From the NCBI RefSeq assembly GCF_002355415.1, contig NZ_AP014936.1, positions 1,984,001 through 2,048,000 of the forward strand: a stretch of 64,000 nucleotides of DNA, given 5' to 3'. Position 1 is the first letter of the stretch. Every line of letters starts with the position of its first letter. Below the pieces are notes generated by a model, which had not been told where the DNA came from, did no database searches, and saw nothing but the letters and a program-made list of their open reading frames with translations. The translations under genes and the position numbers were made by a program. Below, piece by piece: positions 1-64,000 of the stretch. The DNA comes from Sulfurifustis variabilis (GTDB lineage Bacteria > Pseudomonadota > Gammaproteobacteria > Acidiferrobacterales > Sulfurifustaceae).

Positions 1-52
1 CTTCGAGATGATCCGCCAACTCCCCGGTCGTGATGAGTGTCGTGTACGCCAT
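1..52 (-). CDS. Probable sulfurtransferase (rhodanese family), N-terminal fragment cut by window edge
   Basis: Only the first 17 codons are inside the window. They read from an ATG at position 52 as MAYTTLITTGELADHLE. Many thiosulfate or 3-mercaptopyruvate sulfurtransferases begin with this kind of stretch (TTL-[IV]-[ST]-T-x-x-L-A-x-H-L). The start sits just downstream of the terminator that ends the DsrC-like gene, so it is a separate, same-strand transcription unit. A rhodanese would fit the sulfur-metabolism neighbourhood. The call rests on 17 residues and is tentative. Confidence 0.45.
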   Translation of the reverse strand, partial: MAYTTLITTGELADHLE

Positions 53-61
53 GCGCGTCCC

Positions 62-93
62 GAAACGAAAACGGCCGGCGAAATCGCCGGCCG
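62..93 (-). terminator. Rho-independent terminator after the DsrC-like gene
   Basis: A 9-bp perfect GC stem (72-80 pairs with 85-93) closes a 4-nt loop. On the minus strand it is followed by TTTT and a further T-rich tract at 71-62. It lies about 40 nt past the stop of the DsrC-like gene and closes the divergent operon. Confidence 0.7.
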
Positions 94-134
94 CCGTGTA
101 CCCGTCAGCCGTCGGCCGACAACCGCGAGGGATC

Positions 135-473
135 CTAGTATCCGCCCTTGCGCCGCGATTCCGGCAGGCCGGCGATCCGTCCGCCCTGCTTGCTCGGATC
201 CTTCGGGAACAGGTCGTAGACGTCCTTCTGCCCCACGTTCGTGCCCCACTTGTCGGACATCGCCTTCACGATGTGCCGGGTGTTCGGCTGCGACTGGTTG
301 TTGTTGAAGAACTCGTCGCGCAGGTACTCGATGATGTCCCAGTGCTTCTCCGTGAGCGCGATCCCCTCCATTTGCGCCATGTGCTCGGCCAGCTCCCTGC
401 TCCAGTCTTCCGCGTTGAGCAGGAAGCCGTTGGCGTCCGTCTCGATCTGATTGCCGTTGAACTCAAAGCTCAT
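135..473 (-). CDS. DsrC/TusE-family protein lacking both C-terminal cysteines (RspA-like)
   Basis: The 112-residue product has the DsrC/TusE fold sequence over its whole length, with a GFLLNAEDWSRELAEHMA segment near the N terminus and EKHWDIIEYLRDEFF in the middle. It can be aligned with the true DsrC encoded at 7351-7686. In DsrC the flexible C-terminal arm ends KQACKYAGLPKPTGCV and its two cysteines carry the sulfur. Here the arm reads KQGGRIAGLPESRRKGGY, so both cysteines are glycine and the protein cannot carry a persulfide or form the trisulfide. Cysteine-free DsrC homologues are thought to act as regulators rather than sulfur carriers, and I infer the same here. A G-rich Shine-Dalgarno precedes the ATG at 473. 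It is the last gene of the divergent operon. Confidence 0.85.
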   Translation of the reverse strand: MSFEFNGNQIETDANGFLLNAEDWSRELAEHMAQMEGIALTEKHWDIIEYLRDEFFNNNQSQPNTRHIVKAMSDKWGTNVGQKDVYDLFPKDPSKQGGRIAGLPESRRKGGY

Positions 474-524
474 AGGTTAAAACCCCCCAATGTCAGTTTT
501 CTGGAAATTGTTTTCGCAACGAGC

Positions 525-1205
525 CTAGCGCGCAGGCATCAGCTCCTGAATATCCTTGTGCGGAATGAACAACCCGCAGCCGAGGTGCCGCATGCGTCCG
601 AGCCCTTTCTGCTGCAGCCGTACCGACTCCTCGGCGCTCAGGTCGGCCAGCATCAGGCTGCGCGTCGTCAACGACGCCTCGGGTGTGGCAATCGTCTTCT
701 CGATGCCGCAAAGCATCTTCTTCGGCCGGATCCCCAGGGCGTGCAGACCGGCCAGCGCCTGCGCCAGAAATGCCTTCTCGTCGACGGTCCCGTCACAAAC
801 GACGTAGCGCGCGAAGATCGCCGGGTGGGTGCTGAGTGCGCGCAGGGTGGAGCTCTCCACGTGCATCGCGTGCCCGGCGACGTCGAGCGTGCGACCGAGC
901 AGCCGCTGCGCGTCCTCTATCCGGTGCTTGGGCACGCGCACGACGAGCCGGGTGCGTCGCGAGAGGTAGAGCAGATCGTCGGGCCGGTCCGGACGCATCC
1001 AGCCGTTTCCCGAATCGGCGACATGCACCGGGTGCACGCCCGCTCCCTCCTCCTCCGCGATCCACGGCATCACCTCGCCCACCGCCCGCCAGAGCGCGTA
1101 GGCGTGCTCGACGGGAAGCGTCTTGCAGCGAATGGCGTAGGCGACGTCGACGACGTCGTCGGCCACCTGCCGGGGTTCCTCCTGCCTCGAATCCTGCCAG
1201 TACAC
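525..1205 (-). CDS. Orphan Cas6/Cmx6-like protein
   Basis: This 226-residue protein starts with GTG at 1205. It resembles the type I-MYXAN Cas6/Cmx6 family: an N-terminal VVDVAYAIRCKTLPVEHAYAL strand-helix, a conserved GNGWMRPDRPDDLLYLSRR segment, and a C-terminal glycine-rich stretch GLGRMRHLGCGLFIPHKDI, which matches the RAMP G-loop position. Cas6 proteins cleave CRISPR precursor RNA in the repeat. No CRISPR array and no other cas gene is present in these 64 kb. The gene sits between an unknown gene and a DsrC-like gene, beside the dsr cluster, so a role outside CRISPR immunity seems likely. The family assignment comes from recalled sequence patterns, not a search. Confidence 0.65.
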   Translation of the reverse strand: MYWQDSRQEEPRQVADDVVDVAYAIRCKTLPVEHAYALWRAVGEVMPWIAEEEGAGVHPVHVADSGNGWMRPDRPDDLLYLSRRTRLVVRVPKHRIEDAQRLLGRTLDVAGHAMHVESSTLRALSTHPAIFARYVVCDGTVDEKAFLAQALAGLHALGIRPKKMLCGIEKTIATPEASLTTRSLMLADLSAEESVRLQQKGLGRMRHLGCGLFIPHKDIQELMPAR

Positions 1206-1242
1206 GGTCCGTCCTACCGCATTACGGAAAACGCCGCGCGCC

Positions 1243-1953
1243 TCACTGCACGGGCAGCCGGGCGGTCAACGCATCGCGATCGATCCACCAGTCGCTCTGC
1301 ACGAGCACGTCCACGACGTTGCGCAGCCGCGGCAGAAAGCGTGCGGGATCGTTCAGCTCGAGCCTCTTGAACCATTGATCGAAAGCCGCCTGGTCGTGCA
1401 CGTCTCCCTGCCGGCGCGCCACCGTCGCGAGCATCTGGTTCGTATAGAACAGGAGGTTCTCCCGCTCCTTCCCGTCCGGCGCCCTCAGATCGACGACGTA
1501 GTGCGCTACGATCGCGGCCACGGCCGCGCCCTGGGAGTCCGGCGGCGTCTCGTCGATGACGTGCTGCAGCATGGCCACGGTGAGCTCCGGGTCGACCGGA
1601 AACGTGACGGCGAGCCAGATGCCCTGTCCGAGGGCCGCGAGCGACTGCGGCTGATCGGAGGCGAAGAGCACGTCGCAGCACTGCACCGCCTCTTCCCATT
1701 TCTGCGCGGCCGTATAGATGTCGAACGCCTCGCGCGCCGCGTCCCACGCGTCGCTCGTCTTCTCCAGCCGGAGCAGCGTGCGGCCGAGCTGCAGGAGCAG
1801 GTCGGCGCGCCGCGTCGGCTCGAATCCGGCCGGAAGCTCGATCAGCTCCCGGCGCAGGTCCTCGACCTGCATCTCGAGCAGGTGCGTCGGCTCCTTGCGG
1901 TCGTCCGCGTCGTCGGCGTCCATCACGGACGGGTCTTCTCGCAGATATTTCAT
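1243..1953 (-). CDS. Conserved hypothetical protein, helical, TPR-like
   Basis: I do not recognise a named family for this 236-residue protein. It is soluble, with no signal peptide or membrane span. Residues about 40-110 are helical and amphipathic (LLLQLGRTLLRLEKTSDAW, then AREAFDIYTAAQKWEEAVQ), spaced like tetratricopeptide repeats. The rest is also helical. An alternative start is the internal ATG at codon 11 (MDADDADD). It is followed on the same strand by the Cas6-like gene 37 bp downstream and preceded by a 67-codon gene, so it belongs to the operon divergent from dsrA. A protein-interaction role is plausible but unproven. Confidence 0.6.
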   Translation of the reverse strand: MKYLREDPSVMDADDADDRKEPTHLLEMQVEDLRRELIELPAGFEPTRRADLLLQLGRTLLRLEKTSDAWDAAREAFDIYTAAQKWEEAVQCCDVLFASDQPQSLAALGQGIWLAVTFPVDPELTVAMLQHVIDETPPDSQGAAVAAIVAHYVVDLRAPDGKERENLLFYTNQMLATVARRQGDVHDQAAFDQWFKRLELNDPARFLPRLRNVVDVLVQSDWWIDRDALTARLPVQ

Positions 1954-1986
1954 GTTCCGTTCACGGCCGCGGGCGGGAACGCCCGG

Positions 1987-2190
1987 TTACTTGGTGACTG
2001 AATGGATGCCGACGAACGCCCCTTCAAGGCGATCTTCCCAGTTGGGCGGCGTATCGGGATAAGGCGGTTTCACGTCGATTCGAAAGAAGATCTCGCCGCT
2101 CGTGCGCGCGCGCTCGGTCACGACCTCGCAAAGCCGGTCGAAGCTGTCGATGTCGTGGTGCTGGAGCAGGATTTCGCTCAGATGAAGCAT
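1987..2190 (-). CDS. Small conserved hypothetical protein (67 aa)
   Basis: The product begins MLHLSEILLQHHDIDSFDRL and contains a VKPPYPDTPPNWEDRLE segment with several prolines and an acidic/aromatic patch. There is no signal peptide, membrane span or cysteine. The stop of the upstream dioxygenase gene (2199) lies 8 bp before its start codon, and the next gene begins 33 bp downstream, which argues for a genuine operon member. Function is unknown. Confidence 0.55.
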   Translation of the reverse strand: MLHLSEILLQHHDIDSFDRLCEVVTERARTSGEIFFRIDVKPPYPDTPPNWEDRLEGAFVGIHSVTK

Positions 2191-2198
2191 GGGGCCGG

Positions 2199-3122
2199 TC
2201 AGGTGTCGGCGAGCCGATTATAATAACGGGCCCGATAGAGGAGTCTAGTCGCGCCCGGCGCATCGCTGAACGCGGCGCGGTTGTGCACCACATTGTTGCA
2301 CAGCAGCCCCTCCCCCGACGCCAGCCGGTATCGGAACACGTGGGGGGAATCCTCGGCGAGTATCCGCTCGAGGCACTGCACCGCCTCGCGGGTAATAGCG
2401 TCGTCGCGCCAGACGATCGAGCGGGTGCGCGCCGTGTAGCGCATGTGCAGCCGGCCGTTGAGCGGATCGATCGAGAAGACCGGCCCCGACTGCGCTCCCC
2501 GCGTCTCGGTCCCGCTCTCGACGTTCGGGGGAATCGTCATGGCCAGCGGGTGCATCAACGCCCGCACGTACTCGGGGTCGGTATCGCGCAGGCGGAGGTA
2601 GGCGATCTCATGATCGAGCAATCCGTTCTCCCCGCCCTCGCCGGCCGGCCGCACGCAGTGCAGCAGGAACGCCCGGATGCGCCGCGCCGGGGGATTGTAG
2701 TAGCCGTCCGTGTGCCAGAGCAGCCGGCGGTTGGAGTAAGGGATATAGCCCCGCTCGGACTTGCCGGGCACATGGCTCAACGACGTCACGCCGTCGTCGT
2801 CGGCCAGCGGGTTGCGGTCGAGATCCCGCAACCCGAAGGCGGACCCGAGGCGGTGCGGTATGTCCTTGTCTTCGAGCGCGCCCAGGCGGCTTCGGTAGAT
2901 CGCCATGTTCGCTTTCCGGCACACCCGGAGCAGCTCGGCGCGCTCCCCGGCGCTCATCGCCCGGGGATCTCCGAGCTCCACCACCAGCTCTCCCGCGGAT
3001 GCCGGGTAGCCGGTGAGCTTCGCGTCGCGCCAGCGCCGGTAGGCGCCGTCGTTGTCGGGGAGGAACGGGCTGTCCGGATGGGCATCCGGCTCGACCCAGG
3101 CCGCCGAAGCGGGATTGGTCAT
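2199..3122 (-). CDS. TauD/TfdA-family Fe(II)/2-oxoglutarate-dependent dioxygenase
   Basis: The 307-residue protein belongs to the taurine dioxygenase superfamily, which hydroxylates substrates using Fe(II), O2 and 2-oxoglutarate. The HxD iron motif is LLWHTDGYYNP (His137, Asp139). The distal His is in NNVVHNRAAF (His280), and an Arg in TRLLYRARYYN follows, where the 2-oxoglutarate carboxylate is usually bound. I chose the ATG at 3122 (MTNPASAAW) because the open frame upstream to 3326 encodes Arg/Pro-rich sequence unlike the family. The gene is transcribed away from dsrA across a 455-bp gap and leads the minus-strand operon. The substrate cannot be read from sequence; an organosulfonate is only a guess from the location. 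Confidence 0.85.
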   Translation of the reverse strand: MTNPASAAWVEPDAHPDSPFLPDNDGAYRRWRDAKLTGYPASAGELVVELGDPRAMSAGERAELLRVCRKANMAIYRSRLGALEDKDIPHRLGSAFGLRDLDRNPLADDDGVTSLSHVPGKSERGYIPYSNRRLLWHTDGYYNPPARRIRAFLLHCVRPAGEGGENGLLDHEIAYLRLRDTDPEYVRALMHPLAMTIPPNVESGTETRGAQSGPVFSIDPLNGRLHMRYTARTRSIVWRDDAITREAVQCLERILAEDSPHVFRYRLASGEGLLCNNVVHNRAAFSDAPGATRLLYRARYYNRLADT

Positions 3123-3577
3123 GGGTTCGCGTGACGGGCTGGAAACGCCGGCAAAAATAGAGGAGCGCCCGGTCGCCCGCAATCGCTCCTCGGGGGTAGT
3201 AGGCACCGGGCGACAGCGGATGGGACGTGGCACCGCTCCTGGACGTGATCCGGTTCTACTTGTATCGTTCTGTTCGGGCGTATATTTTTCTTCCTCTCTC
3301 GCCATCCGGGGCACGTCGGCGGCCATTGCGCTCCTATCCCTTTTGGGGAGGGGGTCATCCGGCTCGCGCCTCCCCCAAATGACAGATTCTTCGGCCTATT
3401 GCACGTGTCTAAACTCCCGCCACGTTGAGAAACAACAAAAAAGCGGTAGTTCGGGCGTCGAGGCAGGCGGACCGGTTCCGTCCTACTCCCGCCATCCGCC
3501 GTGTCACGGTGGCACCCGCCCCGTCCGGCTCCTGAACCGTCAAGAAAAAACGCGCCCTTCTATTAAGGAGGTAGTCC
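3123..3577. promoter_or_regulatory. Divergent intergenic region between dioxygenase gene and dsrA
   Basis: These 455 bp hold no convincing gene and must contain the promoters of two divergent operons. On the plus strand a weak pair TTGTAT (3260-3265) and TATATT (3281-3286) has only a 15-bp spacer. A second candidate is TTGAGA within AT-rich sequence near 3427. A strong Shine-Dalgarno AAGGAGG sits just before the dsrA ATG. No operator could be assigned with confidence. Confidence 0.4.
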
Positions 3578-4870
3578 ATGGCCCAACCGAAGAATCCCGA
3601 GAAACACGCGGCGTATCTCCCCAAGGAGAAAAAGTCGACCAAGCCCTTCCACGACACCCCGATGCTCGACCAGCTCGAGAGCGGGCCGTGGCCCAGCTTC
3701 GTGACCGGTCTCAAGCGCCTGGCTCACGAAAACAACATGATGGTCGACCTGCTCGGCCAGCTCGAGTATTCCTATAAGACGCGCCTCGGCTACTGGAAAG
3801 GCGGCACGGTTTCCGTCTTCGGCTACGGCGGCGGCATCATCCCGCGCTTCTCCGAAGTCGCGTCCATGTTTCCCGAGTCCAAGGAGTTCCACACGCTGCG
3901 CGTGCAGCCGCCGACGGGGAACCATTACACCACCAAGATGCTCCGCCAGCTTTCCGATTCCTGGAAGAAGTACGGCTCGGGCTTGATCGCGTTCCACGGC
4001 CAGACCGGCAACATCATGTTCATCGGCACCACGACCGAGAACACGCAGCACTTCTTCGACGAGATCAACGAGTACGGCTTCGACCTCGGCGGCGCCGGCC
4101 CGTGCGTGCGCACCTCCATGAGCTGCGTCGGCGCGGCGCGCTGCGAGCAGTCGAACTGCAACGAGATGAAGATCCACCGCCTGCTGGTGAACGACTTCAT
4201 CGACGACATGCACCGCCCCGCCCTGCCCTACAAGTTCAAGTTCAAGGTCTCGGGCTGCCCGAACGACTGCATGAATTCGATCCAGCGCTCCGACATGGCG
4301 GTCATCGGCACCTGGCGCGACGACATCAAGGTCGACCAGGCCGAGGTGAAGAACTTCGTCGCCAAGAAGGGCCGCAAGTACGTCATCGACAACGTCGTGG
4401 CGCGCTGCCCGACCAAGGCGCTGTCGCTCAACGACGACGACACCCTGGCCGTCGACAACCGCAACTGCGTCAAGTGCATGCACTGCATCAACGTCATGAC
4501 CAAGGCGCTCTCGCCCGGCGACGACAAGGGCGTGACGGTGCTGATCGGCGGCAAGCGCACGCTCAAGATCGGCGACACCTTCGGCACCGTGATCGTGCCG
4601 TTCATGAAGCTCGATACCGACGAGGACTACGACAAGCTCCGCGAGATCGCCAAGAACGTGATCGACTTCTGGGCGGAGAACGGGCTGGAGCACGAGCGCT
4701 GCGGCGAGATGATCGAGCGCATCGGCCTCGTCAACTTCCTCGAAGGCGTCGGCCTCGACGTGGATCCCAACATGATCAACCATCCGCGCACCGTCTCGTA
4801 CATCCGCATGGACGACTGGGACCAGGAGGCGGAGAAGTGGATGCAGCGCAAGCAGCAAGCGGTGGGCTGA
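3578..4870 (+). CDS. dsrA: Reverse dissimilatory sulfite reductase, alpha subunit
   Basis: DsrA (430 aa) forms the cytoplasmic alpha2beta2 siroheme sulfite reductase with DsrB. In the oxidative pathway this enzyme oxidises DsrC-bound sulfur to sulfite. The siroheme-[4Fe-4S] ligands are visible as two cysteine pairs, one in SMSCVGAARCEQSNC and one in VSGCPNDCMNS. The inserted ferredoxin domain has RNCVKCMHCINVM plus an earlier ARCPTKAL cysteine. The start ATG at 3578 has a near-perfect Shine-Dalgarno (AAGGAGGT) 7 bp upstream. Length matches the oxidative-type family. It opens the dsr cluster, and its oxidative type follows from the company of dsrEFH and dsrL. Confidence 0.98.
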   Translation: MAQPKNPEKHAAYLPKEKKSTKPFHDTPMLDQLESGPWPSFVTGLKRLAHENNMMVDLLGQLEYSYKTRLGYWKGGTVSVFGYGGGIIPRFSEVASMFPESKEFHTLRVQPPTGNHYTTKMLRQLSDSWKKYGSGLIAFHGQTGNIMFIGTTTENTQHFFDEINEYGFDLGGAGPCVRTSMSCVGAARCEQSNCNEMKIHRLLVNDFIDDMHRPALPYKFKFKVSGCPNDCMNSIQRSDMAVIGTWRDDIKVDQAEVKNFVAKKGRKYVIDNVVARCPTKALSLNDDDTLAVDNRNCVKCMHCINVMTKALSPGDDKGVTVLIGGKRTLKIGDTFGTVIVPFMKLDTDEDYDKLREIAKNVIDFWAENGLEHERCGEMIERIGLVNFLEGVGLDVDPNMINHPRTVSYIRMDDWDQEAEKWMQRKQQAVG

Positions 4871-4953
4871 TCCACGCACGTTGAGGGCGGGGGCCGAACG
4901 GCCCTCGCGACTACCGAACACAACGATCGAACTCGAGTCCGGAGGTTTCAGGA

Positions 4954-6051
4954 ATGTCTCAGGCAACGCAGGCCGCAGAAAAGAAGACCATGCGCCCGCC
5001 GATTGAAAGCGGATGTCCCGACGGGTTTCAGTACCTGCATCCGCTGATGATCAAGAACTTCGGCAACTGGAAGTACCATGACCGTCCGCGCCCGGGCGTG
5101 CTGCATCACGTGGCCCATTCGGGCGACGAGATCTGGACCGTGCGCGTCGGCACGACGCGTCAGCTCGACACCTACGCGCTGAACCTGCTGTGCGACATCA
5201 TCGACCAGTACGGCGAGGGCTACGTGCGCTTCACGATCCGCTCCAACATGGAGATCATGGTCTCCAAGTGGGAGAAGGTCGAGCCGCTCATCAAGGCGCT
5301 GAACGACGCCGGCTACCCGGTCGGCGGCACCGGCAACTCGGTGACGATGATCTCCCACACGCAGGGCTGGCTGCACTGCGACATCCCCGGCACCGACGCG
5401 GCGGGCGTGGTGAAGGCGCTGATGGACGAGCTGCACGAGGAGTTCGTCACCGAGGACATGCCTAACCGCGTGCACATCACCACCTCCTGCTGCCAGATCA
5501 ACTGCGGCGGCCAGGGCGACATCGCCATCAACATCCAGCACACCAAGCCGCCGAAGATCAACCACGACCTCGTGGCGAACGTGTGCGAGCGTCCCTCGGT
5601 CGTGGCGCGCTGCCCGGTGGCGGCGATCCGCCCGGCGATGGTGAACGGCAAGCCCTCCCTCGAGGTGGACGAGAAGAAGTGCATCTGCTGCGGCGCGTGC
5701 TTCCCGCCCTGCCCCCCGATGCAGATCAACGATCCGGAGCACTCCAAGCTCGCGATCTGGGTCGGCGGCAAGAACTCGAACGCGCGCTCCAAGCCCACGT
5801 TCCACAAGCTCGTGGCGGCCGGCATCCCGAACAACCCGCCGCGCTGGCCCGAGGCCGCGGCGATCGTGAAGAAGATCCTGCGTGTCTACAAACAGGACGC
5901 GAAGGATTGGGAACGGATGAGCGACTGGGTCGACCGCATCGGCTGGCCGCGCTTCTTCGAGCTCACCGAGCTGCCGTTCACGAAGTTCCATGTCGACAAC
6001 TGGCGGGGTTCGCGTTACACCCTGAACGCCTCGACGCACATCCGCTTCTAG
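4954..6051 (+). CDS. dsrB: Reverse dissimilatory sulfite reductase, beta subunit
   Basis: DsrB (365 aa) is the catalytic siroheme-bearing partner of DsrA. Visible motifs are TTSCCQINCGGQGDIAI, one of the siroheme/[4Fe-4S] cysteine sets, ARCPVAAIRP, and a ferredoxin motif KCICCGACFPPCPPMQ. The ATG at 4954 is preceded by GGAGG. It lies 83 bp after dsrA, and a strong RNA hairpin follows its stop before dsrE. Confidence 0.98.
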   Translation: MSQATQAAEKKTMRPPIESGCPDGFQYLHPLMIKNFGNWKYHDRPRPGVLHHVAHSGDEIWTVRVGTTRQLDTYALNLLCDIIDQYGEGYVRFTIRSNMEIMVSKWEKVEPLIKALNDAGYPVGGTGNSVTMISHTQGWLHCDIPGTDAAGVVKALMDELHEEFVTEDMPNRVHITTSCCQINCGGQGDIAINIQHTKPPKINHDLVANVCERPSVVARCPVAAIRPAMVNGKPSLEVDEKKCICCGACFPPCPPMQINDPEHSKLAIWVGGKNSNARSKPTFHKLVAAGIPNNPPRWPEAAAIVKKILRVYKQDAKDWERMSDWVDRIGWPRFFELTELPFTKFHVDNWRGSRYTLNASTHIRF

Positions 6052-6065
6052 CGATGACCGACGCT

Positions 6066-6092
6066 CAACCTCGCGCGCAACGCGCGAGGTTG
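6066..6092 (+). other. Perfect 12-bp stem-loop between dsrB and dsrE
   Basis: Positions 6066-6077 pair perfectly with 6081-6092 around a CAA loop. There is no T-run after the stem (TGACCTAGG follows), so it is not a classic terminator. It is better read as an mRNA-stabilising or processing hairpin, or a partial attenuator, within the dsr transcript. Confidence 0.6.
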
Positions 6093-6199
6093 ACCTAGGT
6101 CAAAGCATCGAGGGCGGTGTTTCTCGACAATTATGAAGGCGGAGTACGCCCATCGCCCGGCCATCCACCGGGCGATTGTACGAACGAGGGGGTAAACGA

Positions 6200-6592
6200 A
6201 TGAAGCTGGCGGTACTGGTGAACGAAGGACCGTACACCCATCAGGCCTCGGACACGGCCTATCAGTTCACCAAAGCGGCACTGGAGAAGGGTCACGAGAT
6301 CTTTCGCGTGTTCTTCTATCACGATGGCGTCAACAACGGGACCCGTCTCACGGTCCCGCCTCAGGACGACCGCAACATCCAGAAGCGCTGGACCGAGCTC
6401 GCCGACAAGCACAAGCTCGATCTCGTCGTGTGCATCGCCGCCGCCCAGCGCCGCGGCCTGCTCGACGAGAACGAGATGAAGCGCCACGGCAAGGATGCGA
6501 ACAACATCGCGCCGGGCTTTCGCATCTCGGGTCTCGGGCAGCTGATCGAAGCCGGCATCCAGGCGGACCGCCTGGTGACCTTCGGCGACTGA
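6200..6592 (+). CDS. dsrE: Sulfur-relay protein DsrE
   Basis: DsrE (130 aa) is the sulfur-accepting subunit of the cytoplasmic DsrE2F2H2 hexamer, which passes persulfide sulfur to DsrC. The conserved active cysteine is Cys78 in DLVVCIAAAQRRGL. The ATG at 6200 (MKLAVLVNEG) is preferred over an in-frame upstream start at 6176 because GAGGGGG lies directly in front of it and homologues begin here. dsrF follows 10 bp later. Confidence 0.97.
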   Translation: MKLAVLVNEGPYTHQASDTAYQFTKAALEKGHEIFRVFFYHDGVNNGTRLTVPPQDDRNIQKRWTELADKHKLDLVVCIAAAQRRGLLDENEMKRHGKDANNIAPGFRISGLGQLIEAGIQADRLVTFGD

Positions 6593-6602
6593 GGGGGACG
6601 AC

Positions 6603-6998
6603 ATGGCGGAAGACATGATGGAAGGCGACGGCCCGGGCAAGATCAAGAAGTTCATGTTCGTGAACCGCAAGGCGCCGTACGGAACGATCTACGCGCTCGA
6701 GTCGCTCGAGGTGGTGCTGATCGGCGCGGCGTTCGAGCAGGACGTCTCGCTCGCGTTCGTGGACGACGGGGTGTACCAGCTCGTCAAGGGCCAGAACACG
6801 AAGGGCACCGAGATGAAGAACTTCTCCCCCACGTACCGGGCGCTCGAGGGTTACGACATCGAGAAGCTTTACGTCGAGAAGGAGTCGATGGACGCGCGGG
6901 GGCTGACCGAGGACGACCTGGTCGTGGACGTGAAGGTTCTCTCGCGCGCCGAGATGACCGACATGATGGAGTCCCAGGACGTGGTGTTGAGCTTCTGA
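6603..6998 (+). CDS. dsrF: Sulfur-relay protein DsrF
   Basis: DsrF (131 aa) is the TusC-like subunit of DsrEFH. The core begins KKFMFVNRKAPYGTIYALES and contains FVDDGVYQLVKGQ, both typical of the family. No cysteine occurs in the protein, so it is structural rather than a sulfur carrier. It starts 10 bp after dsrE and ends 10 bp before dsrH, each with its own G-rich Shine-Dalgarno. Confidence 0.97.
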   Translation: MAEDMMEGDGPGKIKKFMFVNRKAPYGTIYALESLEVVLIGAAFEQDVSLAFVDDGVYQLVKGQNTKGTEMKNFSPTYRALEGYDIEKLYVEKESMDARGLTEDDLVVDVKVLSRAEMTDMMESQDVVLSF

Positions 6999-7008
6999 GG
7001 GGAAAACG

Positions 7009-7311
7009 ATGCTGCTGCATACCGTCAACAAATCGCCCTTCGAGCGCAACGCCCTGGAAACCTGCCTCCAGCACGCGAAGAAGGGATCGAGCATTCTGCT
7101 GATCGAGGATGGCGTATACGGCGCGGTGAAGGGCACGCTGCACGCACAGCGCCTCGCCGAGGCCTCCAAGAACGTAAAGATCTACGCGCTCGCGCCGGAC
7201 GTGGACACGCGCGGCCTGAACGGTCGTCTGGTCGACGGCGTGACGCTGGTCGACTACGGCGGGTTCGTGGACCTGGTGACCGAACACAACGCGGTCCAGG
7301 CGTGGCTGTAA
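7009..7311 (+). CDS. dsrH: Sulfur-relay protein DsrH
   Basis: DsrH (100 aa) is the TusB-like third subunit of DsrEFH. It begins MLLHTVNKSPFERNALETCL, with the conserved Cys19, and continues ILLIEDGVYGAVKGT. The length is standard. GGGGAAAACG precedes the ATG. dsrC follows after 39 bp, again with a Shine-Dalgarno (GAGGAGT). Confidence 0.97.
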   Translation: MLLHTVNKSPFERNALETCLQHAKKGSSILLIEDGVYGAVKGTLHAQRLAEASKNVKIYALAPDVDTRGLNGRLVDGVTLVDYGGFVDLVTEHNAVQAWL

Positions 7312-7350
7312 ACCCGGTTATCAACTACTGACAGACGAGGAGTAACGCAC

Positions 7351-7686
7351 ATGGCGACGATCGAAGTAGCGGGCAAGACCATCGAGGTCGACGAGGAGGG
7401 ATACCTCACCAATCGCACCGACTGGACCGAGGAAGTCGCGACGGAGATGGCCAAGATCGACAACTGCGATCTGACCGACAACCACTGGGAAGTGATCAAC
7501 TTCCTGCGCGAGTACTACGACGAGTACCAGATCGCCCCGGCGGTGCGCGTGCTCACCAAGGCCATCGGCAAGAAGCTCGGCCCGGACAAGGGCAACAGCA
7601 AGTACCTCTACGAGCTGTTCCCGTACGGCCCGGCGAAGCAGGCGTGCAAATACGCCGGTCTGCCGAAGCCGACCGGCTGCGTCTGA
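7351..7686 (+). CDS. dsrC: Sulfur-carrier protein DsrC
   Basis: DsrC (111 aa) carries sulfur on its C-terminal arm to DsrAB, and its trisulfide is processed by the DsrMKJOP membrane complex. The arm ends KQACKYAGLPKPTGCV, with both redox cysteines present (Cys99 and Cys110, the latter penultimate). This contrasts with the cysteine-less paralogue at 135-473. GAGGAGT precedes the ATG. A GC-rich hairpin follows the stop and separates dsrC from the membrane-complex genes. Confidence 0.98.
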   Translation: MATIEVAGKTIEVDEEGYLTNRTDWTEEVATEMAKIDNCDLTDNHWEVINFLREYYDEYQIAPAVRVLTKAIGKKLGPDKGNSKYLYELFPYGPAKQACKYAGLPKPTGCV

Positions 7687-7699
7687 GCAGACGCCCTGG

Positions 7700-7723
7700 A
7701 AGCGGGGCGCAAGCCCCGCTTTG
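7700..7723 (+). terminator. Hairpin between dsrC and dsrM (partial terminator or processing site)
   Basis: A 9-bp perfect stem (7700-7708 with 7713-7721) closes a stable GCAA tetraloop and is followed by only a short TTG. It could reduce transcription into dsrM or protect the dsrA-dsrC message, which would favour high DsrC levels. Readthrough must occur if the whole cluster is one operon. Confidence 0.5.
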
Positions 7724-7745
7724 CCTGCATCATCAGGAGTAGCGC

Positions 7746-8504
7746 ATGTCGGCGGTGACCGTCATCTACGTCGTGCTGTTCTACGTCGCGACCGCGATCT
7801 TTCTGGCGGGGCTCGCGCGCAAGGTGTACGTCTACGCGCGCACACCCCAGCCGTTGAAGATCCCCACCACACCGGCCCCGACCACCCGGGCGGGCGTGTG
7901 GATGCGGATGGCCCGCGAGGTCACCGTGTTCGAGAGCCTGTTCAAGTCCAACAAGTGGATCTGGCTCTTCGGATGGATCTTCCACTTCGCGCTGCTGCTC
8001 GCCTTCTTCCGGCACCTGCGCTACGCGATCACGCCGGAGTCGTTTCTGTGGCCCTTCGTAAGCCTGGAGCTGGTGCAAACGGCGGGCAAATACGGCGGGT
8101 ATGCCATGGTCATCGGACTGCTGGGCCTGCTCGGGCGCCGGATCGTGGTCGACCGCGTGCGCTACATCTCGAGCCCGTCCGACTTCCTCATGCTGCTGCT
8201 CCTGCTCGGGATCGCGGGCAGCGGGCTGATGATGACGTTCGTGTCGCATACCGACATCGTCGCGCTCAAGGCCTTCCTCCTCGGCCTGATGCTGTTCGAC
8301 TGGCAGCCGCTGCCGGCGAGCGCGCCGCTCCTGATTCACCTCGGCCTCGTCGTCGTATTGATGATCGTGTTCCCCTTCTCGAAGTTGCTGCATGCCCCGG
8401 GCGTGTTCTTCAGCCCGACTCGCAACCAGGTCGACAATCCGCGCGAGCAGCGCTGGGTCGCCGGCTGGAGCGCCGAGCCTCCCACTTCCGGGCGTGCGGG
8501 GTGA
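7746..8504 (+). CDS. dsrM: DsrM, membrane cytochrome b subunit of DsrMKJOP
   Basis: DsrM (252 aa) is a NarI-like integral membrane diheme b subunit that exchanges electrons between the quinone pool and DsrK. Five to six hydrophobic spans are visible, starting with TVIYVVLFYVATAIFLAGLA at the N terminus. Histidines fall in or near the spans (IFHFALLLAFFRHLRY, IHLGLVVVLM, SKLLHAPG) and are candidate heme ligands. GGAGT lies before the ATG. dsrK begins 3 bp after the stop, so the pair is likely co-translated. Confidence 0.96.
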   Translation: MSAVTVIYVVLFYVATAIFLAGLARKVYVYARTPQPLKIPTTPAPTTRAGVWMRMAREVTVFESLFKSNKWIWLFGWIFHFALLLAFFRHLRYAITPESFLWPFVSLELVQTAGKYGGYAMVIGLLGLLGRRIVVDRVRYISSPSDFLMLLLLLGIAGSGLMMTFVSHTDIVALKAFLLGLMLFDWQPLPASAPLLIHLGLVVVLMIVFPFSKLLHAPGVFFSPTRNQVDNPREQRWVAGWSAEPPTSGRAG

Positions 8505-8507
8505 ACC

Positions 8508-10004
8508 ATGGCGGCTAAATTCGAAACCCCGACCCTGAAGGAGTACATCGAGATCCCGCACGTCCATCCGGGCGCGATGGCGGAATCGAAGTCGTACGCC
8601 GCCAAACCCGAGCACAATACCGCGCTCGGCTTCCCCGGCGAGCTCGTCGAGAACTGGGAGCAGGTCGCCGTCATGAAGCTCGGCGACCTGGTCTCGAAGT
8701 CCCGCGCCCTGCAGGTGTTCCTCGACTCGTGCGTCAAGTGCGGCGCCTGCACCGACAAGTGCCATTACTATCTCGGCACCTCCGATCCGAAGAACATGCC
8801 GGTGGCGCGCCAGGACCTGCTGCGCAGCGTCTACCGCCGCTACTACACGACCGCCGGCAAGCTCTTTCCGAAGCTCGTCGGCGCGCGCGACATGACGAAG
8901 GACGTGCTGGACGAGTGGTACAACTACTACCACCAATGCTCGCAATGCCGCCGGTGCTCGGTCTTCTGCCCCTACGGTATCGACACCGCCGAGATCTCGA
9001 TGGCGGCACGCGACATCATGGACGCCGTCGGCGTCGGCCAAAAGTACTCCAACGAGATCATCGGCAAGGTCCATCGCATCGGCAACAACCTCGGCCTGCC
9101 CGAGCCGGCCCTGGCCGACACGCTTGAAGGTCTCGAAGAGGACGTGAAGGACGAGACGGGGGTGGACGTGAAGTACCCGCTCGACGTCAAGGGCGCCGAT
9201 GTGCTGCTCATCACGCCGTCCGCCGACTTCTTCGCGGAGCCGCACGTCGACGGGCTGATCGGTTACGGCAAGGTATTCCATGCCGCCGGTATCTCCTGGA
9301 CGCTGTCCTCGCACGCCTCCGAGGCCGCCAACTTCTCGATGTTCATCGGGTCGCACGCCAACCTCAAGAAGCAGGCCATGCGCATCCGCGAGGCGGCGCT
9401 CGACCTCGGCGTGAAGCGCATCATCGTCGGCGAGTGCGGCCACGCGTGGCGCGTCGCCTACTCCTTCTGGAACACCCTGATCGGGCCGTTCGATTTCCTC
9501 GATCGCCGCTATCCGGTGCCGCAGCACATCTGCGAGTTCACCTACGACCTCATCCAGCGCGGCGCGCTCAGGTTCGACAAGAGCGCGAACGACGACAAGG
9601 TCGTGACCTTCCACGACTCGTGCAACGTCGCGCGCGCCTCGCGCATGGGCGACATGCCGGGCGGGCAGTTCATCATTCCGCGCGCGGTGGTGCAGGCATC
9701 CGTGAACAAGTTCGTCGACATGGCGCCGGAGACCATCGGCGAGGCGACCTTCTGCTGCGGCGGCGGGGGCGGGCTGCTCACCGACGAGCTCATGGAGGTT
9801 CGCGTGAAGGGCGCGATGCCGCGCATGCAGGCCCTGCGGGAGGTCGTCGAGCAGCACGGGGTGACCCACATCGCGGCGATCTGCGCGATCTGCAAGGCGC
9901 AGTTCACGAAGATCCTGCCCTACTACGAGTTCCCCATGGACATGATCCAGAGCGTCCACGGGCTGGTCAGCAAGGCAATCCGTTTGGGACCGGTCAACGA
10001 GTGA
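8508..10004 (+). CDS. dsrK: DsrK, heterodisulfide reductase-like iron-sulfur subunit
   Basis: DsrK (498 aa) resembles HdrD and is the cytoplasmic catalytic subunit proposed to act on the DsrC disulfide or trisulfide. Two ferredoxin-type motifs are seen (SCVKCGACTDKCHYY and QCSQCRRCSVFCPYG). They are followed by CCG-domain signatures: a lone Cys in VGECGHAW, then HDSCNVAR, FCCGGGGG and AICAICKAQF, which build the noncubane cluster. It is followed by dsrL after 57 bp. Confidence 0.97.
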   Translation: MAAKFETPTLKEYIEIPHVHPGAMAESKSYAAKPEHNTALGFPGELVENWEQVAVMKLGDLVSKSRALQVFLDSCVKCGACTDKCHYYLGTSDPKNMPVARQDLLRSVYRRYYTTAGKLFPKLVGARDMTKDVLDEWYNYYHQCSQCRRCSVFCPYGIDTAEISMAARDIMDAVGVGQKYSNEIIGKVHRIGNNLGLPEPALADTLEGLEEDVKDETGVDVKYPLDVKGADVLLITPSADFFAEPHVDGLIGYGKVFHAAGISWTLSSHASEAANFSMFIGSHANLKKQAMRIREAALDLGVKRIIVGECGHAWRVAYSFWNTLIGPFDFLDRRYPVPQHICEFTYDLIQRGALRFDKSANDDKVVTFHDSCNVARASRMGDMPGGQFIIPRAVVQASVNKFVDMAPETIGEATFCCGGGGGLLTDELMEVRVKGAMPRMQALREVVEQHGVTHIAAICAICKAQFTKILPYYEFPMDMIQSVHGLVSKAIRLGPVNE

Positions 10005-10061
10005 CGGCCCAGGACACGATTACGACACAGGCGGTACAACGCGTTTACAGGAGATCCCTCG

Positions 10062-12062
10062 ATGTCAGCTCCCGCAAATAAGGTAAACACGAAGCCGGGT
10101 CACACGTTCCGCAAGTTCAAGGACGGCGAGCACCGTTGGCGTTCCTATCAGGAGCAGATCTTCACCGCGGACGAGACCGACAAGTGCCCGACCTACGTGC
10201 ACAAGACGCCGCCCTGCCAGGCGAGCTGCCCCTCGGGCGAGGACATCCGCGGCTGGCTCAACATCGTGCGGGGCATCGAGAAGCCGGCAAAGGGCACGGC
10301 CATGCAGGAGTACGCGTTCCGTCGCCTGACCGACGCGAACCCCTTCCCTTCCGTGATGGGTCGCGTGTGCCCGGCGCCCTGCCAGACCGGCTGCAACCGC
10401 AACGCGGTCGAGGAGTTCGTCGGCATCAACTCGGTCGAGCAGTACATCGGCGACACGGCCCTCAGCAGCAAGTACGCCTTCAAGGCCGCGGAGCAGGAGT
10501 CCGGAAAGAAGGTCGCCGTCATCGGCGGCGGACCGGCCGGCCTCGCGGCGGCCTACCAGCTGCGCCGCAAGGGCCACGCGGTCACCATTTTCGAGAAGTA
10601 CGAAGGTCTGGGCGGAATGATGCGCTACGGCATTCCGGGCTACCGCATGCCGCGTGACGTGCTCGACGGCGAGATCAACCGGATCGTCGAGATGGGCGTC
10701 GAGGTGCGACTGAACACGCGCGTCGGCACCGACGTGAAGCTCGAGGAGCTCGAGAAGAACTACGACGCGATCCTGTTCGCGATCGGAGCCCAGAGCGGCC
10801 GGGCGCTCCCGGTCCCTGGCGCCGACGCCCCGAACTGCGTCACCGGCGTCGCCTTCCTCGAGGCCTTCAACCAGGGCCGCCTCCGCTTCGTCTCGAACCG
10901 CGTGCTCGTGATCGGCGGCGGCGACACCTCGATCGACGTGGTGTCGGTGGCGCGCCGCCTCGGCTACGTCTCCGAGGTCGGCGAGGCCGAACGGCCCGAG
11001 AACGTGGTGCTGGGCTACGCCGCGCACGACGCGGCGAAGGCTGCGGCCAAGCAAGGCGCCGATGTCATGCTCATCTCCCGTCAGCCGATCGAGAAGATGA
11101 ATGCCGCGAAGCACGAGATCGACGACGCCATCCGCGAAGGCGTCAAGATCCGGGGCGCCCTCCAGCCGGTGGAGGTGATCAAGGACGCGAACGGCCGCGC
11201 CACCGCGCTGAAGGTCATCGAGCTCGACTACTCGAAAGGCAAGCCCGAGCCGAAGCCCGGCACCGAGCAGGTGCTCGAAGCCGATCTCATCGTCGCCGCC
11301 ATCGGTCAGGCCGGCGACTTCCAGGGGCTCGAGCCGTTCAACAACGGCAAGGGTCTGATTGCGGCGGACAAGTTCTACCAGGTTCCGAACAAGCCGAAGT
11401 ACTTCGCCGCGGGCGACATCATCCGTCCGCACCTGCTGACGACGGTCATCGGCCAGGCGTCGGTTGCCGCCGATACGATCGACCAGTACTTCCGGCACCA
11501 GGAGTTCGCCAAGCGGCCGAAGGTCGACGTGCATCACTTCAACCTCCTCGACAAGCTGCGCGAGGTCAACCTGCAGCCGAAGGAGTTCCGGCCGTCCGAG
11601 GAGATGGGCCCGCGCCCGATCGACCAGGGCTTGCGCGGCACCTCGGAGGCCGGAAAGGCCGTCGGCGGCTACGCGATCCACAACTTCGAGGACCGCGCCT
11701 CGTCCGAAGTGTGCCAGTCGAACGAGTTGTTCCTCGGACACTTCGCCTACGAGCCGCGCAACAAGCGCGAGGAAAAGGTTCCGAGCGCCGAGGAGGTGCT
11801 CGGACACTTCGAGGAGCGCGTGATCGGGCTGGCCGAGCCGCAGGCGATCGCCGAGGCCAAGCGCTGCATGAGCTGCGGCCTGTGCTTCGAGTGCGACAAC
11901 TGCGTGATCTACTGCCCGCAGACGGCGGTCAAGCGCACGCCGAAGTCGGAATCCACCATGGGCCGCTACGTCTACACCGACTACGACCTGTGCATCGGCT
12001 GCCACATCTGCGCGGACGTCTGCCCGACCGGCTATATCAAGATGGGCATGGGCGACCACTAA
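10062..12062 (+). CDS. dsrL: DsrL, iron-sulfur flavoprotein NAD(P)H oxidoreductase
   Basis: DsrL (666 aa) links rDsrAB electron flow to NAD(P). It has an N-terminal cysteine-rich domain (CQASCPSGEDIRGW, CPAPCQTGCNRN), an FAD-binding Rossmann motif VAVIGGGPAGLAAAYQL near residue 150, and a second nucleotide site VLVIGGGDTSIDV near residue 280. The C terminus has two ferredoxin motifs (CMSCGLCFECDNCVIYCP and CIGCHICADVCPTGY). Its presence is a hallmark of the oxidative pathway. ACAGGAG precedes the ATG. Confidence 0.97.
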   Translation: MSAPANKVNTKPGHTFRKFKDGEHRWRSYQEQIFTADETDKCPTYVHKTPPCQASCPSGEDIRGWLNIVRGIEKPAKGTAMQEYAFRRLTDANPFPSVMGRVCPAPCQTGCNRNAVEEFVGINSVEQYIGDTALSSKYAFKAAEQESGKKVAVIGGGPAGLAAAYQLRRKGHAVTIFEKYEGLGGMMRYGIPGYRMPRDVLDGEINRIVEMGVEVRLNTRVGTDVKLEELEKNYDAILFAIGAQSGRALPVPGADAPNCVTGVAFLEAFNQGRLRFVSNRVLVIGGGDTSIDVVSVARRLGYVSEVGEAERPENVVLGYAAHDAAKAAAKQGADVMLISRQPIEKMNAAKHEIDDAIREGVKIRGALQPVEVIKDANGRATALKVIELDYSKGKPEPKPGTEQVLEADLIVAAIGQAGDFQGLEPFNNGKGLIAADKFYQVPNKPKYFAAGDIIRPHLLTTVIGQASVAADTIDQYFRHQEFAKRPKVDVHHFNLLDKLREVNLQPKEFRPSEEMGPRPIDQGLRGTSEAGKAVGGYAIHNFEDRASSEVCQSNELFLGHFAYEPRNKREEKVPSAEEVLGHFEERVIGLAEPQAIAEAKRCMSCGLCFECDNCVIYCPQTAVKRTPKSESTMGRYVYTDYDLCIGCHICADVCPTGYIKMGMGDH

Positions 12063-12086
12063 ACTGCAGTGCCGAGTGCTGAGTAG

Positions 12087-12545
12087 ATGAGAAACAAGCG
12101 CAGGTGGGCATGGGTCGGCGTGATCGTCGCGGGGAGCCTGGCCGCGGCGGTCGCCGTCGCGGCGGCGGGATACGAGGACAAGAAGCCCGCGCGAGTCCCG
12201 GTGCCCGACGTGAACATCGTGCAGGGGGACCAGTGCGTGGAGCCGACGGACGAAATGCGCCGGAACCACATGAAGTACATCCTGCACCAGCGGGACGAGA
12301 CCATGCACAGGGGTATTCGCACGACGAAGCACAGCCTGAAAGGCTGCATCAACTGCCATGCGGATCCGGAGACCGGCAGCGTGCTCGGGGAGAACGGGTT
12401 CTGCCAGACCTGCCACACCTACGCGGCCGTCAAGATCGATTGTTTCGGCTGCCACACCCACAAGCGTGAGCCGGATGCCAAGGTGACCGGCCGCGGCCCC
12501 GTCGATCTCAAGGCCATGGTGGACGCGGCGGAGGTGCGCCCGTGA
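12087..12545 (+). CDS. dsrJ: DsrJ, triheme periplasmic cytochrome c
   Basis: DsrJ (152 aa) has an N-terminal membrane anchor or signal (residues 7-27) and three CxxCH heme motifs (CINCH, CQTCH, CFGCH). Cys50 in VQGDQCVEPTDEM matches the conserved cysteine proposed as an unusual distal heme ligand in this family. Its stop overlaps the GTG start of dsrO by 4 bp (GTGA), which suggests translational coupling. Confidence 0.96.
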   Translation: MRNKRRWAWVGVIVAGSLAAAVAVAAAGYEDKKPARVPVPDVNIVQGDQCVEPTDEMRRNHMKYILHQRDETMHRGIRTTKHSLKGCINCHADPETGSVLGENGFCQTCHTYAAVKIDCFGCHTHKREPDAKVTGRGPVDLKAMVDAAEVRP

Positions 12546-13270
12546 GCCTCACGCGCCGCGAGTTTCTGGGTGTCGCCGCCGGCGTCACCGCCGCCGGCGC
12601 GCTCGCTCCCGGGCTCCGTCTGATCGACCTCGTTCAGGCGCGCTCGCCGGAAGAAGCCGTCACGGCGATCAACCGCTGGGGGCTTCTGATCGATACCGGC
12701 AAGTGCAACGACTGCGACGTCTGCGTGACTGCGTGCAGCTCCGAAAACGGCTGGAAGCTGCCCGAGCGGCCGGAGACCGACCCCCAATGGATCCGCAAGG
12801 TCACGCTCAAGGACAAGCAGACGGGATACGTGCAGACGCTGCCGATGCTCTGCCAGCACTGCGAGAAGCCGCCCTGCGTGGACGTCTGCCCTACCGGCGC
12901 CTCGTTCAAGCGGGCCGACGGCATCGTGCTGGTCGACAAGCACATCTGCATCGGCTGCCGCTACTGCATGATGGCCTGCCCCTACAAGGCTCGCTCGTTC
13001 GTGCACGAGGATGTCACCGACCAGAAGCACCACGCACCGCGCGGCAAGGGCACCGTCGAGTCCTGCACGCTGTGCGTGCACCGCGTCGATGCGGGCCGCA
13101 TCCCCGCGTGCGTGGAGGCGTGCAACAAGGACGGCAACAAGGCGATGGTCTTCGGCGATCTCAACGACGGTGCGAGCGACATCCGCAAGGCGCTGGCCGA
13201 CGGCCCGTCCGCGCAGCTGCGTCCCGATCTCGAGCTCAACACCGGCGTGCGTTACCGCGGCCTCTCCTGA
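12542..13270 (+). CDS. dsrO: DsrO, periplasmic ferredoxin-like iron-sulfur protein
   Basis: DsrO (242 aa) starts with GTG at 12542 and has a Tat signal (TRREFLG followed by an Ala/Gly-rich span). Four cysteine clusters follow: CNDCDVCVTACSS, CQHCEKPPCVDVCPTG, CIGCRYCMMACPYKA, and CTLCVHRVDAGRIPACVEAC. They are arranged like the NrfC/DmsB family. It relays electrons between DsrJ and DsrP. The overlap with dsrJ and the 9-bp gap to dsrP support tight co-expression. Confidence 0.97.
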   Translation: MSLTRREFLGVAAGVTAAGALAPGLRLIDLVQARSPEEAVTAINRWGLLIDTGKCNDCDVCVTACSSENGWKLPERPETDPQWIRKVTLKDKQTGYVQTLPMLCQHCEKPPCVDVCPTGASFKRADGIVLVDKHICIGCRYCMMACPYKARSFVHEDVTDQKHHAPRGKGTVESCTLCVHRVDAGRIPACVEACNKDGNKAMVFGDLNDGASDIRKALADGPSAQLRPDLELNTGVRYRGLS

Positions 13271-13279
13271 CGACGAACC

Positions 13280-14524
13280 ATGGCAACCATCCGCTATCGC
13301 ACCATCGAAGGCCGGAGCCCCGGCTTCTACGCCCTCCTCGCCCTGCTCGGCGGCATCGTGCTCGTCGGACTCGGCGCGGCCTGGTACATGGAGCACCACG
13401 GCCACGTGGTGACCGGAATGAACAATCAGGTGGTCTGGGGCACGCCGCACGTGTTTGCAGTGTTCCTGATCGTCGCCGCGTCCGGCGCGCTCAATGTCGC
13501 CTCGATCGCCTCGGTCTTCGGTCGCGCGATGTACAAGCCGCTCGCACGGCTTTCCGGCCTGCTCGCCCTGGCGCTCCTCGCCGGCGGTCTCGCGGTCCTG
13601 GTCCTCGACCTCGGCCGGCCGGATCGGCTGATCGTCGCGATGACCTATTACAACTTCAAATCGATCTTCGCCTGGAACATTTTTCTGTATACCGGCTTCT
13701 TCGCGGTGGTCGCGGTGTACCTCTGGATGATGTTCGAGCGGCGCATGAACGAGTACAGCAAGCCCGTCGGGGTCTTCGCGTTCGTCTGGCGCCTTATCCT
13801 CACCACCGGTACCGGCTCCATCTTCGGCTTCCTAGTCGCCCGCGAGGCCTACGACACCGCCCTCCTCGCCCCGATGTTCATCATCCTGTCGTTCTCCTTC
13901 GGTCTGGCGATCTTCCTGCTCGTGCTCCTCGCCGCGTACCGCTGGACCGGGAGACCGCTCGGGGACACCGTGGTCGCGCGGCTCAAGAACCTTCTGGGCG
14001 TGTTCGTCGCGTCGGTGCTCTACTTCCTGCTCGTGTACCACCTGACCAACCTGTACATCACCGAGCGGCACGGGATCGAACGGTTCCTTCTGCTCGACGG
14101 CGGCATTTACACCCGTATGTTCTGGATCGGCCAGGTGCTGCTCGGCGGCCTCCTCCCGCTGCTGCTTTTCTGGCACCCGCGCCTCGGCAAGTCGCGGGCG
14201 ATGATCGCGCTCGGCGCCGTGCTCGTGGTCCTGGGCGGTCTCGCCCTGATGTACGTCATCATCATCGGCGGTCAGGCCTATCCGCTCGCGATCTTCCCGG
14301 GTAAAGAGGTCAGCAGCAGTTTCTTCGACGGAGTCGTCGCTTCCTATACGCCGAGCCTGCCCGAGGTCCTGCTCGGCATCGGGGGCGTCGGAATCGCTCT
14401 GGTGGCGACCGCCTTCGCGGTGAAGGTGCTGCCGTTCCTCCCCGAAAGCCTCGCGGACGGCAGCGTCGACCCGCATCCCGCTTCCCGGGCCTCGGAGCCC
14501 GAGAAGCTCGCGGCGGCGGCATAG
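13280..14524 (+). CDS. dsrP: DsrP, NrfD-like integral membrane subunit
   Basis: DsrP (414 aa) is a polytopic NrfD/HybB-family protein that completes the DsrMKJOP complex and interacts with quinone. About ten hydrophobic spans are visible, for example FYALLALLGGIVLVGLGAAW near residue 15 and LSGLLALALLAGGLAVLVLD near residue 95. LDLGRPDR after an early span is a family signature. A large RNA hairpin follows before dsrN. Confidence 0.96.
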   Translation: MATIRYRTIEGRSPGFYALLALLGGIVLVGLGAAWYMEHHGHVVTGMNNQVVWGTPHVFAVFLIVAASGALNVASIASVFGRAMYKPLARLSGLLALALLAGGLAVLVLDLGRPDRLIVAMTYYNFKSIFAWNIFLYTGFFAVVAVYLWMMFERRMNEYSKPVGVFAFVWRLILTTGTGSIFGFLVAREAYDTALLAPMFIILSFSFGLAIFLLVLLAAYRWTGRPLGDTVVARLKNLLGVFVASVLYFLLVYHLTNLYITERHGIERFLLLDGGIYTRMFWIGQVLLGGLLPLLLFWHPRLGKSRAMIALGAVLVVLGGLALMYVIIIGGQAYPLAIFPGKEVSSSFFDGVVASYTPSLPEVLLGIGGVGIALVATAFAVKVLPFLPESLADGSVDPHPASRASEPEKLAAAA

Positions 14525-14535
14525 CCGGAAGAAGC

Positions 14536-14591
14536 AAACCGCCGGGAGGGCACGGGGTAAACCCGCTGCCTTCCCTGTGCGCTGCGGTTTT
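14536..14591 (+). other. Nested RNA hairpin between dsrP and dsrN
   Basis: An outer stem (AAACCGC at 14536-14542 with GCGGTTT at 14584-14590) encloses a long inner hairpin (14544-14552 with 14567-14575, one G-U pair, extended by 14553-14556 with 14562-14565). TTTTCC follows the outer stem. The shape allows a terminator or attenuator ahead of dsrN. It does not show the conserved cores of a cobalamin riboswitch. Confidence 0.5.
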
Positions 14592-14616
14592 CCTATCTCA
14601 TTCTCTGGAGGTGCCC

Positions 14617-16071
14617 GTGAACCGCCTCCTCGTCTCGGCCGCCCACAAGTCCTCGGGTAAAACCACCGTCACCCTCGGGCTCTGCGCGGCGCTGCGCCGG
14701 CGCGGGCAGGTCGTGCAACCCTTCAAGAAAGGGCCCGACTACATCGACCCGATGTGGCTCGCGGCCGCGAGCGGCCGCGATTGTCATAACCTCGACTTCT
14801 ACCTGATGACCGACCGCGAGATCCTCGCCACCGTCGGACGGCGCGCGGCCGGCAGCGACCTCAGTCTCATCGAAGGGAACAAGGGGCTCTACGACGGCCT
14901 GGATCTCGAGGGCAGCAACAGCAACGCGGCATTGGCACGCCTGCTCGACGCCCCCGTCGTGCTGGTCATCGACGCGCGGGGCATGACGCGGGGCATCGCG
15001 CCCCTCATTCTCGGCTACCAGGCGTTCGATCGCGCCGTCCGCATCGCGGGCGTCATCCTGAATCAGCTCGGCGGCTCTCGACACGAGGCGAAGCTGCGCG
15101 CCGTCATCGAGCACTACACCGACGTTCCGGTGCTCGGCGCCGTGCACCACGACGACCGCCTGACCATCGTCGAGCGTCACCTGGGACTCGTCCCGAGCAA
15201 CGAAGCCCGCGAGCCCCGCGAGCGCATCGAATCGATTGCGAAGGTGATCGCCGACTCCGTCGATCTCGACCGCGTGATCGACGTCGCTCGGGCGGCGCCG
15301 CCGCTTCCTCGGGCTTCTTCACGGGACGACGAGACCGACTCCCTTCAGGGAACGCGAGAAGGTCCGCCCGCGTCCGGGGGACCCCATCCTTCCCGGGAAC
15401 GCGAGCACCCCCCGGTGAGACTGGGTGTTGCGCGGGACGCGGCGTTCGCGTTCTATTATCCGGGCGACCTCGAAGCGCTGCGGGGCGCCGGCGCCGAGCT
15501 CGTGCGCATCGACACCCTCCGCGATGCGCATCTGCCGGACGTGGACGGCCTCTTCATCGGCGGCGGTTTCCCGGAGGTTCAAATGGAGGCGCTCGAGGAC
15601 AACGTATCGCTGCGCCGGGAGATACGGGACGCCATCGAGCACGGGCTGCCGGTGTACGCCGAGTGCGGCGGACTTATGTATCTTTCGCGCAGCATCGCCT
15701 GGAAAGGTCGACGATGCGAGATGGTCGGGGCGATACCGGCCGATACGGTGATGCACGACCGGCCGCAGGGCCGAGGCTACGTGCTGCTGCGCGACACCGG
15801 TGAAAACCCGTGGGTCGGTTCAATTGGGGAGGTGCGTGCTCACGAGTTTCACTACTCGGGGCTGGAAAACGTGGACCCGGGCCTGACCTACGCTTACGAG
15901 GTCCTGCGGGGAAGCGGTGTCGACGGCAAGCGCGACGGCATCGTGTACCGGAACGTGCTCGCCTGCTATGCGCACATGCGTCACCTGGAATCGAACCCCT
16001 GGGCCACCCGCTTTGTCGACTTCATTCGCGCCAAGCGCAAAGACCGGGCCACGCGCCTCGCGGCGCCCTGA
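14617..16071 (+). CDS. dsrN: DsrN, siroheme amidase (cobyrinate a,c-diamide synthase family)
   Basis: DsrN (about 484 aa) belongs to the CobB/CbiA family and is thought to amidate siroheme for DsrAB. The N-terminal ATPase domain has a P-loop-like SAAHKSSGKTTVTLGL. The C-terminal glutaminase domain has the nucleophile Cys in YAECGGLMYLSR and a HEFHYSGLE motif. Two GTG codons compete as start, at 14611 and 14617. I prefer 14617 because TGGAG lies 6 bp upstream at proper spacing. A low-complexity Pro/Arg/Ser-rich linker (residues about 230-268) separates the domains and looks inserted. Confidence 0.93.
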   Translation: MNRLLVSAAHKSSGKTTVTLGLCAALRRRGQVVQPFKKGPDYIDPMWLAAASGRDCHNLDFYLMTDREILATVGRRAAGSDLSLIEGNKGLYDGLDLEGSNSNAALARLLDAPVVLVIDARGMTRGIAPLILGYQAFDRAVRIAGVILNQLGGSRHEAKLRAVIEHYTDVPVLGAVHHDDRLTIVERHLGLVPSNEAREPRERIESIAKVIADSVDLDRVIDVARAAPPLPRASSRDDETDSLQGTREGPPASGGPHPSREREHPPVRLGVARDAAFAFYYPGDLEALRGAGAELVRIDTLRDAHLPDVDGLFIGGGFPEVQMEALEDNVSLRREIRDAIEHGLPVYAECGGLMYLSRSIAWKGRRCEMVGAIPADTVMHDRPQGRGYVLLRDTGENPWVGSIGEVRAHEFHYSGLENVDPGLTYAYEVLRGSGVDGKRDGIVYRNVLACYAHMRHLESNPWATRFVDFIRAKRKDRATRLAAP

Positions 16072-16086
16072 AGAGAGGAGATTCGG

Positions 16087-16404
16087 ATGATCACCATTAC
16101 CCCCCAGGCCGCAGATCAGATCCGCCGTTCGGCCGAGCAGTCCGACGCCAAGGGTCTCGCCCTGCGCATCGCCGCGCGCCGCCTCGACGACGGGTCGATC
16201 GATTACGGGATGGGATTCGACGACCAGCGCCGCGACGACGACACGCGGATCACTTCCGACGGCGTCGAGGTCGTGATCTCGGGTGCCAGCAAGGACCTGC
16301 TCACGGGCGCGACGCTCGACTACGTCGAGCTCAACCCCGGCGAATTTCATTTCATCTTCATCAACCCGAACGACCCCCAGCACAAGCCGCCGCTGCCCGC
16401 TTGA
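16087..16404 (+). CDS. dsrR: DsrR, IscA-like protein without cluster cysteines
   Basis: DsrR (105 aa) has the A-type carrier (HesB/IscA) fold, beginning MITITPQAADQIRRSAEQ and with GLALRIAARRL near residue 30. The three cysteines that bind Fe-S clusters in IscA are absent, as is known for DsrR, which affects dsr expression after transcription rather than carrying clusters. GAGAGGAG precedes the ATG. It is the last dsr gene here; no dsrS follows. Confidence 0.93.
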   Translation: MITITPQAADQIRRSAEQSDAKGLALRIAARRLDDGSIDYGMGFDDQRRDDDTRITSDGVEVVISGASKDLLTGATLDYVELNPGEFHFIFINPNDPQHKPPLPA

Positions 16405-16413
16405 ACCGAAAGA

Positions 16414-16457
16414 CCCGGCGCGCCGCTCGGCCATTCGCCGGGCTATTCTGTTATGAT
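16414..16457 (+). promoter_or_regulatory. Weak terminator hairpin and candidate -10 between dsrR and the sensor kinase
   Basis: CCCGGCG (16414-16420) pairs with CGCCGGG (16436-16442) across a 15-nt loop. It is followed by TATTCTGTTATG, a loose terminator for the dsr operon. The same AT-rich stretch contains TATGAT (16452-16457), a good -10 hexamer, but no clear -35. The sensor kinase may have its own promoter here. Confidence 0.35.
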
Positions 16458-16501
16458 TTAAAGCCTTACTTGGGCGGTGGCCTCGCCGTCCGGGAACCGG
16501 G

Positions 16502-18130
16502 ATGAACCACGTCGACAAAAAGTCCGCTTCCGAGCCGGATCGGTTGTCTCCCTGGCGGATCCCGCCCGCCAACGGGTGGCGGCTGAAATCGTACGCGCTC
16601 ATTCGTCGCGAGCTCGGGCGCCCGATCCTCTTCATTGCCGCCCTTTTTGTCGCCCTCGCTTTCGCCACGCTCTGGACCGGCCCGACCGCCCCGGTGTACG
16701 CGATACGGCTGCTCCTGCTCCTCCTGCTTCTCGGCGCGGTCGCGGTCCTGGTGCTCCGGGTCAACACGCGCCTCATCGAGCCCCTGGCTCATCTCCGGAA
16801 CTGGGCGGCGCGCATGCGCGGCGGCAATCTCACCGCACAGATTCCGGTACCGGCGCACGGGGAGTTCAGCGAGCTTGCGCGCGATATCAACCGGCTGGGG
16901 GCCGAGCTCAATTCGCTCACCCGGCAGATGAATGCCCAGGTGCGGAACCAGACCGTACGCCTCGCGCGCAAGACGCAGTCGCTGGATATCCTGTACGACG
17001 TCGCGACCAGCCTCAACCAGTCGGCGAACCTCGACAAGCTGCTCGAAGGTTTTCTCGAGATCCTGATGGACCTCGTCGACGCCCGCGCCGGAAGCGTGCG
17101 CCTGCTCGACGGCGAGAACCGTCACCGAACGCGACTCATCGCGAGTCGCGGGCTCCCGCCCGAGACGGTGGAGCGCGACAGGAGCATGGAGGTCGATCGC
17201 TGCCAGTGCGGTTGGGCATCGACCGACGGCGAGATACACATCCAGCGCGGCACCGAGGGCTGCGCGAAGCTGCTCGGACGCCCCTATCTGGACCGCGACT
17301 GCAGCGAATTCGTGGTGATCCCCATTCAGTACCAGGGGCGCATCCTCGGCGTCTACAACCTCTTCCTCGACAAACCGGTCTCCGCGCTCGGCGAGGACGC
17401 GCACGATCTCCTCGGCTCCATCGGCAAGCACCTGGGGCTCGCGATCGAGAAGGCGCGGCTCGACAACGACGCGCGGCGGCTCGCGATCATGGAGGAACGC
17501 CAGACGCTCGGAAACGAGCTGCACGACTCGCTGGCTCAGTCGCTGGTGGGCATGCGACTGCAGGTGAAGATGCTCGGCGAAACGCTCTACCGCAAGGACC
17601 TGCGGACCGCGCAGAACGAAGTGAATCGTCTGCGCGGCGCGGTCGAAGAGGCGCACGCGAGCCTGCGCGAGCTGCTCTCCAATTTCCGCTTCAAGCTCGA
17701 CGAAGGCGGACTCGTTCCGGCCATCACCAACATGATCGACCGTTTCAACGAGGAAACGGGTATCGCGGTGTTCTTTCAGAACCAGTGCCCCGACCTCGCG
17801 CTGTCCCCCACACAGGAGATCCAGGTGTTTCGCATCGTGCAGGAGGCGCTGGCCAACATCCGCAAGCACAGCGAGGCGCGCAACGCGCGCATCCTGCTGA
17901 ATCAGGACAACACCGGTCGATACTACGTGCTCATCGAGGACGACGGCCGGGGGCTGGCACCGACCGAGCCCGGGATGCCCGGCGAGCACCTGGGCCTTTC
18001 GATCATGCGCGAGCGGGCGGCAAGCCTGGCAGGCGAGCTGACCATCGAGAGCGAGCCCGGCGAAGGCACCCGCATCCTGCTCGCCTTCGACCCGCGGCCC
18101 GCGACCCGCATGCGGGCGCAGGGAGCGTAA
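16502..18130 (+). CDS. NarX-family sensor histidine kinase with cysteine-rich GAF domain
   Basis: This 542-residue kinase has two transmembrane spans (about 41-59 and 68-86) joined by a loop of only some 8 residues, so there is no periplasmic sensor domain. A HAMP linker (87-140), a GAF domain (about 160-320), a HisKA_3 dimerisation domain with phospho-acceptor His341 in GNELHDSLAQSL, and a HATPase domain (IEDDGRGL) follow. The GAF domain has four clustered cysteines (234, 236, 254, 267: CxC-17-C-12-C), a possible metal or redox site. Its stop overlaps the ATG of the response regulator by 1 bp. Position directly after dsrR suggests control of sulfur oxidation, which is inference. Confidence 0.92.
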   Translation: MNHVDKKSASEPDRLSPWRIPPANGWRLKSYALIRRELGRPILFIAALFVALAFATLWTGPTAPVYAIRLLLLLLLLGAVAVLVLRVNTRLIEPLAHLRNWAARMRGGNLTAQIPVPAHGEFSELARDINRLGAELNSLTRQMNAQVRNQTVRLARKTQSLDILYDVATSLNQSANLDKLLEGFLEILMDLVDARAGSVRLLDGENRHRTRLIASRGLPPETVERDRSMEVDRCQCGWASTDGEIHIQRGTEGCAKLLGRPYLDRDCSEFVVIPIQYQGRILGVYNLFLDKPVSALGEDAHDLLGSIGKHLGLAIEKARLDNDARRLAIMEERQTLGNELHDSLAQSLVGMRLQVKMLGETLYRKDLRTAQNEVNRLRGAVEEAHASLRELLSNFRFKLDEGGLVPAITNMIDRFNEETGIAVFFQNQCPDLALSPTQEIQVFRIVQEALANIRKHSEARNARILLNQDNTGRYYVLIEDDGRGLAPTEPGMPGEHLGLSIMRERAASLAGELTIESEPGEGTRILLAFDPRPATRMRAQGA

Positions 18131-18813
18131 TGCGGGTCCTCCTGATCGACGATCACGCCCTGGTCCGCAAGGGCATGGAAGAGCTCCTGACGAGCCGCGG
18201 CGTGGAAGTGGTCGCCTCCGTGGGGACCGGCGCCGAGGGGGTAAGGCAGGCGCTCGCCCTCGCCCCCGACATCACGCTGCTCGACGTCAAGATGCCCGGC
18301 ATGAACGGCATCGAGACCCTGAACCAGCTGAGGGAGAACGGCGTGAAGTGCCCCGTTCTGATGCTCACGATGAGCCGCGAGGATACCGATCTCCAGGCGG
18401 CTTTGCAGGGCGGTGCCCAGGGGTACCTCCTGAAGGACATGGACCCCGAAGACCTGGTCCCGGCGCTCGAGGCCGCGGTGCGCGGTGACAACGTGGTGGC
18501 GAAGGAGATGGTCGGAACGCTCGCGCGGCTCGTCAAGGGCCAGACCACGGAGCCCGCGGCGGAACGTCCCGCGGCGGGCCTGTTCAGCGAGCTCACCCCG
18601 CGCGAACAGGAGATACTCACGCACGTGGCCGGGGGTCAGAGCAACAAGATGATCGCGCGTGTCCTGAACATCACGGACGGCACGGTGAAACTCCACGTGA
18701 AATCGATCCTGCGCAAGCTCGGCGTGCACTCGCGGGTCGAGGCCGCCGTCCTCGCCGTCGAGCACGGCCTGGGCCGGGCGCCGGGCAAGAACAACGGCGA
18801 CGGAGTCAGTTGA
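18130..18813 (+). CDS. NarL/FixJ-family response regulator
   Basis: This 227-residue regulator starts at the ATG overlapping the kinase stop. The receiver domain has the acidic pair Asp7-Asp8 and phospho-acceptor Asp52 in [12 protein letters not shown]. The Lys is in [12 protein letters not shown]. The C-terminal LuxR-type helix-turn-helix (about 155-215) includes [19 protein letters not shown] and [19 protein letters not shown]. It pairs with the adjacent NarX-like kinase. The last 8 bp overlap the 3' end of convergent cysG. Confidence 0.95.
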
Positions 18814-20203
18814 CCGGGGTAGGCTCGAACCAGGCCAGCTTTTCGCGCAAGCGGACGACGTCGCCCACGATGATGAGCGTCGGCGCCCGTACCTGGCTGT
18901 GTTCGACGATGTCGGGCAGCGTTTCCAGGTTGCCCGTGTAGACCCTCTGGTTCCGCGTCGTTCCCTGCTGGATCAGCGCCGCCGCGGTCTTCGCCGGAAG
19001 ACCGTGGTTCGCCAGCTCCCGGCATATCTCGCGCACGCCGTGCAGGCCCATGTAGAACACGATGGTCTGCCGCGGCTGGACCAGCGCCTTCCAGTTCAAA
19101 TTGAGGCTGCCGTCCCTCAGGTGTCCGGTCGCGAACACCACCGACTGCGCATAGTCGCGGTGCGTGAGGGGAATGCCGGCATAGGACGCGCAGCCGGCGG
19201 CGGCCGTGATGCCGGGCACCACCTGGAACGGCACGCCCTCCTGGGCCAGCGTCTCGATCTCCTCGCCTCCGCGCCCGAAGATGAACGGGTCGCCCCCCTT
19301 GAGCCGGACCACCCGCTTGCCCTCCTTGGCCAGCCGCACCAGCAGCTTGTTGATGTCTTCCTGCGGGATGGCGTGGTTGTCGCGTTCCTTGCCGGCGTAG
19401 ATGCGTTCCGCATCCCGACGCACGAGATCGAGCACCCCCTGCGAAACCAGGCGATCGTGCACCACGACGTCCGCCTGCTGCATCAGGCGCAGGGCTCGAA
19501 ACGTGAGCAGGTCCGGATCGCCCGGGCCGCCCCCGACGAGGTAGACGACGCCTTGCGGGGCCGCGTCTCCGTCCGTCGCCTCGAGCTTCCTCTGGAGCGC
19601 GCTGCGTGCGGCGTCCTCCTGGCCGGAGTACACCTGCTCCGCGATCGGGCCGTCCAGCACGTCTTCCCAGAACCGCCGGCGTTGCGGCGGATGCTTGAAG
19701 TGTTTCTTCACCCGATCGCGGAACTCGGTGACGAGCCTCGCGAGTCGCCCGTAGCCGGCCGGCACGAGCGTCTCCAGCCGGGCCCGGATCAGCCGCGCGA
19801 GCACGGGCGAGGCGCCACCCGTGGACACGGCGGCGACCACCGGCGAGCGGTCGATGATCGAGGGCATGATGAAGGTGCAGAGCGCCGGTTGATCGACGAC
19901 GTTGACCGGGATCCCGCGGGCCAGGGCCGCGTCGTGGACCCGCCGGTTCACCTCGCCGTCGTCGGTGGCAGCGAACGCGAGCGCCGCCCCCTCGAGCACG
20001 TCCTCGCGGAAGAGCTCGGGTCGGTGATCCACTTTCCGCCCGGTGACGAAGTTCCTGAGGGTCGGTCCCAACGCCGGCGCCACTACCGTGACTTTCGCCC
20101 CGGCTTCCAGCAGCAGCGCGACCTTTCGCGCCGCTACCTCACCCCCGCCGACGAGGACGCAGGACCGGCCGCGCAGATTCATGAATATGGGTAAGAAATC
20201 CAT
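18806..20203 (-). CDS. cysG: Siroheme synthase (multifunctional CysG)
   Basis: CysG (465 aa) makes siroheme from uroporphyrinogen III. The N-terminal dehydrogenase/ferrochelatase domain has the NAD motif [20 protein letters not shown] (about 15-34). The C-terminal S-adenosylmethionine uroporphyrinogen methyltransferase begins [19 protein letters not shown] (about 220) and contains [18 protein letters not shown]. The start [13 protein letters not shown] at 20203 matches CysG homologues. Siroheme is the DsrAB cofactor, so its location beside the dsr cluster and dsrN is functionally coherent. It is convergent with the response regulator and overlaps it by 8 bp. Confidence 0.97.
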
Positions 20204-20507
20204 AGACGGATCAATTACTTCTGGTTGGACTTAGGAGTGTTTTCTTATGCTTTTTGCCCGGCTAGATGCTCCCCCAAGCGCGCCGGTTTCGGAATACCTC
20301 AATAGGAATAGGCCAGTCTACCCGGTCTATCACAGGCGGGCGCAACGACGGACGCGAAAAGCTGCCGGAAGCGGCTGCCCGGCGGCACCCGGCCTTGTAT
20401 TCGGTCGCCGGGAGGGCCCCGGAATGACCCAGAGCGCCGCCACTGCGGCCAGCCGCAATCAGCTGTCACCGCCGGCGAAAGTATGAGTGAGCGGCTCGGC
20501 GGACTGC
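20204..20507. other. Intergenic region upstream of cysG, no gene seen
   Basis: These 304 bp separate the 3' end of the Lys/Arg-rich gene from the cysG start, both on the minus strand. The first 100 bp next to cysG are AT-richer than the surroundings and probably contain its promoter. I could not find a convincing -35/-10 pair, an RNA gene or a clear terminator. Confidence 0.4.
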
Positions 20508-21125
20508 CTAACCGCGCTCGCGCTCAGGACTGTCCAACTGGAAAAAGTTGCTCTGCTTCCCGTCGCGCTTGTGCTCCTGAAAGAGAAAAACGAGACCGCG
20601 GTCGTCGAACGTCTTGAACCATCGGTCCCAGTCTATCTCCTTCAACTGGCCGCCGCCGGCATAACCGGGAAAGTTGAATCGGAGCACGCCCGCGCGATCG
20701 CCGTGTTCCGTACCCTCGATGGTCGCCGGCTTCGCACCCCGGGCCTCCGCCCAGCGCTGGATCACTTCGTGGCTGCGCGTCGCGAGCGACTGACCGGCTC
20801 GATCCTCGTGCTCGTCGGCGGAATGCACCCATTTCGCGCTCTTCGTCGTCCTCGACAACGCGTCGGCGTGCTCTTGAATGAACTCGGCTTCCTCCGGCGT
20901 CACGTTCTGAGCGGTCACGCGCGCAACCTTCTTCGTCTTCGGGGACGTGCGTCGCTTTCCCGCAGCGCTCGCCCGCCTCGAAACGGCGGTCCGCTTCGCT
21001 TTCGTTCTCGCCTTCGCCTTGGGCCTCGCCTTCGACTTCGTCCTCGTCCGTGGCATCGCCCTGGTCTTCTTTTTGGTGCGTGTGCCCGTGCGGGCGGCTG
21101 TCTTCTTCTTTCGCTTCGCTGCCAT
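20508..21125 (-). CDS. Hypothetical protein with Lys/Arg-rich histone-like N terminus
   Basis: The first 70 or so residues of this 205-residue protein are almost only Lys, Arg, Ala and Thr (KKKTAARTGTRTKKKTRAMP and similar), like histone H1-like or AlgP-like tails. The folded C-terminal part (about 75-205) has recognisable conserved blocks such as ADEHEDRAGQSLATRSHEVI, RFNFPGYAGGGQLKEIDWD and LVFLFQEHKRDGKQSNFF. I have seen such blocks only in proteins of unknown function. The basic tail suggests nucleic-acid binding. No cysteines, signal peptide or membrane span. It is monocistronic, with intergenic DNA on both sides. Confidence 0.7.
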   Translation of the reverse strand: MAAKRKKKTAARTGTRTKKKTRAMPRTRTKSKARPKAKARTKAKRTAVSRRASAAGKRRTSPKTKKVARVTAQNVTPEEAEFIQEHADALSRTTKSAKWVHSADEHEDRAGQSLATRSHEVIQRWAEARGAKPATIEGTEHGDRAGVLRFNFPGYAGGGQLKEIDWDRWFKTFDDRGLVFLFQEHKRDGKQSNFFQLDSPERERG

Positions 21126-21245
21126 GGCGACCTCTCCTCGCCTCCGTGCTGTTCAAGAGTGCCTCGATGCTAGCGCTTTTGTCGGGCACTCGCCATCGAG
21201 TCCTTCACTTCACGCGATGCAATGTCCTCGTCGGTTTCCGGGCCT

Positions 21246-22295
21246 CTATTTTCCGATCCGGCCCGGCACGCGCTTGCGGTTCTTCGCGACCCTGCCGCCG
21301 ACCGCTTTTCGGCTCTCTGTTCGCCGCATCAGGCCGCGCAGCTTTTCGAGCGACACATCGCCGTCCTCTATCCGGCTTCCGCGCTCCGCGTAGAGGCCTT
21401 CCAGCATCTCGATGAAACGAGCCGCCGGCGGCGCCAGGAACTTCCCTTTGCGGAATACGACGCCGTAGGTCCGTTTGGGAAAGTACCGGCTCAGCGGAAT
21501 GCGCGCCACACGCTCGCTGCCGGTCAGGCAGACGTCCGTCACGATCGCGATCCCGAGCCCGATCTCGACGTACTTCTTGATCACTTCCCACCCTCCGGCC
21601 TCGAGCGCGACGCGGTATCCCAGGTTGTGTTGTCTGAACACCAGGTCGACGATGGCCCAGGTGCTCAGGTGCCGTGGCGGAAGAATCAATCCGTGAGGAC
21701 TGATGTCCTCCAGCGTCACCCCCTTCTTGCGGGCAAGGGGATGGTCGGGAGGCGTTATGAGCGTGGGCTGAAAGCTCACGACCGGGTGGTACACGATGTC
21801 ATCCGGCACCTCGAGCATCGAGCCGACGGCGAAGTCCGCGGTATCGGAACGCAGCATCGCCAGCCCGTCTCGCCCCGTCACGTTGTGCAGCTTTAGCCGC
21901 ACGCCGGGATAGGACTGCGCGAAGCGTTTGATGGGTTCCGGAAGGATATACAGGATGGTCGACTCGCCGGCCGCGATATTCAGCTCGCCCCGTTCGAGCT
22001 TGCCGGAATGTGCCGCGAACGTCTCGCCCAGCTTGTCGATTCCCTCCACCAGCGGATGCGAAAGCTCGTACAGCCGCTCGCCATCCGGCGTCAGCTTGAT
22101 CTGCGGCCCCCTCCTTTCGAAGAGTTGCGTCCCGAGTTCTCGTTCGAGCGCCTGAACCTGGAGAGACACCGAGGGTTGACTGAGAAACAGGGCTTCCGCG
22201 GCTGCCGAAATGCTTCCCGTTCGGGCCGCATGGCAGAAGGCGCGCAACTGCTTGAGCCTGTTCCGCTTGTAGTAGAGCGCACGCTGTGCGGCCAT
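21246..22295 (-). CDS. CysB-like LysR-family transcriptional regulator
   Basis: This 349-residue regulator has an N-terminal winged helix-turn-helix (about 15-75: LKQLRAFCHAARTGSISAAA, then LFLSQPSVSLQVQALERELG) and a LysR substrate-binding domain. It resembles the CysB/Cbl branch, which senses sulfur-metabolism intermediates, but the specificity is my inference. The C terminus carries about 40 extra basic residues after the ligand domain. The gene lies downstream of csrA on the same strand, with a 139-bp gap, and faces the genes for cysG and the histone-like protein. Confidence 0.88.
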   Translation of the reverse strand: MAAQRALYYKRNRLKQLRAFCHAARTGSISAAAEALFLSQPSVSLQVQALERELGTQLFERRGPQIKLTPDGERLYELSHPLVEGIDKLGETFAAHSGKLERGELNIAAGESTILYILPEPIKRFAQSYPGVRLKLHNVTGRDGLAMLRSDTADFAVGSMLEVPDDIVYHPVVSFQPTLITPPDHPLARKKGVTLEDISPHGLILPPRHLSTWAIVDLVFRQHNLGYRVALEAGGWEVIKKYVEIGLGIAIVTDVCLTGSERVARIPLSRYFPKRTYGVVFRKGKFLAPPAARFIEMLEGLYAERGSRIEDGDVSLEKLRGLMRRTESRKAVGGRVAKNRKRVPGRIGK

Positions 22296-22434
22296 GTGCC
22301 CGGGGGGAGAGGATTAACTAAATAAATAGTAAACCCGCACGCCATTGACCGGCAAAGGACGCGTCGAACCGCCGAGCGCAGCCGCCGGAGGGGACGAAGG
22401 GAAGGAACCGCCCCTCGTCGTGAGTCTCGAACCG

Positions 22435-22641
22435 CTACCGTTGCACCTTCCGTTCGCGTGGCGGGGCCCCCGGAGCCGCCGCCTCGCGAATTCGGCGGTA
22501 GATCTCTTCCCTGTGCACGGCCACATTCCTGGGCGCGCTGATGCCCACCCGCACCTGCATGCCTTTTACGCCGAGGACCGTAACTTCAATGTCGTCTCCG
22601 ATCACCACCGTCTCTCCGATCCGTCGGGTCAGGATGAGCAT
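22435..22641 (-). CDS. csrA: Carbon storage regulator CsrA
   Basis: CsrA (68 aa) is a dimeric post-transcriptional regulator that binds GGA motifs in mRNA leaders. [20 protein letters not shown] begins the protein, and the RNA-binding [20 protein letters not shown] block is intact. GGGAGAACTGAG precedes the ATG. In enterobacteria CsrA represses pga biofilm genes, and a pga operon lies 5 kb away here, though no direct link is visible. Confidence 0.97.
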
Positions 22642-23033
22642 CTCAGTTCTCCCTTTATTGGCGGACGTCGCGTTTCACATCGCGGAACCGGATGCGGCCT
22701 CGTCCATTCCTTAATCTATTAGCCGCTTGGTCGCTCACTGTCAGCCGACGTTGCGTGCTTTTCCGACCGGTGGGCCATGGGGGCTATGCGACCGCGGCTA
22801 CCGGGCGGTGATACCACCGTTCCTATCGCGTAATAGATCCATCTTTTTCAATGGCATAGGACTATCGCTTCAAATTTTTGACTTTTATGGCGGCAATCGA
22901 GCTAAACTCTACGGCAATCAAGGGGTTTGTCCGTGCCTCCTCCAATCACGCCGATGCGCTGGGAGGGTCTTCTTCGTGCCCTACGTTTCACATCGTGGCA
23001 ACCCACCCGCCCGTGGCGGCCGTCGTTGATACC
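22642..23033. promoter_or_regulatory. Divergent region between csrA and rpfC-like gene
   Basis: No gene is supported in these 392 bp. On the plus strand, TTGACT (22878-22883) and TAAACT (22903-22908) form a possible promoter, though the spacer is 19 bp. If used, transcription starts downstream of 22910, which supports the ATG at 23034 rather than an earlier start for the kinase. The DNA from 22815 to 22915 is clearly AT-richer than the rest. Confidence 0.4.
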
Positions 23034-25583
23034 ATGACGCCCATCGCTGCGGGAACCCTGGCACGCTACGTTCGACGATTCCGCCTGAAGCGGTCAGACG
23101 CGCTGGGACGCGAACAGGGCCAGGCCCTGGTCCGGCTGTTCGTGAGCTCCGGCGTGGTCGCGTATCTCCTGACCAGCCACATCCCCCTCGATCTTTCGAA
23201 TGGCCCGCCGGGTTGGCTCCTATTCTCCACCTCCTTTCTCGGTTTTTCGGCCGCTGTCGCTTATCTCGCCTTGCGAGACAAGGGGCCATCGCGGTTCAGG
23301 CGCATCGTCACCAATGTGGCCGACATCGGTGCCATCTCGTACCTCATGATCGCCACGGAACAGGTAGGCGCACCCCTGTCCGTACTGTACTTGTGGGTCA
23401 CCCTCGGGAACGGCTTCCGCTTCGGCCTCCCGGCGCTGGTCGTCAGCGCGCTGCTGAGCGTCGCCGGTTTTTCGGCTGTTTTCATGCTCTCGCCTTTCTG
23501 GCAAACCCACCCCATGTTCGCCCTCGGGGTCTTGATCTCGTTGATCCTGCTGCCTGTGTATGTCTCGCACCTGATCCGGCAGATCACCCAGGCTCGCGAG
23601 CGCGCGGAAGAGGCCAGCGCAGCCAAGAGCCGCTTTCTCGCGCGCATGAGTCACGAGCTGCGGACGCCGCTGAACGGGATCGTGGGCACCACGCAACTTC
23701 TCCTCGCGGGGAAACGGCTGGGCCGCGAAGAGAGATCGCTGCTCGAGGTGATCAACGATTCCGTCGCCGTGTCCCTGAGGCAGATCGACAACGTCCTCGA
23801 TTTTTCCAGGATCGAGGCCGGCAAGCTGTCTCTCGAGCAGGTGGATTTCGATCTCCACGAGCTGGTCAACAATGCCGCCCGCATGGTCCGCTTCGCCGCG
23901 AGCGACAAGTCGCTTCGGCTCGTCGTTCGAATCGACCCGGCCACCCCTTTTTCACTGGTTGGCGACCCGCATCACCTGCGGGAAATCCTGCTCAATCTGC
24001 TCTCCAACGCCATCAAGTTCACCAACGAGGGTTACGTTGCGCTCGAGGTCAAGTTGCGGGCGGTCGCGCCGGAGCGCCTCGTGCTGCGCTTTGAAGTGCA
24101 CGACACCGGCATCGGAATCGCGCCGGAGGCGCTGGAGCGCGTGTTCGACAGCTTCACCCAGGAAGACACGAGCACGACGCGCCGGTACGGCGGCACCGGG
24201 CTCGGTACGACCATCGCCAAACAGCTCGCCGAGCTGATGGGAGGCCGCATCGGAGTGAGCAGCATCAAGGGAAAGGGATCCGTGTTCTGGTGTGAGCTTC
24301 CGTTCCGCGGCGCAAGCGACGTCCCGGCACCCGACCGCCCGCCCGACGGCGCCCGCGTCATCTTCCTCGCTCAGACCGACGACCGGACGGAAACCATCTC
24401 GTCCATCCTCGAACCGGCGGGAATAAGCCTGCTGCGGGTTCGCAATCACGACGAGGCCGCAGCGGCGCTCGCGCGGTCGATCCGCCTGGGCAACCCGCTG
24501 CTCGGCATCCTGCTCGACGGCGTCGATCCGGAGAATGGCGATACCCGCGGGCTGTCCGAGAAGACCCTTGCCGCGCAGGTTCCGCTCATTCTCCTGACCG
24601 ACCGGATCCTGCCCGAGGAACTGCAGCGCGAAGCCGGAATGTTCGCGGCACTTCCCGCGACCCCTTCCTTTCCGCTGTTGTGGAACGCGCTGCGCGCTTC
24701 GCCCGCATTTCGTGCCGAGCGCGATCGGGCCGTCATACAGGTCGAGCCGTGGGCCTGGAACGCGCGCGGCAACGCCTGCCGCCGCGCATTGATCGCGGAC
24801 GACAACCGGACCAATCTCCTGATCCTCCAGAAGATGCTCGAACGGGCGAATTACGAAGTAGACAGCGTGCAGGACGGAGAGCAGGCGCTCGAGCGCCTGG
24901 CCACGGGGCGTTACAAGGTCGCCGTCATCGACATGCACATGCCGGGGATGGACGGGGTGGATCTGATTCGGCAATACCGTTTCCTGAATCCTCGCTCCTC
25001 ACTGCCGATCGTCGTCCTGACCGCGAATGCGACGATGGAGGCGAAAACGGAATGCGCCGATGCGGGTGCCGACGCGTATCTGACGAAACCGGTCAGTGCC
25101 GATTTGCTGCTGTCCACCGTGGACCGCCTTGTGGACGATCACGAAGTAACCGACTTGAACAAGCGTCGGCCCGCCTCCTCTCCGGGTGCGCCGAAAGCGT
25201 CGCCGGACGTTCTGGATCTCGATCTGCTCTCGGAGCTCGACCGCATGTACGTCGATCCCGCCGCGTTCCGGCAGGTCGTCGAGAGCTTCGAAACAGACGG
25301 CTACCGGCTGCTCTTACAGATGCGCTCGGCGTCCGGCGCGAGGAACCACGCCGGGTTTTGCGAGGCACTTCACGCGCTCAAGGGAAACGCCGCGAACATG
25401 GGCGCCCTTCGACTCGCGGACGTCTGCCAGCGCGCCGAAGGCGTGGGCTTCGTCGAGTTCCGGCAGGAAAGCGGCGGGTTGCTCGCCGAGGTGGAAGCGT
25501 GTTTCCTCGAGGCCCTCGGCGAGCTTCGCGGCCTGACCCTTTCCCCGGGCGTACTGGTGCGCAGACGCACGACCGAAGCCTGA
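23034..25583 (+). CDS. RpfC-like hybrid sensor kinase (DSF sensor)
   Basis: This 849-residue protein has the RpfC architecture. A five-span membrane input domain (about 30-185) is followed by HisKA with His207 in ARMSHELRTPLNG, a HATPase (HDTGIGIAPEALERVF), a degenerate receiver-like segment (about 435-555), an intact receiver with Asp633 in VAVIDMHMPGMDG, and an Hpt domain with His780 in ALHALKGNAANMG. RpfC senses the diffusible signal factor and signals to an RpfG phosphodiesterase; no rpfG is in the window. I chose ATG 23034 (MTPIAAGTLARYVRR); an in-frame TTG at 22878 would add 52 atypical residues. It ends 10 bp from convergent rpfF. Confidence 0.88.
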   Translation: MTPIAAGTLARYVRRFRLKRSDALGREQGQALVRLFVSSGVVAYLLTSHIPLDLSNGPPGWLLFSTSFLGFSAAVAYLALRDKGPSRFRRIVTNVADIGAISYLMIATEQVGAPLSVLYLWVTLGNGFRFGLPALVVSALLSVAGFSAVFMLSPFWQTHPMFALGVLISLILLPVYVSHLIRQITQARERAEEASAAKSRFLARMSHELRTPLNGIVGTTQLLLAGKRLGREERSLLEVINDSVAVSLRQIDNVLDFSRIEAGKLSLEQVDFDLHELVNNAARMVRFAASDKSLRLVVRIDPATPFSLVGDPHHLREILLNLLSNAIKFTNEGYVALEVKLRAVAPERLVLRFEVHDTGIGIAPEALERVFDSFTQEDTSTTRRYGGTGLGTTIAKQLAELMGGRIGVSSIKGKGSVFWCELPFRGASDVPAPDRPPDGARVIFLAQTDDRTETISSILEPAGISLLRVRNHDEAAAALARSIRLGNPLLGILLDGVDPENGDTRGLSEKTLAAQVPLILLTDRILPEELQREAGMFAALPATPSFPLLWNALRASPAFRAERDRAVIQVEPWAWNARGNACRRALIADDNRTNLLILQKMLERANYEVDSVQDGEQALERLATGRYKVAVIDMHMPGMDGVDLIRQYRFLNPRSSLPIVVLTANATMEAKTECADAGADAYLTKPVSADLLLSTVDRLVDDHEVTDLNKRRPASSPGAPKASPDVLDLDLLSELDRMYVDPAAFRQVVESFETDGYRLLLQMRSASGARNHAGFCEALHALKGNAANMGALRLADVCQRAEGVGFVEFRQESGGLLAEVEACFLEALGELRGLTLSPGVLVRRRTTEA

Positions 25584-25593
25584 CCTCCCGCGT

Positions 25594-26541
25594 TCAATAC
25601 GCGAGGCCCGCCGCCGTATGGGCGGGAAAGGCAATGACCGACTCGCCGCCCATGTCCTCGGCCGCGGCCGTCCGTTCGCTTCCCGCATCGAGCCTCAATT
25701 GTGCGGCCACCAGCCTGCGCATGACCTTGAGGTCGTGCGCCGTCAGCCGGAGAGCCGCGTCGACCCAGATCTCCACGACCGACGACAGCTCTTCTCGCGT
25801 CAGCGGCTGCACGCGCGCCTTGGCGTCGCGTATCGCCAGCAGCCCGTTTCGGGATCGACGGTGCTGCCGGATGAAGTTGTTCACCGCGTGTATCCCCTCC
25901 CCTTCGTTCGCAAGCACGTCTATCACACCCGCCTCGTACAGCTCTTCTGCGGTGTGTTGCTTGCCCGATTTGAGGAACCGCTCGGCCCGCACCATGCCGA
26001 TGCGGCGCGAGAGAAGGCTGACCGCGCCCATCCCGGGAAAGAGATTGAACAGGATCTCGGGAAACCCGAATTGCGCCCCACGCTCGGCGATCACCACGTT
26101 GCTCGAGATCGCGGCTTCGAAGCCTCCACCGAGCGCCGTTCCCTGGACCAGGGTAATGGTGGTCAGTGACGGACAGCCGAGATTGGACGCATTGCGGTAA
26201 ACCGCCTCGACGCACGCGTTCGCGTAGTTCATCAGTCCCGCGCGATCGTTGGACAGGATCAACCGGCCGAAAAGATCGAGATCGCCGCCGAGGTTGAACA
26301 CCCGGGGCGTGGCGGACGCCAGCACGAGGTAGTCGACGGAATGAGGGTTGTGGAGCGGGGATTTCAGCGAGTCGGCGACCCGGTGCTGAAAATCGAGAAT
26401 ATCGGCAAGAAGACCCGGCGTGAAGGCCGGTCGGGGCTTGGGCGCCAGGTAGTACCAGAGTGAGCGCCGTTCGGGATCGTATTGGGTCAGCAGATGTGCA
26501 TAATCGGTAAACGGAAGCGTGGCCTGCGCAGCGAGCTCCAT
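25594..26541 (-). CDS. RpfF-like DSF synthase (enoyl-CoA hydratase family)
   Basis: RpfF makes cis-2-unsaturated fatty-acid signals (DSF) by combined thioesterase and dehydratase activity on acyl-ACP. This 315-residue crotonase-fold protein keeps the two catalytic glutamates, Glu142 in ALGGGFEAAI and Glu162 in FGFPEILFNLFPGMGA. Their spacing matches Xanthomonas RpfF (141/161). The N-terminal YDPERRSLWYYLAPKPRPAF and NLGGDLDLF segments are also typical. It is convergent with the RpfC-like kinase gene, as in xanthomonads, which supports the assignment. Confidence 0.9.
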   Translation of the reverse strand: MELAAQATLPFTDYAHLLTQYDPERRSLWYYLAPKPRPAFTPGLLADILDFQHRVADSLKSPLHNPHSVDYLVLASATPRVFNLGGDLDLFGRLILSNDRAGLMNYANACVEAVYRNASNLGCPSLTTITLVQGTALGGGFEAAISSNVVIAERGAQFGFPEILFNLFPGMGAVSLLSRRIGMVRAERFLKSGKQHTAEELYEAGVIDVLANEGEGIHAVNNFIRQHRRSRNGLLAIRDAKARVQPLTREELSSVVEIWVDAALRLTAHDLKVMRRLVAAQLRLDAGSERTAAAEDMGGESVIAFPAHTAAGLAY

Positions 26542-26633
26542 TCTGTGATTCTCCTTTGATTGACTCCCGTTTCCATCGTAGAGACTCGGCCGGTTCGTGA
26601 CAAGAGAGAGCCGCTCGCGCCGCCTTGTGAGCT

Positions 26634-26650
26634 TTAGAAACGGTTTCTAA
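26634..26650. promoter_or_regulatory. 17-bp palindrome upstream of rpfF-like gene
   Basis: TTAGAAAC-G-GTTTCTAA is an 8-1-8 perfect inverted repeat, about 93 bp upstream of the rpfF-like start and downstream of tRNA-Ser. It could be an operator for rpfF, or part of the tRNA transcript end, although it lacks a T-run. Confidence 0.4.
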
Positions 26651-26728
26651 GGGCGCGAACCGGAACGCGATCGGCCGCACGTCCGCACGCGCGACACGTT
26701 CGTCCGGGAGCGCGCGTCGGTCGGAGAA

Positions 26729-26816
26729 TGGCGGAGAGGGAGGGATTCGAACCCCCGGGCCCTTGCGGGCCAACGGTTTTCAAGACCGCCGCCTTAAACC
26801 ACTCGGCCACCTCTCC
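26729..26816 (-). tRNA. tRNA-Ser (anticodon UGA)
   Basis: Read on the minus strand, the 7-bp acceptor stem GGAGAGG pairs with CCTCTCC, followed by discriminator G and an encoded CCA (26731-26729). The anticodon arm is CGGT-CTTGAAA-ACCG with anticodon TGA. A long variable arm (class II) and a GGTTCGAATCC T-arm complete a standard serine tRNA. Upstream lies a duplicated, interrupted 5' half of the same gene. The cognate serS is at 60315-61592. Confidence 0.97.
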
Positions 26817-26869
26817 GATGAACTCGGTGCTCCTACTGGCGGCCGGCTTCGCCGTCGAGGCTCGCCGGC
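26781..26869 (-). repeat. 89-bp direct repeat, copy 1 (tRNA-Ser 5' half plus 5' flank)
   Basis: These 89 bp are identical to 26962-27050, offset by 181 bp. The repeat holds the tRNA-Ser 5' half up to the first anticodon bases (26781-26816) and 53 bp of 5' flank. The flank can form a GCCGGC-GCCGGC hairpin. Copy 1 belongs to the intact tRNA gene. Confidence 0.9.
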
Positions 26870-26870
26870 C

Positions 26871-26997
26871 GCGGGCCAACGGTTTTGCTCGGCACATCCT
26901 GTGCCTCGCCCCTTCGGGGCCATCGCTTCGCGATGTCCCAATTCGCTCCCGGCGAATTGGTCAAGACCGCCGCCTTAAACCACTCGGCCACCTCTCC
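26871..26997 (-). pseudogene. Interrupted partial tRNA-Ser copy
   Basis: On the minus strand this reads as the tRNA-Ser 5' half (26997-26962, up to CTTG in the anticodon loop), then a 75-nt foreign segment (26961-26887), then 16 nt of the anticodon 3' arm and variable-arm start (26886-26871, identical to 26780-26765). The rest of the tRNA (long arm, T arm, acceptor 3' strand) is missing. It cannot form a functional tRNA. Confidence 0.85.
26887..26961 (-). repeat. 75-nt four-hairpin module inserted in the tRNA anticodon loop
   Basis: The insert consists almost entirely of four successive perfect hairpins on the minus strand. These are CCAATTCGC/GCGAATTGG (9 bp, loop CGGGA), CATCGC/GCGATG (loop GAA), GCCCC/GGGGC (loop GAA) and GGCACA/TGTGCC (loop GGA). 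They are separated by 0-2 nt. It is far too short for a group I intron. It looks like a small non-coding repeat element, possibly dispersed in the genome. Confidence 0.75.
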
Positions 26998-27050
26998 GAT
27001 GAACTCGGTGCTCCTACTGGCGGCCGGCTTCGCCGTCGAGGCTCGCCGGC
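26962..27050 (-). repeat. 89-bp direct repeat, copy 2
   Basis: Exact copy of 26781-26869. It provides the 5' half of the broken tRNA and its 5' flank. The copy sits between the pga operon end and the intact tRNA, so both tRNA pieces would be in one minus-strand transcript. From 27051 to 27147 I see no feature. Confidence 0.9.
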
Positions 27051-27147
27051 TCCCCGCGATTGCCCGGCGACTGGACCCGCCCCCTGCGCCGCTCGACCCC
27101 CCGTTCGTAGCGCGAACATACCGCAGGACCACCGCTGAGGGACAGGG

Positions 27148-28857
27148 CTAGCTCGCGTGCTCGATGCACGGACGGGCTTCGGACTCGAAGTGGAGCGCGA
27201 TCTTCTTCTTCACCCGGAGCGAGACGACCGTTTCCGGCTCCAGACCCATGGCTTTCGCCATCTTGGCCTCGGATACGTGCGGAGGACGCACGGTGCGCCG
27301 TTCATTCCGGCCGTACCGGGTCTGGTTCCACAGCACCCAGGCGGTGAGAAGGAACCACATGACGAAGACCGCGGCGGCATAGTGCACGAGCTGATCGGCG
27401 AACGCCCGATATCCGCCCATCGAGATCATGCGGTCGACGAAGAGATAGATTCCGGCGAGCCACAGCAACAGGCTCACGAGCGGCGTCACGAAGTATACCC
27501 AGAGCCCCCAGAAGACGACCGTGACCAGGAGCTCGGCGAGCCGACGGGAATGCACCACGAGCGGGTGCTCCGCGAAGACGTGGCCCCGGTCGCGGCCGCG
27601 CGGTCGCATCCAGACGAGCAGATCGCGCAGTCTTCTGGCAGGGCTCTTCCACACGGCATAGCGCGTCCTGCGGTACTGCCAGGCTCCCTTGGGCACCGCC
27701 ACGACGGTGGTGAATGCGCTTATCAGCCAGTAGATGGCGGGATACCAGATGGCCCAAAACAGATAACGCAGGAGCCCGCGGCGCTCGTAAACGCTGTCGA
27801 TGTACAGGCCCACGGAGAACTGCGCCAGGCACGTGACGGCGAGGATCACGCCGGTCCAGCCGGGTATGAGCGTGGATACCCGCATGGCGACCGGCCACTC
27901 CGGCCAGAGCCGGGTGCCGGCCCAGCAGGCGACGGTCAGCAGAAACGCATAGCACCAGAGCACCCCGACCCAGTACTCGGCGTAAACCGACCACATCCGC
28001 CGGCTGCGCCACCGGCTCATGTCTCTGAAGTAGCGGATGGCCGCTTCCACGCCGCCCTGCGCCCAGCGCAGCCGCTGACGCCAGAGCGCGCCGATCTTCT
28101 CGGGAACCAGGATCCACGTGAGCGCTCGCGGCTCGTAACGTATATCCCAGTGCTTGAGCTGCAGTTTCCAGCTGATGTCGATGTCTTCGGTCACCGTGGA
28201 CGACGACCAGAAGCCGACGTCATAAAGCGCCGCGCGCCGGAAACACGCGTTGACGCCGGATACGGTGAAAAGGCGCCCGAGGTTGCGCTGGCTGCGCTTG
28301 ACCATACCGATGATCGCCGAGAACTCGCCGATTTGGATGCGGGCGAGCAGGCTCGTGCGGTTCAGCACGCGCGGATTTCCGGTGACCGCCCCGACGCGCG
28401 GGCCGTTCAGGAAGTGCTCCATCATCCAGAAGAGCGCATCCTTCGCGAGCAGAGCGTCGGCATCGATGCACATGAGGAATTCGGCCGACGACACGAGCGT
28501 GCCGGCCCGAAGCGCCATCGCCTTTCCGTAATTGTGCGTCAGCGTCACCACGCGCAGCTTCGGATGGCCCGACGCGATTTCGGCCAGTATTTCCCCGGTG
28601 CGATCGGTGCTCCCGTCGTTGATCGCGATGATCTCGAAATTCGGGTACTCGTTTTCGGAGAGCTGCTCGATGGCGTCCCGGATGATCAGCTCCTCGTTGT
28701 GACAGGGGACGAGGATCGCGATCTTCGGATACGCCTTGAGCCGGGGCGGTCTGCGCGCCCTCTTTTCCCTGCGGACGAAGAAGATCGCCGACCCCATCAT
28801 CCAGAAAATGGCCATGAACAGCGGGTAGAAGAAAACGAAGAAAAATACCGCTTCCAT
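27148..28857 (-). CDS. pgaC: PgaC-PgaD fusion: poly-beta-1,6-N-acetylglucosamine synthase
   Basis: The 569-residue protein joins the GT2 glycosyltransferase PgaC to its small partner PgaD, which are separate in E. coli (441 + 137 aa). PgaC features are an N-terminal span, Asp81 in INDGSTDRTG, Asp132/Asp134 in CIDADALL, TED (223-225) and QRLRW (261-265), followed by several C-terminal spans. From about residue 430, two hydrophobic spans (LLVTVVFWGLWVYFVTPLVS and a later one) and a soluble tail match PgaD. The PgaC-PgaD interface binds cyclic di-GMP in E. coli, so a fusion may fix that allosteric unit. It follows pgaB by 2 bp. Confidence 0.9.
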   Translation of the reverse strand: MEAVFFFVFFYPLFMAIFWMMGSAIFFVRREKRARRPPRLKAYPKIAILVPCHNEELIIRDAIEQLSENEYPNFEIIAINDGSTDRTGEILAEIASGHPKLRVVTLTHNYGKAMALRAGTLVSSAEFLMCIDADALLAKDALFWMMEHFLNGPRVGAVTGNPRVLNRTSLLARIQIGEFSAIIGMVKRSQRNLGRLFTVSGVNACFRRAALYDVGFWSSSTVTEDIDISWKLQLKHWDIRYEPRALTWILVPEKIGALWRQRLRWAQGGVEAAIRYFRDMSRWRSRRMWSVYAEYWVGVLWCYAFLLTVACWAGTRLWPEWPVAMRVSTLIPGWTGVILAVTCLAQFSVGLYIDSVYERRGLLRYLFWAIWYPAIYWLISAFTTVVAVPKGAWQYRRTRYAVWKSPARRLRDLLVWMRPRGRDRGHVFAEHPLVVHSRRLAELLVTVVFWGLWVYFVTPLVSLLLWLAGIYLFVDRMISMGGYRAFADQLVHYAAAVFVMWFLLTAWVLWNQTRYGRNERRTVRPPHVSEAKMAKAMGLEPETVVSLRVKKKIALHFESEARPCIEHAS

Positions 28858-28859
28858 GT

Positions 28860-30401
28860 CTACCTGCGCCCGACGGCGATGGTGTGCTCGCTAAGCGGCA
28901 CGGCGATCTGGCGCGCGTCCGGGACCCGACCGAGAAAGTCGTCCGGACCGTAGCCGTAATGGCGTGCCCCGGCCGCCCGCAGGACGCGCATGTGTGCGCG
29001 CAGCGTAGCGGTTTCGTTTTCCGCGCCCTTGATCAGAAACAGCACTTCGCGTCCGTCCGCGGCTCGTTCCCGCGCGAGCCGGGCGATCCGGTCCGGAGTC
29101 TCGCCACCGTCGAACTCAGCGAACAGGTAATCCGTTCCCGGTATCGGCTGGGTCGACGCCACCGCCAGCTTCAGGTTCGGCCTGTAGGCCTCGAGCGCGG
29201 ATCGCACGTCCGCAACGGTGCCGGCCTCGGCTGCCTCGAGGACCAGCCCTGAAAATCGACTGTGGCGCCCGAGATCGGCGAAGAACCGGGGCGGCATCCG
29301 TTCGATCCCGGCCGGCAGCCGCATGTAAATCTCGAAAATGTCTGCACGGGAGACGATCTGGTGCACGACGTAGCTAAGGAGATCGCTCTCGATCGGCAGC
29401 GCACCGTTCGGAAAGAACGCGCGCCGGGCATCCGCGGTAAACGGCCGCAGGATCACCGAATTGACACGCAGTAGTTGCAGCCGCTCTACGAGCCGGCTCA
29501 CCAGCCGCCTCTGTTCGCCGATATCCTTTCCCGCGAACGCGTCGAAGTCGATCTGTACGTAGCGCAGCTGCTGCCGACGGTACGCCTTGAAGCCGAGCGC
29601 ATCGCCGAAGTCGGCCAGGGCGCGATACCGCCGGAAGGTGGCGCGATTGATCCGCGGCAGCGAGTCGATGCGGTTCGGATCGATGTCCAGCGTCATGTGG
29701 TACGCCATGCCGAGGCGGGCCGCCTCCTCCACGAGCGTCCCGTCGTACTGCCCGTAAGGCCAGGCGATGGCGCGCGGCGCGACGCCGAGCTCCTCGCGCA
29801 GGCGCCCGATCGCACGCCCGAGGTCCGCTCGCACGCGGGCCCGATGGCGCGCTTCGGTCTCGTAGCGCCCCGTCTCGGGCCGGTAGATCCGGGCCACCGC
29901 GGCCGGCCGCACGCTTCCCCAAGGGTTACCGGGCTCCCCCCGGTGCAGGTCATCGGTGTGAGACGCGATCTCGACCAGCGGCGACCGTGCCAACGTCCGC
30001 AGCTCGTCCCAGGTCAGGAGCGGTGTCCGGTAGCCGTCGGGCAGCGAGCGGGCGTCGACCCAGGCCGTGACCACGCTCAGAACGGACGGGTACCGGTATC
30101 GTTCGAGAACCGGGAACGCGTGCGTGTAGTAGCTGCGCAGGCCGTCGTCGAACGTCAGCAGAACCGGCTTCGATGGAAGGCGCGCCCGTCCCGCGCGGAC
30201 GTCGTCGAGGAGCCTCAGGCTCACCGGCGTGTAGCCCCGCCGTGCGAGGTAAGCCATCTGCCGTTCGAAATCCCGAAGCGTGATCGCGTACGCGTCGCCG
30301 GTAGCCGCATCCACGATGTCGTGGTACGCGATCGCCGGAATCTCGGTCGCCTGCAGGGGAGAGACGGCGAGGGCCGCGAGCAGCACGAGCAGCCTGCGCA
30401 T
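28860..30401 (-). CDS. pgaB: PgaB-like poly-N-acetylglucosamine deacetylase
   Basis: This 513-residue protein has an N-terminal signal peptide (MRRLLVLLAALAVSPLQA) and a polysaccharide-deacetylase domain: IPAIAYHDIVD, LLTFDDGLRSYYTHAFPVL with the metal/catalytic Asp pair, and VEIASHTDDLHRG. A C-terminal glycosidase-like domain follows. E. coli PgaB is about 670 residues and a lipoprotein; this one is shorter and has no lipobox cysteine, so it is probably soluble or tethered otherwise. The ATG at 30401 overlaps the pgaA stop by 1 bp (TGATG) and starts directly at the signal peptide. Confidence 0.9.
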   Translation of the reverse strand: MRRLLVLLAALAVSPLQATEIPAIAYHDIVDAATGDAYAITLRDFERQMAYLARRGYTPVSLRLLDDVRAGRARLPSKPVLLTFDDGLRSYYTHAFPVLERYRYPSVLSVVTAWVDARSLPDGYRTPLLTWDELRTLARSPLVEIASHTDDLHRGEPGNPWGSVRPAAVARIYRPETGRYETEARHRARVRADLGRAIGRLREELGVAPRAIAWPYGQYDGTLVEEAARLGMAYHMTLDIDPNRIDSLPRINRATFRRYRALADFGDALGFKAYRRQQLRYVQIDFDAFAGKDIGEQRRLVSRLVERLQLLRVNSVILRPFTADARRAFFPNGALPIESDLLSYVVHQIVSRADIFEIYMRLPAGIERMPPRFFADLGRHSRFSGLVLEAAEAGTVADVRSALEAYRPNLKLAVASTQPIPGTDYLFAEFDGGETPDRIARLARERAADGREVLFLIKGAENETATLRAHMRVLRAAGARHYGYGPDDFLGRVPDARQIAVPLSEHTIAVGRR

Positions 30402-31936
30402 CAGAAACGCCACCGATACTGGACGTCGAGCAGCCACTCGCCCTCGCGCTCCCCGTCGTAGACGTTGCTGTCGTAGGCCATCCCCACAACCAGCGATCGC
30501 GCGCGATCGAAGTCGTAGTGCTGTTCGTACTTCGACCCCCACTTGGGCGCCGTTCCGAACCCTTCCTGTCGGTAGGCCGCGGCGGTGAGGTACAGGCGAT
30601 CGACGTGACGATGGAAGCGCGAATCGAAGACGAAATCCGTGCGGTGCACCAGACCGACGCTACGATCCTCGCTCGGGTTGAAATAAACGGCATCCGCGAG
30701 CGTGTTACGCGACGTGTAGAGCTCTCCGTAGATGCGCTGCTCCCGCTCGGGGAGCATCCCGTACGCGTAGCCCACCGTCCCGTACAAGCTCGTGCGCCGG
30801 TTCCCGTCGTTGAAGCCGTAGCGGGCCGCGCTCGCGCGCCAGTGCCACACATGATCCAGGCTGTTGTACTCCGCACCCGCCTCGGAGCGGTCGGCTTCGA
30901 TACCGGCGGCTCGCGCGGCCAAGGCAATGTCTTCGGCGAAGGTGTGATGCTCCGCGACGATGCGCCACGTCTCGTAGGGACGGTATTCCAGCGAGGTATG
31001 ACCGCCCCCGAGGCCCGACCGTGCGGTGTCACGGGAAAACTCCTGCGTGAGCTGCCAACGCGCCGTTGGGCGCCACCGCAGACCCATCCCCACCCGGTTC
31101 ATCTCGCCGTCGTCGAAATCCGGATCGGCGGCCCGCGATCCGAGGAAACGTGCGTGCGCCCGCATGCGCGGGGCGATCGCCTCGCTCGCCTCCGTCCGGA
31201 ACAGCCATTCACGGGGGCTGCGGTCCGCCTCGTCGGTCAGGAGCCCCGCTTCGATCGCGGGCCGGTCCTCGACGATACCCTCGTCCACCCGCAGGGCGAT
31301 CTCGGCCTTGGCATGCGCATGGCGGAGCGTGACATCGTCCGGAGAACGCGCGAGCGCGGCCTCCACGATGGCGAGCGCCTCGGTCGTGCGGTCGCGCTCG
31401 AGCAGACAGTCGCAGACCGGCACCACGAGATAGGGTTCGTGTCGCGGGTCGTCGCGGATGGGATCGAACCAGCCGAGTGCGCGCTCGCAATCCCCGGTCC
31501 AGATCATGATCAGGGTGATATCGCGACGCAGGGCGTACGGATCCGATACCCGCGGCAGCAGGTCGGTCAGCACCTCGAGTCCCGCTTCGTAGTCTCCCGT
31601 GCGGGCGCGCTGGACGGCGCAGTCGGCGACGGCGGCCGTCAGGTAATCGTCCAGGCTCGATCGGCCGCGGATACGTTGGAAGCGGGCGAGCGCCTCGTCG
31701 CAATCGCCCCTCCACTGGCTGATCAGGACGTAATCGCGATTGAGGGGATAGTCGTCGGGAAAACGTGCGAGCAGGTCCCGCAGGATGGCGAGCCCCTCTT
31801 CATGACGGCCGTCACGCGCCAGCTCGACCGCGCGCGTGTGCGCGGCGTACGTGCCCTCGATTCCGGACGCGACGAGCGGCGCGCTCGCGAGCATGAGCGC
31901 GCCACCCAGACAAAGGCGTTTGAACCCCCCGATCAA
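30401..31936 (-). CDS. pgaA: PgaA-like outer-membrane polysaccharide export porin
   Basis: The 511-residue protein has a signal peptide (about 1-24), an N-terminal TPR region (LARDGRHEEGLAILRDLLAR and similar units through about residue 230) and a C-terminal beta-barrel ending DVQYRWRF, the usual terminal phenylalanine. E. coli PgaA is about 807 residues, so the TPR part is shorter here. It exports partly deacetylated polymer. It is the first gene of the pgaA-pgaB-pgaCD operon and has a sigma-54-type promoter upstream. Confidence 0.85.
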   Translation of the reverse strand: MIGGFKRLCLGGALMLASAPLVASGIEGTYAAHTRAVELARDGRHEEGLAILRDLLARFPDDYPLNRDYVLISQWRGDCDEALARFQRIRGRSSLDDYLTAAVADCAVQRARTGDYEAGLEVLTDLLPRVSDPYALRRDITLIMIWTGDCERALGWFDPIRDDPRHEPYLVVPVCDCLLERDRTTEALAIVEAALARSPDDVTLRHAHAKAEIALRVDEGIVEDRPAIEAGLLTDEADRSPREWLFRTEASEAIAPRMRAHARFLGSRAADPDFDDGEMNRVGMGLRWRPTARWQLTQEFSRDTARSGLGGGHTSLEYRPYETWRIVAEHHTFAEDIALAARAAGIEADRSEAGAEYNSLDHVWHWRASAARYGFNDGNRRTSLYGTVGYAYGMLPEREQRIYGELYTSRNTLADAVYFNPSEDRSVGLVHRTDFVFDSRFHRHVDRLYLTAAAYRQEGFGTAPKWGSKYEQHYDFDRARSLVVGMAYDSNVYDGEREGEWLLDVQYRWRF

Positions 31937-32027
31937 CGGAGCCTCCCACGGCGTGCGGTTTCGGACTGGTCGCGCGGCGATGTACGAAGAACGAGGGGTC
32001 CAACCCGGTTTTCTCGATCCTGATTAG

Positions 32028-32043
32028 TGCAATATCCGTTCCA
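32028..32043 (-). promoter_or_regulatory. Candidate sigma-54 (RpoN) promoter of the pga operon
   Basis: On the minus strand the 16-mer TGGAACGGATATTGCA matches the RpoN consensus TGGCACGNNNNTTGCA at every fixed position except one. The essential GG-N10-GC spacing is exact. The -12 element lies about 92 bp before the pgaA ATG. If used, PNAG synthesis depends on RpoN and an enhancer-binding activator. Confidence 0.6.
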
Positions 32044-32146
32044 GCAGTGCGGTTTCCCTGAGGTCAGCCGGCCGGCCGACCGGGTGCGGCCGCGATTTCA
32101 ACAGCGCAACGCCCAGGGAAATACAACGGGAATCGGGGCCGCGAAA

Positions 32147-32168
32147 CCCGGGCCTCCGGGGTGCCCGG
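32147..32168 (-). terminator. Possible terminator after the OmpA-barrel gene
   Basis: CCGGGC (32148-32153) and GCCCGG (32163-32168) form a 6-bp stem, with a short GTTT after it on the minus strand. It is placed just after the 32185 stop. Weak, since the T-run is short. Confidence 0.3.
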
Positions 32169-32184
32169 ACCCGGACCCCGACAC

Positions 32185-35100
32185 CTACATCTTCCCGATC
32201 ACGTTTAGAAACAGTCCCTTGCTGTCGTAATCGAGGTCGGTCAGGTCGTCGGAGAAGTCGGTAAAGTTGTAGCCGACGCCGAGCTTGACGTTGTTGCCCA
32301 TGTGCCAGTAGACGGCAAGTAACGCGCCGCTGCGCCGGTCACCGGCGTCCGGCAAGTCGAGCATGCGTGCCTCGACGAGGGCGTCCCAGCGTCGCAGGAA
32401 GCGCCAGTCGGCCCGGAGCACGTACAGGTGCGCGGTGCTGTCGAAGAACTCCGGGCTCTCCCGGTCGAGGCTGACTTGTCCGAGGCGATACGCATATTTC
32501 CCGCCGATCGTCCAGCGCCGCGTCAGGTCGTACATCGTATCGAGCGAGAAGATGTGGCTCTTCTGTACGTAGTCCGCGGGAACACTGCTCGCCGCGGTCG
32601 TCGTTCCGTCCACCTGCGTCACCTGCCCGGCGGTCGGCATGTTGTAGAAGTACGTGTACTTGAAGAGCGCATTGAGACGATCATTGTCGACCGGGCGGTA
32701 ACCGTATCCGACGACGGCCTCGGTGTAGTCGCCGCCGAATGACTCGCCGAGCGAGCTGTCGCTCACGGCGTGATTCAGCTTGGCGACCAGGCGCCAATCC
32801 GGAACGATCTGGTATTTGAGGCTGTTCTTGATCAGCCAGGTCGTGGTCTCGGCGACGCTCGCGTCGATCGGGTTCTCGATCTCGTCCACGCGGTACTCGA
32901 ACGCCGTCGCGAGCTTGACCGACTCGAAGCCGTAACCGACGCTCAGGCCCAGGGCGCTTCGCGTGGTTTCCGCTCCGGTCTCACGATCCGTCAGGGTCCC
33001 CAGGTCGAGCCGTGCGCCGAGATTCAGCCGGTCGGTCGGTGCGAGGTCCACCCCGGTGGAGTGCGTCAGCCCCGTGGGGACGTCGCCGTGCGCGTACCGT
33101 TCCTCGAGGTAGACGCTCACGCTGTCGGAGTAGCGGGTGCGGAACCCGGACACCGCATTGCCCTTTCTGGCCCGCACGCCGTTGTCCGCGCTCTCGTTCT
33201 CGAGCGCGTAGTTGAGGTACAGGCTCGTCCGGTCGGAGTAGAGGAACTCCGTCCCGAGCTTGCCGGCCGCGCCGAGGTCGCCGTCCGACACCTCGCCCGT
33301 GAGCTTCCACCGGTCGCCGACACGGAGCGAACCGCCCGCGCCCAAGCGACCGTTCTCCTCGCGATTGCCGGTCCGGTCCACCGTATCCTGCAGATATCCG
33401 TACGCGAGCCAGCGCGCGCGGGAGTCGTAGGTCACGCGCGCGGCCACATCGGTCCGTTCGCCCTCCACCTGGGTCACCGGTTTTTCCGCGTCGGGCGTCC
33501 TGTCGATCCGTTCGTCGCGCCGGAACCCCGAGCCGAGACTCCAGCGGTCGGTCAGCTGGTAGCTGAGATCCAACTCGCTCGCGCTCGTTTCGAGCCCCTG
33601 GTCCCGCACACGCTTGTCCGTCTTCGCCTGCAGGCTGAGTTTGTCGGTAAGCGGCGTCTGCAGCAGCCCGCCGTAGTGGTCCGTCTGCGTCGGCGCCAGC
33701 AGACCCGGTGCCGAGTACCCTTCCTCGAGGTTCTGCTTGTAGAGCGCAAGCCGCCCGCCGGCGCCCTCGAAGATATCCCCGAAGCCGAGGCTGGCGTCCA
33801 CGCGATACGCTCCCGCTCGGGTATTCTCGTCCGCGAACGGGTCCACGGTGCCGAAACTGAAGCCGCCGTCGTTGGACTGGAGCGACGCGGCGCCGGCCCC
33901 CTCGCTCGTCGACGTCTCGAGCTTGATCCACGACTGCGCGCTCTTTCTCAGCGTCAGGTCGGCCGCGTTCAGGCTGCTCCGGTTGCCGTCCTCTTCGTTT
34001 CGATTCGACGTGATGCCGAGCTTCACGTGGTCGGTGACCCAGAAATGCGAGCGCCCGCCGACGGCCATCGTGTCGAGGTCGTCCACCCCCGGCGTGAACT
34101 CGTAGCGCACCACGAGGTAGACGGGGTTCCCGGTGATGGAGTCGCTCGCGACGAGCAGATCGTCGCTCGCCGTCGCGGACAGCGGCTCCGAAAGCAGGAT
34201 CCGGCCCTGCAGGTAGTCGATGTCGTAATCGAGCACCGGCGTCAGGTTCTTCACGCCGATGACCAGGTCCGAATCCTTGTCCCGCACCTCGATGCGGACG
34301 CGCTCGGAGCCCGTCAGGATGTCCTGGTGGCGCAGGAAGTAGAGCGAGCCGCCGGTACCGAGGAATTCGTCGCGTCCCGCGACGGTCCCCGGCTCGGCCG
34401 CGAATCCGTCGACCATGAACCGTTGTTCCCCGAAGCTCGTGGTCGCGCCCGTCTGGTAATGGGCGTTCGCGCCGTAGAGGCCGCGGTCGACGTGCGCCAG
34501 GTTGTTGTCGGTGTAGGCGATCTTGAAGTTGCCCCACAGACCGTAGTTGGCGTCCTTCATCAGCCGGACATAGAACTTTCCGAGCGTCGGCGCGTCGTCC
34601 TCCACGCTGCCGTCGTCGGCGAACGTGGGATAGTGGTAGTCGGGGTCGATGCGCCGGAAGAGCGCGCCCGGCGACTTGTCCAGGAAGTTGCTGAACAGGT
34701 CCTCGACCGGCCCTTCGAGCGTGTCGGCGCTGGAGACGAGCCGCCAGCCGTCGCCGAATTTCCCGCTCGTGTAGTACGCGAGCCGGCCGTCGATGTTGAA
34801 ATCGCTCTCGTAATGCGTCTCGTCCCCGGTCACCAGCCTGGCGGGACCGTTGGTCCGGTCCTTCGCCGCCGTGATGTCGGCGATGGCGACGTAGAACCAG
34901 TCGTTCCGCTTGAGCTCCAGATCGCGCAGGAAGAGCTCGCCGTTGCCGCTCTTGTCGAGCACGGCGACCTCCACCGTGTGCAGCCCCGGCGGCAGCATCG
35001 TCTCGGCGACGAACCTGCCTTCGGGGTCGACCGGCACGGCCCGGCCGGCCAGCCAGACGGAGTGCTCCCCTGGTATGCCGGTGCCCTGGACCCGGACGGT

Positions 35101-37311
35101 GCCGCCCGTCTTCTCGATGTTCTCCACCGCCAGCCGGGTCTCGCCGTAACCGACGAGAAGCTCTTGCGCCGGGTCGTGATCGCGGACGTCGGTCACGAGC
35201 GCGTCCACCACCCAGAGGGGCTGCGGCCCGGTTTCATCGAACCGCCCGTCCCGGTCGTAGACGCGAAGTACGTATTTCAGCTCACGGCCGGGCGCCTCGT
35301 GTTCGTCAAACGTTGCCTGCCACTCGGCGTAGCCGTCCTCGTTCACTTCGACGACGGCCAGGGGCGCGTCCCGCTCGGACCGGAGGCTTTCGAATATCCG
35401 GACTTCCGCCTTTTCGATCAGGCCCGGGTAGTTCGAGTGCGCGCGGAACTGCACCAGGTTCTCGGGGAGCTCGGTTTCCGGATCGTCCTGGTAGCGGACA
35501 GTGGTCGGCCAGGCGCTCGCGTTGAGCCGCGGCTTGATCTCGAGATTGTCGAACCTGAACCGGATTTGCGCCTTGTCGAGCGCCACGTCGGTACAGCGCT
35601 GGATGTCCGACATGCCCTTGCCCGGGTCGTCGACCGGCTTGCCGTCGACCGTGATGCGCATGAGGTTGAGCGCGAAGGGATCCTTGGGCTCAACCTCGCG
35701 CGTCAGGCGAGTGACCTCGAGGCTGTCGTCGTCGAGCGAGGCGAGCTCGTCGTACACGACCTGCACTTCCACCCGGGCGGTGTCGGACTCGATGAAACCG
35801 GTGTTCACGACGTCGTTCGACTGCACGTCGCCGCGCCCCTCGAACTCCACCTGGCGGTCGGTGAGCCCGAGCTGCTCCTTCACCGCCGCCATCGCCCGGC
35901 GGGCGCGCGCCGTCGACAACCCGATGTCGTCGCCGTACACCATTGCCGTGCGGCGCTCGAGCCGCTCGTTGTTCGTGTAGCCGATGAAGCGGAGCCGCAC
36001 GCGGGTCTTGTCCTGGATGCCGTCCATGACCTCCTTCAGATACTCCGCGTAGCCCGGCGGGATCACGGGTTTGCCGTGCTCGTACAGAATCGGCTTGATG
36101 CCGCCGGCGGGCGGATCATAGACGCGCGTGACCGTCTCCGCGCCCGCCGCCTCCGGACAGATCTGCGGCTCGTCCGGCAGCTCCTGCAGGGCGTCGTCGT
36201 ACCAGAACTCGACCTCGATACGCCGGTTGAGTGCCCTGCCCTTCGCCGTGTCGTTGGACGCGAGCGGCTGCGCGGCGCCCCGGCCGTCCACCTCGAGCGC
36301 CGAGGTCGGCAGTTTCAGCGCGTCCTGCACGGCGAGCGAGGCGCGACGGGCCCGGGCCTTCGAAAGCGCCTCGTGGGTCCCGTAGATGCGCTCCGCCCGC
36401 CCGGTCAGCGGCAGGCTGTCCGTGTACCCGATGAACCTGACCGTCACGTTCTGCTTGCCCTGGAGGTTGACGAGCGCCTGCTGCAGGTTCCGCAGGAATT
36501 CATCCGGGATGCCGGTCGCTTCGTCCTCGAAATGGAGCGGCGGAATCAGGTTCTTGATGCGCGCCCGCCTGGCGTGGCCTTCCCGGTACCGCAGCTTGCA
36601 CACCGTCTCGACACGGCACACCTTCACGCGGTTGATCTCGTCCCCGACGACGACCTCCTGCTCGACCAGCTTCTCGCCGACCTCGTCGTACCACACTTCG
36701 ACCTCGACGCGCCGGTTCCGCGCGCGCCCCTCCTCGGTTGCGTTGGTCGCGATCGGCTTGTCCTCGCCGGCGCCCTCGAAGGAGATCGACTCCGGCGGCA
36801 CGTTGAGCGCCCGCTGGAAATACTCGGCGACGGTCGCCGCGCGCTCACGGGAGAGCTCGAGATTGTCGCCGTACCGGACCTTCGCGGCGCCGACGAGCTG
36901 CATGTTGTCGGTATGACCGACGAAATGCAGCCGGACGTTCAGCCGGTCCTTCATGCGATCGAGGACGCCGCGGAGCAGCGCCGTGTAACCGTCCGGAATC
37001 TCGGCTTCGCCCGACGCGAACCGGATCGGCGGGACCAGGCTCTGCAGCTTGACGGTCTTCACCTCCGGTGCGAGCACCTGGCGCTTTTCGATCCTGTCGC
37101 CCTGCTCGCCCGCCTGTTCGTCCAGCGTCCACGCCGTGCGGGGCTCGTCCGGCGCGCCGTGCCGCTCGACCGTCGCGCCGAGCGCGGACGCCTGCGTGAC
37201 GCGGTCGGCCACCGGCGCGGCAGCCGTTACGGCCCGGGCAGGCGTGCCGGTTTCGGCCGCGATCGCGGCCGAAACGAAGCACGCCAGCAACATGACGGAC
37301 GCCTTCTTCAC
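32185..37311 (-). CDS. Large outer-membrane protein with three OmpA-like domains and C-terminal barrel
   Basis: The GTG at 37311 gives a 1,708-residue protein with a clean signal peptide (MKKASVMLLACFVSAAIA) and a G-rich Shine-Dalgarno; the longer frame to 37341 is less likely. Three OmpA/MotB-type peptidoglycan-binding domains occur at about 90-205, 260-370 and 405-515, each with a GxTD/GYTN-like core (FVGHTDNMQL, FIGYTDSLPL, FIGYTNNERL) and an RNRRVEVEVWY-type end. A middle region with Ig-like segments follows (about 520-850). The last 850 residues have alternating beta strands rich in Tyr/Leu with short turns, typical of a very large outer-membrane barrel. It lies about 60 bp after the giant DUF11 gene and likely works with it. 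Confidence 0.8.
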   Translation of the reverse strand: MKKASVMLLACFVSAAIAAETGTPARAVTAAAPVADRVTQASALGATVERHGAPDEPRTAWTLDEQAGEQGDRIEKRQVLAPEVKTVKLQSLVPPIRFASGEAEIPDGYTALLRGVLDRMKDRLNVRLHFVGHTDNMQLVGAAKVRYGDNLELSRERAATVAEYFQRALNVPPESISFEGAGEDKPIATNATEEGRARNRRVEVEVWYDEVGEKLVEQEVVVGDEINRVKVCRVETVCKLRYREGHARRARIKNLIPPLHFEDEATGIPDEFLRNLQQALVNLQGKQNVTVRFIGYTDSLPLTGRAERIYGTHEALSKARARRASLAVQDALKLPTSALEVDGRGAAQPLASNDTAKGRALNRRIEVEFWYDDALQELPDEPQICPEAAGAETVTRVYDPPAGGIKPILYEHGKPVIPPGYAEYLKEVMDGIQDKTRVRLRFIGYTNNERLERRTAMVYGDDIGLSTARARRAMAAVKEQLGLTDRQVEFEGRGDVQSNDVVNTGFIESDTARVEVQVVYDELASLDDDSLEVTRLTREVEPKDPFALNLMRITVDGKPVDDPGKGMSDIQRCTDVALDKAQIRFRFDNLEIKPRLNASAWPTTVRYQDDPETELPENLVQFRAHSNYPGLIEKAEVRIFESLRSERDAPLAVVEVNEDGYAEWQATFDEHEAPGRELKYVLRVYDRDGRFDETGPQPLWVVDALVTDVRDHDPAQELLVGYGETRLAVENIEKTGGTVRVQGTGIPGEHSVWLAGRAVPVDPEGRFVAETMLPPGLHTVEVAVLDKSGNGELFLRDLELKRNDWFYVAIADITAAKDRTNGPARLVTGDETHYESDFNIDGRLAYYTSGKFGDGWRLVSSADTLEGPVEDLFSNFLDKSPGALFRRIDPDYHYPTFADDGSVEDDAPTLGKFYVRLMKDANYGLWGNFKIAYTDNNLAHVDRGLYGANAHYQTGATTSFGEQRFMVDGFAAEPGTVAGRDEFLGTGGSLYFLRHQDILTGSERVRIEVRDKDSDLVIGVKNLTPVLDYDIDYLQGRILLSEPLSATASDDLLVASDSITGNPVYLVVRYEFTPGVDDLDTMAVGGRSHFWVTDHVKLGITSNRNEEDGNRSSLNAADLTLRKSAQSWIKLETSTSEGAGAASLQSNDGGFSFGTVDPFADENTRAGAYRVDASLGFGDIFEGAGGRLALYKQNLEEGYSAPGLLAPTQTDHYGGLLQTPLTDKLSLQAKTDKRVRDQGLETSASELDLSYQLTDRWSLGSGFRRDERIDRTPDAEKPVTQVEGERTDVAARVTYDSRARWLAYGYLQDTVDRTGNREENGRLGAGGSLRVGDRWKLTGEVSDGDLGAAGKLGTEFLYSDRTSLYLNYALENESADNGVRARKGNAVSGFRTRYSDSVSVYLEERYAHGDVPTGLTHSTGVDLAPTDRLNLGARLDLGTLTDRETGAETTRSALGLSVGYGFESVKLATAFEYRVDEIENPIDASVAETTTWLIKNSLKYQIVPDWRLVAKLNHAVSDSSLGESFGGDYTEAVVGYGYRPVDNDRLNALFKYTYFYNMPTAGQVTQVDGTTTAASSVPADYVQKSHIFSLDTMYDLTRRWTIGGKYAYRLGQVSLDRESPEFFDSTAHLYVLRADWRFLRRWDALVEARMLDLPDAGDRRSGALLAVYWHMGNNVKLGVGYNFTDFSDDLTDLDYDSKGLFLNVIGKM

Positions 37312-37373
37312 GCTTCCCCTTTCAACAGCTTCCCGGTTCACTCAATCGTTGTTGTCCTCGTCGCCAGGCCGCC

Positions 37374-40300
37374 TCAGTCGCCGGCGGCCTTCCGGCCCGG
37401 CGGCCCGCCGCGCCGCCAGAAGATCTCGGTCTCGATCGTCAGCCGGTCGCAGCAATTCAGCGCCGCCCAGCGCCGCGCCACCTCCTCCTTGATCGCCGCC
37501 AGGCGCGCCTTGACCAGCCCCGGCTCCTCCACGTCGGCGAGATAGGAGATCCGCAGGATCGCGGGCCCCTTGCGCAGCTCCTCGAGCAGCAACCCGAAGC
37601 GACTCACCCACTGCGGGCGAACTTCCGTCGTGTTCGGCTCGAACACGCCGTCCGCGATGTCGAGCCGCACGATGCGGTGGAGCCCCGCGCCGAAGTTGAA
37701 CTTGGCCGCCTTGCCGCGGGTCACGCGCTGGACGAGCGGGTTCTCCGTCGTCAGGCGATAGCCCGCCGGCAGCGATCGGTCGTCGACCTTCAGGATGAAG
37801 TTGCCGCCGCGGTCCTCGTTCGGCACCGCCGCGCAGGTGATGTGGAAGCGGCCGTGCGCGTCCGTCTTCGCGACGAGCCCGCGGGCGCTCACGACGCGTA
37901 CGCCGGGCAAGCCCTTCTCGCCGTCGTCCTGGTAGCCGTTCAGATTGGCGTCTTCGTAGACCTTGCCGATGATGTCGGTGCAGTCGAACGTCGGATCGGG
38001 TACGACGCGTACGGTGGCCGTCGCGACAGCCGAGGCGTTTCCCAGGGCGCTGCTGACGACTCGCGCCTGGTTGACGTACTCGCCCTCGGCCACGCCGGAA
38101 CCCACGACCAGCAGCAGCCTGATGGCGTGTGTCTCGTTGTAGCCGAGCTGCAGGTTTTCCCACCTCAACTGCTGCCCGGTTCGAGAGACGACGGCGACGG
38201 CGGGCTCGACCGGCCTTCCGTCCAGACGACCGCTTCCCGCGACGTACTTGAACCCCGGTGGCACGGTATCGACGATCGCGGCGTCCGGCAGCACGCCACC
38301 CAGGGTGTTCTTGACCGTGATCGTGTAAGGCACCAGCTGGCCGCGCGTGACGTTGATCAACGGGGTCGTCTTGCTGATGGCGATCGCCTGTTCGATGTCC
38401 GGATCGACGGCGATGTGGTTGTTGTAGATCTGGCTATCTTCCGGGACCTGGCCGTTGTTCAGCGTCAGATGCAGGTAGTACGTCGTCGCTGCCGCGCCCG
38501 TCGGCACGAGGTCGGAGGCCTGCGCCTCGCAGCGGTCCGTGGTGGCGGGAACGGCGTCCGCCGGACACAACGGCACCGAATAAGGCGCGGTCGCCGCGCT
38601 GGTCGTCGGTGGAAGAATCCGCGACGGGGCGGACACGTCGTATCCCTCCGGCGCCGCCTTGACCGTCACGACATAGTCGTCGCCCGGCTGGCAGTCCGGC
38701 CGGCTGAAGTTCAGATCGAACTTGTAGTAGCCCCCGGCCGGCGTCACCTGGTTCTGCTGCGCCGGATCGTTGAAGCAATCGCTCGATACGTCCACGGGCG
38801 CCGGCAACCCGGGCAGTATCCGCTGCAGGCTGACCGTGGCGCCGGCAATCGGCTGGCGGCGCACCGAGTCGTAGACGATACCGTTGGGCCGGATCACGGT
38901 GTCGACCGTGGGATCGTCCACGGCCGGAGTCGTGGGGTCGTCGGAGGGTTTAGCGGGGAACGCGGCTCCGCTCGAGCGCGTCCCGTTCACGAAACCCTGG
39001 TTGGAGACGATCGCGCCGTCGCTCGCGTCGGCATCCACGATCACGTCGAACACCACGGTGGCGACGTTGTTCGCGGACGGATCGGCGTCCGCCCGCATTG
39101 CGCCCGGTGTCGGACTCCCCGGCGCGGAGATCAGCATGCCGGCTTGCAGCGGCGACGCGCCGCCGGCGTCCGGCGCCGACACGCCGTTCAGCGAGGTGCT
39201 GTTGGGGACGTAGGTGGTGTTGGCCGGAATCGCGTCCTGCAACACGACGTTCGTCGCGTCTTCGTTGCCGACGTTCTTGACCGTGATGGTATAGCGCAGG
39301 ATGTCGCCCGGAATCAGCGTGGCCGCGTCGCCGGTCACGTCCTGCGAGGTCTTCAGCACGCGGAAGTCCGGCGCCGACACGACCGCGATCTGCGTCGGGT
39401 CTTCGTCGCCCGACACGTTCGGGTCATCGGCTCCGTTGACGTTGGGGTCGTCGCTGTCGACCGGCCCCGCCCCCACCCCGAGTAGCCGGGCCTGATTCTC
39501 GATCACCTCGCCGTTGGTGATGGACGTCACCAGCCGCGCCTCGTACACGACGAGGAGTTCGTCCGGCCCCCCGGGCGCGCCGTCGGTCCCGGCCAGGCTC
39601 AGGTTTCGGATATCGATCAGCCCGGTGCCCTTCGCGCCGCCCGTCGGATTCGTATTGCCGGAATCCGCGCCGGCCGGCACGGTCACGAGCGTCAGGGTGC
39701 CGGGCTGGAACACCGGCAGCGTATTCAATCGATCGAGCTCGTCCAGCAGCGTAAGACCGGTCGCCGGCACGTCGCTCGTGTTCCGGATCATCAGGGTGTA
39801 GCGCAGGACGTCGCCCGGCGAAGCCGTCGGGCTGCCGACGCTGGTCATGTTCTGCACCGTCTTCTGGAACACCGGCACGGCGGTCTGGACCCCGACGGTG
39901 TGCGCGTCCTGGTTGTCGAGCACGCCGATGGTTCCGTCCGTGAGAGCGCCGACATAGGCATGCGGTGTGGCGCCGCCGGCCGGGTTTGCGCCGTACCACC
40001 GGGTGGCGGCGGCCACGTTGGTCAGCGGCTGGCCGTTCGGATTGTCGGCGTCGAGCCGCGCCTGATAGTTGACGATCAGACGGTGATGCGCCGGCAAGAC
40101 CGTCGATCCGAGCAGCGTCAGCGTGAGGTCGCAGCTCGGCTGCCCCAGGTAATTGGGGCTGCCGGTCGTGACGCTCACGCTGTAGTGCGTCCCGGCCGTC
40201 AGCGACATCACCAGGTTGTTGCTCGCGTCGTAGATGCCGGCGCTCTGGATCGTCGGCGCCGCGTCGCACATGCCGCCCGGCGACGGGTTGGGCAGCCGAT

Positions 40301-43300
40301 CGACCACCGTCAGGCCCCAGGCGGGCCCCACGTGGGCGGGATCGGTGCCGGCGTCATACGTGTTGTGAACGGTCACCGTGAACGTACCCGGCACGTCCGG
40401 ACGCATCTGCGCCGGGCCGGTTTTGTCGAGCGTCACCCGATCCGGACCGACGATGGTCAGGGTGCCGGTGGTGGCCCCGCTCCCGGGCTGCCGGGTCGCG
40501 GGATCGTTCGCCACCGCGTTGTACGTGTACGACGCGGTGTTGCTGAACTGCAGGCCGCTTGCGTTCGTGGGCGAGTCGCCCAGCACGACGGTGATGTCGA
40601 TCACCACCTGCTCGTTGGGCGGGATATCGATGCCGATCACCGGATCTTCGATGACCAGGTTCGTCGCGGTGCCGGTGTTGACCGGCGTCCACGGCTGCGA
40701 GCCGGACACCTTGGCGACGCTGACGAAGCGCAGGTCGGCGCCCGTGGCGCTCAGGTCGTCGAGGATGCGCACGTCGTGCAGGGCGGTCGGGACCGGCGTG
40801 GCCGGCACCGTGATCCGGTACGTGAACGGCTGGCCGATCGACACTGTCGTCAAGCCGGACGGGTTCTGCTTGGCCAGCGCGCCGGGCAGGGCCGTGGTCA
40901 GCGTCGCCGACGCGGTGTTGGTCGGGCCATAGACCTCGCGTACGCCGCCGATCCCGCCAAGGCCCGGCACCGCTTCGTCGTCGAAGGAGTAGTACAGCTG
41001 CACCTGCGCCGCGTTCGTCATCGTCAGACCAGCGCCCAGGTCGGCGTCGGCCTGCACGCGGTAGACGAGACGCAGCGTGTCGCCGGCCGGAATGGTGTAG
41101 GCGTCCGCGACGCCGGTATCGAAGTTCCAGGTGGCGATTCCGGTGCCGGCGTCGTACACCGGCGCCAGGTCCGGCAGCACGGAACCGGACAGGAGCGACG
41201 TGCCGACCACCGTGACGGTAGCGGCACCGTTGCGCAGCCCCGCCGGAATGACGTCCCGCAGCACGACGTCGTAGGCCGGCGCCGTCCCGCTATTGATGAT
41301 GTCGACGGTGTAGGTGACGACCTCACCCGCCTGGATGACCGCGTCTCCGCCGGCCGCGACGGCCGATTTGGTCACCGCCAGGTTCGGTTGCAGCACGGTG
41401 ATCGTTTCGCCCGCCGTCCGGGTGGCGGTCCCGCTCGCCGTGGCGTACGAAAGCGTTACGTCGTTGCTCAGCGCGATGGCGTTGGCCTGCGCGAGAACCT
41501 CGTTGAGCACACGCGCGCGGTAGACGATCACGAACGCGTCGTCGGCGCCATTGCCGTTCGGCATGTTGACCACGTCGCCCAGGTTCCACGTCAAGATCGT
41601 CGGACCCGTGGCCGCGTCGCCGGAGACCGCCGGCGCGGAAAGATCCGCATGCGCGAAGGGCGGCACCGCGCCATAGGGCGCACTGGCCTCGCCGTTGACG
41701 CTCGTGATCCCTTCGAACCGCAGTCCCTGCGGCAGCGTATCCGTCACGACCACGTCGCCGTGGGTGCCTTCCTGAAGCCCGAGGCGCAGCTCGTACTCCA
41801 CCAGGTCGCCGATGCGCACGTTCGCGTCGCCCGGCCCATAGGTGTCCGTCAGACGCGCCTTGGCGGCCGTGTTGTTGTCGCCGGTGGTCAGCGAGGTCGT
41901 GACGGGCGCGGTGTAGTAGTCGTTATAGGCCGGCGTCGCGGTGCCGTTGCGCTCGTGGGCGCTGGGACCGTCGATGCCGGTCCACTGCGCGACGACGCTG
42001 TTGCTCAGCGTCTGATTCGCGAGCACCGTACCCAGGACGCGCACGTCGTAGGAGACGGTGACGGCCGTCCCCTCGACGATGTCGATGTCCGCATTGCCTG
42101 GTGCCGGGCCCCAGGTCACGGTCTGGGGCGCGGTGACGCCGTCGCCGCTGGTCTGGGCCGCGGCGAGCGTGTTCCCGGCTCCGTTCACCGTCGCGTTTCC
42201 GGCGTACTCGAGCCCAAGGCTGAGCGTGTCGACGATGCTCAGGTCGAACGCGTCGGCGAAGTTGTCGCCCGCCGCCCCGCCCGATCCGGTGAACGTCAGG
42301 GTGTACCGCAGGATGTCTCCCGCCCTCGGCGGGTTACCGGGGTTCGATGCGTTGACGACCGTCTTGCCCGCCGTGACCAGCGGTTCGACGATCCTGACGG
42401 CTCCCGCCGAGGCACTGCCGCCGCCGATGGTCGTGCCTCCCGGGGTGTTGGCATAGGTGTAAAGTGCGCTGTTGTTCAACAGCACGCCGGCGTTGGTGCC
42501 CTCGTTGTTGCGTACGCGCAAGCGGAGGTCGACCATCGCCTGCTGCCCGGCCGGGATCTGGCTGATGGAGAGGTTGACCTGGCTCGGCAGCACGCTGTTG
42601 TCGACCAGCGTGAAGTTGTTGCCGCTGACCTCCGTTGCGCTCACGAACTCGAGGTTCGCGTCGAGGACGTCGCTGATGGCGACGTCGTGCATCGCCGCGT
42701 TGACCGCCGTGCCCGGTACGGTGACGCGGTAGACGATCTCCTCGCCGATCGTCGCTTCCCCGTCCGCGGGCGACACGACTGTCTTCGTCGGCGGCTCGGT
42801 GTTGGCCACGTTGTGCATGGCGAACGTGGCCGGGCCCACCGGCCCGTAGCGCTGACCCGACTGCGCCGGCAACGACCAGTATTCGATGACGGTGGCGCTG
42901 TTGTTCCAGGTCTGGTTGGCGCCGAAGTCCGTATGGAAGCCGATGTCGTAATCGATCGTGACGCATTGCCCCGGGTTGACCGGGGTATTGAGCCGGAACG
43001 TCATCGTGCCGCCGCGCGCGGCGGGCGCCGTGTAGACGTAGTCGGCTCCCGCCGACGCCGGCAGGCCGTTGATGGCGACATCGGGCTGGCCCGCGCCATT
43101 GGTCGGGCCGGCGATGCTCGTCTCGTCGAGTTGCGTGGCGAGCGTGTCGGTGATCAGGACGCTGTAGGCCGGCGCCTGACCGGAGGCGTTGCACGCCTGC
43201 AGGCGGAACGCCATCGTGTCCGTGGCGACGTTCACCGGGGCCGGGCTCGTGCGGCCGCCCCGGTCGGTCTTCGTCACCACGCCGATGATCGGCTGGCGCG

Positions 43301-46300
43301 CGGTGATGGTCTCGCCGTCCGCGAGCGCCGGCGAACCGACGTAGCTCAGTGCGGCGTTGTTGGTGAGTGTCGTGGACGCGACATGGGCGATGCCCGCATC
43401 GGGAACGATTCGTGCCCGATAGACGATCTCGAACGTGCCGGTCGGGTTGCCGACCGGATCGTGGACGATATCGCCGAGGCTCCACACCAGCACGCCCGTC
43501 TGGCCCGGCGTGGGCACGTCGGCGGCGGAGATCGGCGCGTACGCGAAGTTCGAGCCCGGACCGCCGGCGGGCGGCGTATAGTCGGCCGCCGCGTCGCCGT
43601 TGACGCTGACGACGTCCACGAAGGCCATCCCGGCCGGAAGGGTGTCCTGAACCTGCACGCCGCGCGTCAAGCCGCCGCGGAGATTGAGCGCGAGGCGGTA
43701 CGTGACGACGTCGCCGATACGGGCGATCGCGTCCGCCGCCGTGCTGAGCGGCGCGGTGTCGTAAGTATCGGCCACGAAGGTTTTGGCGAACGTCGTGGTG
43801 TCGACGGAGCCGGTGGTCGCCGATGCCGGTCCGACGCAGTAATCGTTCGGCGCGGTCCAGCCCGGGCACCCCGCCCCCGTCCGCTCGTACACGCTCGCGC
43901 CGTCGAGCGAGGTCCAGTCGACCCAGACGCTGTTGGTGAGCGAGCCGCCCACCTCCCGAACGACGACACGGTACGTCAACACCAGCGACTGCCCGGCCGG
44001 AATATCGAGGCTGCCGTCGCCGTTGTCCCGACCCCATACGAGCGGCCCATCCGGCGCGTTCGCCGGCGCCGCCACGAAGCCGCTCACCGCGACGCCGTTG
44101 ACGGTGGCGGTCGCCGTGAAGCCCGCATCGAGCGTCAGGCTCGGAGGCAGCGTATCGACCACGTTGACGTCGCGCGCCGCAGCCGTGCCGCCGTTCGGGA
44201 TCGTGACGACGTACTCGAGCACGTCCCCGCCGCTCGCCGGGTCTCCGGGCAGCTTGCCCGGCGTGACGTTGCTTGCCGTCTTGCTGACCGTGAGGACGGG
44301 CTCCACCACGGTGACCGGACTCGTCGTTGCCGTGATCGACTCCGTCGCGCCCGTCTCGCCGTGGGTGTACGTCGCGACTACCGCGTTGCGCAGCGTGTCG
44401 CCGGCGTCGGTGTCCAGATCGTTGTTGACGCGCGCGTGGTAGGTGATGCGGATGCGCGGACTGATCGCGCTGACCGCGAGATCGTTCTCCGTCTGGGTCA
44501 CGACGGTGCCGATGTTCCAGACGATGCTGCCCGAGGCGCCGTCGGCCGGATACGCGTTGAATGCCGCCTCCGCGGGCGGCTGGCCGTTGATGCTCGCGAT
44601 ACCGAGGAACTCGTACGACACGTCGAAGCCGGGCTCGCGCGTCAGCACGTAGCTGACGCTGCCGCTGTTCAGTGCGTCCGTGACCGCCAGCGCCAGAGTG
44701 GTGCCTTCCGGCAGGCCGACCTCCACCGTGAACGACTTTTGCGCGCCGATGGTGGGAACCACGCCCGGGTCGTTGTCGGCCTTCGCGATGGTCAGCGGCG
44801 GCACGGACACCGAGGCCGTCGCGACGGACTCGTAATCGTTGATCGGATCGGCCGGGTCGCTATGCGGCAGGCGGCCGATGCGCATTCCCGTAAGGCTGCC
44901 GTCGACGCCGATCTGGCCGGCGCTGTTCAGCGCCGTGGCCTGCGACGGCAGCGAGGTCCAGGCGGCCTGAAGCAGGTTCTCGAGGATCTGCCTCGGCTGG
45001 ACGCTCGTGTCGACGCGCACGCGGAAGGTGAAGGTGCGAGTGGCGCCCGGGGCCAGCGGGTTCGTGGGCGCCCAGGTGAAGATCGGCCGGTTGGCGCCGA
45101 GGGTCGCGAGGTCGGCGGCGGGAGGATCGGTGCCGCTGACGCTGCCCTGGATGAACGTCATCTGCCGATCGACGAGATCGTCCAGGACGCGCAGGTTGTA
45201 CGCGCCGGCCGTACCGTTGTTCGTCGCCGTCACGGTCACGATCAGCTCGTCGCCGGCATCCGCGTTGACGACCGGCGCGAAGGACTTGGTCACCGCGACG
45301 TCCGGCTCGCGGACGACCACGTCGATCTGCCCGAACTCCAGGACCACCTGCTGGCCCAGATCGTTCAGGTAGTACAGCGTGGTGTTCGTGGCGGGCATCC
45401 CGTTGCTCAGCACCGTGCCCTCGTCGTTCGCGGCGGCGTTGTCGACGCGCGCGATGAACGAGACCGGGAACACGAAGTAGCTGCTCCCGGGCGGCTTTTG
45501 CGTCAGGACGACGTCCCCGAAGTTCCACACCACCGCGTTGTCGGTGCACGAGGGCACGACCGGCGGCACCGGGCTGCCGTCGGGTCGCGTGAATCCGGCG
45601 GCGCCATAAGGAGGCTGGCTCAGGTCGACCACCGGCGCCTCGCTGCATCGCACGCCGGCCGGCAGATAATCCTGGATGAAGAAGCCGCGCAGCCTCGCGA
45701 CCGGCAGGTGGGCCGTGAGGCGGTACTGGATCTCCTCGCCGATCTTCACTTCCTGCGGCGAACCCCCGAGCGGCGTCGCCGAGAGCGCCGTGATCTCCTT
45801 CGGGAAAGTCTGCAGCGGAATGATCTGCACCTGCGCCTGCGCGGTGGCGCTCGTGTAGGAACGCGCGCCGCCGATGTCGCCGGTCGGCCGCGGGTCGACG
45901 GTCTGATTGCCGCTCTCGTTCGTGCTGCCCGCCAACGTGTCGTAGCCGGCGCCGACGATGTTGGTCAGAACCTGCATCGGCGCGATGCGTTGATCCGGAT
46001 CGACGCGGTAATAGAGTTGCACTTCCGAGCCCGGATTGATGCGCTGCAACGCCGTGCTGTGGGTATGCGAGAAGGTGATGACGGCAGGACTGCCGTTCAG
46101 CACGACGTTGTCGCTGATGGTCCCCTCGTTCGCGTCGCTGCCGCCGACCAGGCTGTCGCCGTCGTTGTCCAGCCCGTCGCCGGCGAACGGCACGATGTAC
46201 ATCAGGTCGCTGCTGTCGAGCGTATCCGTCACCACCACGTCGTAGGCCGGCGAGCTCGCGAGCCCGTTCACCGTGGCCTGGTTTCGCACGGTGATGCGGA

Positions 46301-49300
46301 AGATGTACGAATCGTACGTGTCGCCTTCGTCGGTCAGCGTGGTCCAGTTATTGCACGCCGTACCGGTACCATGCAGGCTTTCGTTACAGACGTGCTTCTC
46401 GACCACCAGGTGCGGCTCGGTGATCGTCAGGTCCTCGCGGCGGATCGGCTCGTTGGGGTAACCGACCGTGCTGGGGCCGAGGCTGTAGGCGTAGTCGCCC
46501 GTGTCGTCGGCGAAGATCGCGTCGAAAGTCGAGACCAGCACGTTGTGGCTGTTGGCCGTATGCTGGTTCGGGTTGGCGCGCGCGTTGATCGGATTGTTCA
46601 GCACCCGGGCCGTCACGCCCGCCTCGAACCATTCTTCGAGCTGCGTGATGCACTGGTGCGACGGATTGACCGCATCGCGGCACGATCCGGTTTCCTGATT
46701 GAACGCCCAGTTGAACGGCGCCCCCGGCGCGATCAGCCCGTTGGGCTGAGGGGGCACGGGCACTCCCATCAGCGAGATGCCCGCGATCTGCCCGGAGCTC
46801 GTGAGATACGGATTGGTCGAAGAGACGTAGCCCTGCCCGGCGGGCAGGCTGTCGGTGACCAGGACGTTTCGCACCGCGATATAGACGAACCCCGGTGTCT
46901 CGAAACCGAACCAGCCGCCCGTCTGCACGCGATAGCTGCACTCCTCGCCGATCTCGACCCGCTGTGCCGGTTTCGTATAGGGACCCGGATCGAAGAGCGG
47001 CGGCTCGTTCTCGTTACACCCCAGGTTCGTCTTGACGAGGTTGAAACCGATGACCCGCTGCCGCACGCCGTCCAGGCTGTAGTTGTTCGCGCGATCGAGC
47101 TGCCCGTCCGGTCGGACGATGGGCGTCGGGAACCACAGCGGCGTGCCGTCGTGCAGGACGATCTCGCCCACCACATCGGCGCGGAACGTGAGGTCGTCGA
47201 GCTGGATGCGGGCCGGATCGCTGGTCTTGATCACGGCAAAATCGAAGTTCCGGGTCGCGCCCGGCGGAATGCTGGCCGGCGAGGTGCACTGATACACCGT
47301 CGCGGTGCCCGGTATGGGCTCCGGGTCGACCCAGACCTTCCAGGGATTGGGCTGCGGCGGTGTGCCGCTGAGCGCGACGACGCTGCAGCCGGACGGCGCC
47401 GAAACCACTTCCATGGTCGCGCCGAAACTGACGAAAAGGCGGTAGTTCGTCACGTCGTGGCCGCCGTTGTTGGTGACGCGCACCCGCAGGGGCAACTGCT
47501 GGTTCGGGTCGTTCGTCAGGATGAACACCGCGCCCGGATTGTTGCTGCTGTCCGTGATCGCGACGTCCAGGTCCTCGGGGAAGGCGGCGATGTTGGCGTT
47601 GTTGTACGAGAATCGGAAGCGGCCCGGCCCGTCGTTGCCCTGACCGGCACAGAAGGTCCTGTATTCCGCCGTGAGCTGATTGCTCAGCGACGCCGTGTAC
47701 GCGGGGTCGGTGCCGTCGCCCGTCACTTCGGGTGTGACGTCGAGGTTCGCGACCAGGTCGTAAGGCTCGACGCTGGCACGGTCCTGGCTGATCAGGACGA
47801 TGGGAAAGGTCACGGTGACCACGTCGCCGTGGCGCAGGAGGTGCTCGTACGTGACGCCGCCATCCGTGTAGGACGTGCTGCTCCACAGACGCAAGCGCGG
47901 CGCCGTATTCTGCAACGGATCCTGCGAGGGTGAGGCCAGTGATCCCTGCGGGTTCAGCCAGGTGACGCGATCGACCATCCCGGCGTAGGCGTTGTAGAAC
48001 GGATCGATCGAGCTCTCGCCCGCGACCGGCGTCCCGCGCACCGGGAGGTTCTTCGTCAGGCCGGTGTCGGACGTCCAGTAGGTCGGATCGACGACGTATT
48101 GCGGCGGCAGCACGTCATCCAGGACGATGTCCTTGATCGTTCCCCCGGTGTTGTTGGTTATGGTCAACGTCACGAGCCCGCGGGCACCGACGGGCCGATT
48201 GGAGACGGTCGTCGTACCGACCGTATTGACGCCCGTGAAGCTCCGCTGGATGGTCAGCTGGTTGAGGACGTCCCCGTGATACGTGTGCAGCACCGCGGTG
48301 TCGCCGCTTGCGGCGATGCCGCCGACGCTCGGTCCGTCCGCCTCGCACCCGAACTGGACGTCGGAAACGGTGTTGGTCCTGCCGCCATTGATGCACGAGC
48401 CGTTGGCGGTGATCTTGCCGACGAGATAGATAAAGGCGCTGCCCCCCGCGTCGACGTCGATGTCGCGCCCATTCAGGTTGCGCGTGAAGCCGTTCGTGGC
48501 GCCGCCATTGAGGTAGTTCGTCGTCCCGCCGGCACCGAACGGATCGGCCACTTCGAAGTCGTCGACGGTGTTGCTGGCGGCGACGCATCCGGCCGGAATC
48601 GGCCCGCCGCCGTTGTTGCCGGCGATGGTCGCGGCGGCCGCCTCGCTCGCGCAGGCGTAATTGATCACGAGGTTGTCGGCCGCCATCAGGTCGTCGAGCC
48701 TCACGTCCTGCATGTCGGCCAGGCCGTTGTTCTGGATCTCGATGCGCCAGATGACGTCGTCGTTGTTGTGGCCGTAGACCGGATCGGCGTATTCGCCGGC
48801 CGTCTGCCCGGCGTCGGCGTTGCGGCCGAGCTTGACGACGTTGGGGTTCGGCGCCCGGAACGGCAGATTGGTGTTCTGCGTCTCCACGCCGCAGGCGTCG
48901 CCGTCGGTGGAGGTGTACGTGACGGCGGCGGAGACGGCCTTGCTCGCCGTCCACAGCCCCTCTTCCGTTACGCCGTTCTCGCGCCGCACCTGGAAGGTGA
49001 TCTCGACCCATCGGGCGTTGCCGCCGCCGCTCTGTCCGCTTTCGAGCTGGAAACTGCCGAGATCCCAGCTATACGTTGTCCCTGTCTGGGTCGGGTCGAA
49101 ACCCGCGGGCGCCGGATCCCCGCCGCCGTTTTGCGCGGTGATGACGGTGGTTCCGGGAATAGGAACCAGCCCCGAGCTTCCGAAGTTCTCGCTGATGACC
49201 AGATGGGTGATGTCATGCGCGGAGCTTCCGCCGGAGTACGTGACGCGAAGGGCCACCTGGCCGGTGCCGCAGAGCTCGCAGTAGCTCTGCGGCCGGTGAG

Positions 49301-49427
49301 TGATCGTCACGGCATTGGTGGCCGGACAGTGATCCGCCATCGCCTCGCCGAACGGCGACATCGCCAGCAGAACCGGCAGCAGCCAGGCAGCGCGCCTCGC
49401 GAGGGCAGACAAGGATTCGGAATTCAA
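37374..49427 (-). CDS. Giant DUF11-repeat secreted/surface protein
   Basis: About 4,017 residues from the TTG at 49427, whose TTGA overlaps a short upstream frame; a longer frame to 49562 adds an Arg-rich, unlikely N terminus. A signal peptide ends ...FGEAMA-DHCPAT. At least 16 DUF11/conserved-repeat units follow, each recognisable by a [IV]xK-start and an xYTxTVxNxG...VxDTLPxGLxF core (for example ILRYTITVKNVGNEDATNV). Near the C terminus is an SdrD B-like domain (IIGKVYEDANLNGYQDDGEK), then an OmpA-like end (FEPNTTEVRPQW). Such proteins are usually surface adhesins. No LPxTG or PEP-CTERM signal is seen. The OmpA-barrel gene follows. Confidence 0.85.
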   Translation of the reverse strand: MNSESLSALARRAAWLLPVLLAMSPFGEAMADHCPATNAVTITHRPQSYCELCGTGQVALRVTYSGGSSAHDITHLVISENFGSSGLVPIPGTTVITAQNGGGDPAPAGFDPTQTGTTYSWDLGSFQLESGQSGGGNARWVEITFQVRRENGVTEEGLWTASKAVSAAVTYTSTDGDACGVETQNTNLPFRAPNPNVVKLGRNADAGQTAGEYADPVYGHNNDDVIWRIEIQNNGLADMQDVRLDDLMAADNLVINYACASEAAAATIAGNNGGGPIPAGCVAASNTVDDFEVADPFGAGGTTNYLNGGATNGFTRNLNGRDIDVDAGGSAFIYLVGKITANGSCINGGRTNTVSDVQFGCEADGPSVGGIAASGDTAVLHTYHGDVLNQLTIQRSFTGVNTVGTTTVSNRPVGARGLVTLTITNNTGGTIKDIVLDDVLPPQYVVDPTYWTSDTGLTKNLPVRGTPVAGESSIDPFYNAYAGMVDRVTWLNPQGSLASPSQDPLQNTAPRLRLWSSTSYTDGGVTYEHLLRHGDVVTVTFPIVLISQDRASVEPYDLVANLDVTPEVTGDGTDPAYTASLSNQLTAEYRTFCAGQGNDGPGRFRFSYNNANIAAFPEDLDVAITDSSNNPGAVFILTNDPNQQLPLRVRVTNNGGHDVTNYRLFVSFGATMEVVSAPSGCSVVALSGTPPQPNPWKVWVDPEPIPGTATVYQCTSPASIPPGATRNFDFAVIKTSDPARIQLDDLTFRADVVGEIVLHDGTPLWFPTPIVRPDGQLDRANNYSLDGVRQRVIGFNLVKTNLGCNENEPPLFDPGPYTKPAQRVEIGEECSYRVQTGGWFGFETPGFVYIAVRNVLVTDSLPAGQGYVSSTNPYLTSSGQIAGISLMGVPVPPQPNGLIAPGAPFNWAFNQETGSCRDAVNPSHQCITQLEEWFEAGVTARVLNNPINARANPNQHTANSHNVLVSTFDAIFADDTGDYAYSLGPSTVGYPNEPIRREDLTITEPHLVVEKHVCNESLHGTGTACNNWTTLTDEGDTYDSYIFRITVRNQATVNGLASSPAYDVVVTDTLDSSDLMYIVPFAGDGLDNDGDSLVGGSDANEGTISDNVVLNGSPAVITFSHTHSTALQRINPGSEVQLYYRVDPDQRIAPMQVLTNIVGAGYDTLAGSTNESGNQTVDPRPTGDIGGARSYTSATAQAQVQIIPLQTFPKEITALSATPLGGSPQEVKIGEEIQYRLTAHLPVARLRGFFIQDYLPAGVRCSEAPVVDLSQPPYGAAGFTRPDGSPVPPVVPSCTDNAVVWNFGDVVLTQKPPGSSYFVFPVSFIARVDNAAANDEGTVLSNGMPATNTTLYYLNDLGQQVVLEFGQIDVVVREPDVAVTKSFAPVVNADAGDELIVTVTATNNGTAGAYNLRVLDDLVDRQMTFIQGSVSGTDPPAADLATLGANRPIFTWAPTNPLAPGATRTFTFRVRVDTSVQPRQILENLLQAAWTSLPSQATALNSAGQIGVDGSLTGMRIGRLPHSDPADPINDYESVATASVSVPPLTIAKADNDPGVVPTIGAQKSFTVEVGLPEGTTLALAVTDALNSGSVSYVLTREPGFDVSYEFLGIASINGQPPAEAAFNAYPADGASGSIVWNIGTVVTQTENDLAVSAISPRIRITYHARVNNDLDTDAGDTLRNAVVATYTHGETGATESITATTSPVTVVEPVLTVSKTASNVTPGKLPGDPASGGDVLEYVVTIPNGGTAAARDVNVVDTLPPSLTLDAGFTATATVNGVAVSGFVAAPANAPDGPLVWGRDNGDGSLDIPAGQSLVLTYRVVVREVGGSLTNSVWVDWTSLDGASVYERTGAGCPGWTAPNDYCVGPASATTGSVDTTTFAKTFVADTYDTAPLSTAADAIARIGDVVTYRLALNLRGGLTRGVQVQDTLPAGMAFVDVVSVNGDAAADYTPPAGGPGSNFAYAPISAADVPTPGQTGVLVWSLGDIVHDPVGNPTGTFEIVYRARIVPDAGIAHVASTTLTNNAALSYVGSPALADGETITARQPIIGVVTKTDRGGRTSPAPVNVATDTMAFRLQACNASGQAPAYSVLITDTLATQLDETSIAGPTNGAGQPDVAINGLPASAGADYVYTAPAARGGTMTFRLNTPVNPGQCVTIDYDIGFHTDFGANQTWNNSATVIEYWSLPAQSGQRYGPVGPATFAMHNVANTEPPTKTVVSPADGEATIGEEIVYRVTVPGTAVNAAMHDVAISDVLDANLEFVSATEVSGNNFTLVDNSVLPSQVNLSISQIPAGQQAMVDLRLRVRNNEGTNAGVLLNNSALYTYANTPGGTTIGGGSASAGAVRIVEPLVTAGKTVVNASNPGNPPRAGDILRYTLTFTGSGGAAGDNFADAFDLSIVDTLSLGLEYAGNATVNGAGNTLAAAQTSGDGVTAPQTVTWGPAPGNADIDIVEGTAVTVSYDVRVLGTVLANQTLSNSVVAQWTGIDGPSAHERNGTATPAYNDYYTAPVTTSLTTGDNNTAAKARLTDTYGPGDANVRIGDLVEYELRLGLQEGTHGDVVVTDTLPQGLRFEGITSVNGEASAPYGAVPPFAHADLSAPAVSGDAATGPTILTWNLGDVVNMPNGNGADDAFVIVYRARVLNEVLAQANAIALSNDVTLSYATASGTATRTAGETITVLQPNLAVTKSAVAAGGDAVIQAGEVVTYTVDIINSGTAPAYDVVLRDVIPAGLRNGAATVTVVGTSLLSGSVLPDLAPVYDAGTGIATWNFDTGVADAYTIPAGDTLRLVYRVQADADLGAGLTMTNAAQVQLYYSFDDEAVPGLGGIGGVREVYGPTNTASATLTTALPGALAKQNPSGLTTVSIGQPFTYRITVPATPVPTALHDVRILDDLSATGADLRFVSVAKVSGSQPWTPVNTGTATNLVIEDPVIGIDIPPNEQVVIDITVVLGDSPTNASGLQFSNTASYTYNAVANDPATRQPGSGATTGTLTIVGPDRVTLDKTGPAQMRPDVPGTFTVTVHNTYDAGTDPAHVGPAWGLTVVDRLPNPSPGGMCDAAPTIQSAGIYDASNNLVMSLTAGTHYSVSVTTGSPNYLGQPSCDLTLTLLGSTVLPAHHRLIVNYQARLDADNPNGQPLTNVAAATRWYGANPAGGATPHAYVGALTDGTIGVLDNQDAHTVGVQTAVPVFQKTVQNMTSVGSPTASPGDVLRYTLMIRNTSDVPATGLTLLDELDRLNTLPVFQPGTLTLVTVPAGADSGNTNPTGGAKGTGLIDIRNLSLAGTDGAPGGPDELLVVYEARLVTSITNGEVIENQARLLGVGAGPVDSDDPNVNGADDPNVSGDEDPTQIAVVSAPDFRVLKTSQDVTGDAATLIPGDILRYTITVKNVGNEDATNVVLQDAIPANTTYVPNSTSLNGVSAPDAGGASPLQAGMLISAPGSPTPGAMRADADPSANNVATVVFDVIVDADASDGAIVSNQGFVNGTRSSGAAFPAKPSDDPTTPAVDDPTVDTVIRPNGIVYDSVRRQPIAGATVSLQRILPGLPAPVDVSSDCFNDPAQQNQVTPAGGYYKFDLNFSRPDCQPGDDYVVTVKAAPEGYDVSAPSRILPPTTSAATAPYSVPLCPADAVPATTDRCEAQASDLVPTGAAATTYYLHLTLNNGQVPEDSQIYNNHIAVDPDIEQAIAISKTTPLINVTRGQLVPYTITVKNTLGGVLPDAAIVDTVPPGFKYVAGSGRLDGRPVEPAVAVVSRTGQQLRWENLQLGYNETHAIRLLLVVGSGVAEGEYVNQARVVSSALGNASAVATATVRVVPDPTFDCTDIIGKVYEDANLNGYQDDGEKGLPGVRVVSARGLVAKTDAHGRFHITCAAVPNEDRGGNFILKVDDRSLPAGYRLTTENPLVQRVTRGKAAKFNFGAGLHRIVRLDIADGVFEPNTTEVRPQWVSRFGLLLEELRKGPAILRISYLADVEEPGLVKARLAAIKEEVARRWAALNCCDRLTIETEIFWRRGGPPGRKAAGD

Positions 49428-49639
49428 TCCGGCCGCCGCTCGGAACGCTTGTTCGTTACGATCCGGCCTTTGCCGATCGACGACGCCGCCGAATACACGC
49501 GCGCGTCGAATGCCGCGCCACGCGTCGCGTCGCCGAGCGCCGGAGGGGAGGACGCTGCGCAAGCGATCGGCAACGAGAGACCGTCGGCAGTCAACAACGC
49601 GTTGACTGCACGAATGGCCCGCTTGACAAAGCCGCCCAT
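49424..49639 (-). CDS. Possible small leader ORF ahead of the giant gene
   Basis: A 71-codon frame begins ATG at 49639, with AGAGG about 10 bp upstream, and its TGA overlaps the TTG start of the giant gene by 4 bp. The overlap suggests coupling. The product (MGGFVKRAIRAVNALLTADG...) matches nothing I know. An inverted repeat inside it (49587-49609) may mean this is regulatory leader RNA instead. Confidence 0.3.
   Translation of the reverse strand: MGGFVKRAIRAVNALLTADGLSLPIACAASSPPALGDATRGAAFDARVYSAASSIGKGRIVTNKRSERRPD
49587..49609. promoter_or_regulatory. 9-5-9 inverted repeat in the giant-gene leader
   Basis: GCAGTCAAC (49587-49595) and GTTGACTGC (49601-49609) form a perfect inverted repeat with a 5-nt centre. 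It could be an operator or an mRNA hairpin about 160 nt upstream of the giant gene start. Confidence 0.4.
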
Positions 49640-50072
49640 CAAGCTCTCTGCCTCTTACGCATCGTTGCTACTGCAGTTCCTCAATAAGCTCTAGCCGTCG
49701 CGAAAAACCTTTGCCATGCCGGCCGTCTGCCTGCTTGTCGCACACGGCAACGTCGTATTCGTGACGCGCGCACGAACGCGCCGCCGGGTGCAGACCCGGT
49801 AGCCGTACCGAGACGATTCGCTGGTTTCCGCCGGCGGGAGGCTGTCTACGTCACGCCCGCGACATCGCCGAAGTGCGAAGGTGGAGGAACGCGTTGCGAC
49901 CGATCCCGAAACGGGCCGCTGTCGCGATCCGCACAGCGACCGGGCGCGCGCGCGGCCGAAGACGGGAAGCGTCGGTGTGCGGCCGCTCGCTCAGCGTCAC
50001 ATTCTCCCGGCGCACGGATCTCGACGTGGCCAGTCGAATGTCTCCCGCGATGTCGTTCATGTCGTCCCTCTT
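49640..50072. other. Intergenic region between the AgmX-like gene and the giant gene
   Basis: No gene is supported in these 433 bp. A hairpin CCGGGT-GCAG-ACCCGG occurs near 49787-49802 and may end the upstream operon, although no T-run follows on the minus strand. I looked for a cyclic di-GMP riboswitch core and did not find one. The promoter of the giant gene is probably here. Confidence 0.4.
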
Positions 50073-51413
50073 TCAGGTCGCCGGCAGGAAATCGATGGGA
50101 TACAGAATCGTGATCCGCGGCACGCCTTCTTTCGGGCCGAAGTTGAACCGCTTGACGCGCGCGACCACTTCGGCCTTGAGCACCGCCGACGCGAGATCGG
50201 TCGACTCGATCGAGCAGGCGGACACCTCTCCGCCCGGCTCGATCGTGATGCGCAGCACCATCTTGCCCCTGAGCGTCGGGTCGTTGCGCAGCTCGCGGTT
50301 GTAGATACGGTAGAGCGTCGCCTTGTAGCGATCGAAGACGATCTGGATCTCCTCGTCGGTACGCGACGGACCGACGCCGTCGCTGAGCGGCCGATCGGCC
50401 TCCTGCAGGCCGCCGACCGAGCTCTCGACCCGCGTGAACTGCACGCCGCCCACCTTGCGGCCGGTGCCGCCGACGTTCCGGCTCAACGACGCCGTGTTGA
50501 TGCCACCGCTTCCCTCCCGGGCCTGCGCGACGACCAGCGAGCGCTGCGTCTGGCCGGTCGCCTGCTCTCCGCTCGTGCTGATGCGCGCGTCCGCCCCGAG
50601 CTTCGACGCGGTGGCGTCGTCGATCAGCTCCGTCAACGTGTTCTTGAACGCCAGGATCCCGGTCTGCTCCGCCCTGGCGCGCGCCTTTTGCGTGTCGGGC
50701 TTCGGCTCGGTCTTCTCGTCCTTCTTCTCCTCGGGCTTCTTCGGCTCGAGCGGCCTGGGCTCGGGCGGCTTCGGCTTTTCCCGTTGAACCAGCTTCACCA
50801 GGCGCTCCGGAATCTCGGTGACGTCGGCTTCCTCCGGAGGCGGCAATACCCAAATCGTCATGACCATTCCGAAGAGGAGCGCCACCAGGAGGGCGACGAG
50901 CAACGACTTGCGGAACCGCCGGCGGTCGTCGGGCTCCTCCGCCCAGGGCATGACGGGCGGGGTGTACGGCGGCACGACGAGCTCGCGATGAACGACGAAC
51001 TCGTACTTGATGTTCTCTTCGCGTTCCTGCAGCTCGAAAAGCTCGTCGCTCAGCTGGTCGAACCGCAGCAGCTGCCGGTCGATCTCGTCCTGGAGCGGCT
51101 TTCGACGCTGCTCGATCGCCGTCAGCTTCTCCGCGAACACGCCCGCTCGCTCGCGGACCTTCGCAAGGCGATCCGACGTCTCCCGCGTACCCGCCTGCTC
51201 GCCCCAGAACAGGTCGGCGGCGCCGAGTTCGTCGAGCTTGTCGAGCCCGCGGCAGATCTCCCCGAGCAGCTCGTACCGCTCACGCTCGCCCGCGAGCGCC
51301 TCGAGCTCGCCGTCGACGCGGCGGAGCTTCTCCTTCAGGCCGTTGATGGTGTCGCGGACCTCCGCGATCTGCGCGTTCAGGTCCTGCTGCTCTTGCGAAA
51401 CGGCGACGGACAC
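50073..51413 (-). CDS. AgmX/PglI C-terminal-domain protein, TonB-like energy transducer
   Basis: This 446-residue protein has a cytoplasmic coiled coil (1-140), a single span (170-190), a Pro/Lys/Glu periplasmic stalk (about 205-245: REKPKPPEPRPLEPKKPEEK) and a globular C-terminal domain (about 340-446) with YKATLYRIYNRELRNDP, GKMVLRITIEPGGEV and FNFGPKEG. The last domain matches the AgmX/PglI C-terminal family, which is TonB-like. In Myxococcus, AgmX (GltJ) works with the Agl motor in gliding. Here it follows two ExbD genes by 2 bp, so it is probably driven by that motor. Confidence 0.85.
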   Translation of the reverse strand: MSVAVSQEQQDLNAQIAEVRDTINGLKEKLRRVDGELEALAGERERYELLGEICRGLDKLDELGAADLFWGEQAGTRETSDRLAKVRERAGVFAEKLTAIEQRRKPLQDEIDRQLLRFDQLSDELFELQEREENIKYEFVVHRELVVPPYTPPVMPWAEEPDDRRRFRKSLLVALLVALLFGMVMTIWVLPPPEEADVTEIPERLVKLVQREKPKPPEPRPLEPKKPEEKKDEKTEPKPDTQKARARAEQTGILAFKNTLTELIDDATASKLGADARISTSGEQATGQTQRSLVVAQAREGSGGINTASLSRNVGGTGRKVGGVQFTRVESSVGGLQEADRPLSDGVGPSRTDEEIQIVFDRYKATLYRIYNRELRNDPTLRGKMVLRITIEPGGEVSACSIESTDLASAVLKAEVVARVKRFNFGPKEGVPRITILYPIDFLPAT

Positions 51414-51415
51414 GG

Positions 51416-51913
51416 TCAGCCCTGGTGTGCCTTCTGGTTAACGGCGAGCGAGATCCGCGTGTATCCCGTGCTGGTGCAGGTGGACATCAGCCGCTTGAGG
51501 ACCTTGAACGGAATGGTCCGATCCGCGAGGATCGTCACCTCGTTGCTCTTGGCGACGGTGGCGGTGTTGATGCCGATGATGTTGTCGCGCAGCGCCGTGA
51601 GCCGGTCGCCGATCGGCGCGATGTTCTCGCTCTTCGCCGCCAGCACGTCGGCGATCGATACCACCGGCTCGCCCTGCACCAGAACGGCGTCGGCGCTGAC
51701 GAAGATCGTCACGGTCTGGCGCGGCTTGGCCTCCACGACCGAGTCGGGCAGCTTGATTTCCTTGGGCGGCTCGACCACCTCGACGGTCGACTGGTTCACG
51801 AGCAGGAAGAACACGAGGATCGTGAAGACGTCCATGAGCGACGTCAGATTGAGCCCGACCTTCTGGCGCTTCGTCGCGCGCGCCATGCGCTTCAGGCGAC
51901 GCGTGCTCTTCAC
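51416..51913 (-). CDS. ExbD/TolR-family protein (second copy)
   Basis: A 165-residue ExbD/TolR homologue with one N-terminal span carrying the proton-conducting Asp28 in LTSLMDVFTILVFFLL. The periplasmic domain follows (about 50-165). It overlaps the upstream exbD gene by 4 bp (ATGA) and precedes the AgmX-like gene by 2 bp. Confidence 0.92.
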   Translation of the reverse strand: MKSTRRLKRMARATKRQKVGLNLTSLMDVFTILVFFLLVNQSTVEVVEPPKEIKLPDSVVEAKPRQTVTIFVSADAVLVQGEPVVSIADVLAAKSENIAPIGDRLTALRDNIIGINTATVAKSNEVTILADRTIPFKVLKRLMSTCTSTGYTRISLAVNQKAHQG

Positions 51914-52398
51914 GGCGCGTCGCCCACCGAGATCGCGGGGAACAGCTCCATCTTCTGCACTTCCTCCTGCCCGTCCTGCTTCAGCTCCACGATCCGCACC
52001 GCGTCCATCACGTGGACCATGTCTTCGTAGGCGATGTCCTGCTCCACGAGCAGCGTGGCGTCATCCTTCTCCGGGTACGTCGCCTTCAGCCGCTGCAGGT
52101 AATCGGAAAGCTTCCTGAGGTCGTGCTTTTCGCCGTTCTTCGGAATCGACGCGACGATGCTTCGCCCGTCCCCGATCTGCAGCACGTTCTTCCGCAGGAT
52201 CACCTCGATGGATAGCTGCGGCTTGCTCGACGACGGCCCGCCGGCCGCGGTGGGCAGGTTGAGCTCCATGATGGTGATGCGGGAGAACACGGCGGTGATG
52301 AGGAGGAACGGGATCAGCACCACCATGAGGTTGAGAAAAGTGGTGACGTCGAGCTCCGGCGTCTCCTTGTGCCGCTTGTAGTGGTGCCGGCGCAGCAT
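51910..52398 (-). CDS. ExbD/TolR-family protein (first copy)
   Basis: A 162-residue ExbD/TolR homologue. The critical Asp17 lies in ELDVTTFLNLMVVLIPFLL at the start of the single span. Periplasmic residues 40-160 include YLQRLKATYPEKDDATLLVE. Two ExbD paralogues with one TolQ recall AglQ and AglS with AglR in Myxococcus. The gene is 1 bp from the tolQ-like stop. Confidence 0.92.
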   Translation of the reverse strand: MLRRHHYKRHKETPELDVTTFLNLMVVLIPFLLITAVFSRITIMELNLPTAAGGPSSSKPQLSIEVILRKNVLQIGDGRSIVASIPKNGEKHDLRKLSDYLQRLKATYPEKDDATLLVEQDIAYEDMVHVMDAVRIVELKQDGQEEVQKMELFPAISVGDAP

Positions 52399-52399
52399 C

Positions 52400-53065
52400 T
52401 CAGGCGGCCTTGTTGACCTGGTAATTGCGCTGGGTCGTCGAGGAGATGATGTTCAGTGTCTTTACCGAGGCCATCTCGAGGCTGTCGATGATCTCCTGCG
52501 CGCGCGAGTTCAGGTACGCGTGGGCAAGGAGGAGCGGCACGGCGACGATGAGCCCGAACGCCGTCGTGTTCATGGCGACGGAGATGCTGGCCGACAGCAG
52601 GTCCGCCTTCTCGGCGGGATTGGCGTTGGCGACCGCATTGAACGCCTGGATCAGGCCGATGATGGTGCCGAGCAGACCGAGCAGCGTCGCGATATTCGCG
52701 AACAGCGCGATATACGAGGTCCGCTTCTCGAGCTGCGGGATGATCTCCATCATCCCCTCCTCCATGGCAATCTCGATGTCGTCCCGACGCCGGACCGCGC
52801 CCTGCCGCGCGAGCCCGAGGCTCAGGAGCTGGCTCACGGTCGACGTGTCTCCCGACGTCATCTCGCGGGCCTTGTCGAAGTCCCCCTCGACGAGCACCGG
52901 GTGGAGCTCCTTCCACATCGCCTCGTTCGACTTGCGCACGAGCAGCAGCTTGGCGAAGCGCTCGATTGCGATCGCGAAGCCGACGGCGCCGACGAGCAGG
53001 ATCGGATACATGAACGCCCCGCCATCCTGAATGAAGCTCACGATTGTGTTGAACAGTTCCATCAT
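52400..53065 (-). CDS. TolQ/ExbB/MotA-family proton channel subunit
   Basis: This 221-residue protein has three spans, one near residues 15-40 (AFMYPILLVGAVGFAIAIER) and two at about 120-185. These include ALFANIATLLGLLGTIIGLI and VAMNTTAFGLIVAVPLLLAH, both classic TolQ/ExbB pore motifs. It forms the proton-driven motor with the two ExbD proteins encoded next. It is not the cell's main Tol-Pal locus, since tolA, tolB and pal are absent. Confidence 0.93.
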   Translation of the reverse strand: MMELFNTIVSFIQDGGAFMYPILLVGAVGFAIAIERFAKLLLVRKSNEAMWKELHPVLVEGDFDKAREMTSGDTSTVSQLLSLGLARQGAVRRRDDIEIAMEEGMMEIIPQLEKRTSYIALFANIATLLGLLGTIIGLIQAFNAVANANPAEKADLLSASISVAMNTTAFGLIVAVPLLLAHAYLNSRAQEIIDSLEMASVKTLNIISSTTQRNYQVNKAA

Positions 53066-53103
53066 TCAGCCCTCGAGAAGAAAAGCCATGTACGTTGTAA
53101 GGA

Positions 53104-53388
53104 TCAGCGGCCGGCACTGATTTCGTAGAACTCCAGCTGACGCATGAACACTTCCTTGTCGACCGGGGACATCGCGTCGTTCAGGAGGCCCGAGCGGAGG
53201 TCGGTCTCGAGACCGATCTCCGAGCTCTTCCACGGAACGATGTAGAGCGCCTTCGGCGTCTCGTTGTTGCCGAGCACCGACATGCCCGAAAGCTCCTTCG
53301 CCTCGTTGCTCGCGCTCCTGCCGCCCTCCGCGCTCGCCGCGACGTTCACTGCGCACAACAACATCGCGAGGACGATTCTTGGATTCAT
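53104..53388 (-). CDS. Small exported hypothetical protein
   Basis: A 94-residue protein with a signal peptide (MNPRIVLAMLLCAVNVAASA). The mature part contains LSGMSVLGNNETPKALYIVPW. The ATG at 53388 is preferred over an upstream start because GAGGTG lies at ideal spacing and the signal peptide begins there. It lies between the TPR lipoprotein and the tolQ-like gene, so it is likely a periplasmic part of the same machine. Family unknown to me. Confidence 0.7.
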   Translation of the reverse strand: MNPRIVLAMLLCAVNVAASAEGGRSASNEAKELSGMSVLGNNETPKALYIVPWKSSEIGLETDLRSGLLNDAMSPVDKEVFMRQLEFYEISAGR

Positions 53389-53398
53389 GGTGGGCACC

Positions 53399-54034
53399 TC
53401 AGCGCTTCTGTTGGTCGAGTCGTTTTTCCACATCGGCGATCCAGATCGGCACGTTCTTGTCGTCCGGCGCTCCCGCGCTGTACGTCCGGTAATGCGAGAG
53501 AGCGCAGTCGAGATCGCCCAGATAGATGTCGCACAGGATCCCCAGGTTCTTTCTGGCCGGCAGGAAACCGGGATGGCGCGTCAGGGCCTGCTCATAGGCC
53601 TTCCGCGCCTCGGCGAACTTGCCGGTCTTGCGGCAGATCAGGCCGTACTCGACGTTGGCCACGGGATGGACCGGGTCGAGCCTCAGCGCCTTCTTGATGC
53701 TCTCCTCCGCCGCCGGGAGCTTCCCCATGCGTCGATACGCGATCGCGAGATTGATGTACGGGGCGGTATGCCCCGGGGCACGCTGGGTCACGCTGCTCAG
53801 GAGTTCGACGCCCTTCTCGTACTCACCCGCCCTCAAATGTCTCATCGCGGCCTCGAAATCGCTGCGCACATCGGCGTCTACATCTACTTTTTCATGGCCG
53901 GTGAACGCGCTTTTGTCACTTTCCGCCCGACCAGCCTGATTCGGGGACGGACCGACGGCGCAACCGGCGAGCATCAGCACGGCCATGGCCGCGAGAAGAC
54001 CAAAGGGGGAATGTGGCGCAGTGAAATGCGTCAT
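53399..54034 (-). CDS. TPR lipoprotein
   Basis: A 211-residue protein with a lipobox (VLMLAGCAVG, Cys25) and at least three TPR units in residues 60-170 (AMRHLRAGEYEKGVELLSSV and YINLAIAYRRMGKLPAAEES among them). It resembles the small TPR lipoproteins of envelope assembly systems; in Myxococcus, GltE/AglT holds a comparable place. It starts the TolQ/ExbD/AgmX-like operon, with 10 bp to the next gene. Confidence 0.85.
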   Translation of the reverse strand: MTHFTAPHSPFGLLAAMAVLMLAGCAVGPSPNQAGRAESDKSAFTGHEKVDVDADVRSDFEAAMRHLRAGEYEKGVELLSSVTQRAPGHTAPYINLAIAYRRMGKLPAAEESIKKALRLDPVHPVANVEYGLICRKTGKFAEARKAYEQALTRHPGFLPARKNLGILCDIYLGDLDCALSHYRTYSAGAPDDKNVPIWIADVEKRLDQQKR

Positions 54035-54343
54035 GCGGGTGAAACGTCCCTATCCATCACTCGGTTCGGTCCGGACCGCTGAGACCCGGGAAGGTTGTGT
54101 GCGGCCACGGCCGTAAAGCACCTCATCCGATGGACGGCTCGCCGAGACGCTCCGAAAGTGCGCGTCGAGCCGGCTAGTTAAGGAGATAGTTGCGATTCCG
54201 GAGCCCGTCAACGCGGCGCGCCCCGTTTCCGCCGGCCGTCCGACGGCGACGAACCGTCTGGCCATCGCGTCTCGTTGAACTACACTTCCCGCCCTCTTCG
54301 CTTTTCCGGTTCGGCGACGGCGCAGCGTGCCGGGGCCGCGATG
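54035..54343. promoter_or_regulatory. Intergenic region with candidate promoter for the motor operon
   Basis: No gene is seen in these 309 bp. On the minus strand TTGACG (54211-54206) and TATCTC (54188-54183) are separated by 17 bp and form a plausible sigma-70 promoter about 150 bp upstream of the TPR lipoprotein start. The -10 is weak (3 of 6). Confidence 0.4.
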
Positions 54344-57300
54344 TCACGGCGCGGGGACCGTATCCGGGGTGGTCGGCTGCGGGGACGCCTGTTCGGTCTG
54401 CTCGGCCTGCACGAGCTTTTCGGCCGGGGTGGCCGGTGCCGGGGCGGCAGGCGCGGTGGTCGCCTCGTATCGGTACGGACCCATGGTATCGACAAAGTCG
54501 AGATCGTCTTCGGCCTTCGCGTAGCGGGCGGGCATCAGCTTCGCCAGCTTCTCGAGACTCTTGTCGATCCACGCGTTGTAGACCCCGACGCCGAGCAGCT
54601 CGAGATTCTTCTGGTGCACGGCAATGGCCTTCTCCTCGAAGGGATAGGCCTGCTCCTCGAGCGCCAGCTCGTACTGCTCGCGCTCGAGCGCATCGAGGTT
54701 GTCCGGCCTTTCCGACTCCATGAGTGCCCGGCCGAAGTGGTGGTAGATCTCCGCCATGTAGTAGGCGGCCGCCGCGGTCACTTCGCCCGCCTGGTAGTCG
54801 ACCAGCTTGCCGAAAGCGTCGGTCGCCTCCTTCATCGCCGCCTTCTTTCGGACCAGGTTCTTCTCGAACGGCTTCACCAGCTTGATCGCCGTGAAGCGCT
54901 CGTACAGCGGTTCGGTCAGCGCCAGTGCCGAGACGGCGGCCAGGTACCGCGTGCGGTCCGTGCGCGCGCTGCCGGCCCGCGCGTCGGCGTCGACGATCTG
55001 CTTCAGCTCGGCGACGTAGCCCTTCGTGTCGTTCGCCGATTTGAGAAGGCCCGCGATCTTGTAACGCATCTCGAGCGCCATCTCCACGGGCCGCGGAAAG
55101 TGCTCCACGTAGCGGCGGTAGACCCGCAGCGCCTGCCCGGCCTGTCCCGCCTGCTCGTAAAGCTCGGCCGCGAGCGACAGCGCGCCGCGGCGCAGCTCCT
55201 CTTCCTTCGTCTCCGTCTCGATACGCTCGTACTCGGCGGCCGCCAGCGCCGGCTGGCCGGCCTCCTTGTGGGCGAACGCGATCTTCTTCGTGACCTCCGG
55301 CTGCAGTGTGTGCCCCGGGTAGTTCTTGCGGAACGCCTGCAGCACCTCGATCGCGCGGTCCCATGTCTTGAGATGCAGGAGCGCGGTCGCGCCGTCGTAC
55401 TCGGCCGCCGGCCGAATCTTCGAGGTCGGCGCGATGTGACCGATCCGCAGGAAATGTCCGGCCGCCGTCTTGTGATCCTCCTGCTTGCTCGCGAGCTCGC
55501 CTTGCTTGTAGATCGAGGCGGCGAGGTTGTCGATCACCGCTTCGCGCGCCTTGTCGTTTTCGGCCGTCAGCCGCAGGACCGTCAGATAGCCGTCTTCCGC
55601 GTCCTTGAACCGCTGGAGCTCGAGGGAGGAATGGGCCACGACCAGCCAGGCCGCGCGCCGGACGTCCTGCTCCGAGTCCGGGAAGCGGCCGATCAGCTTT
55701 TGCGCCGTCGCCAGCGCGCGCTCGTAGTGCTTCGTCTCGTAGAGATCGTCCGCCGCCGCGCCGAGCACCACCGCGGCCTTCTCGTGCTTCGGGAAGGTGT
55801 CCGCGAACCGGAGCGAGCTGCGGATGATCTCCTCCCGGACGATCTCGCTTCCGGCCGCTGCGCGCCCCTTGAGCGCCTCGCGATGCGCGTAGACGGCCGC
55901 GTACCCGGCCGCCGCCGCCTTCTCGTGGCCCGGATAGTCGTAGGCCGTCTTCTCGTACTCGCGCGCGGCGTCCCCGAACGCCTTGTGCTCGAGCAGCAGG
56001 TCGGCCAGCTGGTAGTTCATCCCCGGGGCGTCGGCGTCCTGCGGGAAGGACGCGAGCGACTCCCGGTACCAGGTCAGCGCTTCCTGGAAGTTCGTGCCCT
56101 TGTCCCTGTCCAGCCGCTTGTCCTGGTAGAGCGCGTGGTAGTGGTTCGCCAGGTCGTACAGGTTCTTCTTCAGGTAACCCACCACCTCCGGGTGCGCCTT
56201 GGGATCGTAGTGCTTCCAGTACGGGGCGTTGAGCCCGTACGTGCGCGCGAAGTCCTTCGTGGAGTCGATGACGAGCTTGGGGAAGCCGCCCTTCCGATAG
56301 ATATCGATCACCTGCATGTCGAAGTGCGGCGACATTCTGTGAAGCGGGTTGCGCTGCACGAACGCCTTGTACGTCACGGCCGCGTCGTTGTAGCGGCGCT
56401 TGTCCAGGTAGAACTCGCCGAGATTGCGGTAGATGTCGACCTCGTAGGGCCGCTTGCCGGTCCTGCCGAAGAACTCGGTGACCGCGGTCGGTCCACCGGA
56501 GTTGGAGAAGCTCAGGCTGATCACCCGGAAGGTGTCGTCGACGCGCTTCTTCTCGAGCTCGTCGTGCGACTTCTCGAAGTCGTAGCCGGTCGCGATCTTG
56601 TAATCCAGCAGGGCGACGAACTGGTCGAGCGCCTCCTCATAGAGCTCCTGCTTGTAGAACGTCCACCCGAGCTTGTAGAGCGCGAGCTCGTAGAAGGGCG
56701 ATCGGGCGCCGATGTCCACGATCGCCTTGTAGGCGTCCTCTGCGTCCAGGATCTTCTTGCGCGTGAAGAAGTACTCGCCTCGCCGGAACTGGACCTCGTC
56801 GACGTAACGGGATCGCGGGTGCTCCTTCACGAGGCGGTTCATGACCGCCATGGCCTCGTCGAGCTCGCCCAGCTCCTCGTACGCGCGCGACATGTGGTAC
56901 AGCACCTGGTCCTTGCGGTCGTACAGCGGGTACTTCGCCAGGAGCTGCTTGTAGAGCGCGATCGCGTCCCGGGCGCCCGCTCTCTCGAGATCGGCCGCGG
57001 CCGGCAGAGGCGCGTCGCCCGTCTGCGCAACGCTCTCGATCGCCTGGCTCTCGGTCGCCCGCTTCTCGAAGTCACGCTCCGATTCGGCCGCCACGGGGCG
57101 CGACCCCCGCGCTGGCGCGGCCGGCACGGCCGTCGCCTGCCTGCGCGCGGCCTCGTAGGGCGCCGGCCTGTCGATCGTCGCCCCGGTCGGGCGCTCCGCC
57201 CTGGCGCGCTCGGACGAGGCGCCGATGATGCCGTACTCCTTCTCGATCTTGAGATCCGCGAGCCGACGGATCGCTTCCGGGGCCATCGGCGACTCGGGCG

Positions 57301-57481
57301 TCGCCGCCAGGAACTGCTCGTAGCCCTCGATCGCCTTCTCGATCCCGCCCTCGATCCGCTCTTCCTTGATCTCGATGGTGACGTTCTTCAGGTCCGCGAG
57401 CGTGGCCTGGTCGCCCGTCGAGGCGCACGAGATCGCCAGGGCGGAAAGCGCGAGCACGGCGATGCGGGGCGCCGGGCCCAT
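54344..57481 (-). CDS. Large TPR lipoprotein
   Basis: The ATG at 57481 gives 1,045 residues with a lipobox (LALSALAISCAST). A region rich in Ala/Arg/Pro follows (about 60-140), then continuous TPR repeats from about 150 to 950, for example LYHMSRAYEELGELDEAMAV, LYKLGWTFYKQELYEEALDQ and YEKTAYDYPGHEKAAAAGYA. The C-terminal 60 residues are Ala/Pro/Thr-rich. Long TPR outer-membrane lipoproteins of this type resemble components of Myxococcus Glt complexes. Its start overlaps the stop of the 625-residue gene by 1 bp (TGATG), so the two are coupled. Confidence 0.85.
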   Translation of the reverse strand: MGPAPRIAVLALSALAISCASTGDQATLADLKNVTIEIKEERIEGGIEKAIEGYEQFLAATPESPMAPEAIRRLADLKIEKEYGIIGASSERARAERPTGATIDRPAPYEAARRQATAVPAAPARGSRPVAAESERDFEKRATESQAIESVAQTGDAPLPAAADLERAGARDAIALYKQLLAKYPLYDRKDQVLYHMSRAYEELGELDEAMAVMNRLVKEHPRSRYVDEVQFRRGEYFFTRKKILDAEDAYKAIVDIGARSPFYELALYKLGWTFYKQELYEEALDQFVALLDYKIATGYDFEKSHDELEKKRVDDTFRVISLSFSNSGGPTAVTEFFGRTGKRPYEVDIYRNLGEFYLDKRRYNDAAVTYKAFVQRNPLHRMSPHFDMQVIDIYRKGGFPKLVIDSTKDFARTYGLNAPYWKHYDPKAHPEVVGYLKKNLYDLANHYHALYQDKRLDRDKGTNFQEALTWYRESLASFPQDADAPGMNYQLADLLLEHKAFGDAAREYEKTAYDYPGHEKAAAAGYAAVYAHREALKGRAAAGSEIVREEIIRSSLRFADTFPKHEKAAVVLGAAADDLYETKHYERALATAQKLIGRFPDSEQDVRRAAWLVVAHSSLELQRFKDAEDGYLTVLRLTAENDKAREAVIDNLAASIYKQGELASKQEDHKTAAGHFLRIGHIAPTSKIRPAAEYDGATALLHLKTWDRAIEVLQAFRKNYPGHTLQPEVTKKIAFAHKEAGQPALAAAEYERIETETKEEELRRGALSLAAELYEQAGQAGQALRVYRRYVEHFPRPVEMALEMRYKIAGLLKSANDTKGYVAELKQIVDADARAGSARTDRTRYLAAVSALALTEPLYERFTAIKLVKPFEKNLVRKKAAMKEATDAFGKLVDYQAGEVTAAAAYYMAEIYHHFGRALMESERPDNLDALEREQYELALEEQAYPFEEKAIAVHQKNLELLGVGVYNAWIDKSLEKLAKLMPARYAKAEDDLDFVDTMGPYRYEATTAPAAPAPATPAEKLVQAEQTEQASPQPTTPDTVPAP

Positions 57482-59358
57482 CAGTCCACCCGCTCCTCGC
57501 TCTGGGTCGCGCGGTCGTAGCTGTCCGCCATCGCGAACCGCGCTCTCACCTGGTATTCCTCGAGCCGACGCGACCGCCTCTCCAGCTCGTTGACGGCCAT
57601 CGTCTCGAGCATGCGCCCCTGCCGGGTCATGAGCGTCGCGACCTGCTCCCGCGCCTCGCGCACGCGCACGCGCAGCTGCCGGGTGAGCTCGTATCCCTCG
57701 TAGCTCTGGGTCGCCGCCTGGCGGGTGCGCACGAACGAGTCGTATTGCTGCTTCAGGACGTCGACCACCGCGTCGAGCTCCCGCAGGTGCTTGTACGCCT
57801 CGGTCAGGCGCCGGTCGTACTCGGTCCGGATGCGCCAATGCAGCAGGCCCCTCAACCGCCCGACGCGCTCCAGCAGAGCGTCCCGCCCCGGGCCCCGGGA
57901 CTTCTGCGCCGCCCGCTCGATCTGCGCGAGCCTCTGGCGCACGAGACGCTCGTTTGCCGTCGCCAGGAAATCGGGCCGCGGCGCGACCAGCATGGCGTCG
58001 ATGCGCTTGGCCACGCGTTCCCGTTGCTCCAGGCGCAGGCGCATCCGGGAGTCGAGCACCCGGAACGTGCGGTCGACGTCGGGGAGCAGGGGCTGGTAGT
58101 AGGCGCGTCGGATCGCGATCAGCTCCTCGTAGGCGTCGAGACTCTCGTCCCAGGCGATCAGCTTCTTCCGCAGTTCCTCCAGGTCGAGGTAGTTCCGAAG
58201 CGAGGTCTGGAAGTCGTGCGACGCCATGAGATCCGTCAGGTAGTACGTCTCGGGGCTGTCGGGCAGGCTGCGCAGGTTGACGACCCAATTGCGGTCCTGC
58301 TTGATCTCCTCCCGGGCGAGCGCCACAAGGAACTTCCCGTCGCGGATGCTGGCGATGGAGGCGGACAGCCGCTCGAGCTCCTTCCCGAACGCCTCCAGCG
58401 CGCCTCCGTAGAGCAGCGCGGCCTTCCCGTGAACGTTGAGCTTGCCGTAGGCGAAGGGGACTGCGAGCAGCCCTTCCTGCACGGCCTCGTCCGTGACGTC
58501 GCGCTTGATCAGTATCGTCCAGGGGACGAGCGCCCGATCGAAGCGACCGAGCGTGGCGTCCGCCCAGCCGGCCGCGAGCAGCGCCCGGTTGGAATAGGGG
58601 CCGACCAGGCGCACACGCTCGAGGTAAGGCCGCGCCTGCTCCGGATGCTTGTTCTCGAGCAGGGTGCTGCCGAGCACGAGGTTCGACTTGTCCCGGATGG
58701 CGAGCGTCGCCGGCTCGCTGCCGCCGAGCTGACCGGCCCTGTCGAGCTGCCGGCCGCCCTCCTCCGGGTGCCCGCCGCGCCAGAGCGCGATGCCGAGGTT
58801 GTAGGCCGCGAACCCTTCAAAGCCCTTCGCCCCCTGCAGGCCGCTCAGGATCTTCACGGCGTCGTCGAAGCGCCCGGTGGCCATGAGGACCTGCCCGCGC
58901 AGGAACGCGACGTCGTCGCGGATCCGCTCCGGGACCTTGCCCTGAATGCGGTCGAGCGCATGGAGCGCATTGACCGGATCGTTCTTCTGGAAGTGGAGGC
59001 GCGCCAGACGGTAAGCCGCCTCGTTGCGGACCGACTGCTCCACATCGCCTTCGAGGACGGCCTTGATCGCCCGTCCCGCCCGGTGATGCATGCGGTAGTA
59101 AAGCTCGAAGTCGCCGACGGCGAACTCCGCTTCGCCGATGTGCCGATGGAGGGAGTCGAGCTCGGGCTCGTCCAGCCCGTAGTGCTGGCCCAGCTCGGTA
59201 TCGAGTCGGGCGATGGCGTCGAAGTACTCGCCCTGATAGGCGTGGTAGAGCGCCTCCCCGAAATAAAGATCCCGCAGCGGGCCCCGGGCGGGCGCGTTGG
59301 CGGCGAGAGCGGACGAGAGGATCGAGAGCCCCGCAACCCAGAGTAAGGCGCGACGCAT
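57481..59358 (-). CDS. Periplasmic TPR and coiled-coil protein
   Basis: A 625-residue exported protein with a signal peptide (MRRALLWVAGLSILSSALA). Residues about 30-300 are TPR-like (YFGEALYHAYQGEYFDAIAR, AYNLGIALWRGGHPEEGGRQ); the second half is largely coiled-coil (about 400-600), rich in Arg, Glu and Leu. It is translationally coupled to the large TPR lipoprotein and preceded by the 175-residue gene by 3 bp. I infer a scaffolding role in the envelope machine. Confidence 0.8.
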   Translation of the reverse strand: MRRALLWVAGLSILSSALAANAPARGPLRDLYFGEALYHAYQGEYFDAIARLDTELGQHYGLDEPELDSLHRHIGEAEFAVGDFELYYRMHHRAGRAIKAVLEGDVEQSVRNEAAYRLARLHFQKNDPVNALHALDRIQGKVPERIRDDVAFLRGQVLMATGRFDDAVKILSGLQGAKGFEGFAAYNLGIALWRGGHPEEGGRQLDRAGQLGGSEPATLAIRDKSNLVLGSTLLENKHPEQARPYLERVRLVGPYSNRALLAAGWADATLGRFDRALVPWTILIKRDVTDEAVQEGLLAVPFAYGKLNVHGKAALLYGGALEAFGKELERLSASIASIRDGKFLVALAREEIKQDRNWVVNLRSLPDSPETYYLTDLMASHDFQTSLRNYLDLEELRKKLIAWDESLDAYEELIAIRRAYYQPLLPDVDRTFRVLDSRMRLRLEQRERVAKRIDAMLVAPRPDFLATANERLVRQRLAQIERAAQKSRGPGRDALLERVGRLRGLLHWRIRTEYDRRLTEAYKHLRELDAVVDVLKQQYDSFVRTRQAATQSYEGYELTRQLRVRVREAREQVATLMTRQGRMLETMAVNELERRSRRLEEYQVRARFAMADSYDRATQSEERVD

Positions 59359-59361
59359 GGA

Positions 59362-59889
59362 CTACCAGTCTTTGAGGGAAATGCCCTGCTCGCCGGCGCC
59401 GGGCCCCGCAAAGGTGATCCCGACCAGCTTCGGACCGACGTCCTTGGTCAGCTTGAAGCTTCCGCTCTGGCGATACTCGCCCCCGCTCTCGGCCTTGCCG
59501 AGCACGCTCACGCGCAGGTCATGATCGCCCTTGAGGACGTTCCCGGTATAGATGCGCTGCACGCCGCCCTGCCGCAGCGCCTCGAGCTCCTTGTAGGTAT
59601 ATAAATGATGCGCGACCGCCTTCCCGTCGATCTGGATCTCGACCGCGTCGAGGCGCCACTTTGCGCCCCGCGGCAGCGAGACGAACAGGGAAACCTGCGT
59701 GTTGGAGGGATAGAGCAGCTTTTCTTCCAGCCGGCTCAGCTCGGCCGCGATGCCGAGGACATCCGATTTGATTTCCTGTATCTGCTCGTCCAGCCCCTGG
59801 ATCTGCTCGCGCGACACCTCTTCGGCCGCGCTCGCCGAGGCGGCGACACAGGTTGCAGCAAACAACGCGGCCAGAACCAGCCGATACAT
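59362..59889 (-). CDS. Exported hypothetical protein (175 aa)
   Basis: The ATG at 59889 (MYRLVLAALFAATCVAASAS) starts at a signal peptide with GGGAGG 8 bp upstream, so the longer frame is rejected. A short coiled coil (about 25-60: QGLDEQIQEIKSDVLGIAAE) precedes a beta-rich domain (KWRLDAVEIQIDGKAVAHHL, NVLKGDHDLRVSVLG). The family is not one I can name. As first gene of the TPR operon it is likely part of the same envelope system. Confidence 0.75.
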   Translation of the reverse strand: MYRLVLAALFAATCVAASASAAEEVSREQIQGLDEQIQEIKSDVLGIAAELSRLEEKLLYPSNTQVSLFVSLPRGAKWRLDAVEIQIDGKAVAHHLYTYKELEALRQGGVQRIYTGNVLKGDHDLRVSVLGKAESGGEYRQSGSFKLTKDVGPKLVGITFAGPGAGEQGISLKDW

Positions 59890-60314
59890 GACATTGACCT
59901 CCCGTTTACGGCTCCCAGGAGCCAACGGTGATTCTCAGGGGGTTTCGATGCGGGCGTTGCCGGATCGGCCTGGCCGCTCCATTGAATCGCGTCCTCGATC
60001 CTCTCCCTTGAGAGTATCGGAGCAACGGTCGCTGTCAACGTAGACGACCCCGTGCGCGCTTACCGCTCGCCGCCGACGAAGCGTCAGGTTCGCGAAGCGG
60101 CGTACCGAGTTTTCCATACCTGGTTCGCCGGCGACGACGATGCGCGGTCGCCCGCCACGGCGACCTGCACCGTGCGTGACCACGAACGGTCGAAACGGCG
60201 GGAAAAGCGGTAGGGGCGCGCTGCCCGAGCGGAGAAAGCCGGCCGGGCGGCGCAAGTCGCATACGCCGGCGGGTCGGTTTCCGGCGTCGCGAGCGTCGAC
60301 GCCGATGTCGCGGT
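59890..60314. other. Intergenic region upstream of the TPR operon, no gene seen
   Basis: These 425 bp lie between the serS stop and the 175-residue gene on the minus strand. They contain the promoter listed separately and a small GGCTCC-GGAGCC hairpin (59910-59923) just upstream of the Shine-Dalgarno. Frames here are short and have no recognisable content. I found no clear terminator for serS. Confidence 0.45.
60011..60038 (-). promoter_or_regulatory. Sigma-70 promoter for the TPR operon
   Basis: On the minus strand a perfect -35 TTGACA (60038-60033) and -10 TACTCT (60016-60011) are separated by 16 bp. Transcription would start near 60003, leaving a leader of about 115 nt to the ATG at 59889. 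Confidence 0.6.
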
Positions 60315-61898
<1,584 letters not shown>

Positions 61899-61902
<4 letters not shown>

Positions 61903-62273
61903 AGCTGCCTCCCGAGCAGGACACCGATCCACGCGGCGGCCACGCAGAGCAACACGCTTGCTCCCGCGTTGACGGCCGCCCGCAGGTGCGCCCCCTGCTC
62001 GATCAGGTTCAACGTCTCGATCGAAAAGGCGGAGAAGGTCGTGAAGCCGCCGAGCAGGCCGATCAGCACCCCGGCGCGCAGCACGGTGTCGTTCCCCATG
62101 CGATCGAGGAAGATCACGAACAGGAAACCCATGAGCAGGCTCCCCAGCACGTTGACCGACAGGGTGCCGTACGGAAAGCCCCGGCCGAGCAGCGCGTGCA
62201 CGGACGTCGACATCCAGTAGCGGAGCACGCTGCCCGCCGCGCCGCCGATCGCGATTGCGACGACCTGGCTCAT
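61899..62273 (-). CDS. crcB: Fluoride ion channel CrcB (Fluc)
   Basis: CrcB (124 aa) exports fluoride as a dual-topology dimer. Four spans are visible. Signatures are GGAAGSVLRYW, GTLSVNVLGSLLMGFLF with the pore Asn, and GLLGGFTTFSAFSIE with the pore-lining Phe/Thr residues. No fluoride riboswitch core was found upstream; the gene sits inside a run of closely spaced genes. Confidence 0.96.
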
Positions 62274-62283
62274 GACGACGGGG

Positions 62284-62772
62284 TCATCGCCGCGCGGCCT
62301 TGCGGTTCCAGTATTCCGCCTGGCGCGGATCCCGGGGCAGCCCGAAGCGCCCCTCGCTGTAACCGCGCGCGAGCGTCTTCTGCGCGCGCCGATACCCGCC
62401 TTCGGCCGAGCGCTTCAACCACTTTACCGCCTCGGCGTCGTCCTGCTCGGCGCCGCCGAGGCCGAAGGCGTAACCGACCGCCAGCTTGTATTGGGCCCGG
62501 GCGTAGCCCTTTTCGGCCGAGCGCCGGTACCAGAGCGCCATCTGCTCGTTGTCCTTCTCGACCCCCTGCCCCTTCTCGTACATCCGGCCCACGTAATATT
62601 CGGCCTGCGGGTCGCCCTGCTCGGCGAGCGGGCGAAACAGCTTCATGGCCCGCTCGTAATCGGCGGACTGGTACGCCGTGAGCGCGTCGGCATGAGGCGA
62701 ACCGCCGGCGTCGGCGGTGACGGCGAGCACCAGGCACGAAGCGATCACCGCGATGATTCCGAAGCGTCGCAT
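62284..62772 (-). CDS. Sel1-repeat exported protein
   Basis: A 162-residue protein beginning with a signal peptide (MRRFGIIAVIASCLVLAVTADA). Three to four Sel1/TPR repeats follow (PLAEQGDPQAEYYVGRMYEK, WYRRSAEKGYARAQYKLAVG, WLKRSAEGGYRRAQKTLARG). Sel1 repeats mediate protein-protein contacts in the periplasm. The ATG at 62772 is 2 bp after the rarA stop; crcB follows after 10 bp. Confidence 0.9.
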   Translation of the reverse strand: MRRFGIIAVIASCLVLAVTADAGGSPHADALTAYQSADYERAMKLFRPLAEQGDPQAEYYVGRMYEKGQGVEKDNEQMALWYRRSAEKGYARAQYKLAVGYAFGLGGAEQDDAEAVKWLKRSAEGGYRRAQKTLARGYSEGRFGLPRDPRQAEYWNRKAARR

Positions 62773-62774
62773 TC

Positions 62775-64000
62775 CTACGTCTCCCGTTCCCCGCGGCCCG
62801 CGCGGCGATCGCGCTCGCGAAGCGCTTTCAGCCGTTCCGCGATGCGCTCCTCGAGTCCGCGCGGAACCGGCCGGTAATAGTGTCTCCGCTCCATGCCGTC
62901 CGGGAAGTAGCGTTCGCCGGCGGCGTACGCGTCCTGCTCGTCGTGCGCATACCGGTATTCCTTGCCGTACCCGAGCTCCTTCATCAGCCGCGTGGGTGCG
63001 TTCCGCAGGTGCAGCGGCACGTCGAGCGAGCCGAGATTCTTCGCGTCGCGCATGGCCTCGCCGAACGCGAGGTAGACGGCGTTGCTCTTGGGGGCGCACG
63101 CGAGGTAGACGATCGCCTGCGCGATCGCAAGCTCGCCCTCGGGGCTTCCCAGCCGCTCCTGGACGTCCCACGCCTTGAGCGCGAGGTCGAGCCCGCGCGG
63201 ATCGGCGTTGCCGATGTCCTCGGAGGCCATGCGCACGACCCGACGGGCGACGTAGAGCGGATCGCAGCCGCCGTCGAGCATGCGCGCGAACCAGTAGAGC
63301 GCGGCATCCGGATCGCTCCCCCGCACCGACTTGTGCAGCGCCGAGATCTGGTCGTAGAAGACCTCGCCGCCCTTGTCGAAGCGCCGCGTCCCGCCCGCCA
63401 CCACCTCCCTTACCCTCGCGGCGGTCAACCCCTCGCCCGCCTCGCTCAGATCGGCGGCCATTTCGAGCAAATTCAGCGCGCGGCGCGCGTCGCCGTCCGC
63501 CGCGCGGGCGAGCAGGTCGAGCGCCTCCGGCTCCGCGCCGAGCTCCCGATCCCCGATACCCTGCACGGGATCGCCCAGCGCACGCTCCAGCACGCCCCGG
63601 ATATCGGTCTCGCTCAACGCCTTGAGGACGTAGACGCGCGCCCGCGAAAGGAGCGCGCTGTTGAGCTCGAACGACGGGTTCTCGGTCGTGGCGCCGATGA
63701 AGACGATCGTGCCGTCCTCGACGTAGGGCAGAAAGCCGTCCTGCTGCGCCTTGTTGAAGCGGTGCACCTCGTCGACGAAGAGCACGGTCCGACGGCCCTC
63801 GGCGCGGACCCGGCGGGCCTCGTCGATCGCGGCGCGGATGTCCTTCACGCCCGCGAAGACCGCCGAGATCGCGATGAAGTGTGCGCCCGACAGCGAGGCG
63901 ATCAGGCGCGCGAGGGTGGTCTTGCCGGTGCCCGGCGGGCCCCAGAGGACCATCGAGTGCAGCGCGTCGGCCTCGATCGCCTGGCGCAGCGGCTTGCCGG
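62775..64000 (-). CDS. rarA: Replication-associated recombination protein A (MgsA/RarA), partial
   Basis: This AAA+ ATPase of the RarA/MgsA/WRNIP1 family acts at stalled replication forks. The Walker A motif [19 protein letters not shown] and Walker [16 protein letters not shown] are intact, with [18 protein letters not shown] as sensor 1 region. The C-terminal part has [20 protein letters not shown] and [15 protein letters not shown]. The N terminus is cut by the window edge: codons before the internal ATG at 63953 read [15 protein letters not shown], as in full-length homologues. Confidence 0.96.

Follow-up and report, generated by a model that had tools for sequence, protein, structure and literature searches.

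A probable four-hairpin mobile-element copy in the anticodon loop of a broken tRNA-Ser(UGA) gene of Sulfurifustis variabilis, and its relatives in Escherichia coli

We analysed a 64,000-nt stretch of the Sulfurifustis variabilis genome (the window), in which an intact tRNA-Ser(UGA) gene on the minus strand is accompanied upstream by a broken copy of the same gene (Table 1). The two share a direct repeat with 90 of 90 positions identical at a spacing of 181 bp. The earlier note had described this perfect duplication and its spacing correctly, with a length of 89 bp that we correct to 90 nt. Read on the minus strand, the broken copy runs from ..GGCGGTCTTGA through a 75-nt insert to AAACCGTTGGCCCGC.., after which the duplicated 5' flank starts anew. 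The insert, whose final base is ambiguous by one A, lies inside the anticodon loop immediately 3' of the TGA anticodon, where the earlier note had already located a four-hairpin segment of this length. The 16-nt tRNA repeat that it reported was also found, at 26765-26780 and 26871-26886. The window copy is outside any gene, unlike the in-frame module copies found elsewhere. A 136-aa frame (MAEREGFEPPG..) occupies the plus strand at 26728-27138, antisense to the tRNA and the module. It could be annotated as a false protein, and it may account for an earlier impression that translated strings recur near tRNA-Ser genes.

Table 1. Features of the tRNA-Ser(UGA) locus, in window coordinates.
Feature	Position	Strand	Basis
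Intact tRNA-Ser(UGA) gene	26729..26816	-	ARAGORN; Rfam RF00005, 60.6 bits
90-nt repeat, second copy: 5' flank and 5' half of the intact tRNA, ends ..TCTTGA	26780..26869	-	Repeat search, identity rechecked
AAACCGTTGGCCCGC: broken tRNA resuming 3' of the insert, until the duplicated 5' flank restarts	26871..26885	-	
75-nt four-hairpin module, 3' of TTGA in the anticodon loop	26886..26960	-	Sequence, fold, R1
Hairpin H4: stem 6 bp, loop GGA (3 nt); GGA-type outer hairpin	26891..26905	-	
Hairpin H3: stem 5 bp, loop GAA (3 nt)	26908..26920	-	
Hairpin H2: stem 6 bp, loop GAA (3 nt)	26921..26935	-	
Hairpin H1: stem 9 bp, loop CGGGA (5 nt); GGA-type outer hairpin	26938..26960	-	
90-nt repeat, first copy: 5' flank and 5' half of the broken tRNA-Ser, ends ..TCTTGA	26961..27050	-	Repeat search

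The insert, hereafter the module, is a chain of four hairpins. Folded as single-stranded DNA, it reached -26.4 kcal/mol, against -12.6 ± 2.2 kcal/mol for 200 shuffled sequences (z = -6.4; 0 of 200 equally stable), and the surrounding 127 nt folded as RNA gave z = -4.5. A DNA search of the S. variabilis genome (3.96 Mb, one contig) revealed module-like sequence beside other tRNA-Ser genes and beside tRNA-Arg. These sister copies consist of a duplicated T-loop (GGTTCGA or AGTTCGA), the module, and AATC with the rest of the duplicated tRNA 3' end. From nine own-genome copies, which we selected and aligned, a covariance model (R1) was built; it includes no E. coli copy, and its E-values are rough owing to a short calibration. 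At E ≤ 0.1, R1 detected 15 copies in the genome. By our reading, 11 of them lie in or adjoin tRNA genes or tRNA fragments, and four (at 1504450, 258935, 2965052 and 1383317) lie away from tRNA. The window contained one match of note, the module itself, at 95.5 bits, a score that is not independent because this copy is among the nine that built R1; the runner-up in the window scored 16.4 bits. Elsewhere in the genome, an insertion of ~1.65 kb after tRNA-Arg(ACG) (locus L010, 7787-9560; genome 1451787-1453560) ends in a tRNA 3'-half repeat and resembles a small integrated element.

The hairpins are conserved among the copies, which measure about 72-79 nt. We fitted 72 matches to R1, giving alignment A2 with 71 distinct rows. 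Standard pairs occupied 95.9% of the cells in the 71 distinct copies and double changes occurred at 21 of 22 pairs, counts that are favoured because A2 was fitted to the R1 structure. Covariation scored 0.542; shuffling gave 0.137, and controls with slid partners did not exceed 0.058. The distribution of GGA in or adjoining the loops was counted in the first 62 A2 rows (61 distinct), keeping the 34 copies that parsed into exactly four hairpins and leaving out 27. GGA was present in H1 and in H4 in 31 of the 34 copies each, against two for H2 and four for H3. This concentration makes the outer hairpins look like putative recognised ends of the module.

R1 matched 81 of 185 genomes in a sample of the class Gammaproteobacteria and 79 of 299 in a phylum sample including other classes (E ≤ 0.001 in both); the two samples overlap, the S. 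variabilis genome is counted in each, and the stricter filters of such large runs undercount copies (14 in genome G396, against 74 in a fuller R1 search). A fixed-pattern scan of named genomes yielded 100 stretches. Among the 80 listed were Alishewanella, Rheinheimera, Arsukibacterium, Alteromonas, Dyella, Rhodanobacter, Rudaea, Serratia and gammaproteobacterial MAGs, a sample biased to T-loop copies because the pattern contains GGTTCGAC. Judged by these matches, the module family is spread over Gammaproteobacteria and other Pseudomonadota. The earlier note had made its proposal of an inserted small non-coding element depend on a search of the module against its own and related genomes. The module recurs in both, its hairpins are conserved and its insertion site is common to relatives, all of which bear the proposal out.

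Many copies lie close to tRNA genes. Among 29 loci from other genomes (L030-L058, one per genome, the best R1 matches in the class sample), 23 had a tRNA or tmRNA gene in the fetched stretch of up to about 3 kb, a share that is biased upwards because the R1 flank includes GTTCGA. The neighbours were tRNA-Ser, -Arg, -Gln, -Tyr, -Glu and -Pro and two tmRNAs, with the tmRNA-associated copies sitting in tmRNA 3' repeats. A tmRNA copy was also sought in an E. coli region near smpB, which held no tmRNA gene. One locus (L030) carries three tandem modules after CTCGA in the anticodon loop of tRNA-Ser(CGA), and another (L046) carries a module in a tRNA D-loop, after GGCTGA. In the T-loop units (L029, L034, L039, L047, L058 and others), the antisense T-arm often reads approximately GATGAGAACC, where the tRNA complement would be GATTCGAACC; this type of change recurs with different tRNAs.

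The preference for tRNA is not general. In G396, where 40 of the 74 R1 matches were fetched, 39 of the 40 copies had no tRNA gene in 0.7 kb. ERIC-type strings occurred in 27 of these 40 stretches, and 26 copies lay inside one by eye. We take these repeats, and the E. coli repeat at yeiS-preT described below, to be ERIC on the basis of the known consensus. Further repeats of G396 also hold copies. Other modules were located in the loop of a hairpin repeat that reads CCCTCTCCCC (L022, by our reading), inside another module copy (L186) and in a MITE-like repeat (genome G122). In genome G136, the genes for a PglZ-domain protein and for an SNF2-type helicase carry modules in frame within their open frames. 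The earlier note had proposed that the element targets tRNA-Ser. Such sites do occur, but the description is too narrow, as tRNA-Arg, -Gln, -Tyr, -Glu and -Pro, tmRNA, ERIC-type and MITE-like repeats and genes are used as well.

Two of these settings gave further observations. Five G122 loci (L192-L196) hold identical modules within a repeat of ~370 bp with inverted ends CTAGCCCGGATATTGCACCAA (by eye); the spread in G122 tells little of the module itself, because the copies ride in the larger repeat with its inverted CTAG.. ends. The PglZ-domain and SNF2-type helicase genes of G136 (L185, 5500-12000) possibly belong to a phage-defence island, and this region carries nine modules. One of them stands just before a Helicase_C match that begins at profile position 67, and the domain may be split.

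The sites share a short motif. Insertion is usually 3' of GA, most often CGA, and the next base is A or G at known-empty sites; the target motifs in tRNA loops are TTCGA^ATCC, CTTGA^AAACC and GCTGA^AGGC. GA directly preceded the module in 54 of 62 distinct A2 copies (the nine R1-building copies were left out), a count biased upwards by the same R1 flank. No terminal inverted repeats of the MITE kind were visible by eye in the inserts delimited by empty sites, which start with CAAA.. and end with ..GAACA or ..GAATA; the repeat search of the window could register only inverted arms of 12 nt upwards. Likewise, the filled and empty pairs displayed no clear target-site duplication beyond a possible single A.

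These pairs comprise two gene sites, one nested site and an intergenic site in E. coli. Genome G125 has two versions of a serine-recombinase locus (Pfam Resolvase, Recombinase and zinc ribbon): L187 lacks modules, while L188 has them at two places, namely the serine-recombinase gene and the next gene. At the homologous locus of G136 (L186), both gene sites are filled, and an extra copy interrupts H1 of a resident copy, which is intact in both L187 and L188. The inserts at the gene and nested sites measured 72, 72, 75 and 72 nt by our cuts, those at the gene sites being 72 and 75 nt. In both gene sites, GA is followed by G in the empty state and by A in the filled state; the nested site is clean. 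A one-base departure from pure insertion, located 3' of the insert, was thus seen in two of the three G125/G136 site pairs and in the E. coli pair, so this base may belong to the end of the element or reflect a one-base replacement.

The E. coli pair lies between yeiS and preT. This interval has no ERIC in LAU-OXA, a plain ERIC without the module in WCHEC025943 and WP4-S18-ESBL-07, and an ERIC with the module after GTGAGCGA in M217 (a net difference of 78 nt, together with a single base change on the 3' side of the insert). R1 scored the M217 insert at 73.2 bits and one carried by an E. coli plasmid, the second record, at 73.0 bits. Among 40 listed yeiS-preT rows, spread over a ranking of 5,394 records, two were full length, 14 lacked 78 nt (86% covered), 23 lacked 203 nt and one was a short partial match. 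The plain ERIC is presumably older than the filled one here. The empty and filled pairs support mobility of the module.

We then compared the window locus with its relatives. A search with the 401-bp locus covered 31 genomes, including that of S. variabilis, and 17 loci were inspected with the window among them (L209, L214 and L215, three of 19 from relatives, were left out). Five of the 17 (the window, L199, L203, L204 and L207) have a broken tRNA-Ser(UGA) copy with a module at this same position in the anticodon loop. The latter four come from the same family as the window organism, and their modules have diverged; the L199 fetched stretch contained no intact tRNA. L202 possibly retains a decayed sixth module at this site, L210 has an RtT-like unit downstream, and the remaining inspected loci showed no module in the stretch examined. 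In L197, a broken tRNA-Ser copy upstream of tRNA-Ser(UGA) bears a different hairpin chain in its D-loop, perhaps a sister element. Since four relatives share the filled site, the insertion predates the perfect 90-bp duplication, or else the site may have been hit repeatedly. Of the recent activity that the earlier note had suggested, the insertion is probably not recent, and the flanking 90-bp duplication is the part that looks recent. This duplication could belong to the insertion mechanism.

The module is also related to the RtT repeats of E. coli. In the K-12 tyrT/tyrV repeats, an antisense T-arm is followed by GGTTCGA, four hairpins and GAGTAATCC with the tRNA 3' end. R1 scored the four RtT repeats at 40.6, 38.9, 35.3 and 20.3 bits, the best with E = 7e-10 in 2.5 kb, in agreement with homology of the four-hairpin modules. 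Conversely, the Rfam RtT model RF00391 detected seven copies in the S. variabilis genome at E ≤ 1, three at 40.3, 38.5 and 35.1 bits (E ≤ 1e-4, under the cut-off) and four weaker, and it exceeded the cut-off in locus L047 of another genome (46.9 bits). Across the 185 class genomes, RF00391 was above the cut-off in 11 and matched 34 at E ≤ 0.001, compared with 81 for R1, which misses two of the 34. The sister copies in S. variabilis have a duplicated T-arm (GGTTCGA) on one side and a duplicated tRNA 3' end on the other, the placement that defines RtT. The window copy lies in the anticodon loop instead, falls below the RF00391 gathering score (45 bits) and is not one of the seven matches that RF00391 gave in its genome at E ≤ 1; by the test of Rfam it is therefore no RtT unit, although it has the module in common. 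As far as sequence comparison indicates, the downstream T-loop copies form the repeats that are known in E. coli as RtT. The RF00391 consensus structure (Rfam, seen at L066 711-1495) displays no four-hairpin module and departs from the fold backed by covariation.

Seen together with its related copies and their conserved structure, the precise insertion beside empty sites, the nesting and the anticodon-loop site shared with relatives, the 75-nt segment very probably belongs to a family of tiny, non-autonomous mobile DNA elements, each composed of four back-to-back hairpins. We weighed this against an origin in a one-off rearrangement, in which slippage or template switching made both the hairpins and the duplication. 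The perfect 90-bp duplication and the inverted T-arm copies elsewhere do resemble strand-switch products, and such an event is a possible source of the flanking duplication. As the origin of the module it is refuted by recurrence, for the structure and much of the sequence reappear across genomes and contexts, and as an account of the whole it is hardly credible. A structured RNA of the RtT type, selected beside tRNA genes and released in tRNA processing, has more in its favour. Proteins like CsrA bind through GGA loops. The strong covariation, the placement of GGA mostly in the H1 and H4 loop regions, and the antisense T-arm and sense 3' end carried by the downstream tRNA units would suit an RNA that binds a CsrA-like protein or pairs with the tRNA 3' end, although we regard such roles as improbable. 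According to PMC4986893, transcripts of tyrT and of many other tRNA operons release RtT RNAs, these modulate the stringent response, and Pasteurellaceae conserve one RtT next to a tRNA-Lys gene. However, a role in tRNA processing is unlikely for the copies in protein genes, ERIC-type repeats and the MITE-like repeat, the module is unevenly distributed among genomes (81 of 185) and varies between E. coli strains, and no GGA was seen in the hairpin loops of E. coli RtT. Selection as a structured RNA is therefore an improbable explanation of the family, and a regulatory RNA as the sole account was rejected because copies occur in genes and repeats. Some copies may nevertheless have been domesticated as RNAs.

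Y1 transposases were the first candidate examined as movers of the module; no mobilising enzyme was found in this analysis. IS200/IS605 elements insert 3' of a short motif and make no target duplication, a behaviour also seen for the module, which would fit a REP/BIME-like element with a Y1 transposase of the RAYT/IS200 type as its mobiliser. The S. variabilis genome has three Y1 genes, and the 185 class genomes (62 with both module and Y1, 19 with the module only, 61 with Y1 only, 43 with neither) display a weak association (Fisher p = 0.012, odds ratio 2.3; Y1 in 62 of 81 module-bearing genomes versus 61 of 104 others). Modules are nevertheless rarely beside Y1 genes: with a limit of E ≤ 0.01 and a distance of ~1.5 kb, they were detected at none of the three own-genome Y1 loci and at two of 30 loci fetched from module-bearing genomes (out of 64 Y1 matches in 16 genomes), and 19 of 81 module-bearing genomes had no Y1 match. 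Orientation relative to replication points the same way, with no bias among 153 copies (76 versus 77; 54 versus 65 with clusters collapsed, p = 0.36). This test used 153 of 247 R1 matches, with the own-genome copies completed from the own-genome R1 search; dnaA was taken as the origin and half a chromosome as an arm, and the lengths of several genomes were rounded. Taken by itself, G396 leans towards head-on copies (15 co-directional, 28 head-on) at an assumed length of 4.45 Mb (4,923,399 was found later), and lengths of 4.38-5.0 Mb give 14-16 co-directional and 27-29 opposed copies. Lagging-strand ssDNA transposition was set aside for want of strand bias among the 153 copies. RAYT/Y1 as the mobiliser is not supported by these results, and this special case of mobility is unlikely.

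Returning to the mobile element, it inserts precisely, usually 3' of GA and with neither visible inverted termini nor clear target duplication, and we propose that it would be moved in trans by an enzyme. The T-, anticodon- and D-loops of tRNA are favoured in many genomes and present the target motif at a hairpin tip. The target would be read in hairpin form, since the arms of tRNAs are palindromic, as are ERIC and the hairpins within the module. The duplication next to a tRNA copy would represent tolerated DNA rather than a component of the mechanism, and a broken tRNA copy would be tolerated because the duplicate preserves an intact gene. Tentatively, these properties might define a distinct minimal class of mobile DNA, namely a four-hairpin chain that transposes into DNA-hairpin loops at GA^A/G, lacks terminal inverted repeats and duplicates no target bases, with duplicated tRNA arms as a main reservoir, a new enzyme as its mobiliser, and E. 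coli RtT, the long ERIC forms and many in-frame peptide insertions as its fossils or domesticated copies. We consider this wider proposal possible, while giving it distinctly less credence than the mobility of the module.

The window module is neither an artefact nor a one-off: it represents a mobile hairpin element in an unusual position, and E. coli has relatives of this element that go by other names. RtT RNA, enlarged ERIC elements and short in-frame insertions, apparently treated apart so far, would be joined into one mobile family, and an E. coli 'regulatory RNA' would be recast as the trace of a mobile element. The family also illustrates how arrays of broken tRNA copies can form. The yeiS-preT polymorphism in E. 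coli makes the mobile reading testable, and the mobilising enzyme is a clear target. The association of RtT with several tRNAs is already known, RtT structure is mentioned in PMC7657543, and RtT hits are listed in PMC4710047. The open-licence PMC literature searched, including PMC7657543, PMC4986893, PMC4710047, PMC11623569, PMC2229807, PMC3733652, PMC10969869, PMC2267715 and PMC2759123, contained no link between RtT, ERIC insertions and insertions in tRNA loops, and no prior account of empty sites of the module was found there.

Among known systems, RtT/rttR of the tyrT operon shares the order of parts with the downstream copies (antisense T-arm, GGTTCGA, four hairpins, AATCC with the tRNA 3' end), whereas the window copy lies in the anticodon loop of an upstream duplicate and has no antisense T-arm. 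An integrative element that targets tRNA would carry an integrase gene between att sites, whereas the insert here is 75 nt. The module is distinguished from MITEs by having neither visible terminal inverted repeats nor a clear target-site duplication. Rickettsia palindromic elements span 105-146 bp, have terminal inverted repeats and reside in protein genes. Compared with them by description, the module is similarly a short palindromic DNA that can lie in frame in protein genes, as in G136, but it is 72-79 nt long and lacks visible terminal inverted repeats. The REP/BIME and RAYT system likewise disperses short hairpins in Gammaproteobacteria; the module differs in its chain of four hairpins and in that 31 of 33 Y1 loci had no module beside the Y1 gene. 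Wilson and Sharp are said to have described, in 2006, long forms of ERIC with ~70-bp insertions, which reportedly were not linked to tRNA repeats or RtT. The likeness to these ERIC insertions lies in the placement of the module at defined internal sites, both in the yeiS-preT ERIC of E. coli and in many of the ERIC-type repeats of G396.
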